The notes under the pieces: generated by a model
What the model was told of the DNA's origin: nothing
Database searches by the model: none
Seen by the model: only the letters and a program-made list of their open reading frames with translations
Assembly: GCA_019638775.1 (NCBI GenBank)
Contig: JAHBTD010000003.1
Coordinates: 1-64,000, forward strand
Source of the DNA: Fimbriimonadaceae bacterium
Lineage (GTDB): Bacteria > Armatimonadota > Fimbriimonadia > Fimbriimonadales > Fimbriimonadaceae
Reading direction: 5' to 3'
DNA: 64,000 nt
Shown here: piece after piece, positions 1 to 64,000 of the stretch
Position numbering within the stretch: position 1 is the stretch's first letter
Layout: each line of letters begins with the position of its first letter
Translations under genes and position numbers: made by a program

Positions 1-18
1 CCCCCCCCCCCCCCCCCC
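1..18. other. Poly-C run at window edge
   Basis: Eighteen consecutive C residues open the window. Nothing similar occurs elsewhere in the segment. It may be a contig-end or sequencing artefact, or a true homopolymer; the sequence alone cannot decide. Confidence 0.6.
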
Positions 19-108
19 GTATTTCCACCGTGTTTTTTGCAAGATGCAGATTTCGGAATGGATCTTGTCTGAAAGAAAAACGTTCGTAATTCTAAGGACT
101 GCCCTCCC

Positions 109-393
109 ATGATTCACGCATTTATCGCATTAGTTTCTATACAGTCGGCGGACGTGACCTACAAAGTCATGGACGTCGAGACGCGCACCGTTCGTGTCGC
201 CCGATACGGTACGCAACGTTCCGACACTCTCACGCTTGAGCGAAATGGTCAGACGATTACGATCAAGCTAACGAACATGACTGAGCGCTTTCAGGGTCGC
301 CGAAACACCTTCTCCGTGGGGGATTCGGTGAGCTATGATCGAGAGCTCAAGAGCGGTATGGTGATTGACCGCAATTCGCTTCGCAAGAGTTAG
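109..393 (+). CDS. Small hypothetical protein, possibly exported
   Basis: A 94-residue protein I do not recognise. The first 14 residues (MIHAFIALVSIQSA) are hydrophobic and could be a short signal peptide or membrane-lead segment. The rest is polar and rich in Thr, Arg and Val, with alternating hydrophobic and polar residues suggesting a small beta-sheet domain. It contains no Cys and no motif I can name. The gene is followed by a clear hairpin terminator shared with the converging gene to its right, which supports a real transcription unit ending here. Function unknown. Confidence 0.55.
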   Translation: MIHAFIALVSIQSADVTYKVMDVETRTVRVARYGTQRSDTLTLERNGQTITIKLTNMTERFQGRRNTFSVGDSVSYDRELKSGMVIDRNSLRKS

Positions 394-467
394 CGGTTAG
401 CAAAGCGCTAACAGCAGACAGTTATCGGCGATCTTTGCAATTCGTCGCTGGTGACTGCAAAAAATAG

Positions 468-505
468 AAGAGGCTGATGGAGATTCCGTCAGCCTCTTTG
501 TTTTG
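468..505. terminator. Bidirectional intrinsic terminator
   Basis: A perfect 10-bp stem, AAGAGGCTGA paired with TCAGCCTCTT, is followed by TTGTTTT on the plus strand and preceded by A-rich sequence that gives a T-rich tail on the minus strand. It lies between two convergent genes and probably serves both. Confidence 0.85.
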
Positions 506-529
506 GTGAGATCGGATTTCTGATTGAAG

Positions 530-1150
530 TTAGAACCTAAATCCGTATCCAACCCAAACAACGTATTGCGCCTTCGCGCCCTTTAGATTAGGCTGTCCGT
601 AGCTAGCGGTGAACGAGAATCCTTCAGGCAAGAACTTGATCGGGCCACTAACTCCGACCCATGACGAGCCATCACGCCCGGTGACGTGGTCCGCCATGAT
701 CGAATAGTCCTTGAAGATCGGGAAATCGACACCGAACATTCCGCGGCTATCGCCATCTTGCATCCACCCGAGATGGATGTTCGCGCAGCCTACGTCGGCG
801 CGGCCCACAAGATAGGATTGCGAGTAGGGCTTGCTGACGGCCATGTATCCACCAGAGAGGGCATATTTGCCGTTGTCTGAATCGAAAAGTTTAATCTTCA
901 TGTGAAGGCTGGTGCCGCCGTCGAAATCGTTCTCCCAGCCACATTCCACGCGATCGGCAAAGCCAAAGTTTCCAGCGTTGAAGCTTGGCCAGCGCCTGAT
1001 GCCGCGCTCTCCGGTGGCAAACCATTCGAGGGAGCACTCTCGATGCCCGAGCATATCGGCAATGGGCATCAGGTTCAGCCCTGTGGGACCCGCAAGGGTC
1101 GATGAGGCAGCACACATCAGTCCGCCTAAAACAAAGAATCTCATCCGCAT
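530..1150 (-). CDS. Exported protein, possible small outer-membrane barrel
   Basis: A 206-residue protein starting at MRMRFFVLGG. I chose this start because GGAG lies seven bases upstream and a signal peptide follows directly (hydrophobic residues 4-19, cleavage plausible after SSTLA). The open frame extends 30 residues further upstream, but that extension has no signal-peptide character. The mature part is rich in Gly and aromatic residues, with alternating patterns near the end. It finishes in GYGFRF, a C-terminal Phe typical of outer-membrane beta-barrels. The family is not recognised; barrel nature is inference from composition and the C-terminus. It converges on the small gene to the left across a shared terminator. 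Confidence 0.65.
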   Translation of the reverse strand: MRMRFFVLGGLMCAASSTLAGPTGLNLMPIADMLGHRECSLEWFATGERGIRRWPSFNAGNFGFADRVECGWENDFDGGTSLHMKIKLFDSDNGKYALSGGYMAVSKPYSQSYLVGRADVGCANIHLGWMQDGDSRGMFGVDFPIFKDYSIMADHVTGRDGSSWVGVSGPIKFLPEGFSFTASYGQPNLKGAKAQYVVWVGYGFRF

Positions 1151-1361
1151 TTGTGTTCTCCAGCTAAGGGCGCACCCTTGAGTGCGGATTTCAACTACGG
1201 CCTGCCCCAGCTTCGCCAAGCCCGAGACACGACAAATCATCCGCTTCTTGCTAAGTCATAGATTCCATGTCAGGAGCCGGGGTCTCCAGGTATTTCTTGC
1301 AGGTGAAGCAGTCACCGAGAATTCTTCGTGGGCTCGGGGCAATAATGGGTTGGGAGATTCA

Positions 1362-2492
1362 ATGAACTTATCGAACGAAAAGCTGACACTGTTAGGATCG
1401 AAATACTCTGGCTATTTGGAGGGTTCGCTTGTCGATGACCTGATGTCGGACTTCGGTATCAACTTCGCGGCGGGGCATTGGTGTGCGGGGGAGTTCTTCG
1501 ACCGCTTTTGCACTGTCGGCTACAACAGCAACGACCCCAGTTTCGTCGATGGTATTGTTCATCAGATTGAGCGGGTGGCCAAGGCCAGTATCAAGGGAAT
1601 TGAGTTTCACGAAGTCGTGTTTTTGGATAAGGCGGGGCAGCCGGATCGAGCCCAAATCGACGCGGTTCGGGGGGCGCTGACGAAGTATGGCGTGGTCCCT
1701 ACGAACATGAACATGAACACCTGGACGAACCCGAAATTTAAGTTCGGGGGCGTCACCCACCCCGATGCCGGCATTCGCAAAGAGGCTTTGGCGCAGATCC
1801 ACACGGGCGTCGAATTGGCGAAAGAGATTGGCTGTGTGAGTTGCAATCTTTGGCCAGGATCGGACGGTTGGGATTACCACTTTGAGGTGGATTACGGTCA
1901 GCGGCTGCGGTGGTACATCGATGCGAATACCGAGATCGCCGAGCATTGCGACCGCCTTGGGCTGAAGTTCGGCAACGAATCCAAGCAGAAGGAGCCCCGC
2001 GAGGGCAACATGATCATCAATACCGTCGCCAAGGCGGCCTGTGTGGCGGTCGAAGTGAACCGCAACCTTGGCAAGACGGTGATGGGTGTGGTGATCGACT
2101 ACGGGCACGAGCAGATGGTTGGCAACACCCCTGCCGATTCGCTTTATCTGCTCAAGACTCTTAATGTCCCCATCGCCAACTTTCACATCAACGGTGCAAA
2201 GTTCAACAGCAACGACGAGGACCGTATTGCGGGCACCGACGATATTTGGCGGCTCGTGGAGTTCTGCTATGCCGCCATCGACACCGGATACGACGGCTGG
2301 TTTGGAGAGGATCAGTTCACGTATCGGACCGAGCAAGTGGAGTCGATGATCCTCTCACGCGAGTTCTTTGCGAACTGTATGAAGAAGGCGTTGATGATCT
2401 ATGCAAAGCGGCCGGACTTGGTTGCCGCACAGAACACGGGCGACGCGGGCCGGGTGATCCAGGTTGTGAAGAAGATTATCTATAACGGGTGA
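1362..2492 (+). CDS. Xylose-isomerase-like TIM-barrel sugar isomerase
   Basis: A 376-residue protein of the xylose isomerase-like / AP-endonuclease-2 TIM-barrel superfamily. Start ATG 1362 has GGGAG five bases upstream; the 60 residues encoded ahead of it in the open frame look non-coding. Probable metal-binding acidic residues lie in IEFHEV, in GNESKQKEPREG near residue 204, in HINGAKFNSNDED near 274 and in GWFGEDQF near 313. These are the places where divalent-metal sugar isomerases carry Glu, Asp and His. The substrate cannot be read from the sequence; xylose, rhamnose or another aldose/ketose are all possible. It is monocistronic, and its stop codon TGA is the first part of a GAGTCGT heptamer tract. 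Confidence 0.8.
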   Translation: MNLSNEKLTLLGSKYSGYLEGSLVDDLMSDFGINFAAGHWCAGEFFDRFCTVGYNSNDPSFVDGIVHQIERVAKASIKGIEFHEVVFLDKAGQPDRAQIDAVRGALTKYGVVPTNMNMNTWTNPKFKFGGVTHPDAGIRKEALAQIHTGVELAKEIGCVSCNLWPGSDGWDYHFEVDYGQRLRWYIDANTEIAEHCDRLGLKFGNESKQKEPREGNMIINTVAKAACVAVEVNRNLGKTVMGVVIDYGHEQMVGNTPADSLYLLKTLNVPIANFHINGAKFNSNDEDRIAGTDDIWRLVEFCYAAIDTGYDGWFGEDQFTYRTEQVESMILSREFFANCMKKALMIYAKRPDLVAAQNTGDAGRVIQVVKKIIYNG

Positions 2493-2525
2493 GTCGTGAG
2501 TCGTGAGTAGTGAGTCGGGAGTGGT
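2491..2525. repeat. GAGTCGT heptamer tandem repeat
   Basis: Five tandem 7-nt units (GAGTCGT, GAGTCGT, GAGTAGT, GAGTCGG, GAGTGGT) directly after the sugar isomerase gene. The TGA stop codon overlaps the first unit. The complementary family CGACTCA occurs upstream of motB. Confidence 0.85.
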
Positions 2526-2623
2526 GCTTGAGACTGTACGGCGATCATTCTTGAATGCGGGCAAGGCAAAACGCTCGTTCAGTTCAGATAACGGTCAGTA
2601 CCCTTACAAAGTGAAGCAGAGCT

Positions 2624-2848
2624 CTAATCCCAGAGCCTCGCTGAGCCGTCACGCGGTCCCATTTCATTCCAGCTGCGGTCATCGATGTATTTCCAAACGA
2701 TGATAGCGATTCCAGGGATCGTGACGAGAAGCAACCAGGGCGAGACAAGGAAACTGAGCAAGAGGGCGACAACGATGAGCCCGATACCCATTTCGTATCG
2801 GCCTGTTCCGAGCCAACAAAGGAATTCAAAGAAGGCGAAAATCTCCAC
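2624..2848 (-). CDS. Small two-helix membrane protein
   Basis: A candidate 74-residue protein from a GTG start; an internal ATG would give 55 residues. It has one hydrophobic segment near residues 5-13 and a longer one (MGIGLIVVALLLSF then SPWLLLVTIPGIAIIVW) that could form a helical hairpin. A polar tail ends in ARLWD. Neither start has a strong ribosome-binding site. The open frame continues upstream another 75 residues, but those residues overlap the DUF433 promoter and look non-coding. The protein is not recognised. Its membrane character and position in an otherwise empty 520-base gap are the only support. Confidence 0.4.
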   Translation of the reverse strand: MEIFAFFEFLCWLGTGRYEMGIGLIVVALLLSFLVSPWLLLVTIPGIAIIVWKYIDDRSWNEMGPRDGSARLWD

Positions 2849-2999
2849 GCTTAAGCAACTTCTACGCAGGTTCGGAGCTCGGGTTGCGTGGACCCGTCTA
2901 AGGGTTGATGCAGGGATCACTTGACTCGAATTGAACCCAGACGCTGCCTTTCCTGACCTCTGTCCCAAGTTTTTGGTCGCACATTTAGGAAGACCGTCG

Positions 3000-3005
3000 T
3001 ATACT
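3000..3005 (+). promoter_or_regulatory. -10 box TATACT, probable leaderless start
   Basis: TATACT is followed by six bases and then the ATG of the DUF433 gene. That places the expected transcription start on the start codon itself and matches similar arrangements elsewhere in the window. Confidence 0.6.
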
Positions 3006-3011
3006 GTGTGC

Positions 3012-3230
3012 ATGGCTTCGCCCGTAAAGATTGATCCGGAGATTCTCGCAGGTACCCCGGTCTTCTGGGACACGAAGGTACCGGTTCAAGCGTTGCTTGC
3101 CTATATTGAAGGTGGGGAAACGCTGGATGAGTTTTTGGTGGACTTCCCGTCGGTTAGCCGTGAAACGGCGATCACGTTTTTAGAATCCGCCAAAGCAGCG
3201 CTCGTCGAGAAGAGCTTGCAACTGGCTTGA
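3012..3230 (+). CDS. DUF433 family protein (antitoxin-like), orphan
   Basis: A 72-residue DUF433 protein. The family pattern is clear: D-P-E-I-L-A-G-T-P-V near the start, V-x-x-L-L-A-Y-I-E-G-G-E-T near residue 30, then L-x-x-F-x-x-D-F-P-x-V as part of a small helix-turn-helix-like fold. DUF433 proteins usually precede a PIN-like DUF5615 nuclease and are taken as its antitoxin. Here no such partner follows: the next gene, 91 bases on, is an acetyltransferase. The gene therefore looks like an orphan antitoxin or a regulator with another role. ATG 3012 sits six bases after TATACT, so the mRNA is probably leaderless, which rules out the longer frame starting upstream. Confidence 0.8.
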   Translation: MASPVKIDPEILAGTPVFWDTKVPVQALLAYIEGGETLDEFLVDFPSVSRETAITFLESAKAALVEKSLQLA

Positions 3231-3320
3231 TTTTCTGTTACCTGTCTGTTCCTTGTGATATCTGAAGTCGGATATCCCAGTCTCCGGTAACAACTGCCAC
3301 GGGGCTTTACCTATTTTCCT

Positions 3321-3890
3321 ATGATCATTGCTGAAACGCACCGTCTTATCATTCGGCCCTGGACGCTTGACGATACTGCTGATGCTTATGAGGTGTACCG
3401 GCATGATGAGGTTACTCGCTGGCTCAACGCACAACCTATGGCAAGCATCGAAGCTCAGCGAGAGGCTTTGCAAACTCGGATTCACCTGTTTAAGGAGACC
3501 TACAACTGGGAATACGGCTTCTATGCCCTTGAATTGAAGAGCACTCAGAGGGTGATCGGCGCGGCGATCTTGAAGCCCTTGCCCGACGATGAGCGGGTCG
3601 AAATAGGGTGGCATCTCGGCCCCGAGCACTGGGGCAAAGGCTACGCTACGGAATCGGCGCGGGCGCTGCTTGCGTATGGTTTCGTGAAGCGAGACCTCAA
3701 AACAATCTACGCGATCACTCTTCCCGAGAATACACGCTCGCAAGCGGTTTGTCGGCGACTGGGAATGGAGGACATCGGACTCACCGAACGTTATCACGGT
3801 CTGGTGTTGAAGCTCTATTCTCTAACGCGGGAAGATTGGGATGCGGATACGCGGTCAAGCCTGCCGAACGAATTTTATCAGCCCATGTAG
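3321..3890 (+). CDS. GNAT N-acetyltransferase, RimJ/RimL type
   Basis: A 189-residue acetyltransferase of the RimJ/RimL-like GNAT family. It opens with ETHRLIIRPW (the typical T-x-R-L-x-L-R strand). It has ERVEIGWHLGPEHWGKGYATESARALLAYGF in the acetyl-CoA binding region (Q/R-x-x-G-x-G/A here as WGKGYA), and ENTRSQAVCRRLGM near residue 140, the usual N-x-x-S-x-x-V-x-x-K/R-L-G-M. The acceptor is unknown; such proteins acetylate protein N-termini, aminoglycosides or small amines. The CHMI-like gene starts 14 bases after its stop, so the two are probably co-transcribed. Confidence 0.9.
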   Translation: MIIAETHRLIIRPWTLDDTADAYEVYRHDEVTRWLNAQPMASIEAQREALQTRIHLFKETYNWEYGFYALELKSTQRVIGAAILKPLPDDERVEIGWHLGPEHWGKGYATESARALLAYGFVKRDLKTIYAITLPENTRSQAVCRRLGMEDIGLTERYHGLVLKLYSLTREDWDADTRSSLPNEFYQPM

Positions 3891-3904
3891 GGCGATGGGA
3901 ATCT

Positions 3905-4255
3905 ATGCCGCACATTCACCTTATGACCAGCGCGAACCTTGTGGAGAACGTCGATGTACCAGATATTCTGCGGTATCTCGTTGAAACGTTGTGTGGGCAG
4001 GACACGATTCAATCGGCCTCGGTCAAGGCTTATCACAGCATGTTTACCGCTTGGGAGATGGGTGAAGGAGCCGCGCATGGCTTCGCCCATTGTCAGGTCA
4101 GCATCTTGGCGGGGAGACCAGAGTCGACAAAAACTGCGATTGCAGACGCGATGTGGGCCACGCTTCGGGACGCGTTTGCACACTCGGTTGAAGGGCAAGA
4201 GGCCAACCTAACGCTTGAGGTTAGGGAGATGGAGATGCGAACATATCGGAAGTGA
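3905..4255 (+). CDS. 5-carboxymethyl-2-hydroxymuconate isomerase family protein
   Basis: A 116-residue protein of the CHMI (HpaF/HpcD) branch of the tautomerase superfamily. It starts MPHIHL, giving the N-terminal Pro2 that acts as catalytic base in this superfamily after Met removal. Its length and the central pattern VKAYHSMFTAWEMG and HGFAHCQVSILAGR match CHMI (in E. coli, a conserved W-x-M-G/A-D-G then F-V/A-H). No other homoprotocatechuate pathway genes lie nearby, so it may act on another keto-enol substrate. The start is fixed by GGGA upstream of ATG 3905 and by the need for Pro2; the open frame upstream overlaps the acetyltransferase in another phase and is not coding. Confidence 0.75.
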   Translation: MPHIHLMTSANLVENVDVPDILRYLVETLCGQDTIQSASVKAYHSMFTAWEMGEGAAHGFAHCQVSILAGRPESTKTAIADAMWATLRDAFAHSVEGQEANLTLEVREMEMRTYRK

Positions 4256-4281
4256 GCGACAGGTTGTGAGTGGTGAGTCGC
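4254..4281. repeat. Degenerate GAGTCGT-type heptamers
   Basis: Four 7-nt units (GAGCGAC, AGGTTGT, GAGTGGT, GAGTCGC) beginning inside the TGA stop of the CHMI-like gene. It is a diverged copy of the family seen at 2491. Confidence 0.5.
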
Positions 4282-4435
4282 TAGGCACGATTGCATGGTC
4301 TGAAATCGCTCTCAACCTCTTTCAGGAATCTTCAGAGATCGCATCACTTGATCCCAGTTCATCACCCATCGCGAAACACGACTCACTCCCATCAACTTTC
4401 CCCTAATTTTTACGGGCACATAACCGAAACCTAAA

Positions 4436-6361
4436 GTGATGGTCGAGCTTTTGTGTCGCCTGCTGGGAGCGTGGTTTCTCGCTGGCTTGTCTTATGCGTA
4501 CGAAGTACCTCCTTTCGAGGGCGCTTGGAAGACGCTATTGTTCTTCGGCGCGTATTCGATTTTCGGGTATCTGCTTGAGCGTCGCAAGTTCAAAAACGCA
4601 GGCGTAGCCGGGATTTTCGCCGTTGCCGATGCCTTCTGCATAGCGCATCTTCTTGGCGTTGCCGGATACCTCGATCAGGCCGGCTTTCTCGTTTTAGCTC
4701 CACTTGTTTATGCGGCGGCTAAGTACGGCTCGCTTCCCACCGCAATGGCGCCGCTTTGTGCGGGCAGCCTGCTGCTGATGGACAACATTTTTCGCAACGC
4801 AAAAGCCCCCACTCCCATGCTGCTTGTGCAGGTGATTGGTGTGATGGCGGTCGGGGTGATGGCGAATCATCGGCGGATCATCGTTACGACGACCCGGCAG
4901 CTTATCCAAGAGGAGATTCAGCCACTTGCCGGAATTGAGCCTGAAGCGTACATGGAACTGCGCGAAAGCTTCCGGAAGCTACGCGATCTCTATCGTGATC
5001 TTGAGTTTAAGAGCCGCCGTGACCGACTTTCGATGCAGCTCTTTGAGGCTTCGCTTGGCGAAGGCGAGAATTTCTTCCGCAATCTTTCTGCCCAGATTCA
5101 AGAGACGACCGGGGCTGAGAGCGCGAACATCTATACACTGGCCCAGTTTGCAAACCACCTCGTCGTTCAGGCCTCTGCTGGAGAGGTTCCTGCGACTCTG
5201 CAAGATGCCTCGCTTAACGTCAACCTCAAGCAGGCTCCCTCCTCGATTCTCGCCGATGCTGAAGAGGCTCTCTCGGCGATCTCGGAGGAGAACCGCTCCA
5301 CGTTTGCAAATGTTTTGCTTCGTGATAGCGGACGTGTGATCGGCATGCTCACTCTACGGCACTCCAATGCAGCGCAGCTCGATGAAGCACGGGTTATTGG
5401 CAGCGAGATTGAGGCTATCACAGTTAGGCTCATCAAGGACGAACAGGAGCGGCAGGTTGTACGGCGGCGAGTCAAGCAGGCCGAGCTTTTGTACGATATT
5501 TCGATCACGGCTGCGGGGGCGGAGACAGCGAATAGCCTCGGTGCGCGCGTTCTGCGCGAGATGGCCCCGATGTTCGATGTCGATCACCTGGGAATCAGTT
5601 GGCTTGACGGTGAGGAGGCGATCTTGGCTGCTCAGCACGGAAAGCCTGCTCGTGTGCTGGACATTATGAGTTTTGCGGGAGGACCCGGACTAGCGGGATG
5701 GCTGAACACAGAGGCTCCTGAGTTGATCCTCTTTGATACCGGCGACGATGCACGCTGTTCTTCGAAAGAGGCGCTCAAGATGCGCATCGGCAGTTTTGCG
5801 CTGATCCCGATCTCCTTTGACGATAAACCCTATGGCTATCTCACCGCCGCGACTCATCGCGTTGGGGGAGTGGACATTAAAGAGGTTGAGTCCTTGCGGA
5901 TGATCGCAGCAGAGATGGGCCAAGCGCTTGCTCGACTCCTACAGCTTGAGTCGGGCGCTACTGGTATGGCGACACCCGGCGAGTTTCAGCGAATTGTTGC
6001 AGCTTCGGGGAACGGTTGCATGGTTTATTTGCAGCCGTTGAAAGTCGAGCAGATGATCGAAACCTTCGGCAAGCCGATGTTTGAGAACGCTCTGCGCACC
6101 TATGCACGACGATTGCGAGCGAAGCTCCCTATTGGTGGAGCGGCTTGTCGGCGGGCCGAGGGTGACTTTGTTGTCTTTCTGCGTGACGTGGACGACAAGG
6201 CGGCGCGAAGCTGGGCAAATGAAGTGGCGGCAATGGCCTCTTTTATCGGTATCACGCTTCCCGATCATAAAACGCGCGTTCCGCTTGCGATGCGCAGTAA
6301 GGTTGCGTTGATCGGTTCGGTGGCAGCGACAACGGACGAATCGGAGCAGTTGATCGCCTAG
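4436..6361 (+). CDS. Membrane sensor: TM bundle, two GAF domains, degenerate GGDEF
   Basis: A 641-residue protein (GTG at 4436, or ATG one codon later). Residues 5-150 hold about five hydrophobic helices, like the sensor region of membrane GGDEF and histidine-kinase proteins. A helical linker (160-200) leads into two GAF-like domains, about 205-330 and 350-500. The last 120 residues resemble a GGDEF domain, but the catalytic GGDEF position reads EGDF within CRRAEGDFVVFL, and the end is short. It therefore probably lacks diguanylate cyclase activity and may act as a c-di-GMP/GTP-binding or scaffold output. It is monocistronic and converges on the phosphatase gene. GAF assignments rest on size, hydrophobic pattern and position. 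Confidence 0.7.
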   Translation: MMVELLCRLLGAWFLAGLSYAYEVPPFEGAWKTLLFFGAYSIFGYLLERRKFKNAGVAGIFAVADAFCIAHLLGVAGYLDQAGFLVLAPLVYAAAKYGSLPTAMAPLCAGSLLLMDNIFRNAKAPTPMLLVQVIGVMAVGVMANHRRIIVTTTRQLIQEEIQPLAGIEPEAYMELRESFRKLRDLYRDLEFKSRRDRLSMQLFEASLGEGENFFRNLSAQIQETTGAESANIYTLAQFANHLVVQASAGEVPATLQDASLNVNLKQAPSSILADAEEALSAISEENRSTFANVLLRDSGRVIGMLTLRHSNAAQLDEARVIGSEIEAITVRLIKDEQERQVVRRRVKQAELLYDISITAAGAETANSLGARVLREMAPMFDVDHLGISWLDGEEAILAAQHGKPARVLDIMSFAGGPGLAGWLNTEAPELILFDTGDDARCSSKEALKMRIGSFALIPISFDDKPYGYLTAATHRVGGVDIKEVESLRMIAAEMGQALARLLQLESGATGMATPGEFQRIVAASGNGCMVYLQPLKVEQMIETFGKPMFENALRTYARRLRAKLPIGGAACRRAEGDFVVFLRDVDDKAARSWANEVAAMASFIGITLPDHKTRVPLAMRSKVALIGSVAATTDESEQLIA

Positions 6362-6390
6362 CGGTCAATGTTCATTCCACGCCTCATCCC

Positions 6391-7917
6391 TTAAAGGTGA
6401 TAGCCGGATTCCTCTTCGTCATCGGAAGCGTAAAGCTCAATCCACTCTTCGGGAATCTTGGAGCCGCCTTTTTCCCGAGCCTTCATTGCTTCTTCAAAGG
6501 TCATCTGACGGGGGTTCTCCCACTTCAAATCCTTGGAAGCCAGCATATAGTTGAAGTAATCGACATTGTCGCACAGTCCAGCAAACTGCTCCATTCCCGG
6601 GCCGTAGGCCGTTGTGATGACGTACTCATTGGTGTGGTTTAGGCAGGTCCACCCGGTCTTTGAGTAGTTTCCGATGACCATTCCCAGTGTTGCGTTCAAT
6701 CCCCGCATGAAGATTGACCCCCCGAAGGGGGATTTGCCGTCGGTGGCGTCTGCGATCAACTGTGCGTCCTCGGTCGACATTTTCAGACCGAGCTTGCTTT
6801 CCATAACATCCTTTACATGCGATGCCTTTGCTTTTGAGCCGAGGGCGGAGCTGAGGGGGCCGTAGCTGCACTTCATGCCAAGCAGGGTACGAAGACCGCC
6901 AGTGGAATCGAAGTATTCGTCGCCCGAGCCGTTAAGGTTTATTCCGCCAGTCGCGTGGTCAGCGGTGATGACGACCAGTGTTTCGCCGTCGGCCTGAGCG
7001 AATTCTATAGCGACCTTGACGGCTTCTTCAAAGGCGAGTTGATCATAGATCGCACCGGCGAGATCGTTTCCGTGGCACGCATGGTCGATGCGTGCCCCTT
7101 CGATCTGAAGCAGAAATCCGTTTGAGCCCCCCTTCAGATTGTCGATGGCGGTCATTGCCATTTCAGCAAGGGTGGGTGTGACGCGGGATATCTCTTCGCT
7201 GTTCATGGCATCCACCGAGTACGGGACATGACTGTCGTTAAAGATTCCGAGAATCTTGCCTGCTTTTAGACCCTTAAGCTCGTCGCTTGTCTTGACCACC
7301 TTATAGCCCGCAGATGCGTACTTGGCGTACAGGTCCATCTTGTCCTTTCGTTTGGCGGGGTTGAAGAACTTGTCGCCGCCGCCCATGAGAACGTCCAGCT
7401 TATTGTCAAGATACAGCTCAGCAATCTTCCCTTCGAGCCCTCGGCTTTCGATGGCGACACCGAATCCAGCCGGAGTCGCGTGGGTGATTGTTGCTGTGGT
7501 GACTAAGCCGGTGCGAACGCCTGCCTCGTGCATGATGTCGGCGATGGGTCGCAGCTTGGTGCCGTCCGGATACATGTTGACCTGGGCGTTCCAAATCCTC
7601 CTGCCCGACCCCCACGTGGAACTTGCCGCAGAGGAATCGGTGACCAGCGAGCTTAGCGAGCGGGTGTCTTGGAGGCCGTTGACGACGAAATCCTGGCGCA
7701 TCAACCAGCTCCAATAGCTGGCGCTTCCGTTCATCATTTCCGAAAGTTGGGTTGCCATGGTTGGCACACTCGCAGCCATGCCGTCGGAAACGCAAAAGAT
7801 GATGTTCTTGGCCTTTTTGCCGGGCCTCTGTGCATGGGCAAGTTTTGGGATGCCTAGGAGGCTTCCGGCGAATCCGGCAGAACCAGCAGCGAGCAGATTT
7901 CGGCGTGAAAGTTTCAT
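6391..7917 (-). CDS. phoA: Tat-exported alkaline phosphatase
   Basis: A 508-residue alkaline phosphatase of the PhoA superfamily. The N-terminus MKLSRRNLLAAGSAGFAG is a twin-arginine signal ending near AHA at residue 29. Conserved elements: VSDGM with metal-binding Asp45; VTDSSAASS with D94-S95, the phosphorylated serine; IEGARIDHACHGND for further zinc ligands; TADHATGG; and a final HTNEYV histidine. All match the E. coli enzyme in order. It hydrolyses phosphomonoesters in the cell envelope, usually under phosphate limitation. No pho box or PhoR/PhoB genes are seen nearby. It converges with the GAF sensor gene, with only 29 bases between stops. Confidence 0.93.
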   Translation of the reverse strand: MKLSRRNLLAAGSAGFAGSLLGIPKLAHAQRPGKKAKNIIFCVSDGMAASVPTMATQLSEMMNGSASYWSWLMRQDFVVNGLQDTRSLSSLVTDSSAASSTWGSGRRIWNAQVNMYPDGTKLRPIADIMHEAGVRTGLVTTATITHATPAGFGVAIESRGLEGKIAELYLDNKLDVLMGGGDKFFNPAKRKDKMDLYAKYASAGYKVVKTSDELKGLKAGKILGIFNDSHVPYSVDAMNSEEISRVTPTLAEMAMTAIDNLKGGSNGFLLQIEGARIDHACHGNDLAGAIYDQLAFEEAVKVAIEFAQADGETLVVITADHATGGINLNGSGDEYFDSTGGLRTLLGMKCSYGPLSSALGSKAKASHVKDVMESKLGLKMSTEDAQLIADATDGKSPFGGSIFMRGLNATLGMVIGNYSKTGWTCLNHTNEYVITTAYGPGMEQFAGLCDNVDYFNYMLASKDLKWENPRQMTFEEAMKAREKGGSKIPEEWIELYASDDEEESGYHL

Positions 7918-8110
7918 GGCGTCGCTTTCATTTTACGCTCCTCTGACGCTCTTAAACCGGTGTTAACGAAGTCTTAGCAGAAGTCATGACTTGGCAGACC
8001 GTGCCGTTTCGTTACAGGGTTTGATCTTTCGCTCGCTTTCGATTTGACGTCGGATTGAGCCTGCCGCAGGGGTAATCTGCCTGTCATTGACTATACAGTC
8101 GAGGCTAACC

Positions 8111-11101
8111 GTGACATCAAGATTCCCCAAACTTCCCTTTGCGCTCCTTTTGCTGATCTTCGCAACGTTATCGCTCGCTCAGCAAACGACTCGCCCCAAG
8201 CCACCTATGGATACTCGGGAGGAGATCTCCAAATTCTTCCCCTACCGCAAAGGTTCCAACACGGCCGAGCGTCTTGCAGGGTACGAGATTCGGATGAAGA
8301 TGGAGAAAGACTCGTTCTTCTCCAAGTTGATGTGGCGCAACGTCGGGCCGGAGCATCAGAGCGGGCGCGTCCTCGCTATCGCAACACCGCTGAACAAACC
8401 GGACGACCTCTATGTAGCGTTCGCTACAGGCGGGTTGTGGCGAACCCGAGATTGGGGTATTAGCTGGGAATCGCTCTTCGATCAAGAGAGCAGCTTTGGT
8501 ATCGGGCAAATTGCCCTGAGCGCCGATGGTCAGACGATTTGGGTGGGCACGGGAGAGCCCAATAGCCAGCGAACCAGCTATCAAGGCACGGGAGTCTTTA
8601 AGAGCACCGACAGCGGCAAGACTTGGCAGCACATGGGGCTTGCCGATACGAATCATATTGGCGCTGTGGTGATGGACCCGAAAAACCCGAACACGGTCTA
8701 TGTCGCGGCTTTAGGACACCTTTACTCGGCTAACGATGATCGTGGGGTTTTCAAGACGACCGATGGTGGTAAGACTTGGCAGCACGTCCTCAAGATCAAC
8801 GATTTGACGGGCGTTGCTGAGCTTGTGATGGACCCCACCAATTCAAATGTGCTGTACGCATCGGGATGGGAGCGCGAGCGTCGGGCGTGGGACTTCCGTG
8901 ATTCTGGCCCGGGCACGGCAGTTTTTAAGTCGGTGGATGCGGGCAAGACCTGGACGAAGCTCACGAACGGCCTTCCGAGTGGTGACCTTGGGCGTATCGG
9001 GCTTGCCGTGGCGAAGTCAAAGCCCAACGTCCTTTATGCGTTTGTTGACAACTGGAATGCCGACCCTGACTCGATCTACGAGGACGAATATACGCCCTCG
9101 GGCCAGCTGACCCCACGTCGATTTATGCTGCTCGACAAGGATAAGTTTGTGGCTGTCGAAAAGGCCACGATGACGGGATTCTTGCGCAGCACCATGCCGG
9201 CAGGAACCGATATCGACAAGGTTATCGCCGATGTCGGCAGTGGGAAGATGACGCTGAGCGATGTGATGGCGGCGATGGAGAAGAGGAACCCCGAGATCTT
9301 CACACTGGAGCGCGTCACCCATGAGATTTATCGCTCGGATGACTCGGGCAAGACCTGGAAGCGGACGCACGGATATAAGTTTGGCAATCACGGCGGATAC
9401 TACTGGGGCAAGATTCGAGTAAATCCGAACGACGAAAATGACCTTGTGACGATGGGCGTGAGCCTGCTTCGATCACGCGATGGCGGCAAGTCGTGGGAGC
9501 GGACTGGCTTTGGCCTCCATGCCGACCATCATGAGTTTTTCTATGATCCAAAGGTCAAAGGAAGGCTGCTCTCTGGCAACGACGGTGGTCCCTACATCTC
9601 GGGCGATGACGGCAAAACTTGGCGACATCTGAATAACCTCCCGGTTGGGCAGACGACCACGTTAGCCGTGGACATGAAGACCCCTTACAACATCTACGTG
9701 GGCCTACAGGACAACGGCACGATCGTTGGGCCGAGCAACTCCCCGATCGGGCGAGGCTCGACAAGCCCGTGGAAGTCCATCGGAGGTGGAGACGGAAGTT
9801 GGGTTGCAGTTGATCCCCGTGATAATGGGGACGTCGTTTACATCGCGTCGCAGTTTGGATTTCACTCGCGGCTAAATCAGGCCACGGGCGAGCGTGCTTC
9901 GGTGACTCCGCCCGACCGTCCCGGCGAATCTGAGAACCGCTTTAACTGGATATCTCCACTCATCATCTCTTCGTTCCACCCGGACATCCTTTACTGTGGA
10001 GCACAGCGTGTTTATCGCTCATTTGACCAGGGCAGAACTTGGTCGCCGATCAGCGCCGATCTCACGAAGAACCGGCCTGTGGGCGATGTTCCGCACTCCA
10101 CGATCAAAACGCTGGCCGAGAGTCCGCTGCGATTTGGGCTCCTTTATGCGGGGACCGACGACGGCAAGGTGATGATGACGCCGGATGGCGGCCTCACCTG
10201 GCGAGACATTTCGACTCCAGAAAACGACAAGTGGGTGTCACGCGTGGTGGCTTCGAAGTGGGATGTGAACACGGTTTACGTGACCCAGTCGGGCTATCGA
10301 GACGACGATTACAAGGCGTATATCTGGAAGTCCACGGATCAAGGCAAGACTTGGACGTCCATCGTCGGCGATCTTCCGGAAGGGTTTATCGAATCTATGT
10401 GTGAGGACCCGGTTCGGAAAGAGATGCTGTATGTCGCTGCTCTGAACGGGGTCTGGGTCTCGTTCAACGGTGGAAGGAATTGGGAGCCCCTAATGGCGGG
10501 CATTCCGCACATCGCAATTCATGATGTGTTGGTACACCTTCGCGATATGGATATCGTCGCGGCGAGTCACGGACGAAGCGTCTTTGTGATGAGCGCGAGG
10601 CCGCTGCAGATGCTAACGGATGAGATACGGGCCAAGGCTCTCCACGTTTGGACCGCCCCCGATATGCCGTACTCATCACGCTGGCCTTATCAGCAGCGTC
10701 CGAACTGGGACGCAAGCCCGCCCAATGAACCCACGGCGAGCGGTTGGTTTTGGTCGAAGACAGCCGGGCAAGCGTCAATCATCGTCAAGGATAAGGATGG
10801 CAAGACAGTCAAAACGGTCGAGTTTAATGCCGTGAAAGGGATGCAGCAGTGGGAGGTCTCGATGCTGCTTGATCCGGCAGGTGACAAATCGAAGGTAGAC
10901 GTCAAGAATCGGAAGGTAACCACGGCCGAGGAAGCTCTTGCCGACCCATTGGCGGGCCTCCGTGCAAAGTACATCCAACCGGGTGAGTACACGCTTGAAC
11001 TGACGGTTGGCGGGCAGAAGGCAACAACGGCCTGGAAGGTTGTCGTCCCTCAGCAGCCACAGGGTCCGGGTGGCAGAAGGCGTGGCGATGGAGATGGGTA
11101 G
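8111..11101 (+). CDS. Secreted BNR/sortilin-type beta-propeller protein
   Basis: A 996-residue secreted protein (GTG 8111, chosen because GAGG lies six bases upstream; a TTG eight codons earlier has no good site). Residues 4-25 form a signal peptide ending near SLAQQ. The body carries about eleven Asp-box motifs (S-x-D-x-G-x-x-W), for example STDSGKTW, TTDGGKTW, SVDAGKTW, SDDSGKTW, SGDDGKTW, SFDQGRTW and STDQGKTW. These mark beta-propeller blades as in sortilin/Vps10, sialidase-like BNR proteins and YCF48-type factors. There is probably a double propeller, with a C-terminal 100-residue beta domain and a Gly/Arg-rich tail. Similar proteins are abundant in Acidobacteria and Armatimonadota; their role (binding or glycosidase) is not known. 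A strong terminator follows. Confidence 0.85.
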   Translation: MTSRFPKLPFALLLLIFATLSLAQQTTRPKPPMDTREEISKFFPYRKGSNTAERLAGYEIRMKMEKDSFFSKLMWRNVGPEHQSGRVLAIATPLNKPDDLYVAFATGGLWRTRDWGISWESLFDQESSFGIGQIALSADGQTIWVGTGEPNSQRTSYQGTGVFKSTDSGKTWQHMGLADTNHIGAVVMDPKNPNTVYVAALGHLYSANDDRGVFKTTDGGKTWQHVLKINDLTGVAELVMDPTNSNVLYASGWERERRAWDFRDSGPGTAVFKSVDAGKTWTKLTNGLPSGDLGRIGLAVAKSKPNVLYAFVDNWNADPDSIYEDEYTPSGQLTPRRFMLLDKDKFVAVEKATMTGFLRSTMPAGTDIDKVIADVGSGKMTLSDVMAAMEKRNPEIFTLERVTHEIYRSDDSGKTWKRTHGYKFGNHGGYYWGKIRVNPNDENDLVTMGVSLLRSRDGGKSWERTGFGLHADHHEFFYDPKVKGRLLSGNDGGPYISGDDGKTWRHLNNLPVGQTTTLAVDMKTPYNIYVGLQDNGTIVGPSNSPIGRGSTSPWKSIGGGDGSWVAVDPRDNGDVVYIASQFGFHSRLNQATGERASVTPPDRPGESENRFNWISPLIISSFHPDILYCGAQRVYRSFDQGRTWSPISADLTKNRPVGDVPHSTIKTLAESPLRFGLLYAGTDDGKVMMTPDGGLTWRDISTPENDKWVSRVVASKWDVNTVYVTQSGYRDDDYKAYIWKSTDQGKTWTSIVGDLPEGFIESMCEDPVRKEMLYVAALNGVWVSFNGGRNWEPLMAGIPHIAIHDVLVHLRDMDIVAASHGRSVFVMSARPLQMLTDEIRAKALHVWTAPDMPYSSRWPYQQRPNWDASPPNEPTASGWFWSKTAGQASIIVKDKDGKTVKTVEFNAVKGMQQWEVSMLLDPAGDKSKVDVKNRKVTTAEEALADPLAGLRAKYIQPGEYTLELTVGGQKATTAWKVVVPQQPQGPGGRRRGDGDG

Positions 11102-11155
11102 AAGCGGACAGCTTGGAGCCCGATGTTGGTATTTGGGAACTGAGGGCAGGGTCAA

Positions 11156-11196
11156 AAAGCCGCCAACCCTGGATAGGGTTGGCGGCTTTGTTTTTG
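11156..11196. terminator. Bidirectional intrinsic terminator
   Basis: A 15-bp perfect stem (AAAGCCGCCAACCCT with its complement) and a 4-base loop, followed by TGTTTTTG on plus and an A-run on the other flank. It separates the convergent BNR and TlpA-like genes. Confidence 0.92.
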
Positions 11197-11209
11197 ATCG
11201 TTGTGTAGC

Positions 11210-12376
11210 TTACTTGCCGCCTTTGCTCTTGTTCAGGAGGGCTGTTCCAACGGTATCCACAATCTGTGGGCCGCGAAGCTTCGAGTGATCGGCGAGAATC
11301 TCGCCAGTGTCTCCATCGACGAGCAGCACGAACGGAATACCTTCCACGCCGTAACGCTTCACGAGGGAGACATCCCAGAACTTGCCTTCGTAAATCTGAG
11401 CCCAAGGCATGTTGCGCTCTTTGGTGAAGGCGTTGACCTTGTCCTTCATGTTTGCCTGATCCAGGCTGATGCCTAAAATCTCGAAGCCCTTGTCGTGATG
11501 GGTTTCGTAAGCCTTAATCACGTTCGGGAGTTCGGCGATACACGGTCCGCACCAGGTTGCCCAGAAGTCGAGAAGGACGACCTTGCCCTTGTAGCTCTTG
11601 GGGAAGCTGATCTTTTCGCCGTTGATTGTCTCTGCATCAAACGGGACAACCTTCTGGCCAACGCTGAGGTTTGGCGGGAGCGGAATCTCCTCAACTTGCT
11701 TTTCGCTTGCGCCTACGCTCAGTTTGCCTCCGGAATAGCTAATGACGTAGCTCTTGCCTTCAAAGTTAAATGGAGAGCCGACGACCACCGATTCCGAGCG
11801 TCCTTCGCTCTTGCCGTTGGCGTTGCGGTCGACCCACATGCGAGCCTTATCGCCAGGGAATCCGGCCATAGCGACGTTGTACGTCTTTCCACCGATGGTG
11901 GCTTTCCCTGAGTATCCAAAGTCCCCGTAGTAAAGAACAGTGTTCTTTAGGGCTGCACGGCCCGGATCGTTCTTGTCGAATCTGTACATTGAAACCGCGG
12001 CATCTTGACCATCAATTTTCACCGTGGCTGAGCCGAAGTACATGGTCGATTCGCCCTGCTTGCGAGCGTCCCATTTTGCGGGTGTGTCGTTGGTGAAATC
12101 GCCGTCGGCGTTCGAGTCGACGAAGAGGGCCTGACTGCCGTCGGCTTTCTCGTCAAGAACGAAAGCAAAGCTCTTTTCGCCGAAGACAAACGTTCCGTAC
12201 ATCGGAGAGCTCAGTGAACTCGGGGCCTTTTTGACACCGGTTGCTTCGGATTTCATCTCGGCTCGGACGGGTACATATCCGCCCATCTTCGCGGTCATAC
12301 CGGAAGACACAAAGCTTAAGTTAAAGTCGTCGGCTAATCCAGCGCCGACCATGCTGAGGAGAAGAGTTGTAATCAT
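11210..12376 (-). CDS. Exported TlpA-like thioredoxin-domain protein
   Basis: A 388-residue protein with a short signal peptide (MITTLLLSMVGAGLA). A long N-terminal beta-rich region of about 230 residues contains DSNADGDFTND and DRNANGKSEG, which look like Asp-rich calcium-type loops. A C-terminal TlpA/ResA-type thioredoxin domain follows. The redox motif WCGPC is near residue 277, inside LLDFWATWCGPC, and the cis-Pro is in EGIPFVLL. It probably reduces or forms disulfides outside the cytoplasm; no cytochrome biogenesis genes are near. Start at ATG 12376 is set by AGGGG seven bases upstream. An extra 11-residue upstream extension is possible but overlaps the control region of the divergent gene. 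Confidence 0.85.
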   Translation of the reverse strand: MITTLLLSMVGAGLADDFNLSFVSSGMTAKMGGYVPVRAEMKSEATGVKKAPSSLSSPMYGTFVFGEKSFAFVLDEKADGSQALFVDSNADGDFTNDTPAKWDARKQGESTMYFGSATVKIDGQDAAVSMYRFDKNDPGRAALKNTVLYYGDFGYSGKATIGGKTYNVAMAGFPGDKARMWVDRNANGKSEGRSESVVVGSPFNFEGKSYVISYSGGKLSVGASEKQVEEIPLPPNLSVGQKVVPFDAETINGEKISFPKSYKGKVVLLDFWATWCGPCIAELPNVIKAYETHHDKGFEILGISLDQANMKDKVNAFTKERNMPWAQIYEGKFWDVSLVKRYGVEGIPFVLLVDGDTGEILADHSKLRGPQIVDTVGTALLNKSKGGK

Positions 12377-12480
12377 AGATTGACCCCTAAGGTTTGGTTT
12401 ACGTCTCAAGCGGACACGAAATCAGCCGTTCCGCGCTTCTTAGCGCAGAATACCGCGTTGGCGCTGAAGGTTCCGCCAAA

Positions 12481-13611
12481 ATGGCATTGATGCACCCTGA
12501 CACACTCCCTACCGGACACCCCACCGTTGGCGAACGACGATCCTATGGCACCCTTCCCGAATCCGAACGGTTTGGGATCGGCGTTTTGGGCTTGCATGAA
12601 GGCCACACAATGCTAGTTGCCCTTCGCGCAAGTGGGTTGTGCAAAGCCGTCGCCGGGTGTGACTTATCGCCGGGGAAGCGTGGAGCGGCGCTGGGGGCTG
12701 CACCAGAGATTCGGATTTTCGACGATTACGACGCGATGCTGAAAATGCCGGAGGTCAAGATCGTGGCGATCTACACACCCGACCATCTCCACGCCGAACA
12801 TATTGAAAAGGCGTTTCGGGCCGGAAAGCATGTGATCTGCACGAAACCGCTCATCAACGACTTCGCCTCCGCGCCAGCTTTGAAGAAGGTCGCCGAGGAG
12901 ACCGGGATGCGGCTGCAGGTGGGGCAGTCCACCCGGTTTTACGAGCCGATGCAGCGGCAGAGGGAGCTTTTTGAAGCGGGGCATTTTGGGGAGGTTGAGG
13001 TGCTGGACGCGCACTACAACCACCGGATGGATTGGTGGTACGAAAAGAGTCCATGGACGGTGGACAACACCCACTGGGCATACCTGGGAATGAGCCATCC
13101 GCTGGACCTGATGCGCTGGTATCTGGGGCCGATCCGCGAGGTCCACGCCTTCGGCACCACTACCGAGCTTGGCAGGAAGTACGGCATGAAGACCCCCGAC
13201 GCAATTGTGGTCAACCTGATCGCGGAGAATGGGAAGATCGGGCGGGTGCTGGGCAACTACGGCATTCATGAGCTGCCGACCGGGCGGTCGATGATCGAGT
13301 GTTGGCTGATGGGGTCTAAGGGTTCCTCCGTGGCGCGGTATCCCGATCTGCGGTTTACGTATCACGACGGTCGGGGCGTGGAGATTGAAGAGGATTATCA
13401 CCACGCAATGGCGGGCTATTACTATCGGCACGAGCTGAAGGGGATGCACTTCGGCGAGTTCTGCAACTACGCCGACTACTTTGCGTCCTGCCTGCTCAGC
13501 GGCAAACCGAACTCCCCAGACTTGAGCGAGGGGCTGGAAACCCTGGCGTTGATGGCCGCGGTGGTGGAGAGTTTGGAGTCGGGGAAGAGTGTGGCGGTGG
13601 GAGGGAAGTGA
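12481..13611 (+). CDS. Gfo/Idh/MocA family oxidoreductase
   Basis: A 376-residue NAD(P)-dependent sugar-type dehydrogenase. The Rossmann part contains FGIGVLGLHEGH (a variant of G-x-G-x-x-G), IVAIYTPDHLHAEHIEKAF, then AGKHVICTKPL, where the usual E-K-P is T-K-P with the catalytic Lys kept. The C-terminal domain has GMSHPLDLMRWYLG, the position of the conserved G-x-H-x-x-D. ATG 12481 is preferred, with GAAGG upstream; a longer frame would begin 29 codons earlier, close to the divergent TlpA-like gene. The substrate cannot be told from sequence. A second family member lies at 33256. Confidence 0.88.
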   Translation: MALMHPDTLPTGHPTVGERRSYGTLPESERFGIGVLGLHEGHTMLVALRASGLCKAVAGCDLSPGKRGAALGAAPEIRIFDDYDAMLKMPEVKIVAIYTPDHLHAEHIEKAFRAGKHVICTKPLINDFASAPALKKVAEETGMRLQVGQSTRFYEPMQRQRELFEAGHFGEVEVLDAHYNHRMDWWYEKSPWTVDNTHWAYLGMSHPLDLMRWYLGPIREVHAFGTTTELGRKYGMKTPDAIVVNLIAENGKIGRVLGNYGIHELPTGRSMIECWLMGSKGSSVARYPDLRFTYHDGRGVEIEEDYHHAMAGYYYRHELKGMHFGEFCNYADYFASCLLSGKPNSPDLSEGLETLALMAAVVESLESGKSVAVGGK

Positions 13612-13625
13612 GTCGGTTGACTTGA

Positions 13626-13661
13626 TAGGTCAGATAGGACGAGTAAGACCTATAGGATTTA
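13626..13661. repeat. TAGG-type tandem repeat with 9-nt period
   Basis: Four nonamers (TAGGTCAGA, TAGGACGAG, TAAGACCTA, TAGGATTTA) just after the oxidoreductase gene. The same family, with period 9, recurs at 40682-40735. Confidence 0.65.
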
Positions 13662-13705
13662 TCCATATCTGGCCAAAACTGATCATTCTCTATCCGTTGG
13701 ATGGC

Positions 13706-13748
13706 TCACCCTCCCCCTCGACGGGGGAGGGACGGGGTGGGGGTGGCA
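13706..13748 (+). repeat. Left 43-bp inverted repeat of the DUF559 cassette
   Basis: This 43-base unit, TCACCCTCCCCCTCGACGGG onward, is the exact reverse complement of 14241-14283. Each unit has an inner palindrome CCCTCCCCCTCGACGGGGGAG-like stem and a GGGGTGGGGGTGGCA arm. Confidence 0.92.
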
Positions 13749-13777
13749 CTTGCCCAAGCCGCTAACTACAAATGAGG

Positions 13778-13820
13778 TCCCCTTCCCCCTTGACGGGGGA
13801 AGGAAGGGATGGGGGTGGCA
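13778..13820 (+). repeat. Diverged second copy of the cassette repeat
   Basis: A direct, imperfect copy of the unit at 13706 (TCCCCTTCCCCCTTGACGGG onward, ending GATGGGGGTGGCA), starting 72 bases after the first one and 32 bases before the DUF559 start codon. It can form its own hairpin. Confidence 0.85.
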
Positions 13821-13852
13821 GACGCACAAGTCTCAGGTGCTAGATTAACGCC

Positions 13853-14296
13853 ATGCCAAGAAAGCTTAAGCGTCTCGTCGAGTTCGCCCGCGACAACCGC
13901 GTCAGCGCAACCGACGCCGAGCGGCAACTTTGGCAATATCTGAAGGGCAAACAAATAGGCTTTCGCTTCCGCCAACAACACCCACTCGACGACGATTTCG
14001 TCGTCGACTTCTTCTGTCCAGAGGCTCGGATAGCGGTTGAGCTTGACGGCTCAGTTCATAACGGAGAGGAGGCCTCTGACGCATCGCGTCAGAGGAAGAT
14101 CGAGGAGCTTGGAATCTTGGTCATTCGATTTAGGAATGAGGAGGTTTATGACAATGTTGAGGCGGTGGTTCGGAAGATAGTTGAGGTTTGCGAGAGCAGG
14201 CTTGGGTTGAGAAGTGCGCGGTATTTGCGGAAAGAAGAAGTGCCACCCCCACCCCGTCCCTCCCCCGTCGAGGGGGAGGGTGACTTCACTTCATAA
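13853..14296 (+). CDS. DUF559 endonuclease-domain protein in inverted-repeat cassette
   Basis: A 147-residue DUF559 protein, a family related to very-short-patch-repair-type PD-(D/E)xK endonucleases. The body (residues 15-120) is typical: SATDAERQLWQYL, FRFRQQHPLDDDFVVDFFCP, then IAVELDGSVHN. Asp52 and Glu63 are the likely metal-binding pair, and VIRFRNEEVYDNVEAV closes the fold. The last 18 residues (VPPPPRPSPVEGEGDFTS) are encoded by the right-hand copy of the inverted repeat. The gene therefore grew into, or was captured with, the repeat. DUF559 genes are often seen next to such palindromic units in other bacteria, which suggests a small mobile unit, but movement is inference. No start-site ribosome-binding site is obvious. 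Confidence 0.85.
   Translation: MPRKLKRLVEFARDNRVSATDAERQLWQYLKGKQIGFRFRQQHPLDDDFVVDFFCPEARIAVELDGSVHNGEEASDASRQRKIEELGILVIRFRNEEVYDNVEAVVRKIVEVCESRLGLRSARYLRKEEVPPPPRPSPVEGEGDFTS
14241..14283 (-). repeat. Right 43-bp inverted repeat of the DUF559 cassette
   Basis: Exact reverse complement of 13706-13748 over all 43 bases. It overlaps the 3' end of the DUF559 coding sequence. No target-site duplication was found just outside the two copies. Confidence 0.92.
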
Positions 14297-14423
14297 ATGT
14301 GAATAGAGAACATGTCTCCCCATCCTCAACCTTTTCCAACCTCTTCACTTGGTCGGAGCCACAGTCGAGGCGGAAGGAGACGCTTTCCGACGCTTTAGGA
14401 GGAATCTCCACAACCGCACAGAA
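14286..14423 (-). pseudogene. Possible 3' remnant of a minus-strand gene (copy 1)
   Basis: The minus strand here reads CAVVEIPPKASESV through SDQVKRLEKV to a TGA stop at 14286. It has no start codon. It resembles the minus-strand reading at 15553-15690 (NAVFWVKPRIPS through NQVNRMLK), which also sits directly upstream of a member of the paralogous pair. The two could be decayed ends of one duplicated gene. The match is short and gapped. Confidence 0.25.
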
Positions 14424-14449
14424 ATCAGCACAAGAGGTTAACTGCTGAC

Positions 14450-15493
14450 GTGCATGCCATGTTGATACAATTCATAGCACTGATATGCTTTGCGCCAACA
14501 GATAGCCCCGAAATGCGAGCATACCGGGAGGCTATTCACGTCTTCGAATCCTCGCCGCTCAAGACGGTTCAGGATGAACGAGTGGCTTGGTTCCGGGCTC
14601 AGAAACCTTTGGGCCAAATGTTGCGCAAGTGGGTGCCAGGAAAGTCACCGGACCAGTCGATCAACAAGTGCCTGAACGCACTATCGTCACAATCCAAAGA
14701 GCAGGGGCTTATCTTTTGTAACACCTCCTGGCTCAATGTTCGAGAGGCGACCTCGGTTGTCAGGGTACAGCCTGAAAATCAGGATGTACTCCTAAACATC
14801 TCGTATTCCTCCAATTTAGATGAGAACAACAAGTACACACAAGCCATCTTGTACCTGCAACGGACCAAGGACGGATGGTCGGTTCAGCGGCTCTTAACTC
14901 AAAAGGGCGTCACTGATGAATTGCCGTGGCCGACCTCTGCTGTCCGCGTCGGTGACCAACTGCTTATTGGAACTGCCTCTTGGTGGATGAGCAACAGCCC
15001 CAAAGTCTCCGCTGAGCTGCTTCGCTTGACTCCTGGAGGTTGGCGATGCGAACAGCATCTCATGCCTAAGTTTGAATGCTGGCAGATTGATAGATTTTCA
15101 AAGAACGGGAAACTGTGGGAAAGATCGGTCAGCGGATACGCCTATCCCAAGAACGTATCCGTCGCCCATGTCGCGGCAAACATTGAGATGAAGGCGAGGT
15201 TCGTTTGGAAGCCTGGTGGAGTCGTACATGTCGTAGAAACTCGGATAGCAACCGCTTATGCCGCTTTCGACGATTTGATTGGGGCCGTGAAACGAGGAGA
15301 TCGGGAGACAACGCGAAGGCTTTGCTCAACAAAGAAGCTTGCAGATCGAATCATGACGGTACGAAAAGACCTATCCGAGCATCCCAATGCTGGTCCAGCA
15401 GGTTCGACTTCGTTTACGCTTCACGATATCGGCCTTGAATGCCACTTTAAGAAAGTTGATGGTGTGTGGAAACTCTTCCGACTCACTCAGTAG
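14450..15493 (+). CDS. Hypothetical protein, tandem paralogue A
   Basis: A 347-residue protein (GTG 14450 or ATG 14459), with a short hydrophobic start (MLIQFIALICFAPT) that may be a signal peptide. The family is not recognised. The middle has WPTSAVRVGDQLLIGTASWW. The last third carries YPKNVSVAHVAANIEMKARF, then AAFDDLIGAVKRGDRE and a helical stretch, ending in a beta-rich tail. This last third is clearly shared with the next gene, so the two arose by tandem duplication and then diverged strongly. The FDDLIGAVKRGD segment recalls small NTF2-like or helical repeat domains, but I cannot assign it. The gene lies just beyond the DUF559 cassette, in accessory DNA. Confidence 0.7.
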   Translation: MHAMLIQFIALICFAPTDSPEMRAYREAIHVFESSPLKTVQDERVAWFRAQKPLGQMLRKWVPGKSPDQSINKCLNALSSQSKEQGLIFCNTSWLNVREATSVVRVQPENQDVLLNISYSSNLDENNKYTQAILYLQRTKDGWSVQRLLTQKGVTDELPWPTSAVRVGDQLLIGTASWWMSNSPKVSAELLRLTPGGWRCEQHLMPKFECWQIDRFSKNGKLWERSVSGYAYPKNVSVAHVAANIEMKARFVWKPGGVVHVVETRIATAYAAFDDLIGAVKRGDRETTRRLCSTKKLADRIMTVRKDLSEHPNAGPAGSTSFTLHDIGLECHFKKVDGVWKLFRLTQ

Positions 15494-15552
15494 CGGCATG
15501 GAGACTATTGAGAGCGGCTAATTTGAGGGTCAGGGGTAAGTGAGGTTTGCTG

Positions 15553-15690
15553 TCACTTTAACATTCGATTCACTTGGTTGGGACCATCATCACGCGGAAT
15601 TGATGCGTCACTTATCTGTTGCAACTTTGTAATCTTGAGGGCGTAGGAAGGAATCCTCGGCTTCACCCAGAACACAGCATTACAGACTTC
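15553..15690 (-). pseudogene. Possible 3' remnant of a minus-strand gene (copy 2)
   Basis: The minus-strand reading ends RDDGPNQVNRMLK and is preceded by NAVFWVKPRIPSYALKI. It sits just upstream of paralogue B, as copy 1 does upstream of paralogue A. An ATG-started frame exists, but its first residues overlap paralogue B. Probably a non-functional fragment, if it was ever coding. Confidence 0.25.
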
Positions 15691-15691
15691 G

Positions 15692-16747
15692 ATGTTGCCT
15701 CTTTTGTTATTATCAACGACCCCAATCAGCCCAGACACTGCTGTTCTGAAACAAGCCTATGCCCAAGCGCAGGAGTGTGACTGGGACTCAGAAGAGGGGC
15801 AACGAGCGGCTTGGAGGATCATCGGTGACAGTCTCGCTAAAATCACAATCAATTGGCCCATCAATAAGATGTCCAGCGTGACGATTTCCTCGCGGATAGA
15901 TAGGCTAGTGAAGCAAGCAGATATGGAGGATCAATCTAACAGGATTGAAGAGAGCCTTCTGACAATGCCCTTTTGCACCCGCATCTCACCAAGAACCGTA
16001 AAGGACGGCATCGTGTGCCTTGTCGGTATCCGACGCCGCAATAGTTACGACGAGTTAGGAGCAATATTCTTCATTCGAAGGGAGCAGAGTGGCATGGTGG
16101 CTTCAATTCTCAAAACAGGCAATAGTGATTCGACATTGCCGGGACCAACTGCCGCTATCATGACTCAGAAAGGCCTTATCGTTACTGGGATGCAGCATTG
16201 GTACGGCAATCGTCCCTCGTCGGCAATAAGCGTCTTCCAACGCTGGCCTATGCGATGGGCTCGCACGCTGCATAGAGAGACCAGCTTTGAGAGTTGGAGA
16301 ATTGATAAGCCAAGACGTGTCGCTGGAACGAAGTTTGCCTATGAGGCGATGGCCATAGGCAGAAAGTATCCGCGAAATGTAAGTACTAGTCACGCTAACG
16401 CTAATGTTGAAATGTGCGCAAGATTCTTTTTCGACGGAAACCACCTCTACATGCGCGAATGGCGAGGAGAAAACGCATGGGCCAAATTTGACGATCTTAT
16501 TGGTGCCGTTGTGCGTGGAAGGAAGGGCGAAGTGCAGCGCATATGTCTTCGCAAGCGGGACGCTGAAGAACTCATGAAGTTTCGCGGTGAGCTTGAAGGG
16601 GGCCTGAACGCTTTTAACAGCGACAGTAATTGCAGCATAAGAGACTATGATTTTCTCTTGCCCGATATCCGTAAGCGCTTTCACTTCATCCGAAAGGACA
16701 GCGAATGGCGTCTCGCCAAACTTACCACTTACAAGCCACACCCGTGA
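15692..16747 (+). CDS. Hypothetical protein, tandem paralogue B
   Basis: A 351-residue protein of unknown function, with a hydrophobic start MLPLLLLSTTP that may be a signal peptide. It aligns with the preceding gene most clearly at YPRNVSTSHANANVEMCARF, at AWAKFDDLIGAVVRGRKGE and in the final beta-rich segment RFHFIRKDSEWRLAKL, where paralogue A has CHFKKVDGVWKLFRL. It is more basic than paralogue A. It ends ten bases before the stop of the converging hexosaminidase gene. Nothing in it points to a catalytic site. Confidence 0.7.
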   Translation: MLPLLLLSTTPISPDTAVLKQAYAQAQECDWDSEEGQRAAWRIIGDSLAKITINWPINKMSSVTISSRIDRLVKQADMEDQSNRIEESLLTMPFCTRISPRTVKDGIVCLVGIRRRNSYDELGAIFFIRREQSGMVASILKTGNSDSTLPGPTAAIMTQKGLIVTGMQHWYGNRPSSAISVFQRWPMRWARTLHRETSFESWRIDKPRRVAGTKFAYEAMAIGRKYPRNVSTSHANANVEMCARFFFDGNHLYMREWRGENAWAKFDDLIGAVVRGRKGEVQRICLRKRDAEELMKFRGELEGGLNAFNSDSNCSIRDYDFLLPDIRKRFHFIRKDSEWRLAKLTTYKPHP

Positions 16748-16757
16748 CGTAAAACTC

Positions 16758-18998
16758 CTATCCCCCAACAACAGCAACCTTCATCAAATCCGTCCTGCCC
16801 ATGCCTGGGCCTTCCACAAACGCCGCGAGCCTTCGCGCCTCGCGCTGCTCAAAATAGCCAAGCTCCAGCCGGTACCAGCCTGGCAAAAGGTAGGCCTTGC
16901 CGGAGCGCTCCGTATACCCTTGCGCATAGTCGTTGTTCACCACGAGCGCGCCGTCGATCCAAAGCTTGCTGCCATCGTCCGATCCGGTCGTGAAGGTGTA
17001 AACGCCCTCCTGCTCGATCTTGATGAGGGCCTTATACTGCAGGGCGAACGAGGGCATATCTCGGTACGGCGTGAAGTCGAAAGTCGTCACATGAGACTCC
17101 TCAGCGGGCGTGAGTTTGGTGAAGTTGGGGGTCTTGTCAAATCGTTCGCCGGACGCGGGCATGAACCTGCGCAGCTTCATCCCGGGGAGAGCGTCGGTCG
17201 GCCCAACAAGCGAGACCGGCTTCATCGCCCTGACCACTACAGGCGTCTCCTGCATCTTGCCGTTGCGGAAGTATGCCGCCGAGACCGTGGTGTCTTCAGT
17301 GACGACGATCGGGCCGGTGTATCGGCGGCTGCGGCTCGTCGGTTCCGTGCCGTCGGTGGTGTAGCGCAGCTCGATGCCGGCGATTCTCGGCTCGGTGAGT
17401 TTGATTTCGGCTTTTTCTTTGAAGATGACGAGATTCGCGGCGGCGGCAGGCAGGCCCGCGTAGACGTTCACTTTGAGCTCGTCCAGACGGGGATAGTAAC
17501 CGTCGAGCCGACCGCTGAAGTCTTCCCAGTTCCGGACGGCTTTCGGGCTCCAAAGCACCTCCGCCATCGCGAGCATTCGCGGGAAGATCATGTATTCCAC
17601 GCGGGAAAAGTCGGGCATCCACTCGGTCCAGACGTTTGCCTGAGCGCCCAGCACGCGCTCGGCCTCCTCCCCAAAAAGCTCCGACGGCACCGGCTCGTAG
17701 CTGTAGACGTGCTGCGTCGACGTGCCCTCATAGCCGTAGTCGAAGTAGCAGTGGGACGTGGGCGACATCACCACGTCGTGCCCCGACTTGGCGGCTTCGA
17801 TGCCTCCCGCCACGCCGCGCCAAGACATGACCTGCGCATTGGGTGCCAGCCCTCCTTCTAAGATTTCGTCCCAACCCATCAGCACACGACCCTTGGAGTT
17901 CAGATACTTCTCGACGCGCTTGACGAAGTAGCTCTGCAGCTCGTGTTCGTCCTTCAGCCCTTCGTCGGCCTTGCGCTTCTGGCAGTCGGGGCAGCGCGAC
18001 CAGTAGAACTTATCAACCTCGTCCCCACCGATGTGAATGACTTTCGAAGGGAAGAGCGCCATCGTCTCGTCCAGGATATCCTGCAAGAACTCGAACGTCC
18101 GCTCCTTCCCGGCGCAGTACGCCAGCGCGCGATAAGGCCGCTCGGGGGACTTGTCGATGGAGCAGGAGACTTCGGGATAGGCCGCCATCGCGGGGAGGCA
18201 GTGCCCAGGCAGCTCGATCTCCGGCACGACCGTGATAAAGCGGTCGCCCGCATACTTCACGATCTCTTTGATCTGGTCCTGCGTGTAGAACCCGCCATAA
18301 AGCGGCTTGCCGGAGCCCTTCCCCGGAAACTCGATGTTGCCGTAGTTCCAGACCTCGCCTTCGCGCTTGGTCCGCCACGCGCCGATCTCGGTCAGCTTCG
18401 GGTACTTCTTCGACTCCATCCGCCAGCCTCCGTCGTCGATGAGGTGCCAGTGGAAGACGTTGAACTTGAATTCGGCGAGATAGTCGATGTACTTCTTGAT
18501 CTCCTTGACGGTGAAGAAGTGCCGAGAGACGTCCAGATGCATGCCGCGCCATTTGAAACGGGGGCTGTCGGTGATGCTGAGCGCGGGAAGGTAAACGGAT
18601 CGGCCCGACTTGCCGAAGAGCATTTGGCGCAGGGTTTGAGCGCCAAAGAAGACACCGGCGGGCTCCTTACCGACGATGGTGATATCGTTGGGGGTGATGT
18701 TCAGCGTGTAGCCCTCGTCTCCAAGGTTTGTCTGGGTGCTGTCGAGCTTCAGGCGTACGGTTGTGCGCGTTGACGAGCTGGCGATGCCGCGGTTGATCCG
18801 GCTGCCGATCACGCGGCTGAGGTCGTCGATCAGCTTGCTGGAGACTTGTCCAAGCGGCCTGTCGGCCTCGACCCGTGTGAGCTCGGTCAGGCGGAAGGAG
18901 CCTTCGCGCAAGGACATGGCGGCGGGCTTGGGGATGAGCGAACCAAGCTCGTTGGGAGTTTGGACGATCAGGGTGGAGGCGAGCAGCGCGGCAAGCAT
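16758..18998 (-). CDS. GH20 beta-N-acetylhexosaminidase with PA14 domain
   Basis: A 746-residue exported glycosidase that removes terminal beta-linked N-acetylhexosamines from chitin or glycan fragments. Signal peptide residues 1-13; GH20b-type N-domain about 20-135; GH20 barrel about 138-495 with RGMHLDVSRHF and HWHLIDDGGWR. The catalytic pair is D326-E327 in HIGGDEVD: the Asp orients the substrate acetamido group and the Glu is the acid. A chitobiase C-terminal-like beta domain (YTTDGTEPTSRSRRYTGP) and a PA14 domain (YTFTTGSDDGSKLWIDG, about 610-745), often carbohydrate-binding, follow. The upstream region has TACGAT five bases before the ATG, so a leaderless message is possible. Confidence 0.93.
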   Translation of the reverse strand: MLAALLASTLIVQTPNELGSLIPKPAAMSLREGSFRLTELTRVEADRPLGQVSSKLIDDLSRVIGSRINRGIASSSTRTTVRLKLDSTQTNLGDEGYTLNITPNDITIVGKEPAGVFFGAQTLRQMLFGKSGRSVYLPALSITDSPRFKWRGMHLDVSRHFFTVKEIKKYIDYLAEFKFNVFHWHLIDDGGWRMESKKYPKLTEIGAWRTKREGEVWNYGNIEFPGKGSGKPLYGGFYTQDQIKEIVKYAGDRFITVVPEIELPGHCLPAMAAYPEVSCSIDKSPERPYRALAYCAGKERTFEFLQDILDETMALFPSKVIHIGGDEVDKFYWSRCPDCQKRKADEGLKDEHELQSYFVKRVEKYLNSKGRVLMGWDEILEGGLAPNAQVMSWRGVAGGIEAAKSGHDVVMSPTSHCYFDYGYEGTSTQHVYSYEPVPSELFGEEAERVLGAQANVWTEWMPDFSRVEYMIFPRMLAMAEVLWSPKAVRNWEDFSGRLDGYYPRLDELKVNVYAGLPAAAANLVIFKEKAEIKLTEPRIAGIELRYTTDGTEPTSRSRRYTGPIVVTEDTTVSAAYFRNGKMQETPVVVRAMKPVSLVGPTDALPGMKLRRFMPASGERFDKTPNFTKLTPAEESHVTTFDFTPYRDMPSFALQYKALIKIEQEGVYTFTTGSDDGSKLWIDGALVVNNDYAQGYTERSGKAYLLPGWYRLELGYFEQREARRLAAFVEGPGMGRTDLMKVAVVGG

Positions 18999-19118
18999 AG
19001 ATTATCGTAGCATGGGAGGCGGTGATTCTTTGCGCATGAGCAGGAACGCTGAGGCGCAGAGTTTCAAAGACTGTCAGTCATTATCAGCGTTCGTTAGGGG
19101 CCAAGCCCCGCCGGGAAA

Positions 19119-19180
19119 TCTCACAAAGAAGCAAAGAACCACAAAGTCACAAAGGGGGAATCTCTCACAGAGACGCAGAG
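19119..19180. repeat. CACAAAG / CAGAG short tandem repeats
   Basis: CAAAG recurs every 8-10 bases (CTCACAAAGAAGCAAAGAAC and onward), then CACAGAGACGCAGAGAG. The same family, in both orientations, occurs at 34366-34435. The 358-base gap 18999-19356 otherwise holds only a hairpin and a short dispersed repeat; no gene is seen. Confidence 0.6.
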
Positions 19181-19239
19181 AGCGCTACTTAGTATTTGCA
19201 AGAAACGAAGTCATTTTCAGACATTCGGACCTCCCACCC

Positions 19240-19285
19240 CTCCCCCTCCCTCCATTGCAACTGCGTCGCAATAGAGGGAGGGGAG
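19240..19285. repeat. Long imperfect palindrome (REP-like)
   Basis: CTCCCCCTCCCTC and ATTGC pair with GCAAT and GAGGGAGGGGAG around a 9-base loop, with one mismatch and one bulged C. Its C/G-rich style recalls the repeats around the DUF559 gene. Just after it, GGCTGAGCTTGTCGAACA (19330-19347) contains the dispersed TTCGACAAGCTCAG-type repeat found in many bacteria. Confidence 0.7.
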
Positions 19286-19356
19286 AGTAGGCGCTGACCC
19301 AAGGACAAGCCATCACAAGCAGGACAACCGGCTGAGCTTGTCGAACACATTGCCCA

Positions 19357-21363
19357 ATGGCCAACGCGCCAACCAGGGCCCCCGAATCTGAACCCGAAAG
19401 ACGCTTCGAGGAAGGCTTCACCGTGAAGACCCTCATCGGAGCGTTCTTTATCGCGCTCTTCATGCTGCCCGGCGGCATTTATCTGGGTTTGGTGGCGGGG
19501 CAGGGGGTTGGCGAAGCAGCGGAATGGGTCACGATCGTTCTGTTTGCCGAGGTTGCTCGGCGAAGCTTTATGCCGCTCCGAAAACAAGAGATCTACATCC
19601 TGTTTTACATTGCTGCGAGCCTGACTACGGTCATCAATGCCACACGCGGTATGGGCGGCGGACCGTTTTCAAACCTTATTTGGAACTCATATTTTGTCAG
19701 CAGCGAGCAGGCGCAACCCCTGCTCGATCAGATTCCGAGATGGGCGGTGCCGAGCCCAGCCTCATCGGCGATCATCGACCGCAACCTTTGGCATGCCGAC
19801 TGGTGGTCGCCCAGTACATGGCAGTTCTGGACGCAGGGATTCTGGAAGCCTGCGCTTATTCTCATCATCACCGAGATCTGCGGAAAGCTGAGCTGGATCG
19901 GTATGGGATATGCGCTGTTTCGGGTCACCAGCGACATCGAAAAGCTCCCTTTTCCTTATGCGCCAGTGGCGGCCTCGGGGGCGACGGCTCTTGCCGAAGC
20001 TGGCACGGAAAGTTGGCGATGGAGTGTTTTCTCGGCGGGCTCAGTGGTGGGGATGCTGTTTGGCCTGGTGTACGTGGCCTTGCCGGTGATCACAGGAATG
20101 CTGTTTGGGGAGCCGGTGGAGGTGTTCCCCATCCCATTTGCCGACTACACGCGGGTGATCGAAAACCTGTTGCCAGCGGCAATTATTGGACTCAGCTTTA
20201 GCCTTGGAAACATTTTGGTGGGCTTTGTGCTGCCCTACCACATTGTGCTTGGAGCAACAGTTGCAAGCGTTTTGACGATGATCGTAGCGAATCCGATTCT
20301 TCACAGCTACGGATTGCTGCCCAGCTACCGATTTGGATCGGATGCGTTTCTGACCAAGCTTGCTGCCGACATGGACATCTGGCTGTCGGTGACGATTGGC
20401 ATCAATCTGGCGATTGCGATTATCGGCATCGCACTTGTCATCAAAGCCACAGCCCAGGCCAGACGCTATCGCGACGAACGGAAGTATAGTCTCGCTCCGC
20501 CGGAAGGTCGGGGCGACTTCCCAATTTACACGGCGTTGCTTGCCTGGCTTGGGGCGACGGTGACGCTGATTTGGCTGAGCCATGTCCTCATTCCGGATTT
20601 CCCGATCTGGCTGCTGTGTGCGTTTGGACTGTTTTGGAGTCCATTCAACAGCTATATCAGCGCGCGCTTGCAGGGCCTCACGGGGCGAACGGTGGGATTG
20701 CCCTTTTTGCGCGAGGCAGCGGTCGTGGCTACCGGCTATCAACGCGCCGACGTTTGGTATGCGCCAATCCCCTTATGGGATCACGGGGCGGTTTCTCAGC
20801 GATTTCGTGAGGTGGAGCTGACAGGGACGAAGTTCACAAGCATCATCAAGGCCGAGGCGGTGATGCTCCCATTGACACTGGTCTTTAGCTTCCTCTTTTG
20901 GGCGTTCTTCTGGAAGACGAGCCCTGTCCCGAGCAACCAATTCCCCTATGCTCAGCGGTTTTGGCCGATCGAGGCGACGATTCAATCGGTTTTTCAGCAG
21001 GTGAACCTCCCGAAAGAGGCGGGCCAAACCAACTTCCTGCTTGCCGCGCTGAAGCCCTCTGTGATAGGGATAGGTGCGTCTTTTGGGCTTGCGTTTTATG
21101 GCGTCTGCTCGTTCTTCAAGCTTCCTCTGCTCTTCTATTACGGCTTTGCGGGGGGCATTGGGGCGTATCCGGCGAACACGCTGCCTCAACTCTTTGGCGC
21201 TTGGTTCGGCAGGAAGTATATGAGGAAGCGTTATGGCGAGGAGAACTGGATCCGTTATGCACCGGTTCTGCTTGCCGGGTTCAGCTGCGGCACAGGTTTG
21301 GTCGCAATGGCGAGTATTGCGCTGGTCTTGGTCGGCAAGGCAGTCACGCAGTTGCCTTATTAA
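19357..21363 (+). CDS. OPT family oligopeptide transporter
   Basis: A 668-residue polytopic membrane protein with about 14-16 hydrophobic helices. It starts with a soluble 20-residue N-terminus, then VKTLIGAFFIALFMLPGGIY. Features of the OPT/YSL family include the motif around KLPFPYAPVAASGATAL before a transmembrane segment, and large re-entrant Pro/Gly-rich loops. OPT proteins take up small peptides or metal-chelator complexes by proton symport; the substrate here is unknown. The upstream gap is filled with repeats and lacks a clear ribosome-binding site. A terminator follows within 10 bases of the stop. Confidence 0.8.
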   Translation: MANAPTRAPESEPERRFEEGFTVKTLIGAFFIALFMLPGGIYLGLVAGQGVGEAAEWVTIVLFAEVARRSFMPLRKQEIYILFYIAASLTTVINATRGMGGGPFSNLIWNSYFVSSEQAQPLLDQIPRWAVPSPASSAIIDRNLWHADWWSPSTWQFWTQGFWKPALILIITEICGKLSWIGMGYALFRVTSDIEKLPFPYAPVAASGATALAEAGTESWRWSVFSAGSVVGMLFGLVYVALPVITGMLFGEPVEVFPIPFADYTRVIENLLPAAIIGLSFSLGNILVGFVLPYHIVLGATVASVLTMIVANPILHSYGLLPSYRFGSDAFLTKLAADMDIWLSVTIGINLAIAIIGIALVIKATAQARRYRDERKYSLAPPEGRGDFPIYTALLAWLGATVTLIWLSHVLIPDFPIWLLCAFGLFWSPFNSYISARLQGLTGRTVGLPFLREAAVVATGYQRADVWYAPIPLWDHGAVSQRFREVELTGTKFTSIIKAEAVMLPLTLVFSFLFWAFFWKTSPVPSNQFPYAQRFWPIEATIQSVFQQVNLPKEAGQTNFLLAALKPSVIGIGASFGLAFYGVCSFFKLPLLFYYGFAGGIGAYPANTLPQLFGAWFGRKYMRKRYGEENWIRYAPVLLAGFSCGTGLVAMASIALVLVGKAVTQLPY

Positions 21364-21368
21364 ATGAA

Positions 21369-21396
21369 ACGGGCTCTCCCAGAGGAGAGCCCGTCC
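21369..21396. terminator. Intrinsic terminator between convergent genes
   Basis: An 11-bp perfect stem ACGGGCTCTCC / GGAGAGCCCGT with a 4-base loop. On the minus strand it is followed by TTCATTT. It lies between the transporter and the chemoreceptor, which converge. Confidence 0.85.
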
Positions 21397-21420
21397 ACTT
21401 GTTCAACAGCCCGTTGATTG

Positions 21421-23358
21421 TTAGGCGGCTAATCGCAGATCGGGCGTTTCAGACTCGCCGTCGATCTTGAATGCGCTCACCATGGATTGGAGTTGTGCAG
21501 AAGCATCCTTGAGGTCCATCGCCATTCGGCTGACTTCACCGATGCTTGCCGTCTGCTCCTGTACGGCTGCTGCTGCTTGCTGAGTGGCGGCTGCCATCTC
21601 TTCTGCAGAGGCGCTCATCTCTTGTGCACCTGCGGCAGTCTCTTCGCTGACGGAAGCGACGTTCGAAATCGCATCGGTCACGATGCGGGCATCGCTTGCC
21701 ATTCCGTCTACGAGCTGGCTGTTCTGCTCAGCAAGAGTCTGGACGTTGGCGATGCCATCAAGAATCTCCACCAGAGCGGCCTTCGCGGCATCGCTGGACT
21801 TCGATCCTTCGCTGACCTCAAGTGCGCTTGCGGTCATGGACTCGATTGCCTTTTCAACCCCTTCGCGAACGCTCTTGATGAGGTCGGCAATCTCCTTGGT
21901 GCTGGTACTCGACCGCTCGGCAAGCTTGCGAACCTCTTCGGCAACAACGGCGAATCCTCGACCGTGCTCTCCAGCACGAGCGGCTTCGATAGCTGCGTTA
22001 AGAGCAAGCAGGTTTGTCTGCTCAGCAATTTCGTCGATAGCCTGTACGATGGCTCCGATCTGAGCCTGCTTGTCGCCGAGTTCGCGGATGGCATCTTCGG
22101 ACAACGAGACCTGCTTTGAAATGCGCTCCATGCTGGAGATGGTCTGCTGAACGGCTTGTCCGCCTTCCATTGCAATCTCGTTTGCCTTTGCGGCGGCAAG
22201 TTGCTGATCCTGACTGCCCTTTTGGACAGACTGGACTGCTGTGTCAAGCTTCTCCATCGCTGCGCTTGCTTCCGTTGCTCCGATGGCGAGTTGCTCGCTG
22301 CCACTCGCAATCTGAGTGCTGGTCTGAGCGCTTTCGTTTGCAGCGCATGCAACCTGCTGGATGGTTTGAGCGATCTCTTCGGATGTCCCGTTCGCTTGGT
22401 GAGTGGTGTTGTTTAGCGAATCGCTTGAGTTCGCGACAGAATCCGCCGTTCGGGACACGTCGCCTACGAGCGCTCGCAGATTTGATCTTGCTTCGTCAAA
22501 GGAATCAACAGTTGACTGCAGATCAGTCAACAACGAGTTAAAGCTGGATGCAACCTGCCCAATCTCATCCTTGCTCTCGTAAGGCACGGCCGTCGTCCCT
22601 GTCTTAACGTGCTTGACCAGATCACCCTGTGCCAGAGCTTCGATGCCGCTCCTCAGAGCCGACATACAAATCGTCTGAAGGGAGTGCATCCTGTTCACGA
22701 CAAGTGCAAGCGGAAGCTTGACCGATCGAGTCACAAAGAAGCAGGAAGCGATCGCGGCAATAATCGCAACTGCGAGCATGATCCAAACTTCAAGAGCAGA
22801 CTCCTTATAGGTCGCGTCGGCTGCAGCAGTGAGGCTATCAGCGCGCTCAAGGTTCCACTTTTCAAGGGCCTCAAGATCTTTTCGGAATGTACTGTAAGCG
22901 CCATCAAGCTGCTTAAGGGTAGCTGCTTGCTTTGCAGCGTCGTTGCTGACACTAGCCGCGACGAGAGCTGACTCAAGTTTTTCACATTCTTCCCACTTGG
23001 TCTTAAGAGCATCGAACATCTTACGATCTTCATCTAGTGCGATGGATGTGTCGTAGCCATCGAAGCTCTTATGCAGAGCTGTAAGTTCTTCCTTTATAAG
23101 CGATTCGATCTCTTTCTTGGCAGCATGATCCTTAGTAGCGAGGTGTCGGTAGCCCAGTCCTTCAATCGTGGATGAACTCCCAGTCATCTGCGATAGGGCT
23201 TGAAAGGCGACAAGACTGTCTGATTGGAGGGCCTTGGTGCTGTCGTCAAGTGCGCCGAGTCTCACGATGCTAAACAGACCCAAAAATACAGTAGTAGCGA
23301 CGCAAATGCCGAAGCCCAACCCTAGCTTTGCGACGATTTTGAGATTCTTAAACTTCAT
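21421..23358 (-). CDS. Methyl-accepting chemotaxis protein 1
   Basis: A 645-residue chemoreceptor. TM1 is about residues 10-32; the periplasmic four-helix-type sensor follows to about 190 (no Cache fold apparent); TM2 about 193-212; then HAMP and a long cytoplasmic coiled coil. The conserved hairpin tip is [20 protein letters not shown], followed by [21 protein letters not shown], which binds CheA/CheW. Gln/Glu pairs for methylation lie on both arms. Start ATG 23358 follows GAGG; the frame reaches eight codons further upstream without a site. The gene downstream in the array (23534) is a paralogue with a near-identical signalling tip. No che genes lie in the window. The ligand is unknown. Confidence 0.95.
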
Positions 23359-23533
23359 TGTTGTCCTCAGGAAGCGGTACATCCCCTAAGCAATTCTTGG
23401 AAACTCGAAACCTTGCCATCAGCAGGGGCACCAAATTAACACAAAAACCGCAATAAGTGGCAAAGACCTAGGGGAGGTGGGTCGACCGCCTAGGCTTCTT
23501 TACCCAAGCGGTCTGTGATTACTTAGCCTCGGA

Positions 23534-25597
23534 TTAGGCGGCCTGCTTGACCTCAACAGGATTGGAGCTGGGTTCGACTTTGAACTTTGCTACGATGTCC
23601 TGCAGCTTTTGAGCTGTGTTTCTTAGGTCTTCGGACATTCGGCTCACGTCTGCGATCGCAGCTACTTGCTGCTGAATGGCAGCCGAAGCTTCCTCTGTCG
23701 CGGCGGCCGTCTCTTCTGCGGCTGCGCTCATCTGCTCAGCGCCAGCAGCAGTCTCTTCACTAACCGAAGCTACATTGGCGATAGCCTCGACGACCGTTCG
23801 CGTGTTTAGTCCAATCCCCTCTACAAGGGCGCCGTTTTTCTCAGCAAGTGTTTGAACGCTGGCGATACCGTCAAGTATCTCCGTGAGCGCTGCCTTTGCG
23901 GCATCGCTTGCTTGAGTACCCTCGGTGACCTGCTGTGCGCTGGTGGTCATCGAGTCGATAGCGTTCTCTACGCCTTCGCGTATCATCGAGATGAGATCGG
24001 CAATCTCTTTGGTGCTAGCGCTGGATCGCTCGGCAAGCTTGCGTACCTCTTCGGCAACGACGGCGAATCCGCGTCCATGCTCGCCAGCTCGGGCAGCCTC
24101 AATCGCGGCGTTGAGTGCGAGCAGATTAGTCTGCTCGGCAATTTCGTCGATTGTTTGAACAATCGCGCCGATCTGAGCTTGCCGCTGTCCAAGTTCGCGG
24201 ACGGCCTGCTCCGATAGAGCGACCTGCTTGGAGATACGATCCATGCTTGAGATGGTTTGCTGGACCGCCTGTCCACCTTCCATCGCAATCTCGTTGGCTC
24301 GGGAGGCTGCAAGCTGCTGGTCATGACTGCCCTCTTGCACTTGAAGAATGGCCTCTTCAAGCTTCTCCATTGCGTCGCTGGCGGATGTTGCCCCAGAGGC
24401 AAGTTGCTCGCTGCCCCTTGCGATCTGCCCGCTGGTTTGAGCGGATTCTGACGATGCCTTGGCCACTTGCTGAATCGTTTGGGCAATCTCTTCAGACCCC
24501 GAGCTTGTCTCTGACGCAGCTGAATTGAGGGAATCGCTCGATAAAGCTACTGCTTGAGTTGCAGTTCCAACGTGCTTGATGAGCTCGCGCAGATTGAGAA
24601 TCATCGTTGCGAAGGCGTTGCCCAGTGAGTCGTTCTCTGACTTCGCTTGGACACTCACGGTGAGGTCGCCGCTAGCAACGGTCTGGGCAATTTCCGCCAT
24701 TGCTCGCTGATGTTCGATCATCGTTGCAAACGAGAGTCCCAGCACATCGCCCTCAGACTTCGGCTCAACGTTTTCACTAAGATCGCCAAGAGCCGCTGCA
24801 CTGGCTATGCTGGCCATGTCTCGCTGGTGGAGTATGAGGCTCTTGAATTCGGTAGCAAGATCGCCAATTTCATCCTTAGTCTCGATCTTGATCTCTTGAT
24901 TGATGTCGCCAACAGCCAAGCCCTTTGCGGCAGTTCCAATTTCGGCAAGCGCTGAAGAAATCATGCGTGTGATGATTACCGCGAATAGTATTGCGACCAC
25001 TATTGCAAATAACAACAAAGTGATAACGGTCGCCTTTGACCAAAACAGAATTGACTTGGTTACCTGCTTTTCTTTAACAATAAGCGCGTCATTGTATTTG
25101 TTGTAGACCGACAGCGACTCGTCAATGTCGTCTAGAATAGGGCGTGCACTTCTTGAAAGAGTCTCAGCTTTCGCTTTCTGGTTAGATTCGGAGAGTTTAA
25201 AAACTTCCTCGGCATTCGCAAAGTACTTCGGTAGCAGGTCATCGAGTTTTGAAAGAAAAACTTTGCCCTCTGGCGAAAAAATCTCCTTCTTGAGCTCTTC
25301 CAGCTTTGCCTCTACATCTTTTCGATCACCATCCGCGTGTGTTCGTTGAGGTCCCATTTGTGCCGGCGTGTCGGCCAAGATGTGGTTCTTTTCGGATCGC
25401 ACAAATTGAAGGAGTCTTGTACTCAATTCTCCGCTTGTTTGTGCAAGTTGAAACTCCCCGGCTAGGCGCGTCGACAGACCACCGAGCTGATTAAGACGGA
25501 CGAAGGCAACGACGCCAAGCACTGCCATCAGGCCAATGCACATGCCAAAACTGAGCGCAAGCTTACGCCCGATTCTTAGGTTTGAAAGCCATTTCAT
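23534..25597 (-). CDS. Methyl-accepting chemotaxis protein 2, multiple HAMP
   Basis: A 687-residue chemoreceptor. TM1 about 11-34; periplasmic helical sensor 35-188; TM2 about 189-212. After TM2 come HAMP-like units in a row: the repeated pattern [38 protein letters not shown] and [19 protein letters not shown] marks about three. The C-terminal signalling domain is highly similar to that of MCP 1, including [23 protein letters not shown] 25597 is chosen for its spacing to GGGG upstream; a GTG two codons earlier is too close. Transcription runs toward MCP 1, 175 bases away, so the pair may be one unit. Confidence 0.95.
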
Positions 25598-25945
25598 ATT
25601 CACAATCCCCAGCTAGACCCTAGTCGTCGCGATCAGGATGTGAATGATTACCCGAGCACCCGCCTTGACAGGCGCATGAAAGTGCTTTCCAGGCGATTCC
25701 CCAATCGACAGCCTCACGCTTGAACGCGATTCGACTACTGTCCCTTAGACAATAGTTTCGGTATCGAACCCGCAAAACCAACAGGGCGAAGTTTTACTCA
25801 GGATTTAGCGCAAAAGAGGCGATCAGAAATTTGAGTTCAAATTGATGTAATTTGATAGTCGTCCAAGAAATCTTGCGTCAAAAGGCGCAAGAAAACTGAG
25901 CCATACATGCGCCCATTTCGATAGGGATCGCGATTGCCCGTGTCC
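25598..25945. other. Gene-free gap upstream of the receptor pair
   Basis: A gap of 348 bases between divergent-to-tandem minus-strand genes. I looked for a cyclic-di-GMP or other riboswitch in front of MCP 2 and saw none. The only structure is a weak hairpin at 25871-25890. A long 5' leader for MCP 2 is possible. Confidence 0.5.
25871..25890 (-). terminator. Weak hairpin, possible terminator of the S41 peptidase gene
   Basis: CTTGCG pairs with CGCAAG around an 8-base loop, followed on the minus strand by ATTTCTT. It lies about 56 bases past the peptidase stop codon. The stem is short. Confidence 0.35.
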
Positions 25946-27160
25946 CTAAGAGGCCGATCCCGCCAGTTGTTCGAGGGCCCGCTTGACCACAAGATCGGTT
26001 CCGGCAGGGTCGTACTCGGGGTCAACCTTAATGTGGGGCGAGACTCCGACACCTTCAAGCGTGACGCCCTCGACGATGACGTTAACCATCGGGATTTCTA
26101 AAACGGCCCAATCGTCAATGAGCATCGGCGACGTGCCGAGCACGTGTCCGGCGGTGGTTTTTCCGATCAGAGTTGCGCGTTTGGAGGATTTGAGCACGTG
26201 GCTTAGGACCTCTTTGGCGCTGCGCGAGCCTTCATTGATGAGCACGATCAACGGCTTGTCATAGCCCATCTTCGAGGTCATATTGATGTTCCCCGCTCCG
26301 TATTCAACCTTGATGCCGGGGGCATAGAAGAGGTCGGCAAACCCCTCGGGGCGGCCACCAAAACCATCGCGAAGGTCCAGTATGAAGCCGTCGGTGTTCA
26401 TGTTTCGCGAGACTCCTGCGGCAAGCGCGTCTTTGAAATCCTGTCGTGGGAGTAGAGCCCACATGTGCATATAGCCGTACTTCTTGCCGTTGTAGTCGAT
26501 CGTCTTTACACTGCGTTGGCTAGCCCGCAGAAACATATCGGCTGGCCTCATCGACTCAACATCGACATCCTTTGCCATCTCTTGCCCATTGCGACTGACC
26601 GTAATCTTTGCCGTCTTGTCCACCCAATCCGCCAGGCTTTGCACGGGAGAGAAAGGCTTGCCGTTGATGGACTTAAAGACGTCGCCTTTTTGGATGCCTG
26701 CCCTTGCGCCAGGCATGTCGTTGAGAACCATCTGAGCAATCCACTGACCGTTGACCTTCTTGAACCAAACGCCGATGTGCGGCATCGCCTCCGCCTCGGG
26801 GTTCAACAAGTTGCGCATCATGTAGTAGCCCTGATCGGCCTTGGTCATAAACTCGAAGTGGGAATCCCCAAATTCGGCGATCATCCGGTTGACCACATCG
26901 CGGAATTCGTCGGCGGTTTTTGCGGCCTTGGCAGGAGCCTCGTACTTGTTGAGGAGCCCATCCATTTTTGCCTTCTGCGTGTCCTTGGCATAGTATCGGG
27001 CCGCGATGGCGCCGCGCGTTTTTGCCCACGCATCAGTGGCGCTGAACGCCTTTGCCTGCGTGTACGCGACCGAGGCATCCGTGAGCAAAGGCGTCAGGTT
27101 TGGCGCTGTGGAGGGCGATAGAAGGGGAGCAAAAGCGGCAAAGACTACGAAGGCTGTCAT
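25946..27160 (-). CDS. S41 family (C-terminal processing) peptidase
   Basis: A 404-residue exported serine peptidase. A short hydrophobic leader (MTAFVVFAAFAPLLS) is followed by a helical N-domain, a PDZ-like domain (about 125-200, MPGARAGIQKGDVFKSINGK), and the S41 catalytic core. The core has DLRDGFGG at 262-269 and INEGSRSAKEVLSHVL, in which Ser314 (in SAKE) is the likely nucleophile and a following Lys the general base. The end GVGVSPHIKVDPEYDPAGTD is typical of the family. Such enzymes cleave exported proteins near their C-termini. Monocistronic; AAGG lies upstream of the ATG. Confidence 0.9.
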   Translation of the reverse strand: MTAFVVFAAFAPLLSPSTAPNLTPLLTDASVAYTQAKAFSATDAWAKTRGAIAARYYAKDTQKAKMDGLLNKYEAPAKAAKTADEFRDVVNRMIAEFGDSHFEFMTKADQGYYMMRNLLNPEAEAMPHIGVWFKKVNGQWIAQMVLNDMPGARAGIQKGDVFKSINGKPFSPVQSLADWVDKTAKITVSRNGQEMAKDVDVESMRPADMFLRASQRSVKTIDYNGKKYGYMHMWALLPRQDFKDALAAGVSRNMNTDGFILDLRDGFGGRPEGFADLFYAPGIKVEYGAGNINMTSKMGYDKPLIVLINEGSRSAKEVLSHVLKSSKRATLIGKTTAGHVLGTSPMLIDDWAVLEIPMVNVIVEGVTLEGVGVSPHIKVDPEYDPAGTDLVVKRALEQLAGSAS

Positions 27161-27231
27161 AGATAGACCTTACCGGATCGGCCTCTTGCCGGGTTCCCCG
27201 CAGCCTCAAAGGTACACTCGAATCCTTCCCT

Positions 27232-28074
27232 ATGGCCCAGAAAAACCACCTCACGTTTCCGATTCGAAGCGACAAGTTTATGCAGTCGGTGCTGATTGAG
27301 GAGCACCTGCTTCATGAGGAGACTCCTTTTCAGACCATCGACATCTACAACACGCAGTGTTTTGGCAAGGTGCTGATGCTGGACGGACACATTCAGCTCA
27401 CCGCGCTTGACGAGCACGTATATCACGAGGCGTTGGTCCAGATCCCGCTCTTGAACCTGGAGAGCCCGACTTCTGCGCTGGTTGTTGGGGGCGGAGATGG
27501 GGCGGTTGTTCGTGAGATCATCAAGCACAAGAGTATCGAACGCGTGGACATGGTGGAGATCGATGAAGCGGTCGTGAAAGCGTCGGTGTCGGTCTGGCCA
27601 GAGCTGAGCAATGGCGCGTTTGGCGATCCGAGGTTGCATCTGCATATTGCCGATGCGTTCAAATTTGTAAAAGCTGCCACCCAACAGTACGACCTCATCG
27701 TGATGGACAGCACCGACGTTTATGAGGAGGAGGATCAGTCGCTGAGTGAGATGCTTTTCACCGAAGAGTTCTACCGAGATTTGCGACGACTGCTTAAGCC
27801 GGGTGGCTTTGTTGTGACTCAGGCTGATAACTTGGTATTTTGTCCGTACTCGTTGGAGGAGATTCAGAAGATGTACGCCAAGGCCTTCGACAAGGTGGGT
27901 TCATACTTCGCCGTGATTCCTTCGTTCGGCGGTTATTCGGGATACTGCTGGGCGAGTCTGGGGCAGGAGATTTCGTCAACTTGGGAAGGTCTGCGAAAGC
28001 CTGAGTTTCCGTTGCGATATTTGAATGAAGCCGCCTACAACTATGGGTTTGCTCCGTTGCCATTTGGGCTGTGA
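27232..28074 (+). CDS. speE: Spermidine synthase (polyamine aminopropyltransferase)
   Basis: A 280-residue enzyme that transfers the aminopropyl group of decarboxylated SAM to putrescine. The N-terminal beta domain has TIDIYNTQCFGKVLMLDGHIQ; the methyltransferase-like domain has VVGGGDGAVVREI (GGGDG at 86-90). The catalytic Asp region is VMDSTDVYEEED, and near the end PSFGGYSGYCWASLG is typical. Length and all motifs fit SpeE. No speD or speA is adjacent. Divergent from the S41 peptidase, with 71 bases between. TACACT 13 bases before the start codon may be the -10 box. Confidence 0.95.
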   Translation: MAQKNHLTFPIRSDKFMQSVLIEEHLLHEETPFQTIDIYNTQCFGKVLMLDGHIQLTALDEHVYHEALVQIPLLNLESPTSALVVGGGDGAVVREIIKHKSIERVDMVEIDEAVVKASVSVWPELSNGAFGDPRLHLHIADAFKFVKAATQQYDLIVMDSTDVYEEEDQSLSEMLFTEEFYRDLRRLLKPGGFVVTQADNLVFCPYSLEEIQKMYAKAFDKVGSYFAVIPSFGGYSGYCWASLGQEISSTWEGLRKPEFPLRYLNEAAYNYGFAPLPFGL

Positions 28075-28354
28075 AGGCATTGTTGATAAGGATTGTCACT
28101 GATGTCGGACTGGCAGGCTTGGCTCTCTGAACCCCCTGCGTGAGAGCACAAAGATCATCCATCTTGCATTCAACTGTCTTTCACACCGCGCAATAGCGTC
28201 AAAATGAACTCGACATTGAGTTCCTGCGGCTAAACATCGTTTGTACGATTGCAACCCTTCGAATTCCTTGTCCGTCAACGATTTGGACTTATTGCTCGTC
28301 TTGAGATTCGAATAGACAGGAATCTTACAAACGCGCGACGAAAGAGAAAACAAC

Positions 28355-29926
28355 ATGAAAGTAAAACCTTTGGGCAAGGTCGTTATCCTAATCATCGTAC
28401 TTGGGGTGGTCATCGGCGGCTATCAGTACATTAACAGACCAAAGGATGGTAGCCCGTTCTTTGGGATTGGAGGTTCTGGTGGGACAAAGATCGAAGGCGA
28501 TCAGGGCATCCTGGGACGGCCTCTGCGGGTTGGAATTGTAACCTGGCCTGGATACGCAGGTGGTCTTGTCGCTAATGGTGGGTTCAAGCCAAACAAGGAG
28601 TGCATCTACTACAAGAATCACAAGCTGCTTGTTGAGTTTCTTCTGATGGAAGACGTCGATGTGAGGGCCAAAGCGTTTGCTAAAGGTGGCCCTGATGGGG
28701 TCGATATCGTTTGGTCGACCGTTGACTTTTGGGCGAATGAACTCCCTGGCCTAAACAAGGGTGGCGTAAAGTCTCGGGCCATCATGCAAGTGGACTGGTC
28801 TCGCGGCGGCGATGCAATAGTCGCGGCAGGCAATATTAACCGAATCGAGGATTTAGCGGGTAAACAGGTTGCGCTGGCTCTATTTACTCCGTCTCACTGG
28901 CTTCTCGAATACAGCCTTCAAAACTCAAGCTTGGATGAGTCTCAACAGGAGCGCATTGTTAAGAATATCGTTGGAAAGAACGCCTCTCCTGATGCTCGTA
29001 TTGACTTTGTTGCGGGAAAAGTCGATGCCGCTGTCGTGTGGGAGCCCGACGTCAGTGAAGCCCTCGCGAAGCGCCCTGGTTCGAAGGTCATTGTCTCGAC
29101 CAAGACGGCTGCAAATTTGATCGCCGACCTCATGGTCGCGCGTGAGGATTTCATAGCCGAACATCCCGATGTGATCAAGGCTTTCATCGAAGGCTGGTTT
29201 GATGGCACAGCGGAGGCAAACCGTCGCCCCGACTTGGCTGTAAAGGTCTTGATGGACAATGAGCCGCTGTACAAAGACTTAGGACAAAAAGAGACTCTGA
29301 ATCAACTCTCGACCGTTAAATGGGCGGACCTTGTAGATAACACGAAAATGTTTGGATTAGACGGAAGTGAACCCTTGTTTGACCGTATTTTCAAGCAGGC
29401 GAGCACCTCATGGGTCCGTAGAGGGTACATCACACAGGCGGTGACCCCTGGCCAAGCCAAGAACGACAAGTTTTTGAGGGAGATATACGCTGCAACTCCC
29501 AAAGATGCACGTGTCAAACCTGAAGTCGACGAATCCAAGTTTCCGACAAAGCCTCCAGAGGAGAAAGTAACTGAGCGGGCGATCATGACGAAGCCGGTGA
29601 ATATCTACTTTGCAACAGGCCAGTCCTCCTTGGATCCGAATGCGAAGGGTGTTCTTGATCAGATCGCACTCACAGCGCAGACCTACTCGAACGCTTACAT
29701 TCGCGTGGAAGGTAACACTGACAGCGTGGGATCGGCTGACAAAAACGTCCAGTTGAGCCAACAGAGAGCACAAGCGGTCGTAAACTATCTAGTTAATCAA
29801 TACGGGTTCAACAGATCGCGATTTATCGCGAAAGGAAACGGTCCAAACAAGCCTATCGCTTCTAATGGCACCAATGAAGGTCGTGCAAAGAATCGCCGGA
29901 CCGACATTCTGGTCGTGCCTAAATAG
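28355..29926 (+). CDS. Anchored ABC substrate-binding domain fused to OmpA
   Basis: A 523-residue protein. Residues 8-24 are an uncleaved-looking membrane anchor (VVILIIVLGVVIGGY). Residues about 52-340 form an NMT1/taurine/nitrate-type substrate-binding domain: LRVGIVTWPGYAG at the start, GVDIVWSTVDFWANEL, ALFTPSHWLLEYSL, DAAVVWEPDVSEAL. A linker and a C-terminal OmpA peptidoglycan-binding domain follow (about 410-523: NIYFATGQSSLDPNA, EGNTDSVGS, QLSQQRAQAVVNYL, NRRTDILVV). It thus seems held between inner membrane and cell wall. The permease and ATPase genes follow at once, so this is the receptor of an importer. The fusion is unusual; ligand unknown. The 280-base gap upstream holds no other feature I can name. 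Confidence 0.85.
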   Translation: MKVKPLGKVVILIIVLGVVIGGYQYINRPKDGSPFFGIGGSGGTKIEGDQGILGRPLRVGIVTWPGYAGGLVANGGFKPNKECIYYKNHKLLVEFLLMEDVDVRAKAFAKGGPDGVDIVWSTVDFWANELPGLNKGGVKSRAIMQVDWSRGGDAIVAAGNINRIEDLAGKQVALALFTPSHWLLEYSLQNSSLDESQQERIVKNIVGKNASPDARIDFVAGKVDAAVVWEPDVSEALAKRPGSKVIVSTKTAANLIADLMVAREDFIAEHPDVIKAFIEGWFDGTAEANRRPDLAVKVLMDNEPLYKDLGQKETLNQLSTVKWADLVDNTKMFGLDGSEPLFDRIFKQASTSWVRRGYITQAVTPGQAKNDKFLREIYAATPKDARVKPEVDESKFPTKPPEEKVTERAIMTKPVNIYFATGQSSLDPNAKGVLDQIALTAQTYSNAYIRVEGNTDSVGSADKNVQLSQQRAQAVVNYLVNQYGFNRSRFIAKGNGPNKPIASNGTNEGRAKNRRTDILVVPK

Positions 29927-29931
29927 GTTCG

Positions 29932-30720
29932 ATGAAACCCCTCCTTGGTGTACGCGAAAAGATTTCTGGGCGGCTTGACTTCGCACTCGGGCTGTCCGGA
30001 ATTCTTGTCGCCGTCGCAATATGGTGCTTCCTGACATACGGCGGCCATCTCAGGCCGTTATTTCTCCCATCTCCGAGTCAGCTTTACGAATCGCTTGCCG
30101 AATTCAATAGCCAAGGTTGGCTGCTTTCCGCCATTTGGAGAAGTTTTATAAGAGTTTCGTTGGCTTTAGTGATCGTTATTGCGATCGGTGTTCCTATCGG
30201 CATTCTGATGGGTGCGTTTACGCCCGTTGATGCCCTTTTGCGGAAGCTTGTTAATGGGGCCAAAAGTGTTCCTACGACAGGCTTGGTTGGGCTGATTGTG
30301 TTGTGGTTCAGTATTGAAGAAAAGGCCAAGATCGTTTTCTTGTTCCTCGGGTCGATTTTCTACATGATCATCCTGGTGCGTCAGGCAGTGCGATCCGTTA
30401 ACGAAGATTTTCTTAAAGTTGCCATCGACATTGGGGCCACACGTTGGCAGTTGATTTGGAAAATTCTTCTCCCTGGGGCACTCCCAGCCATTTGGGAGGC
30501 AATCGCAGTGTGTAACGGCATCATGTGGACCTACATCGTTCTCGCGGAGTTCATCAACAACAGTGAGGATCAGATTGGCGTCGGTTATCTTTTGTATATT
30601 GGTAGCCGTACCCAAGAGTCGGGCAAGGTGTTCGGCATATTGTTAGTGGTTGCCATCATTTCCGCATCGACAGACTGGTTGTTAGGCGTAGTCAAACGGA
30701 GGTTTTTTGCCTGGTCATGA
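29932..30720 (+). CDS. ABC permease, TauC/SsuC type
   Basis: A 262-residue inner-membrane permease with about six helices. The cytoplasmic EAA loop reads DIGATRWQLIWKILLPGALPAIWEA, the contact site for the ATPase. The closest families carry nitrate, taurine or alkanesulfonates. The helix after the start (LSGILVAVAIWCFLTYG), then PSPSQLYESL, is standard for them. The start is five bases past the previous stop and the end overlaps the next gene by four bases, so the three ABC genes are translationally coupled. No residue identifies the substrate. Confidence 0.93.
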   Translation: MKPLLGVREKISGRLDFALGLSGILVAVAIWCFLTYGGHLRPLFLPSPSQLYESLAEFNSQGWLLSAIWRSFIRVSLALVIVIAIGVPIGILMGAFTPVDALLRKLVNGAKSVPTTGLVGLIVLWFSIEEKAKIVFLFLGSIFYMIILVRQAVRSVNEDFLKVAIDIGATRWQLIWKILLPGALPAIWEAIAVCNGIMWTYIVLAEFINNSEDQIGVGYLLYIGSRTQESGKVFGILLVVAIISASTDWLLGVVKRRFFAWS

Positions 30721-31523
30721 GCGATGTTAAACCCCCGGTCATTGAGTTTAAGAATGTTTGCAAGGATTACGAGCGCAACGGTCAAGAACCCGTGCGCGCC
30801 CTCAGCGACTTGGATTTCACTGTCCACGACGAGGAAGCAGGTGAATTCTTGGCGATTATCGGCCCTTCCGGCTGTGGTAAGAGCACGATCCTAAACATGA
30901 TCTCAGGCTTGTTGTTGCCTACTCAAGGCGAGGTTCGGTTGCTTGGCGAACTCGTCACGGGCCCTACGAGCCAGGCAGTAACCGTTCAACAGGCATACAC
31001 TTGTTTCCCCTGGCGAACGGTGTTGCAGAACGTTGAGTTCGGGCTCGAAATACAAGGTTCAGAGGCTCAGGAGCGAAGACAGATCGCAATGGATTACCTT
31101 GAAAAGGTGGGCCTGGCGGATCGGCACTCCGCGTATCCGAAGGAACTGTCGGGAGGGATGCAGCAGAGAACAGCCATCGCCCGCGCGCTTGCTCTCAAGC
31201 GGCCCATTGTTCTGATGGACGAGCCGTTTGGGGCACTCGACGCACAAACGCGAAGCGGTATGCAACAGATGCTTCTCAGTCTATGGGCCGTCGAAAAGAA
31301 CACAATCATATTCGTCACACACGATATTGCTGAGGCTCTCCTGCTTGCGGATCGGATACTCGTACTCTCACCTCGACCTGCACGGATCATTCACGATATG
31401 ATCGTGCCCTTCGAGCGTCCGCGCAATCCGATGCTACAAACGGATCAGAAATTCGTCGAGATGCTCCAAGCCCTAATGTATCTGTTGAAGAATCCTGATA
31501 CTAAGCTGTCAGCTTCAAAGTAA
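30717..31523 (+). CDS. ABC ATPase, TauB/SsuB type
   Basis: A 268-residue ATP-binding subunit. Walker A is IGPSGCGKST; the Q-loop is VTVQQAYTCFPWRTV; the signature is LSGGMQQR; Walker B is IVLMDEPFGALD; and the switch His is in FVTHDIAEALLLADRI. It closely follows the taurine/nitrate/sulfonate class, and pairs with the permease it overlaps (ATGA) and with the OmpA-fused binding protein. The following gene starts 42 bases later, so the operon continues. Confidence 0.95.
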   Translation: MSDVKPPVIEFKNVCKDYERNGQEPVRALSDLDFTVHDEEAGEFLAIIGPSGCGKSTILNMISGLLLPTQGEVRLLGELVTGPTSQAVTVQQAYTCFPWRTVLQNVEFGLEIQGSEAQERRQIAMDYLEKVGLADRHSAYPKELSGGMQQRTAIARALALKRPIVLMDEPFGALDAQTRSGMQQMLLSLWAVEKNTIIFVTHDIAEALLLADRILVLSPRPARIIHDMIVPFERPRNPMLQTDQKFVEMLQALMYLLKNPDTKLSASK

Positions 31524-31565
31524 TCAAGGTCGGGTAAATTCCCTTCGGGCACAGGCTCAACGAAC

Positions 31566-32492
31566 ATGCGTCCTACTAATAAGCTAGCCGAGGCCTTCAA
31601 GGAGAGTTACAACGTTGTTGGACTCGCTGGCGCTTTTGCGCTATCGGCGGCGCTATTGAACCCGCTTCCGTTCCTCGCTGCGATCGTGCTGGAAGCGGCG
31701 TACCTGATGTTCGTGCCCGACTCCCGTTGGTTTGCACGGAGGTTGGAGAAGAAATACGACGATGAGATTGTGCGACATCGCGAAGAGTTGAAGGCGAAGG
31801 TGTTGCCGTTCGTCCGCGACGAGGTTCGCGACAAGTTTGCACGGCTCGAAGATACGCGGGCGCAGATTGAGGCGCAGGCCAAGGGCGAGGATCGATGGTT
31901 CAGAGAAGCCCTTCGCAAGCTCGACTACCTGCTTGAAAAATTCCTGCAGTTTGCCGAGCGTGAATCCCGATTTGTCACTTATCTGCTATCGGTGTTGGAA
32001 GAGGTTCGGAACGACCGCCGATCAGATGCCCCGCCCATCGTCGAGCAAAGTCAGAAGAAGCGTCGTATTGCGGCGGGCCAACCACAATTCCAAGTGACCG
32101 CTCCAAGCCGAATCATCGTGCCAACTGAAGAGTGGATCAATCGCACGACGACAACGATACGAGATCACTACAAGCAGGAGCGCGAGGCCTTGAGCGCCAA
32201 GATCGAATCGGGAATTGACGAGCCCACGAAACGCGTTATCCAGAAGCGTTTGGAAGTATTGGAGCGCCGCAGCGACTACGTGAGCAAGATCGGGATGATC
32301 CTTTCCAACCTGCACAACCAGATGGAGCTAATGAGCGACGCCTTTGGCTTGATCAACGACGAAATCCGGGCCCGCTCGCCAGAGCAGGTCCTTGCCGATA
32401 TCGACGAAGTCGTGCTGACCACGAATTCACTGACCGAGGCCATCGAAGCCGTGACCCCGCTCGAAGAGCTTGTAACCCGAATAGGTGCCTAA
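31566..32492 (+). CDS. Membrane-anchored coiled-coil protein in the ABC operon
   Basis: A 308-residue protein I do not recognise. After a short soluble start, residues 18-50 form one or two membrane helices (VVGLAGAFALSAALL, FLAAIVLEAAYLMFV). The remaining 250 residues are highly charged and helical with long coiled-coil stretches, for example around DEVRDKFARLEDTRAQIEAQ and KRLEVLERRSDYVSKIG, and a C-terminal end of repeated small hydrophobics. The cytoplasmic orientation is inferred from charge. It is probably a partner or regulator of the ABC transporter, or a scaffold; the next gene, also coiled-coil, starts one base after the stop. Confidence 0.7.
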   Translation: MRPTNKLAEAFKESYNVVGLAGAFALSAALLNPLPFLAAIVLEAAYLMFVPDSRWFARRLEKKYDDEIVRHREELKAKVLPFVRDEVRDKFARLEDTRAQIEAQAKGEDRWFREALRKLDYLLEKFLQFAERESRFVTYLLSVLEEVRNDRRSDAPPIVEQSQKKRRIAAGQPQFQVTAPSRIIVPTEEWINRTTTTIRDHYKQEREALSAKIESGIDEPTKRVIQKRLEVLERRSDYVSKIGMILSNLHNQMELMSDAFGLINDEIRARSPEQVLADIDEVVLTTNSLTEAIEAVTPLEELVTRIGA

Positions 32493-32493
32493 A

Positions 32494-33195
32494 ATGCCGA
32501 TTAGAGACGCCCTTAAGAAAGCTGCCGGACTGTTCGTCGAAATCGAAGGCGACGGCCCCGCTGTTTCCAACGATCCATTTGCCGATTTAGCGAAGACTTC
32601 GGCTCCAGAGCCGAAGCCAGCCCCCGCGCCTGCTCCAAAGACAGAGACCAAAACGGTGGAGCAGATCGTCAAGGCAGCCCCGGGACCGAATCTGGATGAA
32701 GTCAAGGTTGAATCAGCTTCGGTTGAGCCGGTGAGCGCGCCCGGTGGGCAACCGGACTTTGCCAAGATTTATGAGAGCGCAAACCTGCCGCCGGTGTCCT
32801 TCTCTGCTGAGCAAGCTTTGGAGTTGATCAACGCGTTGCCTGGGGATTTGCCGTTGGAAGTGAAGCGCAAGACCGTCAGCGTTTCCATTACTTCGATGGG
32901 TAAGGCATTGGGAGTCACGTCGGAATCGGTTGTTGCAGATGCGTCGCGCAAGCTCGCTGCGCTTTCGTCTTACACCGATGCTCTCTCGGCGAAGACTTCG
33001 GAGTATGTCGCTGCGACGCAGCTTCAAATTGCGGCAATGGAGTCGGAGATAGCTTCAAAGAAGCGCGGAATGGAGGAGGCCAAGCGACTGCTGGAGCAAG
33101 CTCTTAGCACGTGCAACGCAGAAGGCGATCGGCTCGATGATGTGCTTGAGTTCTTTAGCCTGGACATTCCACCGTCGAAGAACGCGAAGGGTTAA
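32494..33195 (+). CDS. Soluble Pro/Ala-linker coiled-coil protein in the ABC operon
   Basis: A 233-residue protein (ATG 32494 with AGGTG upstream; a GTG three codons earlier overlaps the preceding stop). Residues 1-35 look amphipathic (MPIRDALKKAAGLFVEI). Residues 40-85 are a Pro/Ala/Lys/Glu linker. Residues 100-150 form a compact helical domain (FSAEQALELINALPGDLPLEVKR). Residues 150-225 are a coiled coil. There are no membrane segments. No family recognised. It is the last gene of the five-gene unit with the OmpA-fused receptor, so it may help couple transport to the membrane coiled-coil protein. Confidence 0.7.
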   Translation: MPIRDALKKAAGLFVEIEGDGPAVSNDPFADLAKTSAPEPKPAPAPAPKTETKTVEQIVKAAPGPNLDEVKVESASVEPVSAPGGQPDFAKIYESANLPPVSFSAEQALELINALPGDLPLEVKRKTVSVSITSMGKALGVTSESVVADASRKLAALSSYTDALSAKTSEYVAATQLQIAAMESEIASKKRGMEEAKRLLEQALSTCNAEGDRLDDVLEFFSLDIPPSKNAKG

Positions 33196-33243
33196 TCTGG
33201 GGGCAGCAGCTCCGCCGTGCGCCACATGACAAAGTAAATTCGC

Positions 33244-33249
33244 CACAAT
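33244..33249 (+). promoter_or_regulatory. -10 box CACAAT, probable leaderless start
   Basis: CACAAT, then six bases, then ATG 33256. This is the same spacing as at 3000, 52274, 58426 and 61538, and is consistent with a leaderless transcript. Confidence 0.5.
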
Positions 33250-33255
33250 AGAGTC

Positions 33256-34233
33256 ATGGCCTTGAGAATCGGCTTCGTCGGCATTGTGCATATGCACTCC
33301 TATTCTTACGCGAACTGCGTCAACTCGCATGCGGATACAGAGTGTGTGGGTGTGTGGGACAGAGACCCGGACGCAGCGAAGAAGTTTGCGGAGTTTGCAA
33401 AATGCCCGGTCTTCAGCAGCGCCGAAGAAGTGATTGGGCTGTCCGACGCCATCATCGTTTGTTCGGCAAACAATCACCATGCCGACGATGTTGTTGCCGC
33501 AGCTAAGGCCGGAAAGCACGTTCTGTGCGAAAAGCCTTTGGCGGCAACTTTGGAGGATGCTCAGCGAATTCTTGATGCCGAGAAAGAGTTTGGTGTGAAG
33601 GTGATGACGGCTTTCCCCTGCCGATACTCACCTGCTTTTCAAAAGCTTCTTCAGCGAGTCAAAAACGGCGACATCGGTGAGATTCAGGCCATCTGCGCCA
33701 CCAATCGGGGAAGCAACCCTGGCGGGTGGTTTGTAGAGAAGGAGCTTTCGGGTGGCGGGGCAATGATCGACCACACGGTCCACGTTGCCGACCTTCTCTA
33801 TGTGCTTCTCGGGCATGAGCCTGTTCGTGTGCAAGCCCAAATTGGCAACAACATGTACAGCCAGTCATGGGAGGACACGGCAATGGTGACCCTCGAATAC
33901 GCAAACGGCGTTTTCGTCACGTTGGACTCAAGCTGGTCACGACCGAAGTCGTACAAGACTTGGGGTGATGTGACGATGAACGTGGTCGGCGATAAAGGCG
34001 TGATCGAGCTGGATATGTTCAATCAGGCTTTTGATGTTTATCGAAACAGCAATATGCGGCACGGCCTTGCTGGTTATGGCAGTGGAACCGACGACGGCTT
34101 GGTGAACGACTTCGTCAATGCGATCAAGAACGACACGCCGATGCCAATTTCTGCCGAAGACGGTTGGCGGGCGGCTAAGATTGCGGTTGCGGGTTATCGA
34201 AGCGTTGCAGAAGGGCAGCCGGTTGTGCCGTAG
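33256..34233 (+). CDS. Gfo/Idh/MocA family oxidoreductase
   Basis: A 325-residue NAD(P)-dependent dehydrogenase of sugar-like substrates. It starts directly with the Rossmann strand (MALRIGFVGIVHMHSYSY). It contains HVLCEKPLAATLEDA with the E-K-P catalytic Lys, then GGGAMIDHTVHVADLLYVLLG, the conserved G-G-x-x-x-D-x-x-x-H-x-x-D with catalytic His. The substrate is unknown. The last codons precede a repeat-rich gap, and the message may be leaderless. Confidence 0.9.
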   Translation: MALRIGFVGIVHMHSYSYANCVNSHADTECVGVWDRDPDAAKKFAEFAKCPVFSSAEEVIGLSDAIIVCSANNHHADDVVAAAKAGKHVLCEKPLAATLEDAQRILDAEKEFGVKVMTAFPCRYSPAFQKLLQRVKNGDIGEIQAICATNRGSNPGGWFVEKELSGGGAMIDHTVHVADLLYVLLGHEPVRVQAQIGNNMYSQSWEDTAMVTLEYANGVFVTLDSSWSRPKSYKTWGDVTMNVVGDKGVIELDMFNQAFDVYRNSNMRHGLAGYGSGTDDGLVNDFVNAIKNDTPMPISAEDGWRAAKIAVAGYRSVAEGQPVVP

Positions 34234-34242
34234 GCAACTTTT

Positions 34243-34312
34243 GATTGTAGATCGTAGATTGTAGATTGCGGATTGCAGATTGCAGATTGCAGATTGCAGA
34301 TTGCAGATTGGC
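34243..34312. repeat. GATTGCA heptamer tandem repeat, ten units
   Basis: Ten consecutive 7-nt units: GATTGTA, GATCGTA, GATTGTA, GATTGCG, five of GATTGCA, and GATTGGC. It begins nine bases after the oxidoreductase stop. There are no spacers, so it is not a CRISPR array. Confidence 0.95.
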
Positions 34313-34365
34313 TCCTACAGTCATGAGTCGAGGATAACGGGTGCGAACGGCACGGCTTCCTTGTT

Positions 34366-34435
34366 TCTCGCAAAGACGCTAAGGCGCAAAGAACAAAGCT
34401 GTGCATCGGCGGTTCTTTGTGACTTTGTGACGAGT
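34366..34435. repeat. CAAAG-type repeats in both orientations
   Basis: TCTCGCAAAGACGCTAAGGC and GCAAAGAACAAAG are followed by the opposite orientation GGTTCTTTGTGACTTTGTGA. The two halves can pair partly. It is the same family as at 19119. Confidence 0.6.
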
Positions 34436-34498
34436 CTGTCGCACGGCAACGACAAAGCATTGCCCTCACTGTCCGACCGTCTGCCGATTACTCTCATG

Positions 34499-34600
34499 CC
34501 TCAATCCTCCTTAGGATTGAGGCTAAGCCATGGCTCGTGCAGAGCCTCAACCCTTTGGGAGGGTTGAGGCATCCAGCGCAGGCGCAGGCAAGATGCCTGC
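34499..34600. repeat. Cluster of three hairpins (REP-like)
   Basis: Three perfect palindromes: CCTCAATCCT/AGGATTGAGG (34499-34522), GCCTCAACCCT/AGGGTTGAGGC (34544-34570) and GCAGGCA/TGCCTGC (34584-34600). The first two share the CCTCAA-CCT arm, so they are variants of one unit. With the flanking tandem repeats they fill the 439-base gap, in which I see no gene. Confidence 0.8.
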
Positions 34601-34615
34601 ACCACAATCGCTGAC

Positions 34616-34684
34616 GATCACAGATCAGTCTTCAGGAACCGAAGGAGCGGTTCCCTCCCGGCCGATCACTGATTACGGATTACT
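34616..34684. repeat. GATCACA/GATTACT heptamers overlapping a gene end
   Basis: GATCACA-GATCAGT (34616-34629) and GATCACT-GATTACG-GATTACT (34664-34684). The TAA stop codon of the minus-strand GH172 gene lies inside the second group. Confidence 0.5.
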
Positions 34685-35830
34685 CAATTTCTCATTCCCC
34701 CAAAGCTTTCCTCCGCCTTGCATCCGACGCCACGCGTCCCGCCAGGCGTGGATATCCGCCGGACGAATGCTCTCTCTCGGCTTCCTCTCCTCCGCGCTGG
34801 GCAGTTGCGGGAACGGCTTCGACGGCATCGTCTGATACCAATAGGCCACGCTCGCAAGTTCCAGAGTGAGCACGTTCGCATGTCCCGCTTCGATCGACGC
34901 TCGCAGGCTCTTCGTGAACCGGATCGGGTCCTCCAGATGGAAGCGATAGCAATGGGTCTGCCCAATCCAGCCGAAGAGCTGATCGTCGTTTCCGATGCGT
35001 CCGGGAGCGTAGGGAGTGCCGAAATACGGGTGCATGTAAATCTCGTCGGGGCTCCACGATTGGTTGAAGTAGTCCTCCGTGCCAGTGCCGTGGGCGCTTC
35101 CGGGCCACGGCTCCCCATCGACCATAAACATGTCGTCGCCCTCGCCGTACCAGACCGGCGAAGGGCAGTGGACGTAGTAGTTCACGCCGACGAAGTGTCC
35201 AGCCCCCTCGACCTCGCAGAAAAGGTAGTTGTTCTTGTCGGTTGGGTTCTTGGGCGTCGGGCCAAGGATCGCCCATTCGTTCTCGCGGTCGCCAAAGTCC
35301 GACTCCGGTCCGGTGTATTCCTGGTTGTACCAAGCGTGGAACCGCCCCATGTCGTCGGGAATCGAGGCGTGCTCTTCATAGTCCATGTAGTAGTAGAACG
35401 CCCCGGTTCTGTGCTCGCTCTGGTTCTCGACGGTGATCCTCGCGCCCTTGGCGAAGGGCATCGGGAAGTAGCAAACCAGTGCGTTGCCGCCCTTCGGCGC
35501 GGCTGCCAGAGGGAGCGAGTTGAAGAGGTACTTCTTGCCCCAGCCCTGCCCGAAGAAGTCGCCGATGGGAGCTTCCACGCTCGGGTGCTCCTGCCCGTCC
35601 CAGTACATCCGCAGGATCAGGTTCTTGCGGAAGAGCGGGTCTTGCGAACTGATGGTGATCCAGATGTGCTTGACGATGCCCGCGCCCTCGATGTCGGCAA
35701 GAACCAGGGTTTCGCCGGGCTCGATGGGGTGGTAGTCGCTGTTGCCGCCGTCGCGGGCGTAGCTGCTGATGCGCTTGGAGCGGACATCGGTTTGAATCTG
35801 GCAGATGTTGGCAAGGGGGCCGTGACTCAT
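34673..35830 (-). CDS. DUF2961 / GH172-type glycoside hydrolase
   Basis: A 385-residue protein of the DUF2961 family, which includes glycoside hydrolase family 172 (alpha-fructofuranosidase / arabinofuranosidase type). The N-terminal jelly-roll has ISSYARDGGNSDY and DIEGAGIVKHIWITI. A second beta domain contains the hallmark GTGTEDYFNQSW near residue 240, where acidic residues form the catalytic site. There is no signal peptide, so either it is cytoplasmic or export is by another route. It probably trims furanose-containing glycans or oligosaccharides; the exact substrate is not readable. The GATTACG repeat supplies its stop codon. Confidence 0.88.
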   Translation of the reverse strand: MSHGPLANICQIQTDVRSKRISSYARDGGNSDYHPIEPGETLVLADIEGAGIVKHIWITISSQDPLFRKNLILRMYWDGQEHPSVEAPIGDFFGQGWGKKYLFNSLPLAAAPKGGNALVCYFPMPFAKGARITVENQSEHRTGAFYYYMDYEEHASIPDDMGRFHAWYNQEYTGPESDFGDRENEWAILGPTPKNPTDKNNYLFCEVEGAGHFVGVNYYVHCPSPVWYGEGDDMFMVDGEPWPGSAHGTGTEDYFNQSWSPDEIYMHPYFGTPYAPGRIGNDDQLFGWIGQTHCYRFHLEDPIRFTKSLRASIEAGHANVLTLELASVAYWYQTMPSKPFPQLPSAEERKPRESIRPADIHAWRDAWRRMQGGGKLWGNEKLSNP

Positions 35831-35867
35831 TGCGGAGTGAGACTACCCGCCCGCCATGCCCGCAAAG

Positions 35868-36539
35868 CTATTCAAGCTTGAATGAATCTTGAAGCTTCTG
35901 GAGCAGTTCGTAACGGTCTCCGCTGGCGGGCATTACAGCGCCAACAGTTAAGCTGAACGATCTGTTCCCCTCTACAAGCAACAAGGTGTCCGCAAAACAC
36001 TTTCTGCCATCTTCCATGTACTCCACATAGACCCTCGCGGCGTTCAAACCTTGGACGGTCAATCTATCGTCTTTTATCGAAGTGATGTCCTTGCCCAGCC
36101 ACGACTGCGCCCACTCTCGCGTGACCCGGATCCCGACTTCGATATCGGCCTGCGGATAATTGTATTCATACATGTTTGCGATCGTCCAGCAATCCGGTGT
36201 ATTCGCTCGGTAAGTGGCATATCTGCTGACTTCAGAACTGAACGAGGAATCGAGCGGTGTCTTGTCCGGGCTGGGCGGGCAAGGCAGAGCGATTTGAAAT
36301 CCGGCCCCTTCGAGTGAGTAGACAGTCCATCCCTGTACCGTCTGCCCGGTTGTGCTGCTGCCTCGATTGGCAAGATCGCGTGTGCCTTGCTGAAAGCCGA
36401 GATAGGCGCCATAGCCAACAAGCCCGACGAATGTCAAACACCCGAAGAACATCACGATGCCCAAGATGATCAGGGGCAGAGCCTTGTTCGGAGGTTTGGG
36501 CGCTGGAGCCGGAGGGGTATGAAAGTCGGGCGTGTTCAT
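35868..36539 (-). CDS. Membrane-anchored hypothetical protein, tandem paralogue
   Basis: A 223-residue protein: a Pro-rich cytoplasmic tail (PPAPAPKPPNKALP), one transmembrane helix (residues about 21-48, LIILGIVMFFGCLTFVGLVG) and an extracytoplasmic domain of about 150 residues opening with GFQIALPCPPSPDKT. It ends in helix LQKLQDSFKLE. The order resembles the gene upstream (36581), and both share a strand like F-x-I-x-L-P followed by a YxxY/F-rich central sheet. This is the type of small PsbP/DUF-like exported domain. GAGG before the ATG supports the start. No function can be assigned. Confidence 0.65.
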   Translation of the reverse strand: MNTPDFHTPPAPAPKPPNKALPLIILGIVMFFGCLTFVGLVGYGAYLGFQQGTRDLANRGSSTTGQTVQGWTVYSLEGAGFQIALPCPPSPDKTPLDSSFSSEVSRYATYRANTPDCWTIANMYEYNYPQADIEVGIRVTREWAQSWLGKDITSIKDDRLTVQGLNAARVYVEYMEDGRKCFADTLLLVEGNRSFSLTVGAVMPASGDRYELLQKLQDSFKLE

Positions 36540-36580
36540 GAGGCCTCGAATCTATTATCTATCAACTCAAGCCGCTCGCC

Positions 36581-37291
36581 CTACTTCTCTTTCATCGAAG
36601 AGTTTGAGTCGTGTATCGTCACCGACGCGGATACTCGGTTGGCGACGGCATCCAGGTCGGCGTCAGGGTCGGTGTAAACCTGTAGATAGTACGTCACCCG
36701 TCCATCCAGAAATACAATCAACTTGCAATGGAGGGGCATACCGTCCTCGGTGAACCTCATATCCACTAGACGCGCCTCTTTTCCTGCGCAGGTTGTGGTG
36801 GTGATGATATGCGTGAGGCCACTGATACCCGGGTCGGCCTTATATCCGTCGACGAAGTCCGTGGTCTCGTCATCAAGCTCAAACAGCGCACCAAATTTGC
36901 TGGTCAGCGCCATGATATAAACGGTCGTGCTGTCGTCAGCGGCCCAATAGCCCGCAAAACGCGAGTAGACAGACACATCTGGGTCGTCCATCGCCAACGA
37001 ATCGTCCCGTTCGGGCAGCGACGGCAGCTCCATCGTGAGACCGATTGCATCAAGTTTGATCTGTTTCCAGTCGTTTGCAAGTTCGGCGACGATGCTGGGG
37101 GGCAGGTTTGCAGCGGGGACAGCGTCTTGTCCAATCGCCCTTACGAACCAATAGCCGATTCCGCAGACGATCAAACACCCTCCGAACAAAATGCCAAGGA
37201 TCACAAAAAGCGGCGCCTTGCTTGAGTTTCGAGGTGGGGGTGGGGGAGGACTGTAAGAATGCTGCTGTGGAATGACGGGTGGCGCTGACAT
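36581..37291 (-). CDS. Membrane-anchored hypothetical protein, tandem paralogue
   Basis: A 236-residue protein with the same layout as its neighbour at 35868. It has a Pro-rich tail (SYSPPPPPPRNSSKAP), one TM helix (residues about 27-50, LFVILGILFGGCLIVCGIGYW) and an exported domain starting with IGLTMELPSLPERD that ends in a helix (DAVANRVSASVTIHD). Sequence identity to the neighbour is low, but the architecture and the gene order suggest an old duplication. Transcribed leftward toward it across a 41-base spacer. No motif or function recognised. Confidence 0.65.
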   Translation of the reverse strand: MSAPPVIPQQHSYSPPPPPPRNSSKAPLFVILGILFGGCLIVCGIGYWFVRAIGQDAVPAANLPPSIVAELANDWKQIKLDAIGLTMELPSLPERDDSLAMDDPDVSVYSRFAGYWAADDSTTVYIMALTSKFGALFELDDETTDFVDGYKADPGISGLTHIITTTTCAGKEARLVDMRFTEDGMPLHCKLIVFLDGRVTYYLQVYTDPDADLDAVANRVSASVTIHDSNSSMKEK

Positions 37292-37339
37292 TACTAATCT
37301 CTTACAAGCACGGACGGTATGCGTTGCAGTAGCTCTTTG

Positions 37340-38467
37340 CTATCTCAAGGCTTCGATGTATTTTACGCCTGATCCAGTATTGAATAGAACAGTTTTTTGT
37401 TCTGGCTTTAACCAGCCCATTCTCTGCAGTTTTTGAGCTGCCGCGAGGACCGCTCCCCCTTCGGGCGAGGCGAAGATTCCGGTTATGCGTGACATCTCTT
37501 TGGCGGCAGTAATGGCTTCGTTGTCGGTGACCGTCAGCGCTGTTCCGCCCGACTCCCGAATCAAATCCAGCATGATGAAGTCGCCGATGGCGCGGGGCAC
37601 GCGCAGGCCGGAAGCGACGGTGTGGGCGTTCGGGAACATCTCGGCAAACCGCTCGCCCTTCTCAAAGGCGGTCACGATCGGCGCACACCCTGCCGCCTGC
37701 ACGCTCACCATCTTTGGTCTTTTGCTGCCAATCCAGCCCATCCGCTCCATCTCGTCGAACGCCTTCCACATCCCCACCAGGCCGGTGCCGCCGCCGGTGG
37801 GATAAAGAATCACGTCGGGCAGATTAAAGTCCATTTGCTCGGCAAGCTCATAGCCCATCGTCTTTTTGCCCTCGATGCGGTACGGCTCTTTGAGGGTGCT
37901 GGTGTCGAACCATCCCTCCTCGACTTTGCGCTTGCCGATCTCGGCAGCGCAGTCGGTGATGAGGCCGTCGATCAGTTCCACATGGGCTCCGTGAATCCGG
38001 CACTCGACAATGCAAGCCTCCGGTGTGTCTTTGGGCATGAACACAAACGCTTCGATCCCGGCTTTGGCGGCGTAGGCCGAGAGCGCTCCGCCCGCATTGC
38101 CTGCGCTGGGCACCGCCATCTTCTTCACCCCCAGCTTCTTCGCCATCGAAACCGCCGCACTCATTCCTCGGGCCTTGAAGCTGGCGGTTGGATTCACGCC
38201 TTCATCCTTGACCCACCAGCTTTCTCCCAGTCGCGGCGTGTGGTGGATCGGCGTCATCCCCTCTCCCAGACTGACCGGCTCGCAGTCCGGCATGACCTCC
38301 CGGTACCGCCACATATTGGCTTCTCGCCCTGCCAAGTCCTCTTTGCGAAGGGTGGTTGGAGAGAGGTCGTATTCGACGCGCAGGGTGCGTCCGCATTCGC
38401 AGGTGGTTTGGAGGGTGCGATGGTCGTACTGCTTGCCGCAGAGGTAGCAGGTGAGGCCGGTGATCAT
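37340..38467 (-). CDS. thrC: Threonine synthase
   Basis: A 375-residue PLP enzyme that converts O-phosphohomoserine to threonine. The N-terminus has a zinc-ribbon-like CYLCGKQYD and CECGR region, common in this class. PLP Lys is in NPTASFKARGM; the phosphate-binding GNAGGALSAYAAKAG and the Gly-rich YPTGGGTGLVGMW follow in order. Start ATG 38467 matches the domain start; TAGACT seven bases upstream suggests a leaderless message, and no Shine-Dalgarno is present. It lies in front of the reverse transcriptase gene, 11 bases past that gene's stop. The retron-like locus could therefore read through into thrC, although thrC seems to have its own promoter. Confidence 0.93.
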   Translation of the reverse strand: MITGLTCYLCGKQYDHRTLQTTCECGRTLRVEYDLSPTTLRKEDLAGREANMWRYREVMPDCEPVSLGEGMTPIHHTPRLGESWWVKDEGVNPTASFKARGMSAAVSMAKKLGVKKMAVPSAGNAGGALSAYAAKAGIEAFVFMPKDTPEACIVECRIHGAHVELIDGLITDCAAEIGKRKVEEGWFDTSTLKEPYRIEGKKTMGYELAEQMDFNLPDVILYPTGGGTGLVGMWKAFDEMERMGWIGSKRPKMVSVQAAGCAPIVTAFEKGERFAEMFPNAHTVASGLRVPRAIGDFIMLDLIRESGGTALTVTDNEAITAAKEMSRITGIFASPEGGAVLAAAQKLQRMGWLKPEQKTVLFNTGSGVKYIEALR

Positions 38468-38474
38468 GGGGTGG

Positions 38475-38480
38475 AGTCTA
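38475..38480 (-). promoter_or_regulatory. -10 box TAGACT, probable leaderless start of thrC
   Basis: On the minus strand TAGACT is followed by seven bases (CCACCCC) and ATG 38467. There is no Shine-Dalgarno between them. Confidence 0.5.
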
Positions 38481-39992
38481 CTCTTCAATTTCAACTGACT
38501 CCGCAAGGCTGAGAGCGGGTTCTCGAAGTACTTGCAGTGCCTTTAACTTTGCTGCAATCACCTCATATGTAGTCAAACGCCGGTCTAACCAAACTTGTAA
38601 ATCAGCATCCGTTAGCAGCATCAGATTTTGACCAGGATTCAGTTTTATTGTTTCGAGCGCTTCACTAGTATAACCAGACATTGAAATCAATAAACCCTGA
38701 GTCCCTGCACCAGACCGAGCAAGTTTCATGCTAAATGGGTCGATTAGAAGTGCACCTATCCGTTCGGAGTAGAATTTACATTCAATAAGCACAGCATTTG
38801 AATTAAAAGAGATGGCTCCATCAATTTGCTCAATATTATTCTGCCTTCGAAACTGTCCTGAAACGCCAACAGTGCCATCATCACAAAGCTCGTATATGAA
38901 CTTCTCAAGCGCATAACCTTTAGCGCGATGATCAGTCATATTAGACAGCTCAAGGAAGTTTTGCGCCAAGATATCAAACCGATCCCGCATTCGCTTTGAA
39001 AGGTCAGGCCATAATTCAGAAAGTTGTCTGAAGTACTTTCTATAAACAGGATCCTGCCATCCCCTTACATGCCCGATGTACTGTAGCCTGCCTAGCAACA
39101 CCCACCTAAATTTTGGAATTCTGCCAGAGGGCACATAATGTTTGTTTAAGTGCTTCTCTTCAAAGGTTTTTTGAGCAGATTCTTCTCCATACTTTTGCCA
39201 CGCGTGAATCATTCCCCGCACTTGTCTTATATATTTCCTTCTCACATTGACAAACTTATTCACCGTCAATCCAGTGACACTTTGCCTCTGGCGGCGTTCT
39301 AAGCACCGAGTCTTAAGTCCATTCACAGTAAACCCGTTTCCTGATATTATCTGCTCCAGCGAGTCTGCAACACGTGTACCTTCGTGATCTACAGTTAGTA
39401 GTTGATTAGGGAATTTAGATTGCCAAGTTGAGAAGGTGATATCATCTGCATACCTCGTATAATAAAATCCATGTGATCGGGCGAATTGAATTAAGGCAAT
39501 GTCTAATGAATACGAAATAATATTTGAAAGAATGGGTGACGAAGGAGCCCCTTGAGGAAGAGCGTGGTTCCTAGTACAAATCGTCGCAAGGACTTTAGCG
39601 GTACTCGCTTCCAAATGAAACGGTTTGGATTGAAGAACACCGCAGATTCTCCCAAAATGGATAGAAGGAAAGAAATCTTTTATGTCTATATTTACAATCC
39701 ACTTTTTTCGCGTATGCAGGGCAGCATTCTTCACTGGGCTGCGATTCGATACATAGGCGTAAGCTGAAGTCGTTGGCACATATTTGTCTTCCAAGAATTC
39801 CTTGATTTTACGTTGCACTCCTTTGAGCAATTCGTCTGGCTCATCGATCTGGCGGTATCCTTGGGTGCGCTTTCGTATGTTATATGTCGTATAGCGAGAG
39901 TCGATGTTAGTACGATATGCAACAAATGCTAGCGTTCCTGCCTCATAGCCCCACTCTTCTTCCAGTTGCCACAGACTTGTTATGATTCGCAT
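38478..39992 (-). CDS. Retron-type reverse transcriptase fused to PD-(D/E)xK nuclease
   Basis: A 504-residue protein. Residues 1-320 are a retron-class reverse transcriptase: NAALH (89-93) fits the retron region X motif NAxxH; NIDIKDFF carries motif A Asp103; LPQGAPSSP is motif B (145-153); YYTRYADDITF holds the YADD at 181-184; QSVTGLTVN has the VTG of region Y (239-241). Residues 355-470 look like an Mrr-type restriction nuclease: GYALEKFIYEL, then QIDGAISF (D391) and VLIECKF (E404, K406), ending GLLISMSGYTSEA. A structured region sits 11 bases upstream. The gene is AT-richer than its neighbours, as in transferred DNA. Not a group II intron RT: no maturase/HNH. Known retrons act in phage defence; this fusion I cannot match to a named type. 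Confidence 0.9.
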   Translation of the reverse strand: MRIITSLWQLEEEWGYEAGTLAFVAYRTNIDSRYTTYNIRKRTQGYRQIDEPDELLKGVQRKIKEFLEDKYVPTTSAYAYVSNRSPVKNAALHTRKKWIVNIDIKDFFPSIHFGRICGVLQSKPFHLEASTAKVLATICTRNHALPQGAPSSPILSNIISYSLDIALIQFARSHGFYYTRYADDITFSTWQSKFPNQLLTVDHEGTRVADSLEQIISGNGFTVNGLKTRCLERRQRQSVTGLTVNKFVNVRRKYIRQVRGMIHAWQKYGEESAQKTFEEKHLNKHYVPSGRIPKFRWVLLGRLQYIGHVRGWQDPVYRKYFRQLSELWPDLSKRMRDRFDILAQNFLELSNMTDHRAKGYALEKFIYELCDDGTVGVSGQFRRQNNIEQIDGAISFNSNAVLIECKFYSERIGALLIDPFSMKLARSGAGTQGLLISMSGYTSEALETIKLNPGQNLMLLTDADLQVWLDRRLTTYEVIAAKLKALQVLREPALSLAESVEIEE

Positions 39993-40003
39993 ACTGAATT
40001 CAA

Positions 40004-40133
40004 GGCCCCTACTTTCGTTTCCTTACGCGAAGGTAGACAACTGGTAGCTACTGACTACATAGCCGTCGTAGCGCCAGTGTACTGAACACCCTAATCATGC
40101 TGCAGTATCAACAGCAAATTAGAAAGCGGGGCC
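40004..40133 (-). ncRNA. Candidate retron msr-msd RNA with a1/a2 closing stem
   Basis: The 180 bases between ruvC and the reverse transcriptase can fold as expected for a retron RNA. On the minus strand GGCCCC-G-CTTTC (from 40133) pairs with GAAAG-TA-GGGGCC (to 40004), an 11-bp closing stem with a small internal loop. Inside are a short hairpin TGCTG/CAGCA, a long hairpin at 40040-40078 (ACTGG, GCTAC and GAC arms pairing GTC, GTAGC, CCAGT) and a 9-bp hairpin near 40012-40038. The right arm AGGGGCC contains the only Shine-Dalgarno-like sequence before the RT start, so folding may block translation. I cannot name the branching G. Folding was done by eye. Confidence 0.6.
40040..40078 (-). other. 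Long hairpin within the candidate retron RNA
   Basis: A 10-bp helix (ACTGG then GCTAC, against GTAGC then CCAGT with a 1x2 internal loop), capped by a further GAC/GTC step. It is the strongest inner stem in the RT leader and a candidate msd stem. Confidence 0.65.
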
Positions 40134-40171
40134 ATGGCGAAACTACCCGCTCGTCAGGCTTTTTTACAAGC

Positions 40172-40648
40172 CTATACTTTGACCCGTGAACGGAAAGCGT
40201 GGCAAATCGCCACGGCGAGAGCGTCGGCGACGTCGTCGGGCTTGGGTGTCTCTTTCAGGCTAAGCAGCTTCGTCACCATAAACTGAACTTGCTTCTTGTC
40301 CGCGCTGCCGTTGCCGACGACGCCCTGCTTGATCTCCGGTGGGGAGTATTCGGCAATGTCCAGACTGGCCTCCCCGGCAGCGAGAAGGGCTACTCCGACG
40401 GCTTTGGCAACATCCATCGCCGTGGTTTTGTTGACGGCGAAGAAGAGTTTTTCGGTGGCGAAGGCATCGGGCTGATGCTGCTTGATGAGGTCTTGAACGC
40501 CCTTGTGCAAAAGGATAAGCCGGTCTTGGATCGGTCCCTTCGGGGTTTGGAGCAGGCCGTAGTCGAGGACTTCCATCTTGGAGCCCACACGTCGGATAAC
40601 GCCGTAGCCCATCCGCTCTAGGCCAGGGTCGATGCCGAGGATCACCAC
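40172..40648 (-). CDS. ruvC: Holliday junction resolvase RuvC
   Basis: A 158-residue endonuclease that cuts Holliday junctions symmetrically. Active-site acids by alignment to E. coli RuvC: Asp7 in LGIDPGL, Glu66 in FATEKLFF, and Asp139 and Asp142 in PDDVADALAVAICH. The start is a GTG followed by a second GTG. RuvA and RuvB genes are not adjacent. A hairpin (40156-40174, AGGCTT/AAGCCT) overlaps its 3' end but has no U-run in the correct place, so read-through into the retron-like locus is possible. Confidence 0.95.
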   Translation of the reverse strand: MVILGIDPGLERMGYGVIRRVGSKMEVLDYGLLQTPKGPIQDRLILLHKGVQDLIKQHQPDAFATEKLFFAVNKTTAMDVAKAVGVALLAAGEASLDIAEYSPPEIKQGVVGNGSADKKQVQFMVTKLLSLKETPKPDDVADALAVAICHAFRSRVKV

Positions 40649-40681
40649 GGAGCTGCGCTCCTGCTTTGGGTGTGAGGAGTA

Positions 40682-40735
40682 TAGGACCTATTGGCCATAT
40701 ATGTCCTATAGGTTCTGCCTGACCTATAGCCCGAC
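40682..40735. repeat. TAGG-type tandem repeat with 9-nt period
   Basis: Six nonamers (TAGGACCTA, TTGGCCATA, TATGTCCTA, TAGGTTCTG, CCTGACCTA, TAGCCCGAC) in the 106-base mutL-ruvC gap. The family is the same as at 13626. Confidence 0.65.
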
Positions 40736-40754
40736 GCCCAACACCTAACGCCCC

Positions 40755-42587
40755 TCATATTCTCTTAAACCTCTTCATCAAGTCATCGCTGGTCAGGGTG
40801 AGGGTGATCGGGCGGCCGTGCGGGCAAAGGTAAGGGTTCTCGGTCGTCGCCAGCTCCATGATCAGCCGCTCCATCTCGGCAAGGCTCAACGGGTCACCGG
40901 CTTTGACCGCCATCCGGCAAGAGGTCGTGATCCATATCTGTTCGCGTGTGGGTACGAGCTTGCGGGTGACGGTCGTCTCCACCAGTTCATCGATCATATC
41001 GCGCAGGATCTTGAGGGGGTCTTTTTGACGGACCGCTGCAGGCACCGAGCGCACCAGGAAGCTCTCACCGCCGAACGGCTCGATGTCGAACCCAACGGCC
41101 TTGATTTCATCCAGCTTATCGGAGAGTAAAACCGCCGACCGCTTGTCGAGGTGGAGCGTCTCTGGCGTCAGCAAGTGCTGGACCTCGATTGCGGTCGGTC
41201 CGCGCAAGCCGCAGAGATACTCATAAAGAACGCGCTCGTGGGCGACGTGCTGGTCGATGACCACAAGCCCGCGTTTGGTTTCGGCGATGATGAAAGTGTT
41301 CATCGCCTGACCGATCACCCGCAGACCCTCGATCAACTCGGCAAAGGGGTAACGCTCCGTACGATTGGGTTGAAAGGCCTCTTCGGACCCCGCACTGAAC
41401 GGCTGCCCGCCAACATCCACCGGTGACTGAGCCGCGATGCTCGCATCCACATAAGCGGAGTGAGGCGCTCCTGGCATAGGCATGGCTCTGGGGAGATAGT
41501 TTGGAATCCCGCCGAGCATGGCTTGTGAAGAGGCGATGGCTTCGTTAGCCGCGTTCACGTCCACCGCGCTGGGCATCATCCCATGCTCGGCAAGGGCGTT
41601 GCGGATCGCGTACTTGATCGCGTCGAAGGCCGCGCCCTCCTGCTGAAACTTGACTTCGCTTTTCGTTGGACTGACGTTCACGTCGATCCGGCTGGGGTCG
41701 ATCTCTAGTTTGAGCACGACGACGGGATATCTGCGTTCCGGTGTGAGCATTCGATAAGCCTGATCGAGCGCAGCGGTCAGGGTCCGAGTGCGCACGGGGC
41801 GCCCGTTCACATAGATGTATTGGTGGGCTCTTGTGGCCTTGGTGAGGTGGGGTGGGGAGATGAATCCGGTGACTCGTATGCCAGCGATGTCGGCGTCAAT
41901 CTCGGCAAGTCCACGGGCCAGGTCTCGGCTCCATGCGCCGCTGATTGCGTCGAGGAGGTCGCCCGAGCCGGTGGTCGTGATGGCGTTTTGTCCGTTATGG
42001 CTGACGATGAAGGCGATGTGTGGATAGGCTATGGCGTATTTGGAGAGAACGTCAATGCACTGACCAAGCTCAGTCGTATCCGATTTTAAGAATTTGAGCC
42101 GGGCCGGAGTGTTAAAGAAAAGGTCTTCAACGGTGACCTCGGTACCCTTCGCTCCCGAGCCCGATCTGGGCTCTCGCAGTTCCCCGCCTTCGATTTCGAG
42201 GATATGGCGTACTCCGTCCTCGGTGCCCGTCGAGAGGGTCATACGCGACACGGAGGCGATGGAAGGGAGGGCCTCTCCGCGAAAGCCTAGCGACATCACA
42301 CCCAGCAGATCGTCAGTGGAGCGAATCTTTGAGGTTGCGTGGCGTTGGAGGGCGGCACGTGCATCGTCCAGCGACATTCCGCAGCCGTTGTCGGAGATCC
42401 TAATCAGATCCTTGCCTGAGCCCCGAAGCTCCACTTCGATGCGCGTCGCGCCGGAGTCGATGCTGTTTTCGACCAGTTCTTTCAGGACTGAAGCGGGACG
42501 TTCGACGACCTCGCCCGCCGCGATCTGGTTAATCGTGTGAGCATCGAGCAGAAGTACCTGTCGGGCGCGTGTCTCCAATCCGATCAT
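40755..42587 (-). CDS. mutL: DNA mismatch repair protein MutL (nuclease-type)
   Basis: A 610-residue GHKL ATPase of mismatch repair. N-terminal motifs: INQIAAGEVVERPASVLKEL, DNGCGM, GFRGEAL. The C-terminal part carries DQHVAHERVLYE, close to the endonuclease motif DQHA-x2-E-x4-E (the Ala is Val), plus SCRMAVKAG and CPHGRP, which complete the metal site in MutL proteins from MutH-lacking bacteria. It therefore probably nicks DNA. ATG 42587 puts the start where other MutL proteins begin; a 24-residue longer frame is possible. The next gene to the left is ruvC, with 106 bases between. No mutS in the window. Divergent from motA. Confidence 0.95.
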   Translation of the reverse strand: MIGLETRARQVLLLDAHTINQIAAGEVVERPASVLKELVENSIDSGATRIEVELRGSGKDLIRISDNGCGMSLDDARAALQRHATSKIRSTDDLLGVMSLGFRGEALPSIASVSRMTLSTGTEDGVRHILEIEGGELREPRSGSGAKGTEVTVEDLFFNTPARLKFLKSDTTELGQCIDVLSKYAIAYPHIAFIVSHNGQNAITTTGSGDLLDAISGAWSRDLARGLAEIDADIAGIRVTGFISPPHLTKATRAHQYIYVNGRPVRTRTLTAALDQAYRMLTPERRYPVVVLKLEIDPSRIDVNVSPTKSEVKFQQEGAAFDAIKYAIRNALAEHGMMPSAVDVNAANEAIASSQAMLGGIPNYLPRAMPMPGAPHSAYVDASIAAQSPVDVGGQPFSAGSEEAFQPNRTERYPFAELIEGLRVIGQAMNTFIIAETKRGLVVIDQHVAHERVLYEYLCGLRGPTAIEVQHLLTPETLHLDKRSAVLLSDKLDEIKAVGFDIEPFGGESFLVRSVPAAVRQKDPLKILRDMIDELVETTVTRKLVPTREQIWITTSCRMAVKAGDPLSLAEMERLIMELATTENPYLCPHGRPITLTLTSDDLMKRFKRI

Positions 42588-42747
42588 TAGTTTGGACGAC
42601 GTATCAAGCGCGTTGTTTGTCCCGGCAAGTTTTGTGGGAAAAAGGCTCAGCGAGCCCATAAGAATTACCGGGAAACGTGGAATAGCTTTTTTGGACGCTG
42701 TGACAAGGAAGTCTAAGCATTCTGGATGAGGGGATCAAGACAGGGAT

Positions 42748-43602
42748 ATGTTTACATTTATCGGGATTGGAATCGTTCTTGTTGCGACGATGGTGGGTTA
42801 CATCATGCACGGTGGCAACATCGGCGTGCTTATCCAAATCAACGAGTTCGTGATCCTTGGTGGTGCAGGCATCGGCTCACTCCTTGGTGCGGTTGGCATG
42901 AAGAATTTTCAAGCCACGATCAAGGGCGTGATGGGCGTACTCAAGCCAAGCCCCACAAAAGACACTTTCCTTGATCTCCTGAAGATGATGTATCAGCTGT
43001 TCAACGTCGCTCGAAAAGAGGGCTTGTTGGGGCTGGAGCAGCACATCGAAAACCCGGAAGAGAGCGACATTATCAAGAAGTACCCGTCTTTCTTGAACAA
43101 TCACCATGCGGTCGGTTTCTTCTGCGACACGATGAAGGTGATTCTGTCCGGCTCGGTTGGACCGCATGACCTGTCCGAGATGATGGAGCTTGACCTTGAG
43201 ACGGCCCACAAAGAGGAGCATCTTCCCGCCCACGCCATTCAAACGGTCGGCGACGCTATGCCGGGCTTTGGCATTGTTGCCGCGGTTCTCGGCGTTATCA
43301 TCACGATGGGCAAGATCGGCGGAGAAGCCGCCGCAATCGGCGAATCGGTTGCTGCTGCGCTCGTCGGTACATTCCTTGGAATTCTGCTCGCCTACGGAGT
43401 TTGCGCCCCGCTGGCAAGGGCGATGGAGCTACGGATTGAGGCGAACGGGCAATACATGAACTGCATCCGTTACGCCCTGTTTAGCTTTGCACGTGGCGAG
43501 TCGCCCATCACCTGCGTCGAGTTTGCCCGCCGAAACATCGAACCCAGCGTCCGCCCTGGATTTACGGAGATGGAGAACTCGGTGAAGGAGAAAGCGGCGT
43601 AG
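42748..43602 (+). CDS. motA: Flagellar stator protein MotA
   Basis: A 284-residue inner-membrane stator subunit with four helices. The first two are at residues 1-50 (FIGIGIVLVATMVGYIMHGG, NEFVILGGAGIGSLLGA). The large cytoplasmic loop carries the charged residues that contact FliG. Helix 3 has GDAMPGFGIVAAVLGVI with the conserved Pro, and helix 4 AAALVGTFLGILLAYGV. With MotB it uses the proton gradient to turn the flagellum. The start has AGGG just upstream. Stop is followed at once by the GATTTTA heptamer tract, and motB starts 117 bases later. Confidence 0.95.
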   Translation: MFTFIGIGIVLVATMVGYIMHGGNIGVLIQINEFVILGGAGIGSLLGAVGMKNFQATIKGVMGVLKPSPTKDTFLDLLKMMYQLFNVARKEGLLGLEQHIENPEESDIIKKYPSFLNNHHAVGFFCDTMKVILSGSVGPHDLSEMMELDLETAHKEEHLPAHAIQTVGDAMPGFGIVAAVLGVIITMGKIGGEAAAIGESVAAALVGTFLGILLAYGVCAPLARAMELRIEANGQYMNCIRYALFSFARGESPITCVEFARRNIEPSVRPGFTEMENSVKEKAA

Positions 43603-43603
43603 G

Positions 43604-43645
43604 GATTTTAGATTTTAGATTTTGGATTTTGGATTGGAGATCGCG
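43604..43645. repeat. GATTTTG heptamer tandem repeat, six units
   Basis: Six 7-nt units: GATTTTA twice, GATTTTG twice, GATTGGA, GATCGCG. It starts two bases after the motA stop. A second copy of this family is at 56776. Confidence 0.9.
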
Positions 43646-43671
43646 AATAACTGACAACTGATCATTTACAG

Positions 43672-43713
43672 CGACTCACGACTCACGACTCACGACTCAC
43701 GACCAACCACTCA
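43672..43713. repeat. CGACTCA heptamer tandem repeat before motB
   Basis: Four CGACTCA units, then CGACCAA and CCACTCA, ending five bases before the motB start codon. It is the reverse-complement family of GAGTCGT at 2491. AACTGAC-AACTGAT lies between this tract and the GATTTTG tract. Confidence 0.9.
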
Positions 43714-43718
43714 CTACA

Positions 43719-44612
43719 ATGGCTGAAGTACAACCGATCATCATCAAGAAGAAAAAGGTCGTCGCCGGGGGGCACCACGGCGGATCTTGGAAGGTCGCTT
43801 ATGCCGACTTCGTCACCGCGATGATGGCGTTCTTCATGGTCATGTGGATTATGGGGATGGACTCGGAAACGCGCTCAATGATCCAGGGTTACTTCAACGA
43901 CCCGCTTGGATTTGTCAAGAACCCGCCAAAAACCCAGACCGCTTTCTCTATCCCAGGCTCTCCGAAGCCGAAAGAGGGAGTGGCAGGTTCGAAGGGCATG
44001 AGCCCGGACACCCGGTCGACAAGTGAGAAACAGTCGGCAGAGATGCAACTTCAAAAGGAGAATCTGGAATCGGTAAAGACGAAGATCGAGAAGGCTTTGT
44101 CTGCCGATCCTGAGCTCAAGGGCCTGCTCAAGTACGTCTCGCTTACGGTAACTGACGAGGGCCTGCTTGTGGAGCTAACAGAAGCTGTTGGCGCGGTCTT
44201 CTTTGAGTCTGGCTCCTATGCCATTCGCCCGGAGGCGATGAAGTTGATCAGCAAAGTCGGGCCAATTCTGAGCCATTCCGGCTACAAAATCATCGTGAAG
44301 GGGCACACCGACGCGATGCCCTATGCCGGCTCGGGTTACACAAACTGGGACCTCAGCACTGACCGTGCCCAGGCGATGCGCCGTGCATTGAGCCAGAACG
44401 GCGTCGCGGAAGATCAGTTCGTCTCAGTGACTGGCCTTGCCGACAAGGAACTTAAGAACACGGCAGACCCAAATCACTTTAGCAACCGTCGCGTGACTCT
44501 TTTGCTGCCTTACAAAAAGCCGATTGGGATGAGCGAAGATTTAAGCATCGACGCCTTTAAACAGGTCAATCAAGGGGCTTTTTCGAGGGATGTCGTCATC
44601 GCACCAAATTAG
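43719..44612 (+). CDS. motB: Flagellar stator protein MotB
   Basis: A 297-residue stator subunit. Cytoplasmic basic tail (IIIKKKKVVAGG), then one TM helix with the proton-carrying Asp in KVAYADFVTAMMAFFMVMWI. A periplasmic linker and OmpA-like peptidoglycan-binding domain follow (about 165-270: VFFESGSYAI, VKGHTDAMP, STDRAQAMRRAL, SNRRVTLLL). Translation start is odd: the preceding 45 bases are CGACTCA repeats with no Shine-Dalgarno, so initiation must work differently or be coupled to motA over 116 bases. Confidence 0.95.
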   Translation: MAEVQPIIIKKKKVVAGGHHGGSWKVAYADFVTAMMAFFMVMWIMGMDSETRSMIQGYFNDPLGFVKNPPKTQTAFSIPGSPKPKEGVAGSKGMSPDTRSTSEKQSAEMQLQKENLESVKTKIEKALSADPELKGLLKYVSLTVTDEGLLVELTEAVGAVFFESGSYAIRPEAMKLISKVGPILSHSGYKIIVKGHTDAMPYAGSGYTNWDLSTDRAQAMRRALSQNGVAEDQFVSVTGLADKELKNTADPNHFSNRRVTLLLPYKKPIGMSEDLSIDAFKQVNQGAFSRDVVIAPN

Positions 44613-44623
44613 GTGTGCCGCGG

Positions 44624-46126
44624 TCAGAAACCATCGAATTCGCCATCGCGAATAGCGAGCGCGATCCTCTCGATGTCTGCAGTCATGGACCGGTCCTTAT
44701 CGAGTCGCGATACATGGCTCCGAACGGTTTCATACGCTTTCAGGGCCCCTTTTCCGGGTTTTAGGGGCTTCCGGTACTCCAGACCTTCTGCGGCAGCAAG
44801 CATCTCTATAGCCAGCACCTGCTCGGCGTTGGTAACGATCTGCCGCAGTTTCAGCGCCCCCGTCATCCCCATCGAAACATGATCCTCTTTTCCTCCCGAG
44901 GTTGGAGCATTGTCTACGCTGCTGGGGTGGGACAGGACTTTGCATTCGTTGAGCAATGCCACGGCTGTTACATGGGGGATCATGAATCCTGACGACGTGC
45001 CAGGGTGAGCGGTGAGGAAGGCGGGAAGATGCTCGTTGAGATCGGGATTGACCATCCGGTCAATACGGCGTTCAGAGATGCTGCTTAGGTCGGTGATAGC
45101 GATGCTTGCATAGTCCAATGCAAGCGCTAAGGGCGCGCCGTGGAAGTTTCCTCCGCTGATGACGTCGCCCTCGTTGGCGAAAACAAGGGGGTTGTCCGTC
45201 GCGGAGCCGCTTTCGGTTTCAATCTGGCCTTGGACGTGATTGAGGGCATCGCGAACGGCTCCATGTACTTGAGGCATGCAGCGCAAGCTGTAAGCATCTT
45301 GTACGCGTGGGTCATCTTCGAGGTGCGACATACGAATCTCAGAATCCTCAAGCAGGGCCATCAAATGGCTTGCCGAGGCCATTTGTCCGGAGTGTGGGCG
45401 TACTTGATGGATACGGGGATCGAAGGCCGTGGGCGTTCCGAGCAGTGCTTCGAGCGTCATAGCGCCGACAACGTCGGCAGCGTGGGCTACTCTCTGCGCG
45501 CGGGCCAGCGCCAGTCCACCGACTGCACAAATAGCTTGTGTGCCGTTGAGGAGGGCCAGTCCCTCCTTGGCCTCAAGTTCAATGGTGGGAATACCAGCCC
45601 ACTGCATGGCATCGTCACCCGCCATGCGCACCCCGTCATAAAATGCCTCCCCTTCTCCGAGAAGGACGAGGGCAAGATGGGCCAGCGGGGCCAAGTCTCC
45701 AGAAGCTCCGACACTTCCCTTTTCGGGAATAACCGGGTGGACTCCCTTCTCCAGCATCTGCAGCAACGTTTCTAAGACCAACAATCGCGCCCCACTAAAC
45801 CCCTTGGCGAGGACATTCGCACGAAGGAGGAGCATGACGCGGACTTCGGGGATCGAGAGGGGGTTGCCAACGCCGCATGCGTGGCTGCGAACGAGGTTGA
45901 GCTGAAGGTCTTTAAGCTCCGCCGCTGGGATTTTCACTTCTGAGAGCTTGCCGAAACCCGTGCTGATGCCGTAAACAACCGCATCGTCGGCAACGATGTT
46001 CTCAACCAAAGCACGAGCTTTCTCAATCCCTAGGATCGCGGCTGAGTCGATACTGACTTGCCGCTTGCCAAACGCGACGGCCTCAATCTCGGCGAGGGTC
46101 AGCGGTTGGCCGGAGAGCTTAATCAT
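44624..46126 (-). CDS. hutH: Histidine ammonia-lyase
   Basis: A 500-residue enzyme that removes ammonia from histidine to give urocanate. The MIO cofactor-forming Ala-Ser-Gly lies in KGSVGASGDLAPLAHLAL; other conserved parts are YGISTGFGKL near the start, LLNGTQAICAVGG, and NFHGAPLALALD. The start ATG 46126 is preceded, seven bases earlier, by TACAAT, suggesting a leaderless message. No other hut genes are adjacent, so histidine use either relies on genes elsewhere or the enzyme has another role. It converges with motB with 11 bases between. Confidence 0.94.
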   Translation of the reverse strand: MIKLSGQPLTLAEIEAVAFGKRQVSIDSAAILGIEKARALVENIVADDAVVYGISTGFGKLSEVKIPAAELKDLQLNLVRSHACGVGNPLSIPEVRVMLLLRANVLAKGFSGARLLVLETLLQMLEKGVHPVIPEKGSVGASGDLAPLAHLALVLLGEGEAFYDGVRMAGDDAMQWAGIPTIELEAKEGLALLNGTQAICAVGGLALARAQRVAHAADVVGAMTLEALLGTPTAFDPRIHQVRPHSGQMASASHLMALLEDSEIRMSHLEDDPRVQDAYSLRCMPQVHGAVRDALNHVQGQIETESGSATDNPLVFANEGDVISGGNFHGAPLALALDYASIAITDLSSISERRIDRMVNPDLNEHLPAFLTAHPGTSSGFMIPHVTAVALLNECKVLSHPSSVDNAPTSGGKEDHVSMGMTGALKLRQIVTNAEQVLAIEMLAAAEGLEYRKPLKPGKGALKAYETVRSHVSRLDKDRSMTADIERIALAIRDGEFDGF

Positions 46127-46133
46127 GGGTTGA

Positions 46134-46139
46134 ATTGTA
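46134..46139 (-). promoter_or_regulatory. -10 box TACAAT, probable leaderless start of hutH
   Basis: On the minus strand TACAAT, then seven bases (TCAACCC), then ATG 46126. There is no Shine-Dalgarno. Confidence 0.6.
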
Positions 46140-46229
46140 CCGGGGACCAAGCTCTCCGGCCTCATTGTTCAGTCCGACCTGGGAGTGACGAGAATGCTGT
46201 GGGTAACGGATTGCGTAAGATAAAGTAAG

Positions 46230-46943
46230 TTGTCTTTGCAAATTGACTCGCCCCGAAAAGGATTTACGCTCATAGAGCTGCTTGTGGTGATCGCAATCAT
46301 CGCGATCCTTGCCGCTATTCTGTTCCCAGTTTTCGCCCGAGCAAAAGATAAGGCTAAACAGATTGCTTGCCTGAGCAACATGAAGCAGCTTGGTACCGGC
46401 ATCTACATGTATCTCTCCGACTACAACGACTATCTCCCCGACCGGCGTGACCTCAAGACATCACTCCCCGGGGGCTATCGTCCATGGACAAGCTGGCCCC
46501 CATCTGATCCGCGTTCGGGTTGGGCGGCAGTCGTGTTCGATCCTTACATCAAGAACAACCGGCTTTGGACATGCCCCAATGGAGAACCGCTCTTTAGGGG
46601 GGTCGTCCAGGCCGAGCAGACGATTCCGAGCGCTCAAAACCCGGCTCCCAGCACTTACTTTTGGATGTGGCGGTTCGACCGTTTTGACGATCCGATCCCG
46701 CTCGACAACTTCTGGGGGAAATCGCCTGAGCAGTGTGTCTTTGATCTGCGAGACGCAAACAATCCTCAAGCAGGAATGCCGGACGGAGTTGCCGATATTG
46801 AGCTGATTGTAGACCCGTACTTCCCCAAAACGATCCCCTCGGTTCTTGCCAATCTGAAGGGAAAGACCCCCCACTTTGGTGGACGGAATCGGGTGTTCTT
46901 AGACACACATGCGAAGTTCCTCAGAGATATTCGAACGGACTAG
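46230..46943 (+). CDS. Type IV prepilin-like protein, DUF1559-related
   Basis: A 237-residue secreted pseudopilin starting at a TTG (TAAGAT lies eight bases upstream, so the message may be leaderless). The class III signal is PRKGFTLIELL with cleavage after the Gly, followed by a single hydrophobic helix. The next part, FARAKDKAKQIACLSNMKQL then YMYLSDYNDYLPD, is the common N-terminus of the large Armatimonadota/Planctomycete family. A short C-terminal motif (HFGGRNRVFLDTHAKFL) echoes the H-x9-D-G ending of DUF1559. Its function is probably in a type II/IV-like assembly or surface array. Not in an operon. Confidence 0.85.
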   Translation: MSLQIDSPRKGFTLIELLVVIAIIAILAAILFPVFARAKDKAKQIACLSNMKQLGTGIYMYLSDYNDYLPDRRDLKTSLPGGYRPWTSWPPSDPRSGWAAVVFDPYIKNNRLWTCPNGEPLFRGVVQAEQTIPSAQNPAPSTYFWMWRFDRFDDPIPLDNFWGKSPEQCVFDLRDANNPQAGMPDGVADIELIVDPYFPKTIPSVLANLKGKTPHFGGRNRVFLDTHAKFLRDIRTD

Positions 46944-47039
46944 GATTCAGGAACGATGAGTTAAGAATGGGCATCAGAACAACGACACCCCCTTTTCTTC
47001 TATCCTTCCGTGCTCACGAGCAGCAATGAGGCTTCGAGA

Positions 47040-47666
47040 TTAGAACTCCAGCAGAAAATCCCGGACCTGGTCGACGTCGTCCTGAGTGAGGCCGTGCCCC
47101 GCATTGACGATTCGGGTGGTCACCGATGCGCCGTAGTCGGCGAGCATGTGCCCAAATTGCACCGCCCCTTGCATGGGCGAGATGTGGTCTTGTTCACCGG
47201 CAAGGATGAGAACCTTCTTGCCGGTGAGGTCAGGGGCGGGGATGGGTTGGAGTGGGACCATAGGTCGCAGGAGAACTCCTCCTGCAAGCGTTTTTGGGTG
47301 AAGCATGAGCATCGCTCCTGCCATGTTCGCGCCATTGGAATAGCCCATGCCGATGAGCCGATTGGGGTCATAGCCGTTGTCGCGCGGTGTGAGTTGGAGC
47401 CAGTCGGCTAGCTCTTGGGCCTTGATTTGGATGTCTTCTTCGTCAAGGACTCCTTCTGAGAGTCGACGAAAGAATCGGGGATATCCCTCTTCGTCAGACC
47501 TTCCCCGCACCCCAAGCATGGCTGCGCCATTCCCAACCATATCGCCAAATTCGAGCAAGCTGGTTTCGTCGCCGCCCGTGCCATGAAGCAGGAGCAGCGT
47601 CCAATCAATTTCGGGGTTGGAGACGGGGCGAAAGATACGGTTAAAGCTTGAAAGGCTAACTTCCAT
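47040..47666 (-). CDS. Alpha/beta hydrolase, carboxylesterase/phospholipase family
   Basis: A 208-residue esterase of the phospholipase/carboxylesterase family (YpfH-like). LLLLHGTGGDE forms the oxyanion region; the nucleophile elbow is GMGYSNGANMAG (G-x-S-x-G with Ser of GYSNG). The acid is in LAGEQDHISP and the His is in NAGHGLTQDD. It likely hydrolyses short acyl esters in the cytoplasm; no signal peptide. GGAG lies six bases upstream of the start. It ends against the prepilin gene, 96 bases away. Confidence 0.9.
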   Translation of the reverse strand: MEVSLSSFNRIFRPVSNPEIDWTLLLLHGTGGDETSLLEFGDMVGNGAAMLGVRGRSDEEGYPRFFRRLSEGVLDEEDIQIKAQELADWLQLTPRDNGYDPNRLIGMGYSNGANMAGAMLMLHPKTLAGGVLLRPMVPLQPIPAPDLTGKKVLILAGEQDHISPMQGAVQFGHMLADYGASVTTRIVNAGHGLTQDDVDQVRDFLLEF

Positions 47667-47776
47667 AGTGGGCTCCGATCATCTCATTCTACATATCTTG
47701 ACGGCGAAGTGAGCGCTGTAAGTGTCCCTGTCAGTCTCAGTGCATTCCCCTTGCACGACGTAAAATGAACATAGAA

Positions 47777-48979
47777 ATGAGTTTTTCAACTATCGAAGAG
47801 GCCCTAGAAGACATCCGTGCGGGAAAGATGATTGTCGTCGTTGACGATCCCGACCGCGAGAATGAGGGCGACTTGATCATGGCGGGCGAGATGTGTACCG
47901 CCGAAGAGATGAACTTCATGATCAAGTTTGGGCGCGGGGTGCCATTCATTCCGACCACAGAGCAACGACTTGCCGAGCTTGGCATTCCGATGATGACCAA
48001 GCAGAACACGGCGCGCCTGGGCACGGCTATGGCGGAGACAGTTGACGCTCGCTACGGCACCACAACCGGCGTTTCAGCTGCGGATCGCGCCAAGACCGTC
48101 CAAGTTTTTTGCGATCCGAAGGCAAAGGCTGACGATCTGATGCGCCCAGGACATGTCATCCCTTTAAGGGCGGAGGAGGGAGGAGTTCTGGTCCGAGCAG
48201 GGCACACCGAGGCATCTGTCGATCTGTGCGTGCTCGCAGGGCTGCAGCCTGTTGCAATTGGGTGTGAGATCATCGGCGACGACGGTGAGATGATGCGGCT
48301 TGACGGCTTGATCCCGTTCGCTGAACATCACGGACTCAAGATCATTACGATCGCTGATCTGATTGCTTACCGACGCAAAACGGAAAAGTTAGTTGAGCGG
48401 ATCGCCGGCCCGATCGACTTTCCCACGAAATTTGGGCACTTCACCCTGTATTGCTACCAGCCTGCCGTTGAGAGGGAGCCGTATGTAGCGATCGTTAAAG
48501 GTGATGTCTGCACGGATGAGCCGGTGCTTGTGAGGATGCACTCAAGCTGCCTTACCGGTGACTTGTTGGGCTCTTTCCGATGCGACTGCGGCGATCAGCT
48601 TGAGATGGCTTTACGACGGATCGAGGAAGCAGGGCGTGGCGTTGTGGTTTACATTGCACAAGAAGGCCGAGGGATCGGGCTTGCCAACAAGCTGAAAGCC
48701 TACGAGCTTCAAGATTCGGGGCTGGATACGGTGGAAGCGAATAAGGCGCTTGGTTTCAAGGCGGACCTACGCGATTATGGAATCGGCGCCCAGGTGCTCG
48801 CCGACCTTGGTCTGCGCCGGTTGCTGCTCATGACGAACAACCCCGCCAAGGTGGCAGGAATTCAGGGCTACGGTCTGGAGATTGTCGAGCACGTCCCGAT
48901 TGTCGCGCCAGGAAATGAGGCTCGCGAGAGGTATTTGGAGACAAAGAAGTCGAAGATGGGGCACATGCTGCCTGATTAA
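47777..48979 (+). CDS. ribBA: Bifunctional DHBP synthase / GTP cyclohydrolase II
   Basis: A 400-residue bifunctional riboflavin-biosynthesis enzyme. Residues 1-200 are RibB: DDPDRENEGDLI with acidic and metal residues and GHTEASVDLCVLAG. Residues 205-400 are RibA: RMHSSCLTGDLLGSFRCDCGDQL with the zinc Cys residues, and YIAQEGRGIGLANKL. The start MSFSTIEEAL (ATG 47777) fits other RibBA starts, and TAAAAT precedes it by 10 bases; a frame four codons longer begins inside that box. No other rib genes nearby and no FMN riboswitch is evident. A strong terminator follows. Confidence 0.95.
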   Translation: MSFSTIEEALEDIRAGKMIVVVDDPDRENEGDLIMAGEMCTAEEMNFMIKFGRGVPFIPTTEQRLAELGIPMMTKQNTARLGTAMAETVDARYGTTTGVSAADRAKTVQVFCDPKAKADDLMRPGHVIPLRAEEGGVLVRAGHTEASVDLCVLAGLQPVAIGCEIIGDDGEMMRLDGLIPFAEHHGLKIITIADLIAYRRKTEKLVERIAGPIDFPTKFGHFTLYCYQPAVEREPYVAIVKGDVCTDEPVLVRMHSSCLTGDLLGSFRCDCGDQLEMALRRIEEAGRGVVVYIAQEGRGIGLANKLKAYELQDSGLDTVEANKALGFKADLRDYGIGAQVLADLGLRRLLLMTNNPAKVAGIQGYGLEIVEHVPIVAPGNEARERYLETKKSKMGHMLPD

Positions 48980-48996
48980 GCGCCACCGGTAGGCAC

Positions 48997-49036
48997 AAAA
49001 ATAGGCTCACCGAATTCTCGGTGAGCCTATTTTTGT
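48997..49036. terminator. Bidirectional intrinsic terminator
   Basis: A 17-bp stem (AAAATAGGCTCACCGA with its complement) with a 4-base loop and T-tail TTTTTGTTT on plus; A-run on the opposite flank. It sits between the convergent ribBA and rplK genes. Confidence 0.95.
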
Positions 49037-49050
49037 TTAAAGGGTTCGTG

Positions 49051-49476
49051 TTAACCGACGACTTTGACGCCCATTTGGCGGCAGGAGCCAGCGATGACCT
49101 TCATGGCCTGCTCGATGTCGGTGGTGTTGAGGTCGGGCATTTTCTGCTGTGCCACGGCTCGAAGCTGGTCTTTGGTGATCTGCTTCACAACCTCTTTTCC
49201 GGGGTTGCTTGCACCCTTTTCGATGCCGATCGCCTTCTTGATGAGGTCGGTCGTCAACGGCTGCTTGACCACGAAGCTGTAGGAGCGATCTTCGTAAACG
49301 ACGATCTCCACCGGCATGAGCATGCCCATTTGCTGAGCAGTCATCTCGTTGAACTTCTTAAGGAACTCCATCATGTTGATGCCGGCTTGACCGAGCGCGG
49401 GACCAACGGGAGGTGCGGGAGTGCCTTTGCCAGCGGGGATATTGAGCTTGATAACGCCTGAAATCTTTTTTGCCAT
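49051..49476 (-). CDS. rplK: Ribosomal protein L11
   Basis: A 141-residue ribosomal protein of the GTPase-associated centre. The N-domain AKKISGVIKLNIPAGKG and PAPPVGPALGQAGINMMEF is exact to the family; the C-domain KPLTTDLIKKAIG and IEKGASNPG binds 23S rRNA. In most bacteria rplK is followed by rplA and preceded by nusG. Here it is followed by a terminator at once and preceded by a gap and an M28 peptidase gene, so it is alone. The start ATG is within 15 bases of a weak AAGAATTTGG, and no strong site is seen. Confidence 0.97.
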   Translation of the reverse strand: MAKKISGVIKLNIPAGKGTPAPPVGPALGQAGINMMEFLKKFNEMTAQQMGMLMPVEIVVYEDRSYSFVVKQPLTTDLIKKAIGIEKGASNPGKEVVKQITKDQLRAVAQQKMPDLNTTDIEQAMKVIAGSCRQMGVKVVG

Positions 49477-49631
49477 GATCGTAACCGGTCCAAATTCTTA
49501 TTGCATTGCGCGGGGTTACCAGCCCAGCGCGTGCGGTTCAAGGCGTTTTAGGAAGCGTCATCCCGAACCACGAGCGAAGAATTATACCTTCGAGTCGAAA
49601 ACCGATTTGGGCATGAAGCAACAATCAGGGG

Positions 49632-49697
49632 CTATCGGCCATCAGCGACCAGCTATCCATTCTCCGTTTGATAGCTGACCGCCGATAGCTTGACGCT
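49632..49697. repeat. CTATCGG/GATAGCT heptamer repeats with hairpin
   Basis: CTATCGG-CCATCAG-CGACCAG-CTATCCA, then GATAGCT-GACCGCC-GATAGCT-TGACGCT, each with a 7-base period and complementary to each other. AGCTATC and GATAGCT form a hairpin at 49651-49676. It is 3' of the M28 peptidase gene and may end its transcript, but there is no U-run. Confidence 0.5.
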
Positions 49698-49704
49698 GAT
49701 GCCT

Positions 49705-51177
49705 CTATGCTGCTTTCAGAAGCGGGGGTGGGACCTGACGGTCTTCTGGGCGGTTGCCTCTTTCCACGCTTGGGTTAAAGGTCATTTTGCTGTTGAACGA
49801 GTCGATGATCCGCGCTGTTTGGGCGACGGCTTCAAGGACCTTGACCATTCCCGCGAAGTTAATCGTATCGATGGTGTCGGCTTCGCTGTGGTAGGTATTT
49901 GTCAGACCCGTGTGCCAGAAGATAACCGGAACATTTCGTCGGACAAAAGATGCCTGGTCGCTGTCTCCACGGGTGTTTGGTCTCCAAACGACGTTCAGCC
50001 CGTCCACTTTTAGCTGCTTGCCGACTTCTTCCCATTGAGCGGAGCTGCTTGTTCCATAGCCATAAACGTTGTTTCGGCGCACGGTGCCGATCATGTCCAT
50101 GTTCAGCATTGCGCTTGTCTTGGCGAGGATTTCGGGGTTGTCTCTGCACCACGCGTCCGATCCGCGAAGGCCAACTTCTTCCGCCGAATACAGTTGGAAA
50201 ATGATCGTGCGTCGGTTGCCCTTTGTTTTGGCGAAGTGCTGGGCAAGAGCGAGGACGCCAACTGCTCCACTGCCATTGTCGTCGGCGCCTGGGTGGAGCG
50301 CGTCAACCCCCGTTCGGCTGCCCGTATCTGCGTAGCCGAGGTGGTCGTGATGTCCGCCGATGATGATGTACTCGTCTTTCAAAACGGGGTCGTTGCCGGG
50401 GAGAATGCCGATCACGTTTCGATCTTTGCCCGCATTCACTTCCGTCTCAAAAACCATTCTCGCGGAGAATGGCAACGCTTTGCTGGCAGGTTTCTTGGCT
50501 GATCTTGCTTCGGCAAAGCTCATCCCTGTGAGGGTCTTAAAGTACTTTTCGGAGACGCCGCCTGCGACCATATCCATGCTGGCAGTGATGCCTTGCAGTC
50601 GGGAATAGGTAGGCAGATCGCTTCGACCGGGTGCGGATGGCCCGACAAAGAGGATTGCTGCCGCTCCCTTTTCCTTGGCCACACGGGCCTTGACGCTGTT
50701 CGATGCGTTGCGACGTCCTTCGGGAACCCCTCGCAGTGCGATGACAACCTTATCGGCCACATCGGTGTCGAGATAATCGTTCCAATCGTCTTCCGCCAAT
50801 CCGAATCCGACATAGACGAGATCGCCGCTGGTGAGCCTCATCGCGGAGCCGGCGAGAGGCCGGAAGTCCGTATCGAGATTCAGCATCATCGACTTGCCAT
50901 CGTTGCCTTTGATCGTGAGGAAGTTGTTCGCCGTTGGCCTTTGACCAGCGGTGATTTCGAAGTGGTGGAAGTATGTGCCGTCGTCACCACCCGGTTTGAG
51001 TCCGAGTTTTTGAAAGCCGTCGGCAAAATACTGCGACGTTTTCATGATCCCTGGTGAAAGAGTCATACGCCCTTCGTGGGCGTCGGTCGCGATCACTTCA
51101 AGGCTTTTCCGAAGCTGAGCTTCGGTGGCAACTGGGGGCCCTGCCAAGGCAAATAAGGCAACAAGTGTTGTAAACAT
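49705..51177 (-). CDS. Exported M28 family aminopeptidase with PA domain
   Basis: A 490-residue exported zinc peptidase. ATG 51177 follows GGAGA; the signal peptide is MFTTLVALFALAGPPVA. A PA-type insertion lies at about 110-260 (DKVVIALRGVPEGRR, EKGAAAILFVGPSAP). The catalytic part has the two-zinc ligands in order: GGHHDHLG (H-x-D), GADDNGSG (D), SAEEVGLRGS (E, with the general base just before), NMDMIG (D) and YHSEADT (H). These are typical of bacterial M28 aminopeptidases that release amino acids from peptides. It is preceded by the divergent-side ABC ATPase gene, also minus, 68 bases away. Confidence 0.92.
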   Translation of the reverse strand: MFTTLVALFALAGPPVATEAQLRKSLEVIATDAHEGRMTLSPGIMKTSQYFADGFQKLGLKPGGDDGTYFHHFEITAGQRPTANNFLTIKGNDGKSMMLNLDTDFRPLAGSAMRLTSGDLVYVGFGLAEDDWNDYLDTDVADKVVIALRGVPEGRRNASNSVKARVAKEKGAAAILFVGPSAPGRSDLPTYSRLQGITASMDMVAGGVSEKYFKTLTGMSFAEARSAKKPASKALPFSARMVFETEVNAGKDRNVIGILPGNDPVLKDEYIIIGGHHDHLGYADTGSRTGVDALHPGADDNGSGAVGVLALAQHFAKTKGNRRTIIFQLYSAEEVGLRGSDAWCRDNPEILAKTSAMLNMDMIGTVRRNNVYGYGTSSSAQWEEVGKQLKVDGLNVVWRPNTRGDSDQASFVRRNVPVIFWHTGLTNTYHSEADTIDTINFAGMVKVLEAVAQTARIIDSFNSKMTFNPSVERGNRPEDRQVPPPLLKAA

Positions 51178-51245
51178 TCTGGTCTCCGGAAAAACCAGTT
51201 TACGTGACAAGATTGCGTATTGAGCAACCTTTACGCGGCGAAATC

Positions 51246-52205
51246 TTAACTTTGTGCGACATAGCCCGATTCGAGCTTCCAGCATGCCGCATTCTGCCCC
51301 GAAGGCGACGCAAGCAGCGGAGGGTCGTTTTGGCAATGGTCAAATCGAAATGGACAGCGGGGAGCGAAAGAGCATCCGGCGCTGAGGTTGGCAAGGTCGG
51401 GAGGTTGTCCGATGATGGATTCGAGCGTCTTTTGGCCTGCACGGGGGAGCGCCGAAAGCAGCGCAGAGGTGTAGGGGTGTTGCGGAGTCCGCAGAACTTG
51501 CTCGGCATCGCCATGCTCGACGATCTTGCCTGCATAAAAGACCGCGATCCTCGAAGCCATTGCGGCGATGACTCCGATATCGTGTGAAATCAGCATGACC
51601 GCAGTGCCTTCGGTCTCCTTTAGTTCGCGCAGTAAGCGAAGTATTTGGGCTTGTAAGGTCACGTCAAGGGCGGTTGTGGGCTCGTCGGCTATCAGCACTT
51701 TGGGCTTACAGGCGAATGCCATCGCGATCACAACGCGCTGCCGCTGCCCTCCCGAAAGCTGGTGAGGATACTTCTTTGCCGAACTCTCGGGGGCGGGAAC
51801 ACCTACCTTTTCGAGCATATCAATTGCCTGAGTCCAAGCAATAGCGCGCGAGAGTCCGTGATGAATGCGCAAAACCTCGGCAACCTGGTGCCCGATTCGC
51901 ATCATGGGATTAAGGCTTGTAAAGGGATCCTGCATGACCAAGGCAATCTGCTCGCCACGAACGTCAAGCCATTGCCGTCGACTGAGTGTGGTTAACTCTT
52001 CGCCTTCGAGCCGGATGGAGCCCGCCACGATTTTTCCGGTGCCGGGAAGCATGTTCATGATCGCAAAACCGGTCATCGATTTTCCGCAACCGGATTCGCC
52101 CACGACGCCAAGCGTGTGTCCAGCCTCAAGCTCGAAGGAGACGCCACGAATAATTTTGTTAGGACCGAACGCGACCTCAAGGCCCTCAACTTCAAGTACA
52201 GCCAT
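51246..52205 (-). CDS. Oligopeptide ABC transporter ATPase, OppD/DppD type
   Basis: A 319-residue ATPase. Walker A GVVGESGCGKSMT, the Q-loop ALVMQDPFTSLNP, signature LSGGQRQR, Walker B LIADEPTTALDVT and the switch His in ISHDIGVIAAM. Its OppD class is shown by the C-terminal region PQHPYTSALLSALP and CSFAPRCPFRFDHC, whose Cys residues are typical of an iron-sulfur or structural site. It lacks a visible partner: no permease or binding-protein gene is close, so the transporter is encoded elsewhere or the gene is an orphan. Start ATG 52205 has GAGGA six bases upstream; earlier starts in the frame would overlap the divergent promoter. Confidence 0.9.
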   Translation of the reverse strand: MAVLEVEGLEVAFGPNKIIRGVSFELEAGHTLGVVGESGCGKSMTGFAIMNMLPGTGKIVAGSIRLEGEELTTLSRRQWLDVRGEQIALVMQDPFTSLNPMMRIGHQVAEVLRIHHGLSRAIAWTQAIDMLEKVGVPAPESSAKKYPHQLSGGQRQRVVIAMAFACKPKVLIADEPTTALDVTLQAQILRLLRELKETEGTAVMLISHDIGVIAAMASRIAVFYAGKIVEHGDAEQVLRTPQHPYTSALLSALPRAGQKTLESIIGQPPDLANLSAGCSFAPRCPFRFDHCQNDPPLLASPSGQNAACWKLESGYVAQS

Positions 52206-52273
52206 GCTCCTCAGCATTATGGCGTACACGGGACAAAGGTGCCCGGGGTATTTGCAGAGTTGAATCGTAATTG

Positions 52274-52279
52274 TATACT
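52274..52279 (+). promoter_or_regulatory. -10 box TATACT, probable leaderless start
   Basis: TATACT, six bases (GCACCC), then ATG 52286 of the response regulator. This is the same arrangement as before the DUF433 gene. Confidence 0.65.
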
Positions 52280-52285
52280 GCACCC

Positions 52286-52948
52286 ATGTCGCAGAAAATC
52301 AGGGTCGTCGTTGCCGACGACGAAGCGCCGTATCGAAGTGCGCTTCAGCGCACACTCACGCTGATGCCGGAGTGCGAGGTTGTCGCCGTTTGCAAAGACG
52401 GGCAAGAAGCCCTTGACGCATGTTTGGCCGATCCCCCGGATGTCGTGTTGACCGACATCAATATGCCGAGAATGACGGGCATTGAGATGATGCGCCGCCT
52501 GCTCAAGCAGGAGAAGGACATCCATTTCGTGTGTTTGACAGTTCAAGAGGACGATGAGACCGTGTATGAGGCTTTCCGCGCTGGAGCGTTGGGATATCTC
52601 CTCAAAACCTCCACTCCTCAGGACGTGATTGACGCGATCCGGTTGGCTTACAAGGGTGAGGCTAAGATTACGCCGAAGATCGCAACCAAGGTCGTCGAAG
52701 ACTTCCGCAGAGTGAAGGACGATGATGAGACCGACGACAGCGAACTGTACGTGCTGAGCGATCGTGAAGCCGAGATCCTCGACCTCATCGCGAAGGGTAT
52801 GCGCAATAAGGAGATCGCGCAGCAGCTTTGCATCGCCGAGAAGACGGTGAAGAACCACGTCAGCAACATTTTGAAGGCTCTTCAGGTGAACAGTCGAACA
52901 GAAGCCGCGATGAAAGCGGTGAAGTCGAAGTTCGTCGCCAAAGAGTAG
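52286..52948 (+). CDS. NarL/FixJ-family response regulator
   Basis: A 220-residue transcription regulator. The receiver domain starts VVVADDEAPYRSAL (acidic pocket DDE), with the phospho-accepting Asp in VVLTDINMPRMTG and the conserved Lys in LLKTSTPQD. The C-terminal LuxR-type helix-turn-helix is LSDREAEILDLIAKGMRNKEIAQQL then VKNHVSNILKAL. It is an orphan in this window: no histidine kinase is adjacent. The start is fixed by TATACT at 52274-52279, six bases ahead. It is divergent from the OppD-type gene over 80 bases. Confidence 0.95.
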   Translation: MSQKIRVVVADDEAPYRSALQRTLTLMPECEVVAVCKDGQEALDACLADPPDVVLTDINMPRMTGIEMMRRLLKQEKDIHFVCLTVQEDDETVYEAFRAGALGYLLKTSTPQDVIDAIRLAYKGEAKITPKIATKVVEDFRRVKDDDETDDSELYVLSDREAEILDLIAKGMRNKEIAQQLCIAEKTVKNHVSNILKALQVNSRTEAAMKAVKSKFVAKE

Positions 52949-53046
52949 AGTCGACGTTTTAGGGGCCTAAGATAGCGGATCCGGAAGAGTTCGTCCCACG
53001 TGTGGCGACGGGCGTCCTTGCGGTACCCTGCCGAACAGATAGCGAC

Positions 53047-53607
53047 ATGAGTGAAACGGAAGCTGAAGCCCCCAAAAAATCTCGCGATCACTGGATCATG
53101 TTCGGGTGCCTCGCCTCCTTCTTTATCTTCCCATGCCTGATGGTTTCCCCCGTATCGAAGATGATTCAACAGTGGGGAGCAGGGGGATTTCTCAAGAAGG
53201 TCGACAAGGACTGCAAGGAGAGACTCGTGCTGGTCCACAAGGGAATTGAGCTGTACGCAGCCGACAATGACGAGCATTACCCGCCCGCGGATCGTTGGAT
53301 CGACTCGACTTGGAAATACGCAGCGAAGAAGAGTCCTGACGATGAGTCCGAGTCGATTTTCCGATGTCCGGATGTCTCAATGACTAGGACCGGGGACTTC
53401 GGTTATGGGTTTAACAGCCTGCTCTCTTCCAAGCGCAAAGGCGAGGTCGCCGATCCAGACTCGACTTGGCTGATATTCGATTCTTCCAACCTCAAACGCA
53501 ATGCAGCTGGCGACCCGAAAGAGATGCTGCCAGAACCTCGCCGACACGTTGAGGGGAAGAACAACAACGCCATAACCGCCGGTGGAACCGTCAAAGAGGT
53601 TCCCTGA
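53047..53607 (+). CDS. Miniature DUF1559-like membrane protein 1
   Basis: A 186-residue protein. One TM helix (residues about 15-38, HWIMFGCLASFFIFPCLMV) follows a charged start, in place of a prepilin signal. Next comes LVHKGIELYAADNDEHYPP, the same kind of segment (L-Y-x-x-D-x-x-x-x-P) as in the prepilin at 46230. The ending is RRHVEGKNNNAITAGGTVKE, which resembles the DUF1559 ending R-H-x-x-G-x-N-x-x-x-x-D-G, with the Asp replaced by Gly. It overlaps the next gene by one base (TGATG) and is clearly co-translated with its relative. Function unknown. Confidence 0.7.
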   Translation: MSETEAEAPKKSRDHWIMFGCLASFFIFPCLMVSPVSKMIQQWGAGGFLKKVDKDCKERLVLVHKGIELYAADNDEHYPPADRWIDSTWKYAAKKSPDDESESIFRCPDVSMTRTGDFGYGFNSLLSSKRKGEVADPDSTWLIFDSSNLKRNAAGDPKEMLPEPRRHVEGKNNNAITAGGTVKEVP

Positions 53608-54164
53608 TGCGTCCTGGCAGTAAAAGCCCCGGAGCCCTGCCTGAGGCGCCTAAAGGCGGCTCGCGAGCATCCTTCGCGCTGGGGGTAATTGGCTTGATCT
53701 TGTTCTTGGCTTTGGTCGGTGGCGCGATCTTTATTCCGGTCTATCTCAAGTCCGTTCAATCGGCACGGGATAGCGCATGCATCGACGGTCAAAAAGACCT
53801 CGCTCGTGGACTCACCCTGTATGCGATGGACTTTGACGGGTTGCTGCCGCATGCCGAATCCTGGTGCGATGCGATCAAGACAGGCGTATACGCCGAGTCT
53901 TTTCAATGCATCAACGACGAATCGTTCCAGCAGGGAGGCTCCAGCTACGCATTTTCAAAGGCGCTTTCACGGGCAATGTTGGATGGCATAAAAGACCCGG
54001 CAAAAACGCCCATGGTGTTTGATGCAGCTTCGGGGAGATGGAACCTGAATGGCGATCTAAGTTTGCTTCCCAAACCGGGTCGCCATCAACAGGGGCAACC
54101 GGGGAATGTGATCGCTTTTGCGGATGGATCGGTCCGATTTGTGGGCGATAACACAGCGCCTTAA
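53607..54164 (+). CDS. Miniature DUF1559-like membrane protein 2
   Basis: A 185-residue relative of the preceding protein. One TM helix lies at residues about 22-48 (ASFALGVIGLILFLALVG, then IFIPVYLK). Then QKDLARGLTLYAMDFDGLLPHAESW gives the family core. It ends RHQQGQPGNVIAFADGSVRF, an intact DUF1559-like R-H-x-x-G-x-x-x-N-x-x-F-A-D-G. Neither gene has a prepilin peptidase site (G-F-T-L-x-E), so these look like pseudopilin domains recast as membrane-anchored proteins. ATG overlaps the stop of gene 1. Confidence 0.72.
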   Translation: MRPGSKSPGALPEAPKGGSRASFALGVIGLILFLALVGGAIFIPVYLKSVQSARDSACIDGQKDLARGLTLYAMDFDGLLPHAESWCDAIKTGVYAESFQCINDESFQQGGSSYAFSKALSRAMLDGIKDPAKTPMVFDAASGRWNLNGDLSLLPKPGRHQQGQPGNVIAFADGSVRFVGDNTAP

Positions 54165-54238
54165 CCTCGTTGTTCTACTTCAAACGGCTTGCCCAAATTG
54201 CAACCTGGATAATCGGGTACACGTAATGGAGAGGGTCC

Positions 54239-56317
54239 ATGAAGTCCATTTTTTATAGAATTCCGTTCGTCTTCGCGTTGGCAGCGTCGGCTGTTGTTTA
54301 CGCATACGCTGGCCAGGATGCCGATCTTGCCGCCAAGCTTTCCACGATTGAAAAGACCATTGATGCCAAGCGCAAGGAGCTGAAGGTTCCCGGCATGTCG
54401 GTCGTGATCGTCAAAGATGGCAAAGTCATTTACATGAAGGGGCTCGGTTATCGCGACCAAGAGAAGAAGCTGCCAGTAACGCCGAACACACTCTTCGGCA
54501 TCGGCTCTTCGACGAAAGCATTTACCAGTCTCGGCATTGCCCTTGCGGTTGATGATGGCAAAGTGAAGTGGGATGACAGCCCGAAAAAGTATCTGCCTTA
54601 TTTCAACCTGTGGGACAAGCAGGCGGATGAGAAAATCACCATCCTTGATCTGCTATGCCATCGAAGTGGGTTAAACAGGACAGACCTTCTTTGGATTACG
54701 GGGGCGCTGACCCGTGAAGAAGCCATCCGCGCGCTGCAATTTGTGAAGCCAACGATCCCCTTCCGTGCAGGATTCCAGTATCAGAACATCATGTTTGCGG
54801 CGGCGGGAGAGATTGTCGGTCAGGTTTACGATTCGAGTTGGGAGCAGGTGACGCGTGACCGCATTCTTAAACCCTTGGGTATGACCGGCTCGAACCTAAC
54901 GATCGACGAACTACTGAAATCGAACGACAAGGCCACAGGTTATTCGTTGACGAGTACCGGGGCCGACGCTGTTGAATACAGACCCGTGATCAGCTGCGCG
55001 CCTGCAGGCTCCATCAACTCGAACGCGGTTGATATGGCGAAATGGGTTCAGTTTGCGATGACGGGCACCTATGGTAACGGGCAACGGCTCGTCTCTGAGG
55101 AGAGTTACAAAGCGTGGCTGACACCGATCACCCCGGTAGGTCCGGCGAATGGTTATGCCCTGGGCTGGTTCGTTCGCGAATGGAATAAGAAAAAGGTGAT
55201 TGAGCACGGTGGAAACATCGACGGCTTCAACGCCCAAGTTGGATTTTTGCCTGACGAGAAGTTGGGAATCGTCGTTCTCACCAATGTGGGGGTCTCCGAG
55301 CTCGCTGGTTACTCCATGAACGTGGTGATGAAGACCATGTTTGGAGAGCCGAAGGATCCGCGAGAGACTTCCGATCCGCAGGGAGATCCTGCAAAAGAAG
55401 TGGGCAGTTACAGCACCGAAAACATTCCCGTCAAGCTCAAAGTTACTTTGAAGGGCAAGACCCTTTCTGTGAGCCCCACAGGGCAGCCGACTCTTGAACT
55501 CAAGAACCTTGGAGGGCGAGTTTACAAGTTCGCACCTCCCGCTCCAGACGGCATTTATCTCACATTCAGGCCGGATTCGAAGGACCCCAGTAAGACTGAG
55601 GTTCTGCTTGAGCAATCCGGGGCAAAGGTCGTTTTCACACGAGAAGACTCGGACTATAAGCCAGACATCTCTATCCAAGATTTGGTTGGCAAGATGATCA
55701 ATGCTCTTGGGGGAGAGCACGCGCTTCGCGCTGTGAAATCGTTAGAAGTTCATTCGGACATGCTGATTGCAAGCCAGGGGTTGACCGGCACATCTGCCCG
55801 CTATGTTTCTGGCGGTAAGTTCGCTGAGGATGTGTTCTTTTCGGCGATGGGCAAAGAAGTTGCCAGCCTTCAACAAGTCTTTGACGGCAAGCAAGGTGTG
55901 GCAAATCAGTTTGGCCGATACTCAAAGATTGAGGGGACGACCCTTTCCGACATGCGTACTCAATCCGATCTGTTGGCCCTTGTGAACTACAAAAGCCACT
56001 TCGCTTCTCAGCGTATCCTTGCGAAGGAGAAATTCAGAAATGAGGAGGCATACCTTGTGGAGTGGACCACCAAGAGCGGGTCAAGCTTCAAGGAGTTTGT
56101 CTCCACCACGACTTTCCGCATCCTAAAGCGTGAAGGAGAGAACGCAACGGAGGAGTTTTACGACTTCCGCACGGTCGAAGGGCTGGTTCTTCCGTTCCTT
56201 GCCCGAATCAGCAGCCCGACTCTCGGGTCAATTATGGTGACGACAAAGTCGGTGAAGGTGAATGGAAAGATAGACCCGAAGGTTTTTGATATCGGGCGAC
56301 TGAAGGTCGGTGCGTGA
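54239..56317 (+). CDS. Beta-lactamase-family serine hydrolase with C-terminal domain
   Basis: A 692-residue exported protein. Signal peptide residues 1-24 (FALAASAVVYAYA). A class C beta-lactamase/DD-peptidase-like domain at about 30-370: the SxxK motif is Ser90-Ser-Thr-Lys93 in GIGSSTKAFTS, YxN is in QYQNIMF, and HGG is in VIEHGGNIDGF. A DUF3471-like domain follows (about 375-480). About 490-692 is an extra beta-rich region beginning DLVGKMINALGGEHALRAV, like LolA/lipoprotein-type domains. Its enzyme role may be esterase or peptidase. GAGAGG before the ATG supports the start. Confidence 0.88.
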   Translation: MKSIFYRIPFVFALAASAVVYAYAGQDADLAAKLSTIEKTIDAKRKELKVPGMSVVIVKDGKVIYMKGLGYRDQEKKLPVTPNTLFGIGSSTKAFTSLGIALAVDDGKVKWDDSPKKYLPYFNLWDKQADEKITILDLLCHRSGLNRTDLLWITGALTREEAIRALQFVKPTIPFRAGFQYQNIMFAAAGEIVGQVYDSSWEQVTRDRILKPLGMTGSNLTIDELLKSNDKATGYSLTSTGADAVEYRPVISCAPAGSINSNAVDMAKWVQFAMTGTYGNGQRLVSEESYKAWLTPITPVGPANGYALGWFVREWNKKKVIEHGGNIDGFNAQVGFLPDEKLGIVVLTNVGVSELAGYSMNVVMKTMFGEPKDPRETSDPQGDPAKEVGSYSTENIPVKLKVTLKGKTLSVSPTGQPTLELKNLGGRVYKFAPPAPDGIYLTFRPDSKDPSKTEVLLEQSGAKVVFTREDSDYKPDISIQDLVGKMINALGGEHALRAVKSLEVHSDMLIASQGLTGTSARYVSGGKFAEDVFFSAMGKEVASLQQVFDGKQGVANQFGRYSKIEGTTLSDMRTQSDLLALVNYKSHFASQRILAKEKFRNEEAYLVEWTTKSGSSFKEFVSTTTFRILKREGENATEEFYDFRTVEGLVLPFLARISSPTLGSIMVTTKSVKVNGKIDPKVFDIGRLKVGA

Positions 56318-56318
56318 G

Positions 56319-56765
56319 CTAAATCGCGATCCCGATTTCTGCCAAACGGGCGGCGAGTTTGATTGCGAACTCGCCGTCCTCTTCTTTTGAAAAGGGCCGC
56401 GCCGCGCTCCAATCGTAGAACCAGATCGGTTTGGCTCGTAAATCGTCGGGTTCACTGGCGTACCTTGGGAAAAGGTGGGCATGGAGGGCTGGTTCCAGGT
56501 TCCCCAGCATCTCGTAGTTGATGCGAGCTGCCCCTGCTAGCTCAAGGATAGCATCGCCGATTGAAGCCATGTCTGCGAGAAAGAGCAGCCGGCTCTCCGC
56601 ATCCATGTCGTTTAAATGAGCCGGTACGGGATCAGGCAAGAGTAGACAGTAGCCTTTGACCACTTGCACCCCTCCCATGATGAGCCAGCCAGAACGCACT
56701 TGGCAGACGAGGTTCGGCAGTTCTCCGGCTTTGGCTTGTTCGACGAACTTGTGGATGGCAGTCAT
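56319..56765 (-). CDS. HIT-family protein with altered triad
   Basis: A 148-residue protein of the HIT nucleotide-hydrolase/transferase superfamily. The N-domain SGWLIMGGVQVVKGYCLLLPDPVPAHL is typical (the turn before the helix), and the triad region reads NYEMLGNLEPALHAHLFPRY. The usual H-x-H-x-H has its third His replaced by Phe, while the catalytic central His is kept. Such variants include phosphorylases and orphan hydrolases of dinucleotides. It ends one base after the stop of the preceding convergent gene. Heptamer repeats lie upstream. Confidence 0.75.
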   Translation of the reverse strand: MTAIHKFVEQAKAGELPNLVCQVRSGWLIMGGVQVVKGYCLLLPDPVPAHLNDMDAESRLLFLADMASIGDAILELAGAARINYEMLGNLEPALHAHLFPRYASEPDDLRAKPIWFYDWSAARPFSKEEDGEFAIKLAARLAEIGIAI

Positions 56766-56775
56766 TGCAATTTAC

Positions 56776-56810
56776 GATTCTAGATTTTGGATTTTGGATT
56801 TGCGATTGTG
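56776..56810. repeat. GATTTTG heptamer tandem repeat, five units
   Basis: GATTCTA, GATTTTG, GATTTTG, GATTTGC, GATTGTG. It is the same family as at 43604 and lies just upstream of the HIT gene. Confidence 0.85.
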
Positions 56811-56888
56811 TGAGTTCAAATTGGAGTGATCGGTCCTGGTTTAGGAACTGAGCAGCCTGCTTATGTTATTCGTTCCGTAGCAGTAACG

Positions 56889-57911
56889 TTATAAATCTTC
56901 ACCTAAGCTTGGACCATAGAAGCGCTTGACGAAGGCTTGAAAGTCTTCAGTTTCGATAAGGGGTCTCCACCAAGCTTCGTTCTCCTTGTACCATCGGACG
57001 GTTTTGCGCAGGCTCTCCTCAAATGGATACTCGGGCGCCCAGCCAAGACCACGCATCTTGTCCGCTTTCATCGAATACCGTTTGTCGTGCGCTCCTTTGC
57101 GGGGGTCGGGGATCTTCTTCACCAACGATTCATCACGGCCCGTTTCTTCAAGCAGAATCTTCACGACTTCGCTGTTCGGGCGCTCGTTGACGTCGCCTAC
57201 ATTGTAGATTTGCCCTGGCTCGCCCTTGAGCAGCGCCGATAGCACTCCAGAGGCGTGGTCCATGGCATGAATCCACTCCCGAACCTGGTTGCCCTCGCCA
57301 TAGACCGGTACTTTCTTGCCGTCGAGGAGTCTCACGGTGAAAAAGGGGATCAGCTTCTCCGGGAATTGATAGGGCCCGTAGGTGTTGCCGCCTCGGGTGA
57401 TCACGGCGGGGGTGCCAAAAGCCTTGACGTGCGAGCGCACTTGCAGGTCACCGCCCGCTTTGCTGGCGGAGTACGGTGTGTTCGGCTGAATGGGACTGTC
57501 TTCGGTGAAGTGTCCACTGTCGATGGAGCCGTAAACTTCGTCGGTCGAGACGTGCACCATCTTCTCCAGCTTAAAATTGCGGGTGGCTTCGAGGAGAACA
57601 TAGGTTCCAAGAACGTCCGTCTGGATGAAGCTGCCCGCTTCAAGGATGGAACGGTCGTTGTGGCTTTCAGCGGCGAAGTTGACGATGTGGGTGATGCTTT
57701 CGGCCTTGATTATCCCTTCAACTACGGTCGGGTCTTGAATCTTGCCGGGATAGAACGCGATCTTGTCGCGGACATCGGCAAGTGTGCTCAGGTTTCCGGC
57801 GTAGGTGAGCGCGTCAATCACAACGAGCTTTGCGTCAGGCAAACGTTGCAAGGCGAGGCGAACAAAATTCGAACCAATAAATCCGGCTGCGCCGGTAACC
57901 AATATCCTCAT
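56889..57911 (-). CDS. rfbB: dTDP-glucose 4,6-dehydratase
   Basis: A 340-residue short-chain-dehydrogenase-type enzyme converting dTDP-glucose to dTDP-4-keto-6-deoxyglucose. The NAD motif is TGAAGFIGSNF; VHVSTDEVYGSI has the Asp-Glu pair used in dehydration; the catalytic Y-x-x-x-K is YSASK; and RGGNTYGPYQFPEKLIP follows, all typical. Downstream and to the left is repeat DNA; rfbC is upstream and overlaps it by four bases. rfbA and rfbD are not in the window, so dTDP-rhamnose synthesis is only half encoded here. Confidence 0.95.
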   Translation of the reverse strand: MRILVTGAAGFIGSNFVRLALQRLPDAKLVVIDALTYAGNLSTLADVRDKIAFYPGKIQDPTVVEGIIKAESITHIVNFAAESHNDRSILEAGSFIQTDVLGTYVLLEATRNFKLEKMVHVSTDEVYGSIDSGHFTEDSPIQPNTPYSASKAGGDLQVRSHVKAFGTPAVITRGGNTYGPYQFPEKLIPFFTVRLLDGKKVPVYGEGNQVREWIHAMDHASGVLSALLKGEPGQIYNVGDVNERPNSEVVKILLEETGRDESLVKKIPDPRKGAHDKRYSMKADKMRGLGWAPEYPFEESLRKTVRWYKENEAWWRPLIETEDFQAFVKRFYGPSLGEDL

Positions 57912-58375
57912 GGCAATCTAAATCTGGACTCCGTTTCTTCTTCGTGACGGATTTCATCCACCGGCTCTTTCTTTCCTCGTCCGGCGTAGAGCTGATTTGG
58001 AAAGTTCAGAACGAAGGCCTCCCCAGTTCCAACATTTCGATAGGCATGAACCACTCCCGGCGGGACTAAAACCAGCAATGGATTCTCTTCTCCAACCGCT
58101 AATGTAAGCATCTGATCTGGCTTGCCTTCCCGATTCTCCCAAAGGTAGAGCTCATAAGCGCCTGATATGAACGCAAAGCCGTCGGTCTGATCCACATGTT
58201 CGTGGGGGCCGCGGGCGATCCCAGGATGTGTGACGCTCAAGTAGCACATCGCGGGCTTGAACCACTCAGGCAATTCGTCTTCGCGGAAGAGTTCGGTCAA
58301 CCAGCCGCGCTGATCGACGTACTTGCTGAGTTCGTTGACCCAAACGCCGGGAATAGTGAGCTCTTGGAACGGCAT
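57908..58375 (-). CDS. rfbC: dTDP-4-dehydrorhamnose 3,5-epimerase-like protein
   Basis: A 155-residue cupin-fold epimerase-like protein, somewhat shorter than the usual 180. YVDQRGWLTELFRED near the start, then PGIARGPHEHVDQTDGF with the His needed for epimerisation, PPGVVHAYRN, and FPNQLYAG. It overlaps rfbB by four bases (ATGA) and lies upstream of it on the minus strand. It may be an epimerase or a C3/C5-epimerase variant for another keto sugar; the C-terminal segment is truncated compared with E. coli RfbC. Confidence 0.88.
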   Translation of the reverse strand: MPFQELTIPGVWVNELSKYVDQRGWLTELFREDELPEWFKPAMCYLSVTHPGIARGPHEHVDQTDGFAFISGAYELYLWENREGKPDQMLTLAVGEENPLLVLVPPGVVHAYRNVGTGEAFVLNFPNQLYAGRGKKEPVDEIRHEEETESRFRLP

Positions 58376-58425
58376 CGGCGTGAAGGGTACCTCAGGCCCT
58401 GTGGACCTGCCCGCCCTGGGTCATG

Positions 58426-58431
58426 CAGAAT
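58426..58431 (+). promoter_or_regulatory. -10 box CAGAAT, probable leaderless start
   Basis: CAGAAT, six bases (ACAGAT), then ATG 58438 of the phosphoheptose isomerase gene. Same spacing as other leaderless starts in the window. It overlaps the alternative ATG at 58423. Confidence 0.4.
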
Positions 58432-58437
58432 ACAGAT

Positions 58438-59022
58438 ATGTCTGCAGACATGAAGTCGTCGATCATCTCCGCCGCGTTTGAAACCCATTTGATCGTTGCC
58501 CAAAAAATGCACACGATCGCTCAAGACGTTGAACGCGCGGGTGAGATCATTTCCGAGTGCCTCAATAAGCATGGTGGGGCCGTGCTTGTGTGTGGAAACG
58601 GTGGCTCGGCAGCCGATGCTCAGCACATTGCTGGTGAACTCACGGGCCGTTTTCTGCGAGAGCGCAGGGCCATGCCTGCACTGGCTCTCAATACGAACTC
58701 CACGACGATCACGGCTATCGGCAACGACTATGGCTACGATTTTATTTTTTCGCGTCAAGTGGAGGCGCACGGAAGGCCCGAAAGTGTCTTAATCGCGATC
58801 ACGACCAGTGGCAACTCCGGGAACGTCGTTCAAGCAGCGAAGGCGGCAAAAGCAAGCGGGATGAAGGTTATCGGCATGACGGGGTCGAACGCGGGAATGC
58901 TGGGGCAATACTGCGATGTCTGCATTAAAGCGCCGTCTTCGGAGACGCCAAGAATTCAAGAGATGCACATCCTGATCGGGCACATTTTGTGTGAGATCGC
59001 AGAATCGGAGATAGGAGAGTAG
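58438..59022 (+). CDS. gmhA: Phosphoheptose isomerase (GmhA)
   Basis: A 194-residue SIS-domain isomerase for sedoheptulose-7-phosphate in heptose/LPS precursor synthesis. CGNGGSAADAQHIAGELTGRF carries the conserved zinc/active-site His and Glu; TTITAIGNDYGYD and ITTSGNSGNVVQAAK form the phosphate loop. The start ATG 58438 is preferred because CAGAAT lies six bases upstream; a start five codons earlier is also possible. Divergent from rfbC over about 60 bases. A DUF374 gene converges on it. Confidence 0.93.
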   Translation: MSADMKSSIISAAFETHLIVAQKMHTIAQDVERAGEIISECLNKHGGAVLVCGNGGSAADAQHIAGELTGRFLRERRAMPALALNTNSTTITAIGNDYGYDFIFSRQVEAHGRPESVLIAITTSGNSGNVVQAAKAAKASGMKVIGMTGSNAGMLGQYCDVCIKAPSSETPRIQEMHILIGHILCEIAESEIGE

Positions 59023-59046
59023 GAACGGGGGTCTTGAGGCTATACG

Positions 59047-59697
59047 CTATAACCCCACGGCTTCATCCGCGATCCTTTCGACTTCTTTGATCGCTTCTTC
59101 CAGCTTCACACGGCATGCCTCGACCTCTTCTTCGGTCGGTCCCTCATGCAGATAGATCGGCTCCCCGAAAACGATAGCGGCTTTTGAGAAAAGCCAAGGG
59201 ATCATATAACGGTCCCACGAACCCACCCGTAGGCACGGCTTTGCCGAGGAGCCGACAGGGATCAGCGCGGCTCCAGACTTGTGCGCCATCAAGAGGACTC
59301 CTCCTTGAACCACCTCGGAGGGACCGCGCGGTCCGTCGGGAGTCACCGCCATCTTGGCCCCGGTCTTGAGGACTTTGATTGCTTCCAGCGCAGCCCGTAC
59401 GCCTCCCCTGCCTGTTGATCCGCGAATGGTCTCGAACCCGAATCTCCTAAAAATGCGCGTTTGCATTTCACCATCGTTCGAGAGACTGAAGAGCGCCCAT
59501 ACGCCCTGTCCCTTGAAGAAGTTGGCAGGGATCATGGACTTCCCGTGCCAGCCCGTAAAGATCATTCCGCAAGTGAGACTTTCGTAGTTCTCCTTGCCAA
59601 TAACCTTGAGGCGCAAGCTCCTCGCGAATGTTCTCGCGATGGCGTAGATGAGAGAGCCAAGCAGGGCAGGACGAACTCTTCGCCACCACTTTTTCAT
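59047..59697 (-). CDS. DUF374 lysophospholipid acyltransferase-like protein
   Basis: A 216-residue protein of the DUF374 branch of the LPLAT superfamily. One hydrophobic segment (LLGSLIYAIARTF), then FTGWHGKSMIPANFF in the place of the H-x4-D acyltransferase motif, and VTPDGPRGPSEVVQGGVLLMAHKSG, a DUF374 hallmark. Probably adds an acyl chain in envelope lipid A or phospholipid synthesis. The start overlaps the stop of the rhomboid gene by four bases, so it is the last gene of the yebC operon. Confidence 0.87.
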   Translation of the reverse strand: MKKWWRRVRPALLGSLIYAIARTFARSLRLKVIGKENYESLTCGMIFTGWHGKSMIPANFFKGQGVWALFSLSNDGEMQTRIFRRFGFETIRGSTGRGGVRAALEAIKVLKTGAKMAVTPDGPRGPSEVVQGGVLLMAHKSGAALIPVGSSAKPCLRVGSWDRYMIPWLFSKAAIVFGEPIYLHEGPTEEEVEACRVKLEEAIKEVERIADEAVGL

Positions 59698-60788
59698 GGG
59701 AGCAGACCTCGTGCCTTTGCAAGCTCGGTTGCAGGATGAAGCTCGAAGCGCTCCGTCAACTCTTTAATGAGGCTCTCGAACGGTTCTTCTCGAGTTCGCC
59801 TAATCTCGGCAAGGGCCAACAGGGCCTCTGGCCGCTGTGGGTCTTGGGGGTCGCCTTCAAGGACCGTTGATAAGATGAGCTCAGCAGTTTCAGGATGAGA
59901 GTTCTTGAGTCTGTCAGCGAGCAACGTCCGGCGAAGACTCGGGACGTTCTTCATTTCGTCCAGTTCGGTCAGTCTATTTAGGAGGGGCGCTTGTTCCGAC
60001 TCTGGTGTACGCTCAAGCAGCTTCCACAAACCCTCGGCTTCTTTTGCATGGTCGGAAAGGTCGCGGGCAGCTTCAATGACCTTTTCAAGGGCAACCGTAT
60101 CTTCGGGATGCTCTCGCAGGTGGCTTTCCGCTGCTGCCAGCGCTGCCGCTGGGCCACGTTCGTTCATCTGGTCGAGCACTTGATGACCGAACTGCATGTT
60201 CGCCTCTTTGCCTGCCCGGAAGAGACCTGCCCAAACAAGACCTGCCGCGAAGCCTCCGATATGTGCCCACCAGGCAATTCCACCCTCGAACTCCCCACCA
60301 AGTTTGATCACGGCTCCAAGCACTTGGAGAAACACCCAGATACCGGTAATGGCAGGCACGGGGACAGCGATTTTTGGGGCGATGGGGACGCGTACCCGAA
60401 AGAATCGGATTGTGAAGAACGCAGCGCAGGCCGAGATAGCGCCGCTCGCACCGATCAGCGGTGGCTCGCCGACAGCTTTCGCGGCAAGAAGCCAATGCAG
60501 GCCAACCCCCGCCAAACCTCCTGTCAAGTAGATGAACAGGAAGCGCCATGTCTTAGCCGCAAACTCAACGGCAGGCCCGACAGCAGCCAAGAAAAGCATA
60601 TTGCCAAGGAGATGAAACAGATTGACATGCAGGAACAGACACGTCACGGCGGCGAAGACGCTTGGGCGGTCGATACTAAAGCCAAAATCGCCTAGCAGGT
60701 CAGGCTGCCAGACTAAAGCGAACGCGGCCCCTATGTTGGCCGCGATCAAAAGAAGCGTTGCTATCGGGACGCGTTGTTTGGGGCTCAA
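59694..60788 (-). CDS. Rhomboid-family intramembrane protease with C-terminal repeats
   Basis: A 364-residue protein. Residues 1-205 are a six-helix rhomboid: HVNLFHLLGNMLFLAAVGPAVE, the catalytic Ser in LIGASGAISACAAFF (residue about 115) and His in WWAHIGGFAAGLVWAG (residue about 174). Residues 210-364 are helical with a TPR-like pattern (EKVIEAARDLSDHAKEAEGL, EALLALAEIRRT), probably cytoplasmic and for protein binding. It overlaps yebC and the DUF374 gene by four bases each, which shows translational coupling. Confidence 0.9.
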   Translation of the reverse strand: MSPKQRVPIATLLLIAANIGAAFALVWQPDLLGDFGFSIDRPSVFAAVTCLFLHVNLFHLLGNMLFLAAVGPAVEFAAKTWRFLFIYLTGGLAGVGLHWLLAAKAVGEPPLIGASGAISACAAFFTIRFFRVRVPIAPKIAVPVPAITGIWVFLQVLGAVIKLGGEFEGGIAWWAHIGGFAAGLVWAGLFRAGKEANMQFGHQVLDQMNERGPAAALAAAESHLREHPEDTVALEKVIEAARDLSDHAKEAEGLWKLLERTPESEQAPLLNRLTELDEMKNVPSLRRTLLADRLKNSHPETAELILSTVLEGDPQDPQRPEALLALAEIRRTREEPFESLIKELTERFELHPATELAKARGLLP

Positions 60789-61531
60789 TCTTCGCTCATC
60801 ATCTCTTCAGGGATGTCCACATTGATATACGTCTCTTTGACGTCGTCAAGCTCGTCTAACATGTCCAGCAGCTTCAGCAGTTTAGGCCAATCGTCATCGG
60901 CAGGTGTTGCTTTGTTTGTTGCGATGTAGGTTAGCCCAACTTCGTTGGTCTTAATGCCTGCATTTTCAAGCGCATCGTTGGTGGAGTGCAGATTCTCAAT
61001 GGCAGTGCGGACCAGAAAATTGCCTTCGTCGTCCTTTTCAACGTCGTCGGCTCCCGCATCGATGGCGGTCAGAGTGAACTCCTCTTCATCCAATCCTTCT
61101 GCGGCTACGCTGATTTCGCCGACGTGGTTAAACTGCCAACTCACCGACCCATTCTCAGCCAGGTTTCCACCGTGTTTGCTAAATGCGTGGCGCAGTTCGG
61201 GGACGGTGCGGTTCTTGTTTTCGGTATAGCATTCGATCATGATTGCTACGCCGCCGGGCCCATAGCCCTCATATGTCATCTCTTCGTAGTTCTCGCCCTC
61301 GACCGCACCGGTGCCCTTGTCGATCGCCCGTTGAATGTTGTCATTGGGGACTGCGTTCTCTCGTGCCTTTTGGATCGCGACTCGGAGTCGGGGATTCGTG
61401 CCCGGGTCACCTCCGCCCATTCGTGCAGCAACAATGATCTCTCGCCCCAGCTTCGTGAACATCTTGCCGCGAATTGCGTCCTGCTTGCCCTTGCGAAGTC
61501 GGATGTTTTTCCATTTGGAATGTCCGGCCAT
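60785..61531 (-). CDS. yebC: YebC/PmpR transcriptional regulator
   Basis: A 248-residue YebC family protein: MAGHSKWKNIRLRKGKQDAIRGK, FTKLGREIIVAARMGGGDP, NVPNDNIQRAIDKGTG and the central GYGPGGVAIMIECYTENKNRT are all hallmarks. Family members have been described as DNA-binding regulators and as translation factors for proline stretches; which applies here cannot be read. The gene starts the operon; CAAAAT lies six bases before the ATG, so it is probably leaderless. Confidence 0.95.
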   Translation of the reverse strand: MAGHSKWKNIRLRKGKQDAIRGKMFTKLGREIIVAARMGGGDPGTNPRLRVAIQKARENAVPNDNIQRAIDKGTGAVEGENYEEMTYEGYGPGGVAIMIECYTENKNRTVPELRHAFSKHGGNLAENGSVSWQFNHVGEISVAAEGLDEEEFTLTAIDAGADDVEKDDEGNFLVRTAIENLHSTNDALENAGIKTNEVGLTYIATNKATPADDDWPKLLKLLDMLDELDDVKETYINVDIPEEMMSED

Positions 61532-61537
61532 GCGGCT

Positions 61538-61543
61538 ATTTTG
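61538..61543 (-). promoter_or_regulatory. -10 box CAAAAT, probable leaderless start of yebC
   Basis: On the minus strand CAAAAT, six bases (AGCCGC), then ATG 61531. Confidence 0.45.
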
Positions 61544-61669
61544 GCATGAAGAAGTTCAATGAGAGGCATCGAAGGCATGTTGGACTCACAGCAAACTCTT
61601 GAACTTCAAATCTTAGGCCATGGGGATTATTTGGGGGAAACTGAATCATACTTAATATGTTGTCATGTG

Positions 61670-61675
61670 TATACT
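61670..61675 (+). promoter_or_regulatory. -10 box TATACT of the methyltransferase gene
   Basis: TGTGTATACT forms an extended -10 (TG-n-TATACT), 35 bases before ATG 61711. Unlike several other promoters here this gives an ordinary leader of about 28 bases. No strong -35 seen. Confidence 0.5.
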
Positions 61676-61710
61676 AAATCCAAATCCATTTCTGGTTCGT
61701 CAGTAAGTTC

Positions 61711-62643
61711 ATGCAGGTCAGCCCATTTTTCGATTCCGAAGCATCCGTCTCCCTATTCAAGGGTGATTGTTTGGACCTGCTGAAAGACATTCCTGACGAG
61801 GCTGCCCAGCTCATTGTCACCTCTCCTCCTTACAACCTGGGCAAGCCTTATGAAAGCCGCCTTGATTTGTCGGAATATGTGAGTCAACAGAAGAAGGTGA
61901 TTACAGAGTGCGTTCGCACGCTGCATCGTTCGGGGAGTATCTGCTGGCAAGTGGGGAATTACGTTGACAAAGGCGAAATCGTTCCACTCGACATTGCCCT
62001 GTATCCTGTTTTTGAATCACTTGGGCTCCAGCTTCGCAACAGGATTGTCTGGCATTTTGGGCATGGGTTGCATGCAACAAAACGCTTTTCAGGCCGTTAT
62101 GAGGTCATTCTTTGGTTCACACGCAGCCCAGACTACTACTTCGATCTGGATCCTATCCGTGTGCCCCAGAAGTATCCAAACAAGAAGGCGTTCAAAGGTG
62201 ACAAAGCTGGACAATTATCCTGCAATCCTCTTGGTAAGAATCCATCAGATGTTTGGGATGTTCCCAATGTAAAGTCGAACCATATTGAAAAGACGATCCA
62301 CCCTTGTCAGTTTCCAGTTGAGTTGATTGAGCGACTGGTTCTATCCATGACTCGCCCTGGCGATCTCGTCATCGATCCGTTCATGGGCGTGGCATCAACA
62401 GCTATTGCTGCGTTGATTCACGGTAGGCGTGCTGCAGGAGCAGAGATCATGGATGACTATTACCAAGAGGCGCTGGATAGGCTAAAACAAGCTCATAACG
62501 GACTCCTGAAAATTCGCCCCATGGAACGCCCGGTTCATAACCCTAATGGAACGACTAGCTATGTCCCACCGAAGCTTGTCCAGATTGCAGATAGTCCACA
62601 GTCTCGATTGTTTGAACGTGTTAAACCGTATGGGGTTGACTGA
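61711..62643 (+). CDS. DNA N4-cytosine/N6-adenine methyltransferase of a BstYI-like system
   Basis: A 310-residue beta-class amino-methyltransferase. The catalytic motif IV is VTSPPYN (Ser38-Pro-Pro-Tyr41); SPPY rather than DPPY suggests N4-cytosine methylation. The AdoMet motif I is VIDPFMGVAST near residue 224. The middle carries the target recognition part (YFDLDPIRVPQKY, then NPLGKNPSDVWDVPNV). The stop overlaps the endonuclease start by one base (TGATG). With it the gene protects the same site, expected RGATCY, by homology only. AT-richer than neighbours. The TGTGTATACT box lies upstream. Confidence 0.9.
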   Translation: MQVSPFFDSEASVSLFKGDCLDLLKDIPDEAAQLIVTSPPYNLGKPYESRLDLSEYVSQQKKVITECVRTLHRSGSICWQVGNYVDKGEIVPLDIALYPVFESLGLQLRNRIVWHFGHGLHATKRFSGRYEVILWFTRSPDYYFDLDPIRVPQKYPNKKAFKGDKAGQLSCNPLGKNPSDVWDVPNVKSNHIEKTIHPCQFPVELIERLVLSMTRPGDLVIDPFMGVASTAIAALIHGRRAAGAEIMDDYYQEALDRLKQAHNGLLKIRPMERPVHNPNGTTSYVPPKLVQIADSPQSRLFERVKPYGVD

Positions 62644-63254
62644 TGCGCGTCGTTCAATACTATTCGCATCTGAATGGGTATGAGCACATAGTTGTTCACA
62701 AGCCGCATCTCTGGGAGGAGATTGAGAGAGTCATTTCTCTTGTTGATGCTCATTCATTACGGACGAAGATAAGCAACGAAAAAGGAATGGTTGGCAAGGC
62801 TCTTTTTGACCCTAAGGCAATGAATTCTGAATTCAAGAGGTTGCTTGTCGAACGTCAGTGGCGTGAGTCTAGGACTAGCTATTTTGTGACGTCCGATCAT
62901 GTTCTGATTCGGCAGACAATGACGATGTCAAAAGAAGAACAGAAGCGGGAGATTGAGAGAGCCGGCCTTAATCCAATCTATTCATACAATCAGACTGACT
63001 TCGTGAAAGAGCGTGTTGAGATTGAGGTTCAGTTTGGAAAGTATTTTTCGGTTGCCTATGACCTCTTTGTAAAGCACATGGCGTTTTTCATTGGAGACGT
63101 GATTGATGTTGGCGTAGAAATTGTCCCAATGAAAGAGTTGCAAGTCGAGATGTCTTCTGGTGTTCCCTATTACGAGGGCGAGCTTTACAACCTCCTACGG
63201 CAAGGACGATCCACGCCAGCCGTCCCTCTGGTCATGATCGGCATTGCCCCGTGA
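62643..63254 (+). CDS. Type II restriction endonuclease, BstYI/BglII family
   Basis: A 203-residue nuclease strongly resembling R.BstYI as I remember it, over the full length: it starts MRVVQYYSHLNGYEHI and ends VPLVMIGIAP. The catalytic segment is QTDFVKERVEIEVQFGKY with D119, E128 and Q130 (D...E-x-Q, as in BglII-family enzymes). The core VAYDLFVKHMAFF and SSGVPYYEGELYNLLRQGR is closely conserved. BstYI cuts R^GATCY; that specificity is inferred here. The ATG overlaps the methyltransferase stop. Low-GC codon use and the insertion before polA suggest transfer. Confidence 0.93.
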   Translation: MRVVQYYSHLNGYEHIVVHKPHLWEEIERVISLVDAHSLRTKISNEKGMVGKALFDPKAMNSEFKRLLVERQWRESRTSYFVTSDHVLIRQTMTMSKEEQKREIERAGLNPIYSYNQTDFVKERVEIEVQFGKYFSVAYDLFVKHMAFFIGDVIDVGVEIVPMKELQVEMSSGVPYYEGELYNLLRQGRSTPAVPLVMIGIAP

Positions 63255-63276
63255 CGGTGCTTGTGCGATACGTGGT

Positions 63277-63282
63277 ACCTTC
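63277..63282 (+). promoter_or_regulatory. Weak -10 box TACCTT before polA
   Basis: TACCTT, seven bases (CACTCGC), then ATG 63290. A leaderless start is possible, but the box is only a partial match. Confidence 0.3.
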
Positions 63283-63289
63283 ACTCGCA

Positions 63290-64000
63290 TGAGCCGACAC
63301 AGGCTGATCATCATCGACGGCTATAGCCTGCTCTTCCGGGCGTTCTATTCCACCCGTTTCATGAGCACGACCGACGGGCGCCCCACAAACGCGCTCTACG
63401 GCTTCACGGGAATGATCTTTTCGATCCTGGAGCGCGAGAAGCCCGACGCGCTTGTTCTTGCGTTGGACGGCCCTGGAAAGACATTCCGGCACGCCGAATA
63501 CGCCGAGTACAAAGGCACCCGCAAAGAGCCCGAACCCGAGCTTGTGCAGCAATTTCCGTGGGCACGTGATCTGTTGGACGCCCTTGGCATACCCGCGATC
63601 GAAGTCCCGGGCTACGAGGCGGATGACATCGTCGGCACGATAAGCAAAGAGGCCGAATCGAAGGGTTACGACACATACATCGTGACGGGCGACAACGATC
63701 AACTGCAGCTTGTGGATGAATATGTAAACGTGCTCACGACGAAGGTGGGTGTCTCCGACCTGCTCGTTTACACGCCGGAGAAGGTCCTCGAAAAGTTTGG
63801 CGTTCCCCCGATCAATGTGCCCGACTGGAAGGCGATTGTGGGTGACAGCTCCGACAACATCCCAGGCGTTCCAGGAATTGGCGAGAAGGGCGCGACCTAC
63901 CTATTGCAAAAGTATCAGACCATCGAGAACCTGCTCGAAAATCTCGATGAGGTCGAAGAGAAATACCGCAAGAAGATTTTGCCTGTGATTGAGCAAGTGC
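63290..64000 (+). CDS. polA: DNA polymerase I, N-terminal part (runs off window)
   Basis: The open frame starts MSRHRLIIIDGYSLLFRAFY and runs past the window end, so only the first 237 residues are seen. They are the 5'-to-3' exonuclease domain: LALDGPGKTFRHAEYAEYKG, then GYEADDIVGT, VTGDNDQLQLV and VGDSSDNIPGVPGIGEKGA carry the metal-binding acidic residues and the helix-hairpin-helix. Whether the 3'-5' exonuclease and polymerase parts follow cannot be seen. The upstream TACCTT lies seven bases before the ATG. Confidence 0.95.

Follow-up and report, generated by a model that had tools for sequence, protein, structure and literature searches.

The window, which is the whole 64,000-nt stretch of DNA that was analysed, contains an intact open reading frame on the minus strand at 38478-39992, with an ATG start and no internal stop codons. 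It encodes one chain in which a retron-type reverse transcriptase (RT) is followed by a PD-(D/E)xK nuclease domain, and we refer to it here as RT-Mrr. A predicted retron RNA is directly upstream. The features of the locus are as follows.

38478-39992, minus strand: RT-Mrr fusion protein, 504 amino acids, single gene.
39003-39992, minus strand: retron RT part, residues 1-330 (RVT_1, PADLOC RT models, Foldseek).
38481-39002, minus strand: Mrr-type PD-(D/E)xK nuclease part, residues 331-504 (E363, D391, E404, K406).
40001-40136, minus strand: predicted retron noncoding RNA (msr-msd), immediately 5' of the RT start, with an a1/a2 repeat and a conserved hairpin.
40122-40136, minus strand: a1 arm CATGGCCCCGCTTTC, pairs with a2.
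40098-40116, minus strand: conserved msr hairpin TGCTGTTGATACTGCAGCA, matched by covariance model R1.
40017-40097, minus strand: predicted msd-containing stretch from the hairpin to a2, assigned by position only.
40001-40016, minus strand: a2 arm GAAAGTAGGGGCCTTG, with 8 nt between its end and the RT start codon.

The RT-Mrr gene is located between ruvC and thrC. Its G+C content is 43%, compared to 59-60% for these two flanking genes, and its GC3 is 0.40, compared to about 0.74 for ruvC and thrC and about 0.71-0.75 in the neighbours. Because a 43% G+C gene stands between neighbours of 59-60%, base composition suggests that it was probably acquired horizontally. No adjoining partner gene or integrase-like gene was found beside it. 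We also read five neighbourhoods from the same family. The motA-mutL-ruvC order was kept in two of them, and in all five ruvC was found with neither an RT-Mrr gene nor thrC beside it. The likely start of thrC is about 10 nt downstream of the RT-Mrr gene. (The longest thrC-like open reading frame, which starts at a TTG and spans 37340-38506, extends into the end of the RT-Mrr gene, and the true start is probably an ATG at about 38467.) Between ruvC and mutL, Rfam gave a match to Yfr1 (40651-40700, minus strand) that was below the cut-off (E = 0.058) and is probably due to chance.

A first-pass annotation of this DNA had described NAALH, YADD, and VTG motifs in the RT half, and these are at residues 89-93, 181-184, and 239-241. 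The Pfam RVT_1 domain covers residues 39-243 (E = 2e-19). The top PADLOC models were RT-TIR_XII (E = 7e-119), RT-Protease_XI (3e-116), and RT-Toprim_I-C (6e-104), with all of the matches confined to the RT part and ending at about residue 340. In NCBIfam, the best retron model had an E-value of 7e-100, compared to 8e-11 for Drt3a. DRT and group II RT models were far behind the retron models in both collections, and the NCBIfam cut-off for the DRT families (Drt2/3/4) was not reached (best score of 41.9 versus 200 bits). Two RT trees, of 106 and 35 domains, placed the query within the fused-effector retron group, on a long branch. That group includes retron types I-C (Toprim), XI (protease), and XII (TIR), all single-gene systems with C-terminally fused effectors. 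Retron-Eco2 (9lm3) was the best Foldseek match of the RT model (E = 4e-30), and Retron-Eco2/Ec67 is the closest solved protein in sequence as well as fold. Both the trees and the model thus bear out the proposed placement of this RT among retrons. It is the sole RT that Pfam detected in its genome, where it is present in a single copy. A weak Pfam match to Ntox15 (residues 233-291) was below the cut-off and inside the RT, and it was rejected.

For the C-terminal half, the first-pass annotation had named D391, E404, and K406 as residues of a restriction-type nuclease, and all three are present at exactly those positions. A profile search found Mrr_cat at residues 360-468 (E = 3e-5), with 24.5 bits against the Pfam curated cut-off of 21 and 25.3 bits when the domain was searched alone. 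Mrr_N, the winged-helix DNA-binding part of type IV Mrr, was not matched by Pfam in the whole protein, the N-terminal part of which is RT. Stand-alone Mrr-type proteins encoded in the same phylum and on plasmids align with the final 170 residues, and most of these stand-alone relatives also have the D-ExK motif (QID...ExK).

The full-length AlphaFold2 model was poor across the nuclease part, and therefore we modelled this domain alone. The resulting model was confident (pLDDT of 85.7, pTM of 0.83), with helices and strands in the order found in PD-(D/E)xK enzymes. The best structures in VIA-align were Nt.BspD6I (Z of 12.3 over 168 residues) and R.BspD6I2 (Z also about 12). The FokI cleavage domain had a Z of 9.8 over 144 residues, and EcoT38I, LlaBIII, AspBHI, and HindIII came next, with Z of about 8. 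Foldseek returned only weak E-values for the domain, the best of which was 8e-4 (MspJI). Taken together, the Mrr_cat profile, the domain model, and the structural matches confirm, at the level of prediction, a PD-(D/E)xK fold with an E...D...ExK active site. This makes the domain a putative nuclease, although a shared fold alone is no proof of activity.

The upstream retron RNA that the first-pass annotation had suggested looking for was found computationally at 40001-40136, a stretch with the predicted layout of a retron msr-msd. Its a1 and a2 arms pair at 14 of 15 positions with one bulge, which 7 of 500 shuffles equalled, and most relatives have stronger pairing. In 15 of the 16 relatives tested, arms with this arrangement were found beyond chance. 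The spacing from the hairpin to a2 is 81 nt here and 52-127 nt in the relatives. (A longer a1/a2 pairing that reached into the coding region was set aside because its a2 was outside the spacing of the relatives.) The msr hairpin TGCTGTTGATACTGCAGCA recurs upstream of many RTs of the same clade. We built a covariance model of it, R1, from 16 relatives, leaving out the RT-Mrr locus. Its single match in the 64-kb window is this hairpin, with an E-value of 0.25 for the whole window and 0.0014 in the 351-nt region. The whole-window value is modest, yet the match is unique and in exactly the right place. At the relatives' loci, including some that were outside model building, R1 also found the hairpin just upstream of the RT. 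Base pairs of the hairpin stem covary, with 21 cells changed on both sides compared to a shuffle mean of 5.9, with the reservation that candidates had been chosen partly by pairing. The free energy of the whole upstream stretch was mildly below that of shuffles (z of -1.7). Between a1 and the hairpin the sequence varies among relatives, with no single G standing out as the branching guanosine, and the upstream RNA was without a match in Rfam.

Two other observations concern this RNA. A likely ribosome-binding stretch of the RT gene, AGGGG, is inside the a2 arm (40001-40016), and so RNA pairing might limit translation too. Also, six cyanobacterial RTs of the clade that have no fused effector (L124-L128 and L133) share this msr hairpin, and their a1/a2 arms closely resemble one another (ATCACTTGCGGG and variants).

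Neither genome nor viral contigs yielded a match when scanned with the RT-Mrr protein alone. Therefore, we used an alignment of the clade as the query for a scan of genome contigs and took the best 80 of 530 relatives, ranked by similarity to the RT-Mrr protein. Among these best 80 were at least two nearly full-length homologues with the same domain order, in unrelated bacteria. One, in Aliifodinibius salipaludis (L119), aligned over residues 4-482 with 36% identity, and the other, in the metagenome-assembled genome (MAG) RHO3_bin_31 (L120), aligned over residues 21-498 with 35% identity. Homologues of this kind had been called for in the first-pass annotation. Mrr_cat was above its cut-off in both (5.6e-7 in L119 and 2.8e-7 in L120), and both also have the upstream hairpin and a1/a2. 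E363, D391, E404, and K406 are invariant in an alignment of these two proteins with the query. With the RVT_1 and Mrr_cat matches, this invariance in independent homologues of the same architecture upholds the claim that RT and nuclease are fused in one chain. A third relative, in an Actinobacteria MAG (L123), has a more divergent PD-(D/E)xK-like tail in which Mrr_cat was below the cut-off. When it was added to the alignment, E363, E404, and K406 were still invariant and the D column shifted. (L123 adjoins candidate defence genes, PDC-M68B and an AbiO/Nhi-like helicase.) In L130, sister to L120 in the RT trees, a similar C terminus begins and is then lost from the reading frame near the contig end, and this is probably a decayed copy. 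The query RT is on a long branch, and its grouping with L119 or L120 was not firm. A single origin of the Mrr fusion, for which the AU test gave P = 0.35 with L130 and 0.044 without it, is neither shown nor firmly rejected.

The fusion appears to be rare because the scan ranked relatives by similarity to the RT-Mrr protein, yet listed few such homologues. A search of 290 further genomes from the same phylum found none. Within the phylum, all matches to the C terminus were stand-alone nucleases, and those to the RT were other RTs. RT-Mrr was also not found among the viral contigs, plasmids, or phages searched; one Pseudomonas luteola plasmid match that extended into the C terminus turned out to be an RT-protease.

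Other effectors occupy the C terminus elsewhere in the clade. Among the best 80 of 530 relatives, the tails clustered as Toprim, protease, TIR, and some smaller groups, and the query tail was outside those three. Two retron RTs have a C-terminal Schlafen AlbA_2 domain (L122:3893-5473, E = 2e-13; L186:240-2030, E = 1e-20), possibly another undescribed effector fusion. Two more have a histidine-kinase-like domain (Pfam HisKin-conflict; L038:1469-3748 and L153:3863-5398, the latter reaching the contig end). At least six kinds of putative effector are joined to the RT in this clade: Toprim, protease, TIR, Mrr, Schlafen AlbA_2, and histidine-kinase-like. In addition, retron RTs from four Bacteroidota genomes and one viral contig (L101, L173, L175, L191, and L198) have a common C-terminal domain of 116-140 amino acids, for which Pfam gave no match in L173, the one member scanned alone.

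The first-pass annotation had stated that retrons mostly use a separate effector gene and that this fusion may be new. The first statement is true. However, about 32.8% of 3395 retron RTs carry a fused effector, for example Toprim, protease, or TIR (PMC12405507), so that fusion alone is not unusual. Because fused effectors are common in retrons, the unusual point is the kind of effector rather than the fusion. A Mrr/PD-(D/E)xK effector is unreported in the literature that we searched on fused retron effectors, including the 3395-RT survey; the original type classification was beyond this comparison, and priority is therefore uncertain. Thus, the claim of novelty does not extend to fusion as such, but the Mrr-type fused effector appears to be new.

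Sequence comparison and structure prediction support the fusion, the RT clade, the nuclease fold and its active-site residues, the retron RNA, and the foreign base composition. We infer the mechanism, from msDNA synthesis to abortive infection, mainly by analogy with Retron-Eco2, the closest studied relative. In that retron, RT-Toprim and msDNA form an autoinhibited complex, Toprim acts as a toxic RNase once freed, and escape mutations map to the phage nuclease gene denB (PMC12405507). More generally, retron complexes hold a toxin back until a phage factor acts (PMC12548924). In RT-Mrr, the RNA at 40001-40136 would be both template and primer, from which the RT part would make RNA-linked single-stranded DNA (msDNA). 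The RT-msDNA complex would keep the C-terminal nuclease of the same chain inactive, as the first-pass annotation had suggested, until a phage damaged, modified, or removed the msDNA. The freed nuclease would probably act as a dimer because related cleavage domains do so, and it would cut DNA, stopping both phage replication and the infected cell. We consider it likely that this is a single-gene retron in which msDNA restrains the Mrr-type nuclease of its own chain until phage tampering frees it. If so, it is probably a self-contained antiphage kill switch.

The target of the Mrr domain cannot be taken from Retron-Eco2, because Eco2 cuts RNA and not DNA. A retron of otherwise the same design might have a Mrr-type domain that cuts RNA, such as tRNA or mRNA, just as the effector of Eco2, the nearest fused retron that has been studied, is an RNase (PMC12405507). 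The PD-(D/E)xK CRISPR-signalling effectors Can2 and Cdn1 were among the weaker matches, which would fit. However, the domains nearest in fold (Nt.BspD6I and FokI) are nicking and restriction domains that act on DNA, and Mrr_cat is a family of DNA endonucleases. This makes an RNA target unlikely. We give still less credence to a nuclease that trims or processes its own msDNA or RNA, or that serves mobility of the element, rather than being a toxin. The foreign base composition and the position of the gene would fit a mobile element too, but no integrase-like gene adjoins it and the RT is single copy in its genome, and in sister retrons the Toprim, protease, and TIR domains at the same position are effectors and not processing enzymes. 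Finally, a related defence RT (DRT-like) or a decaying copy in place of a working retron RT might account for the long branch and for the absence of the fusion from the 290 other genomes of the phylum, but it is highly improbable with every RT motif and nuclease residue intact, retron models far ahead of Drt3a, and the msr hairpin and a1/a2 present.

A published classification divides retrons into 13 types on the basis of effector and operon (PMC12548924). A single-gene retron with a DNA-cutting Mrr domain might constitute a further type, with one gene and one RNA, and with the integrity of the msDNA controlling a FokI/Mrr-like domain that is part of the same chain and cuts DNA; we lean slightly toward this reading. 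It would add a restriction-type nuclease to the effectors wired to retrons. Only for a small number of retrons is it known in detail how RT-msDNA restrains a fused effector. A one-chain retron that is compact, has a DNA-cutting domain, and has mapped catalytic residues and RNA makes it possible to ask if one sensing mechanism serves differing effectors through exchange of the C terminus.

All the defining features with a clear result (RT clade, NAxxH/YADD/VTG motifs, and the adjacent predicted msr-msd RNA) identify the RT-Mrr locus as a retron, as judged from its sequence. Its RT is of the I-C/XI/XII group, but because its effector domain differs (Mrr_cat and not Toprim, protease, or TIR) we place it outside those three types. 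Retron-Eco2 (Ec67, type I-C) is likewise one chain with RT followed by a C-terminal nucleic acid-cutting effector, and it has an upstream retron RNA. However, its effector is a Toprim RNase rather than PD-(D/E)xK, and identity between the two RT parts is about 35%. Types XI (RT-trypsin-like protease) and XII (RT-TIR) provided the top-scoring RT models and are in the same region of the RT tree, several of them with the same msr hairpin, but their effectors are a protease or TIR, and the model matches end with the RT. Stand-alone Mrr-type endonucleases (PF04471) align with the C-terminal 170 amino acids of RT-Mrr along most of their length, but they have other N-terminal parts, without RT. The Nt.BspD6I and FokI cleavage domains have a fold in common with the nuclease part at 10-16% identity, but they are joined to sequence-specific DNA-binding domains and not to an RT. 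The homologues in A. salipaludis and RHO3_bin_31 share the domain order, catalytic residues, hairpin, and a1/a2 with the query at 35-36% identity, in different hosts.
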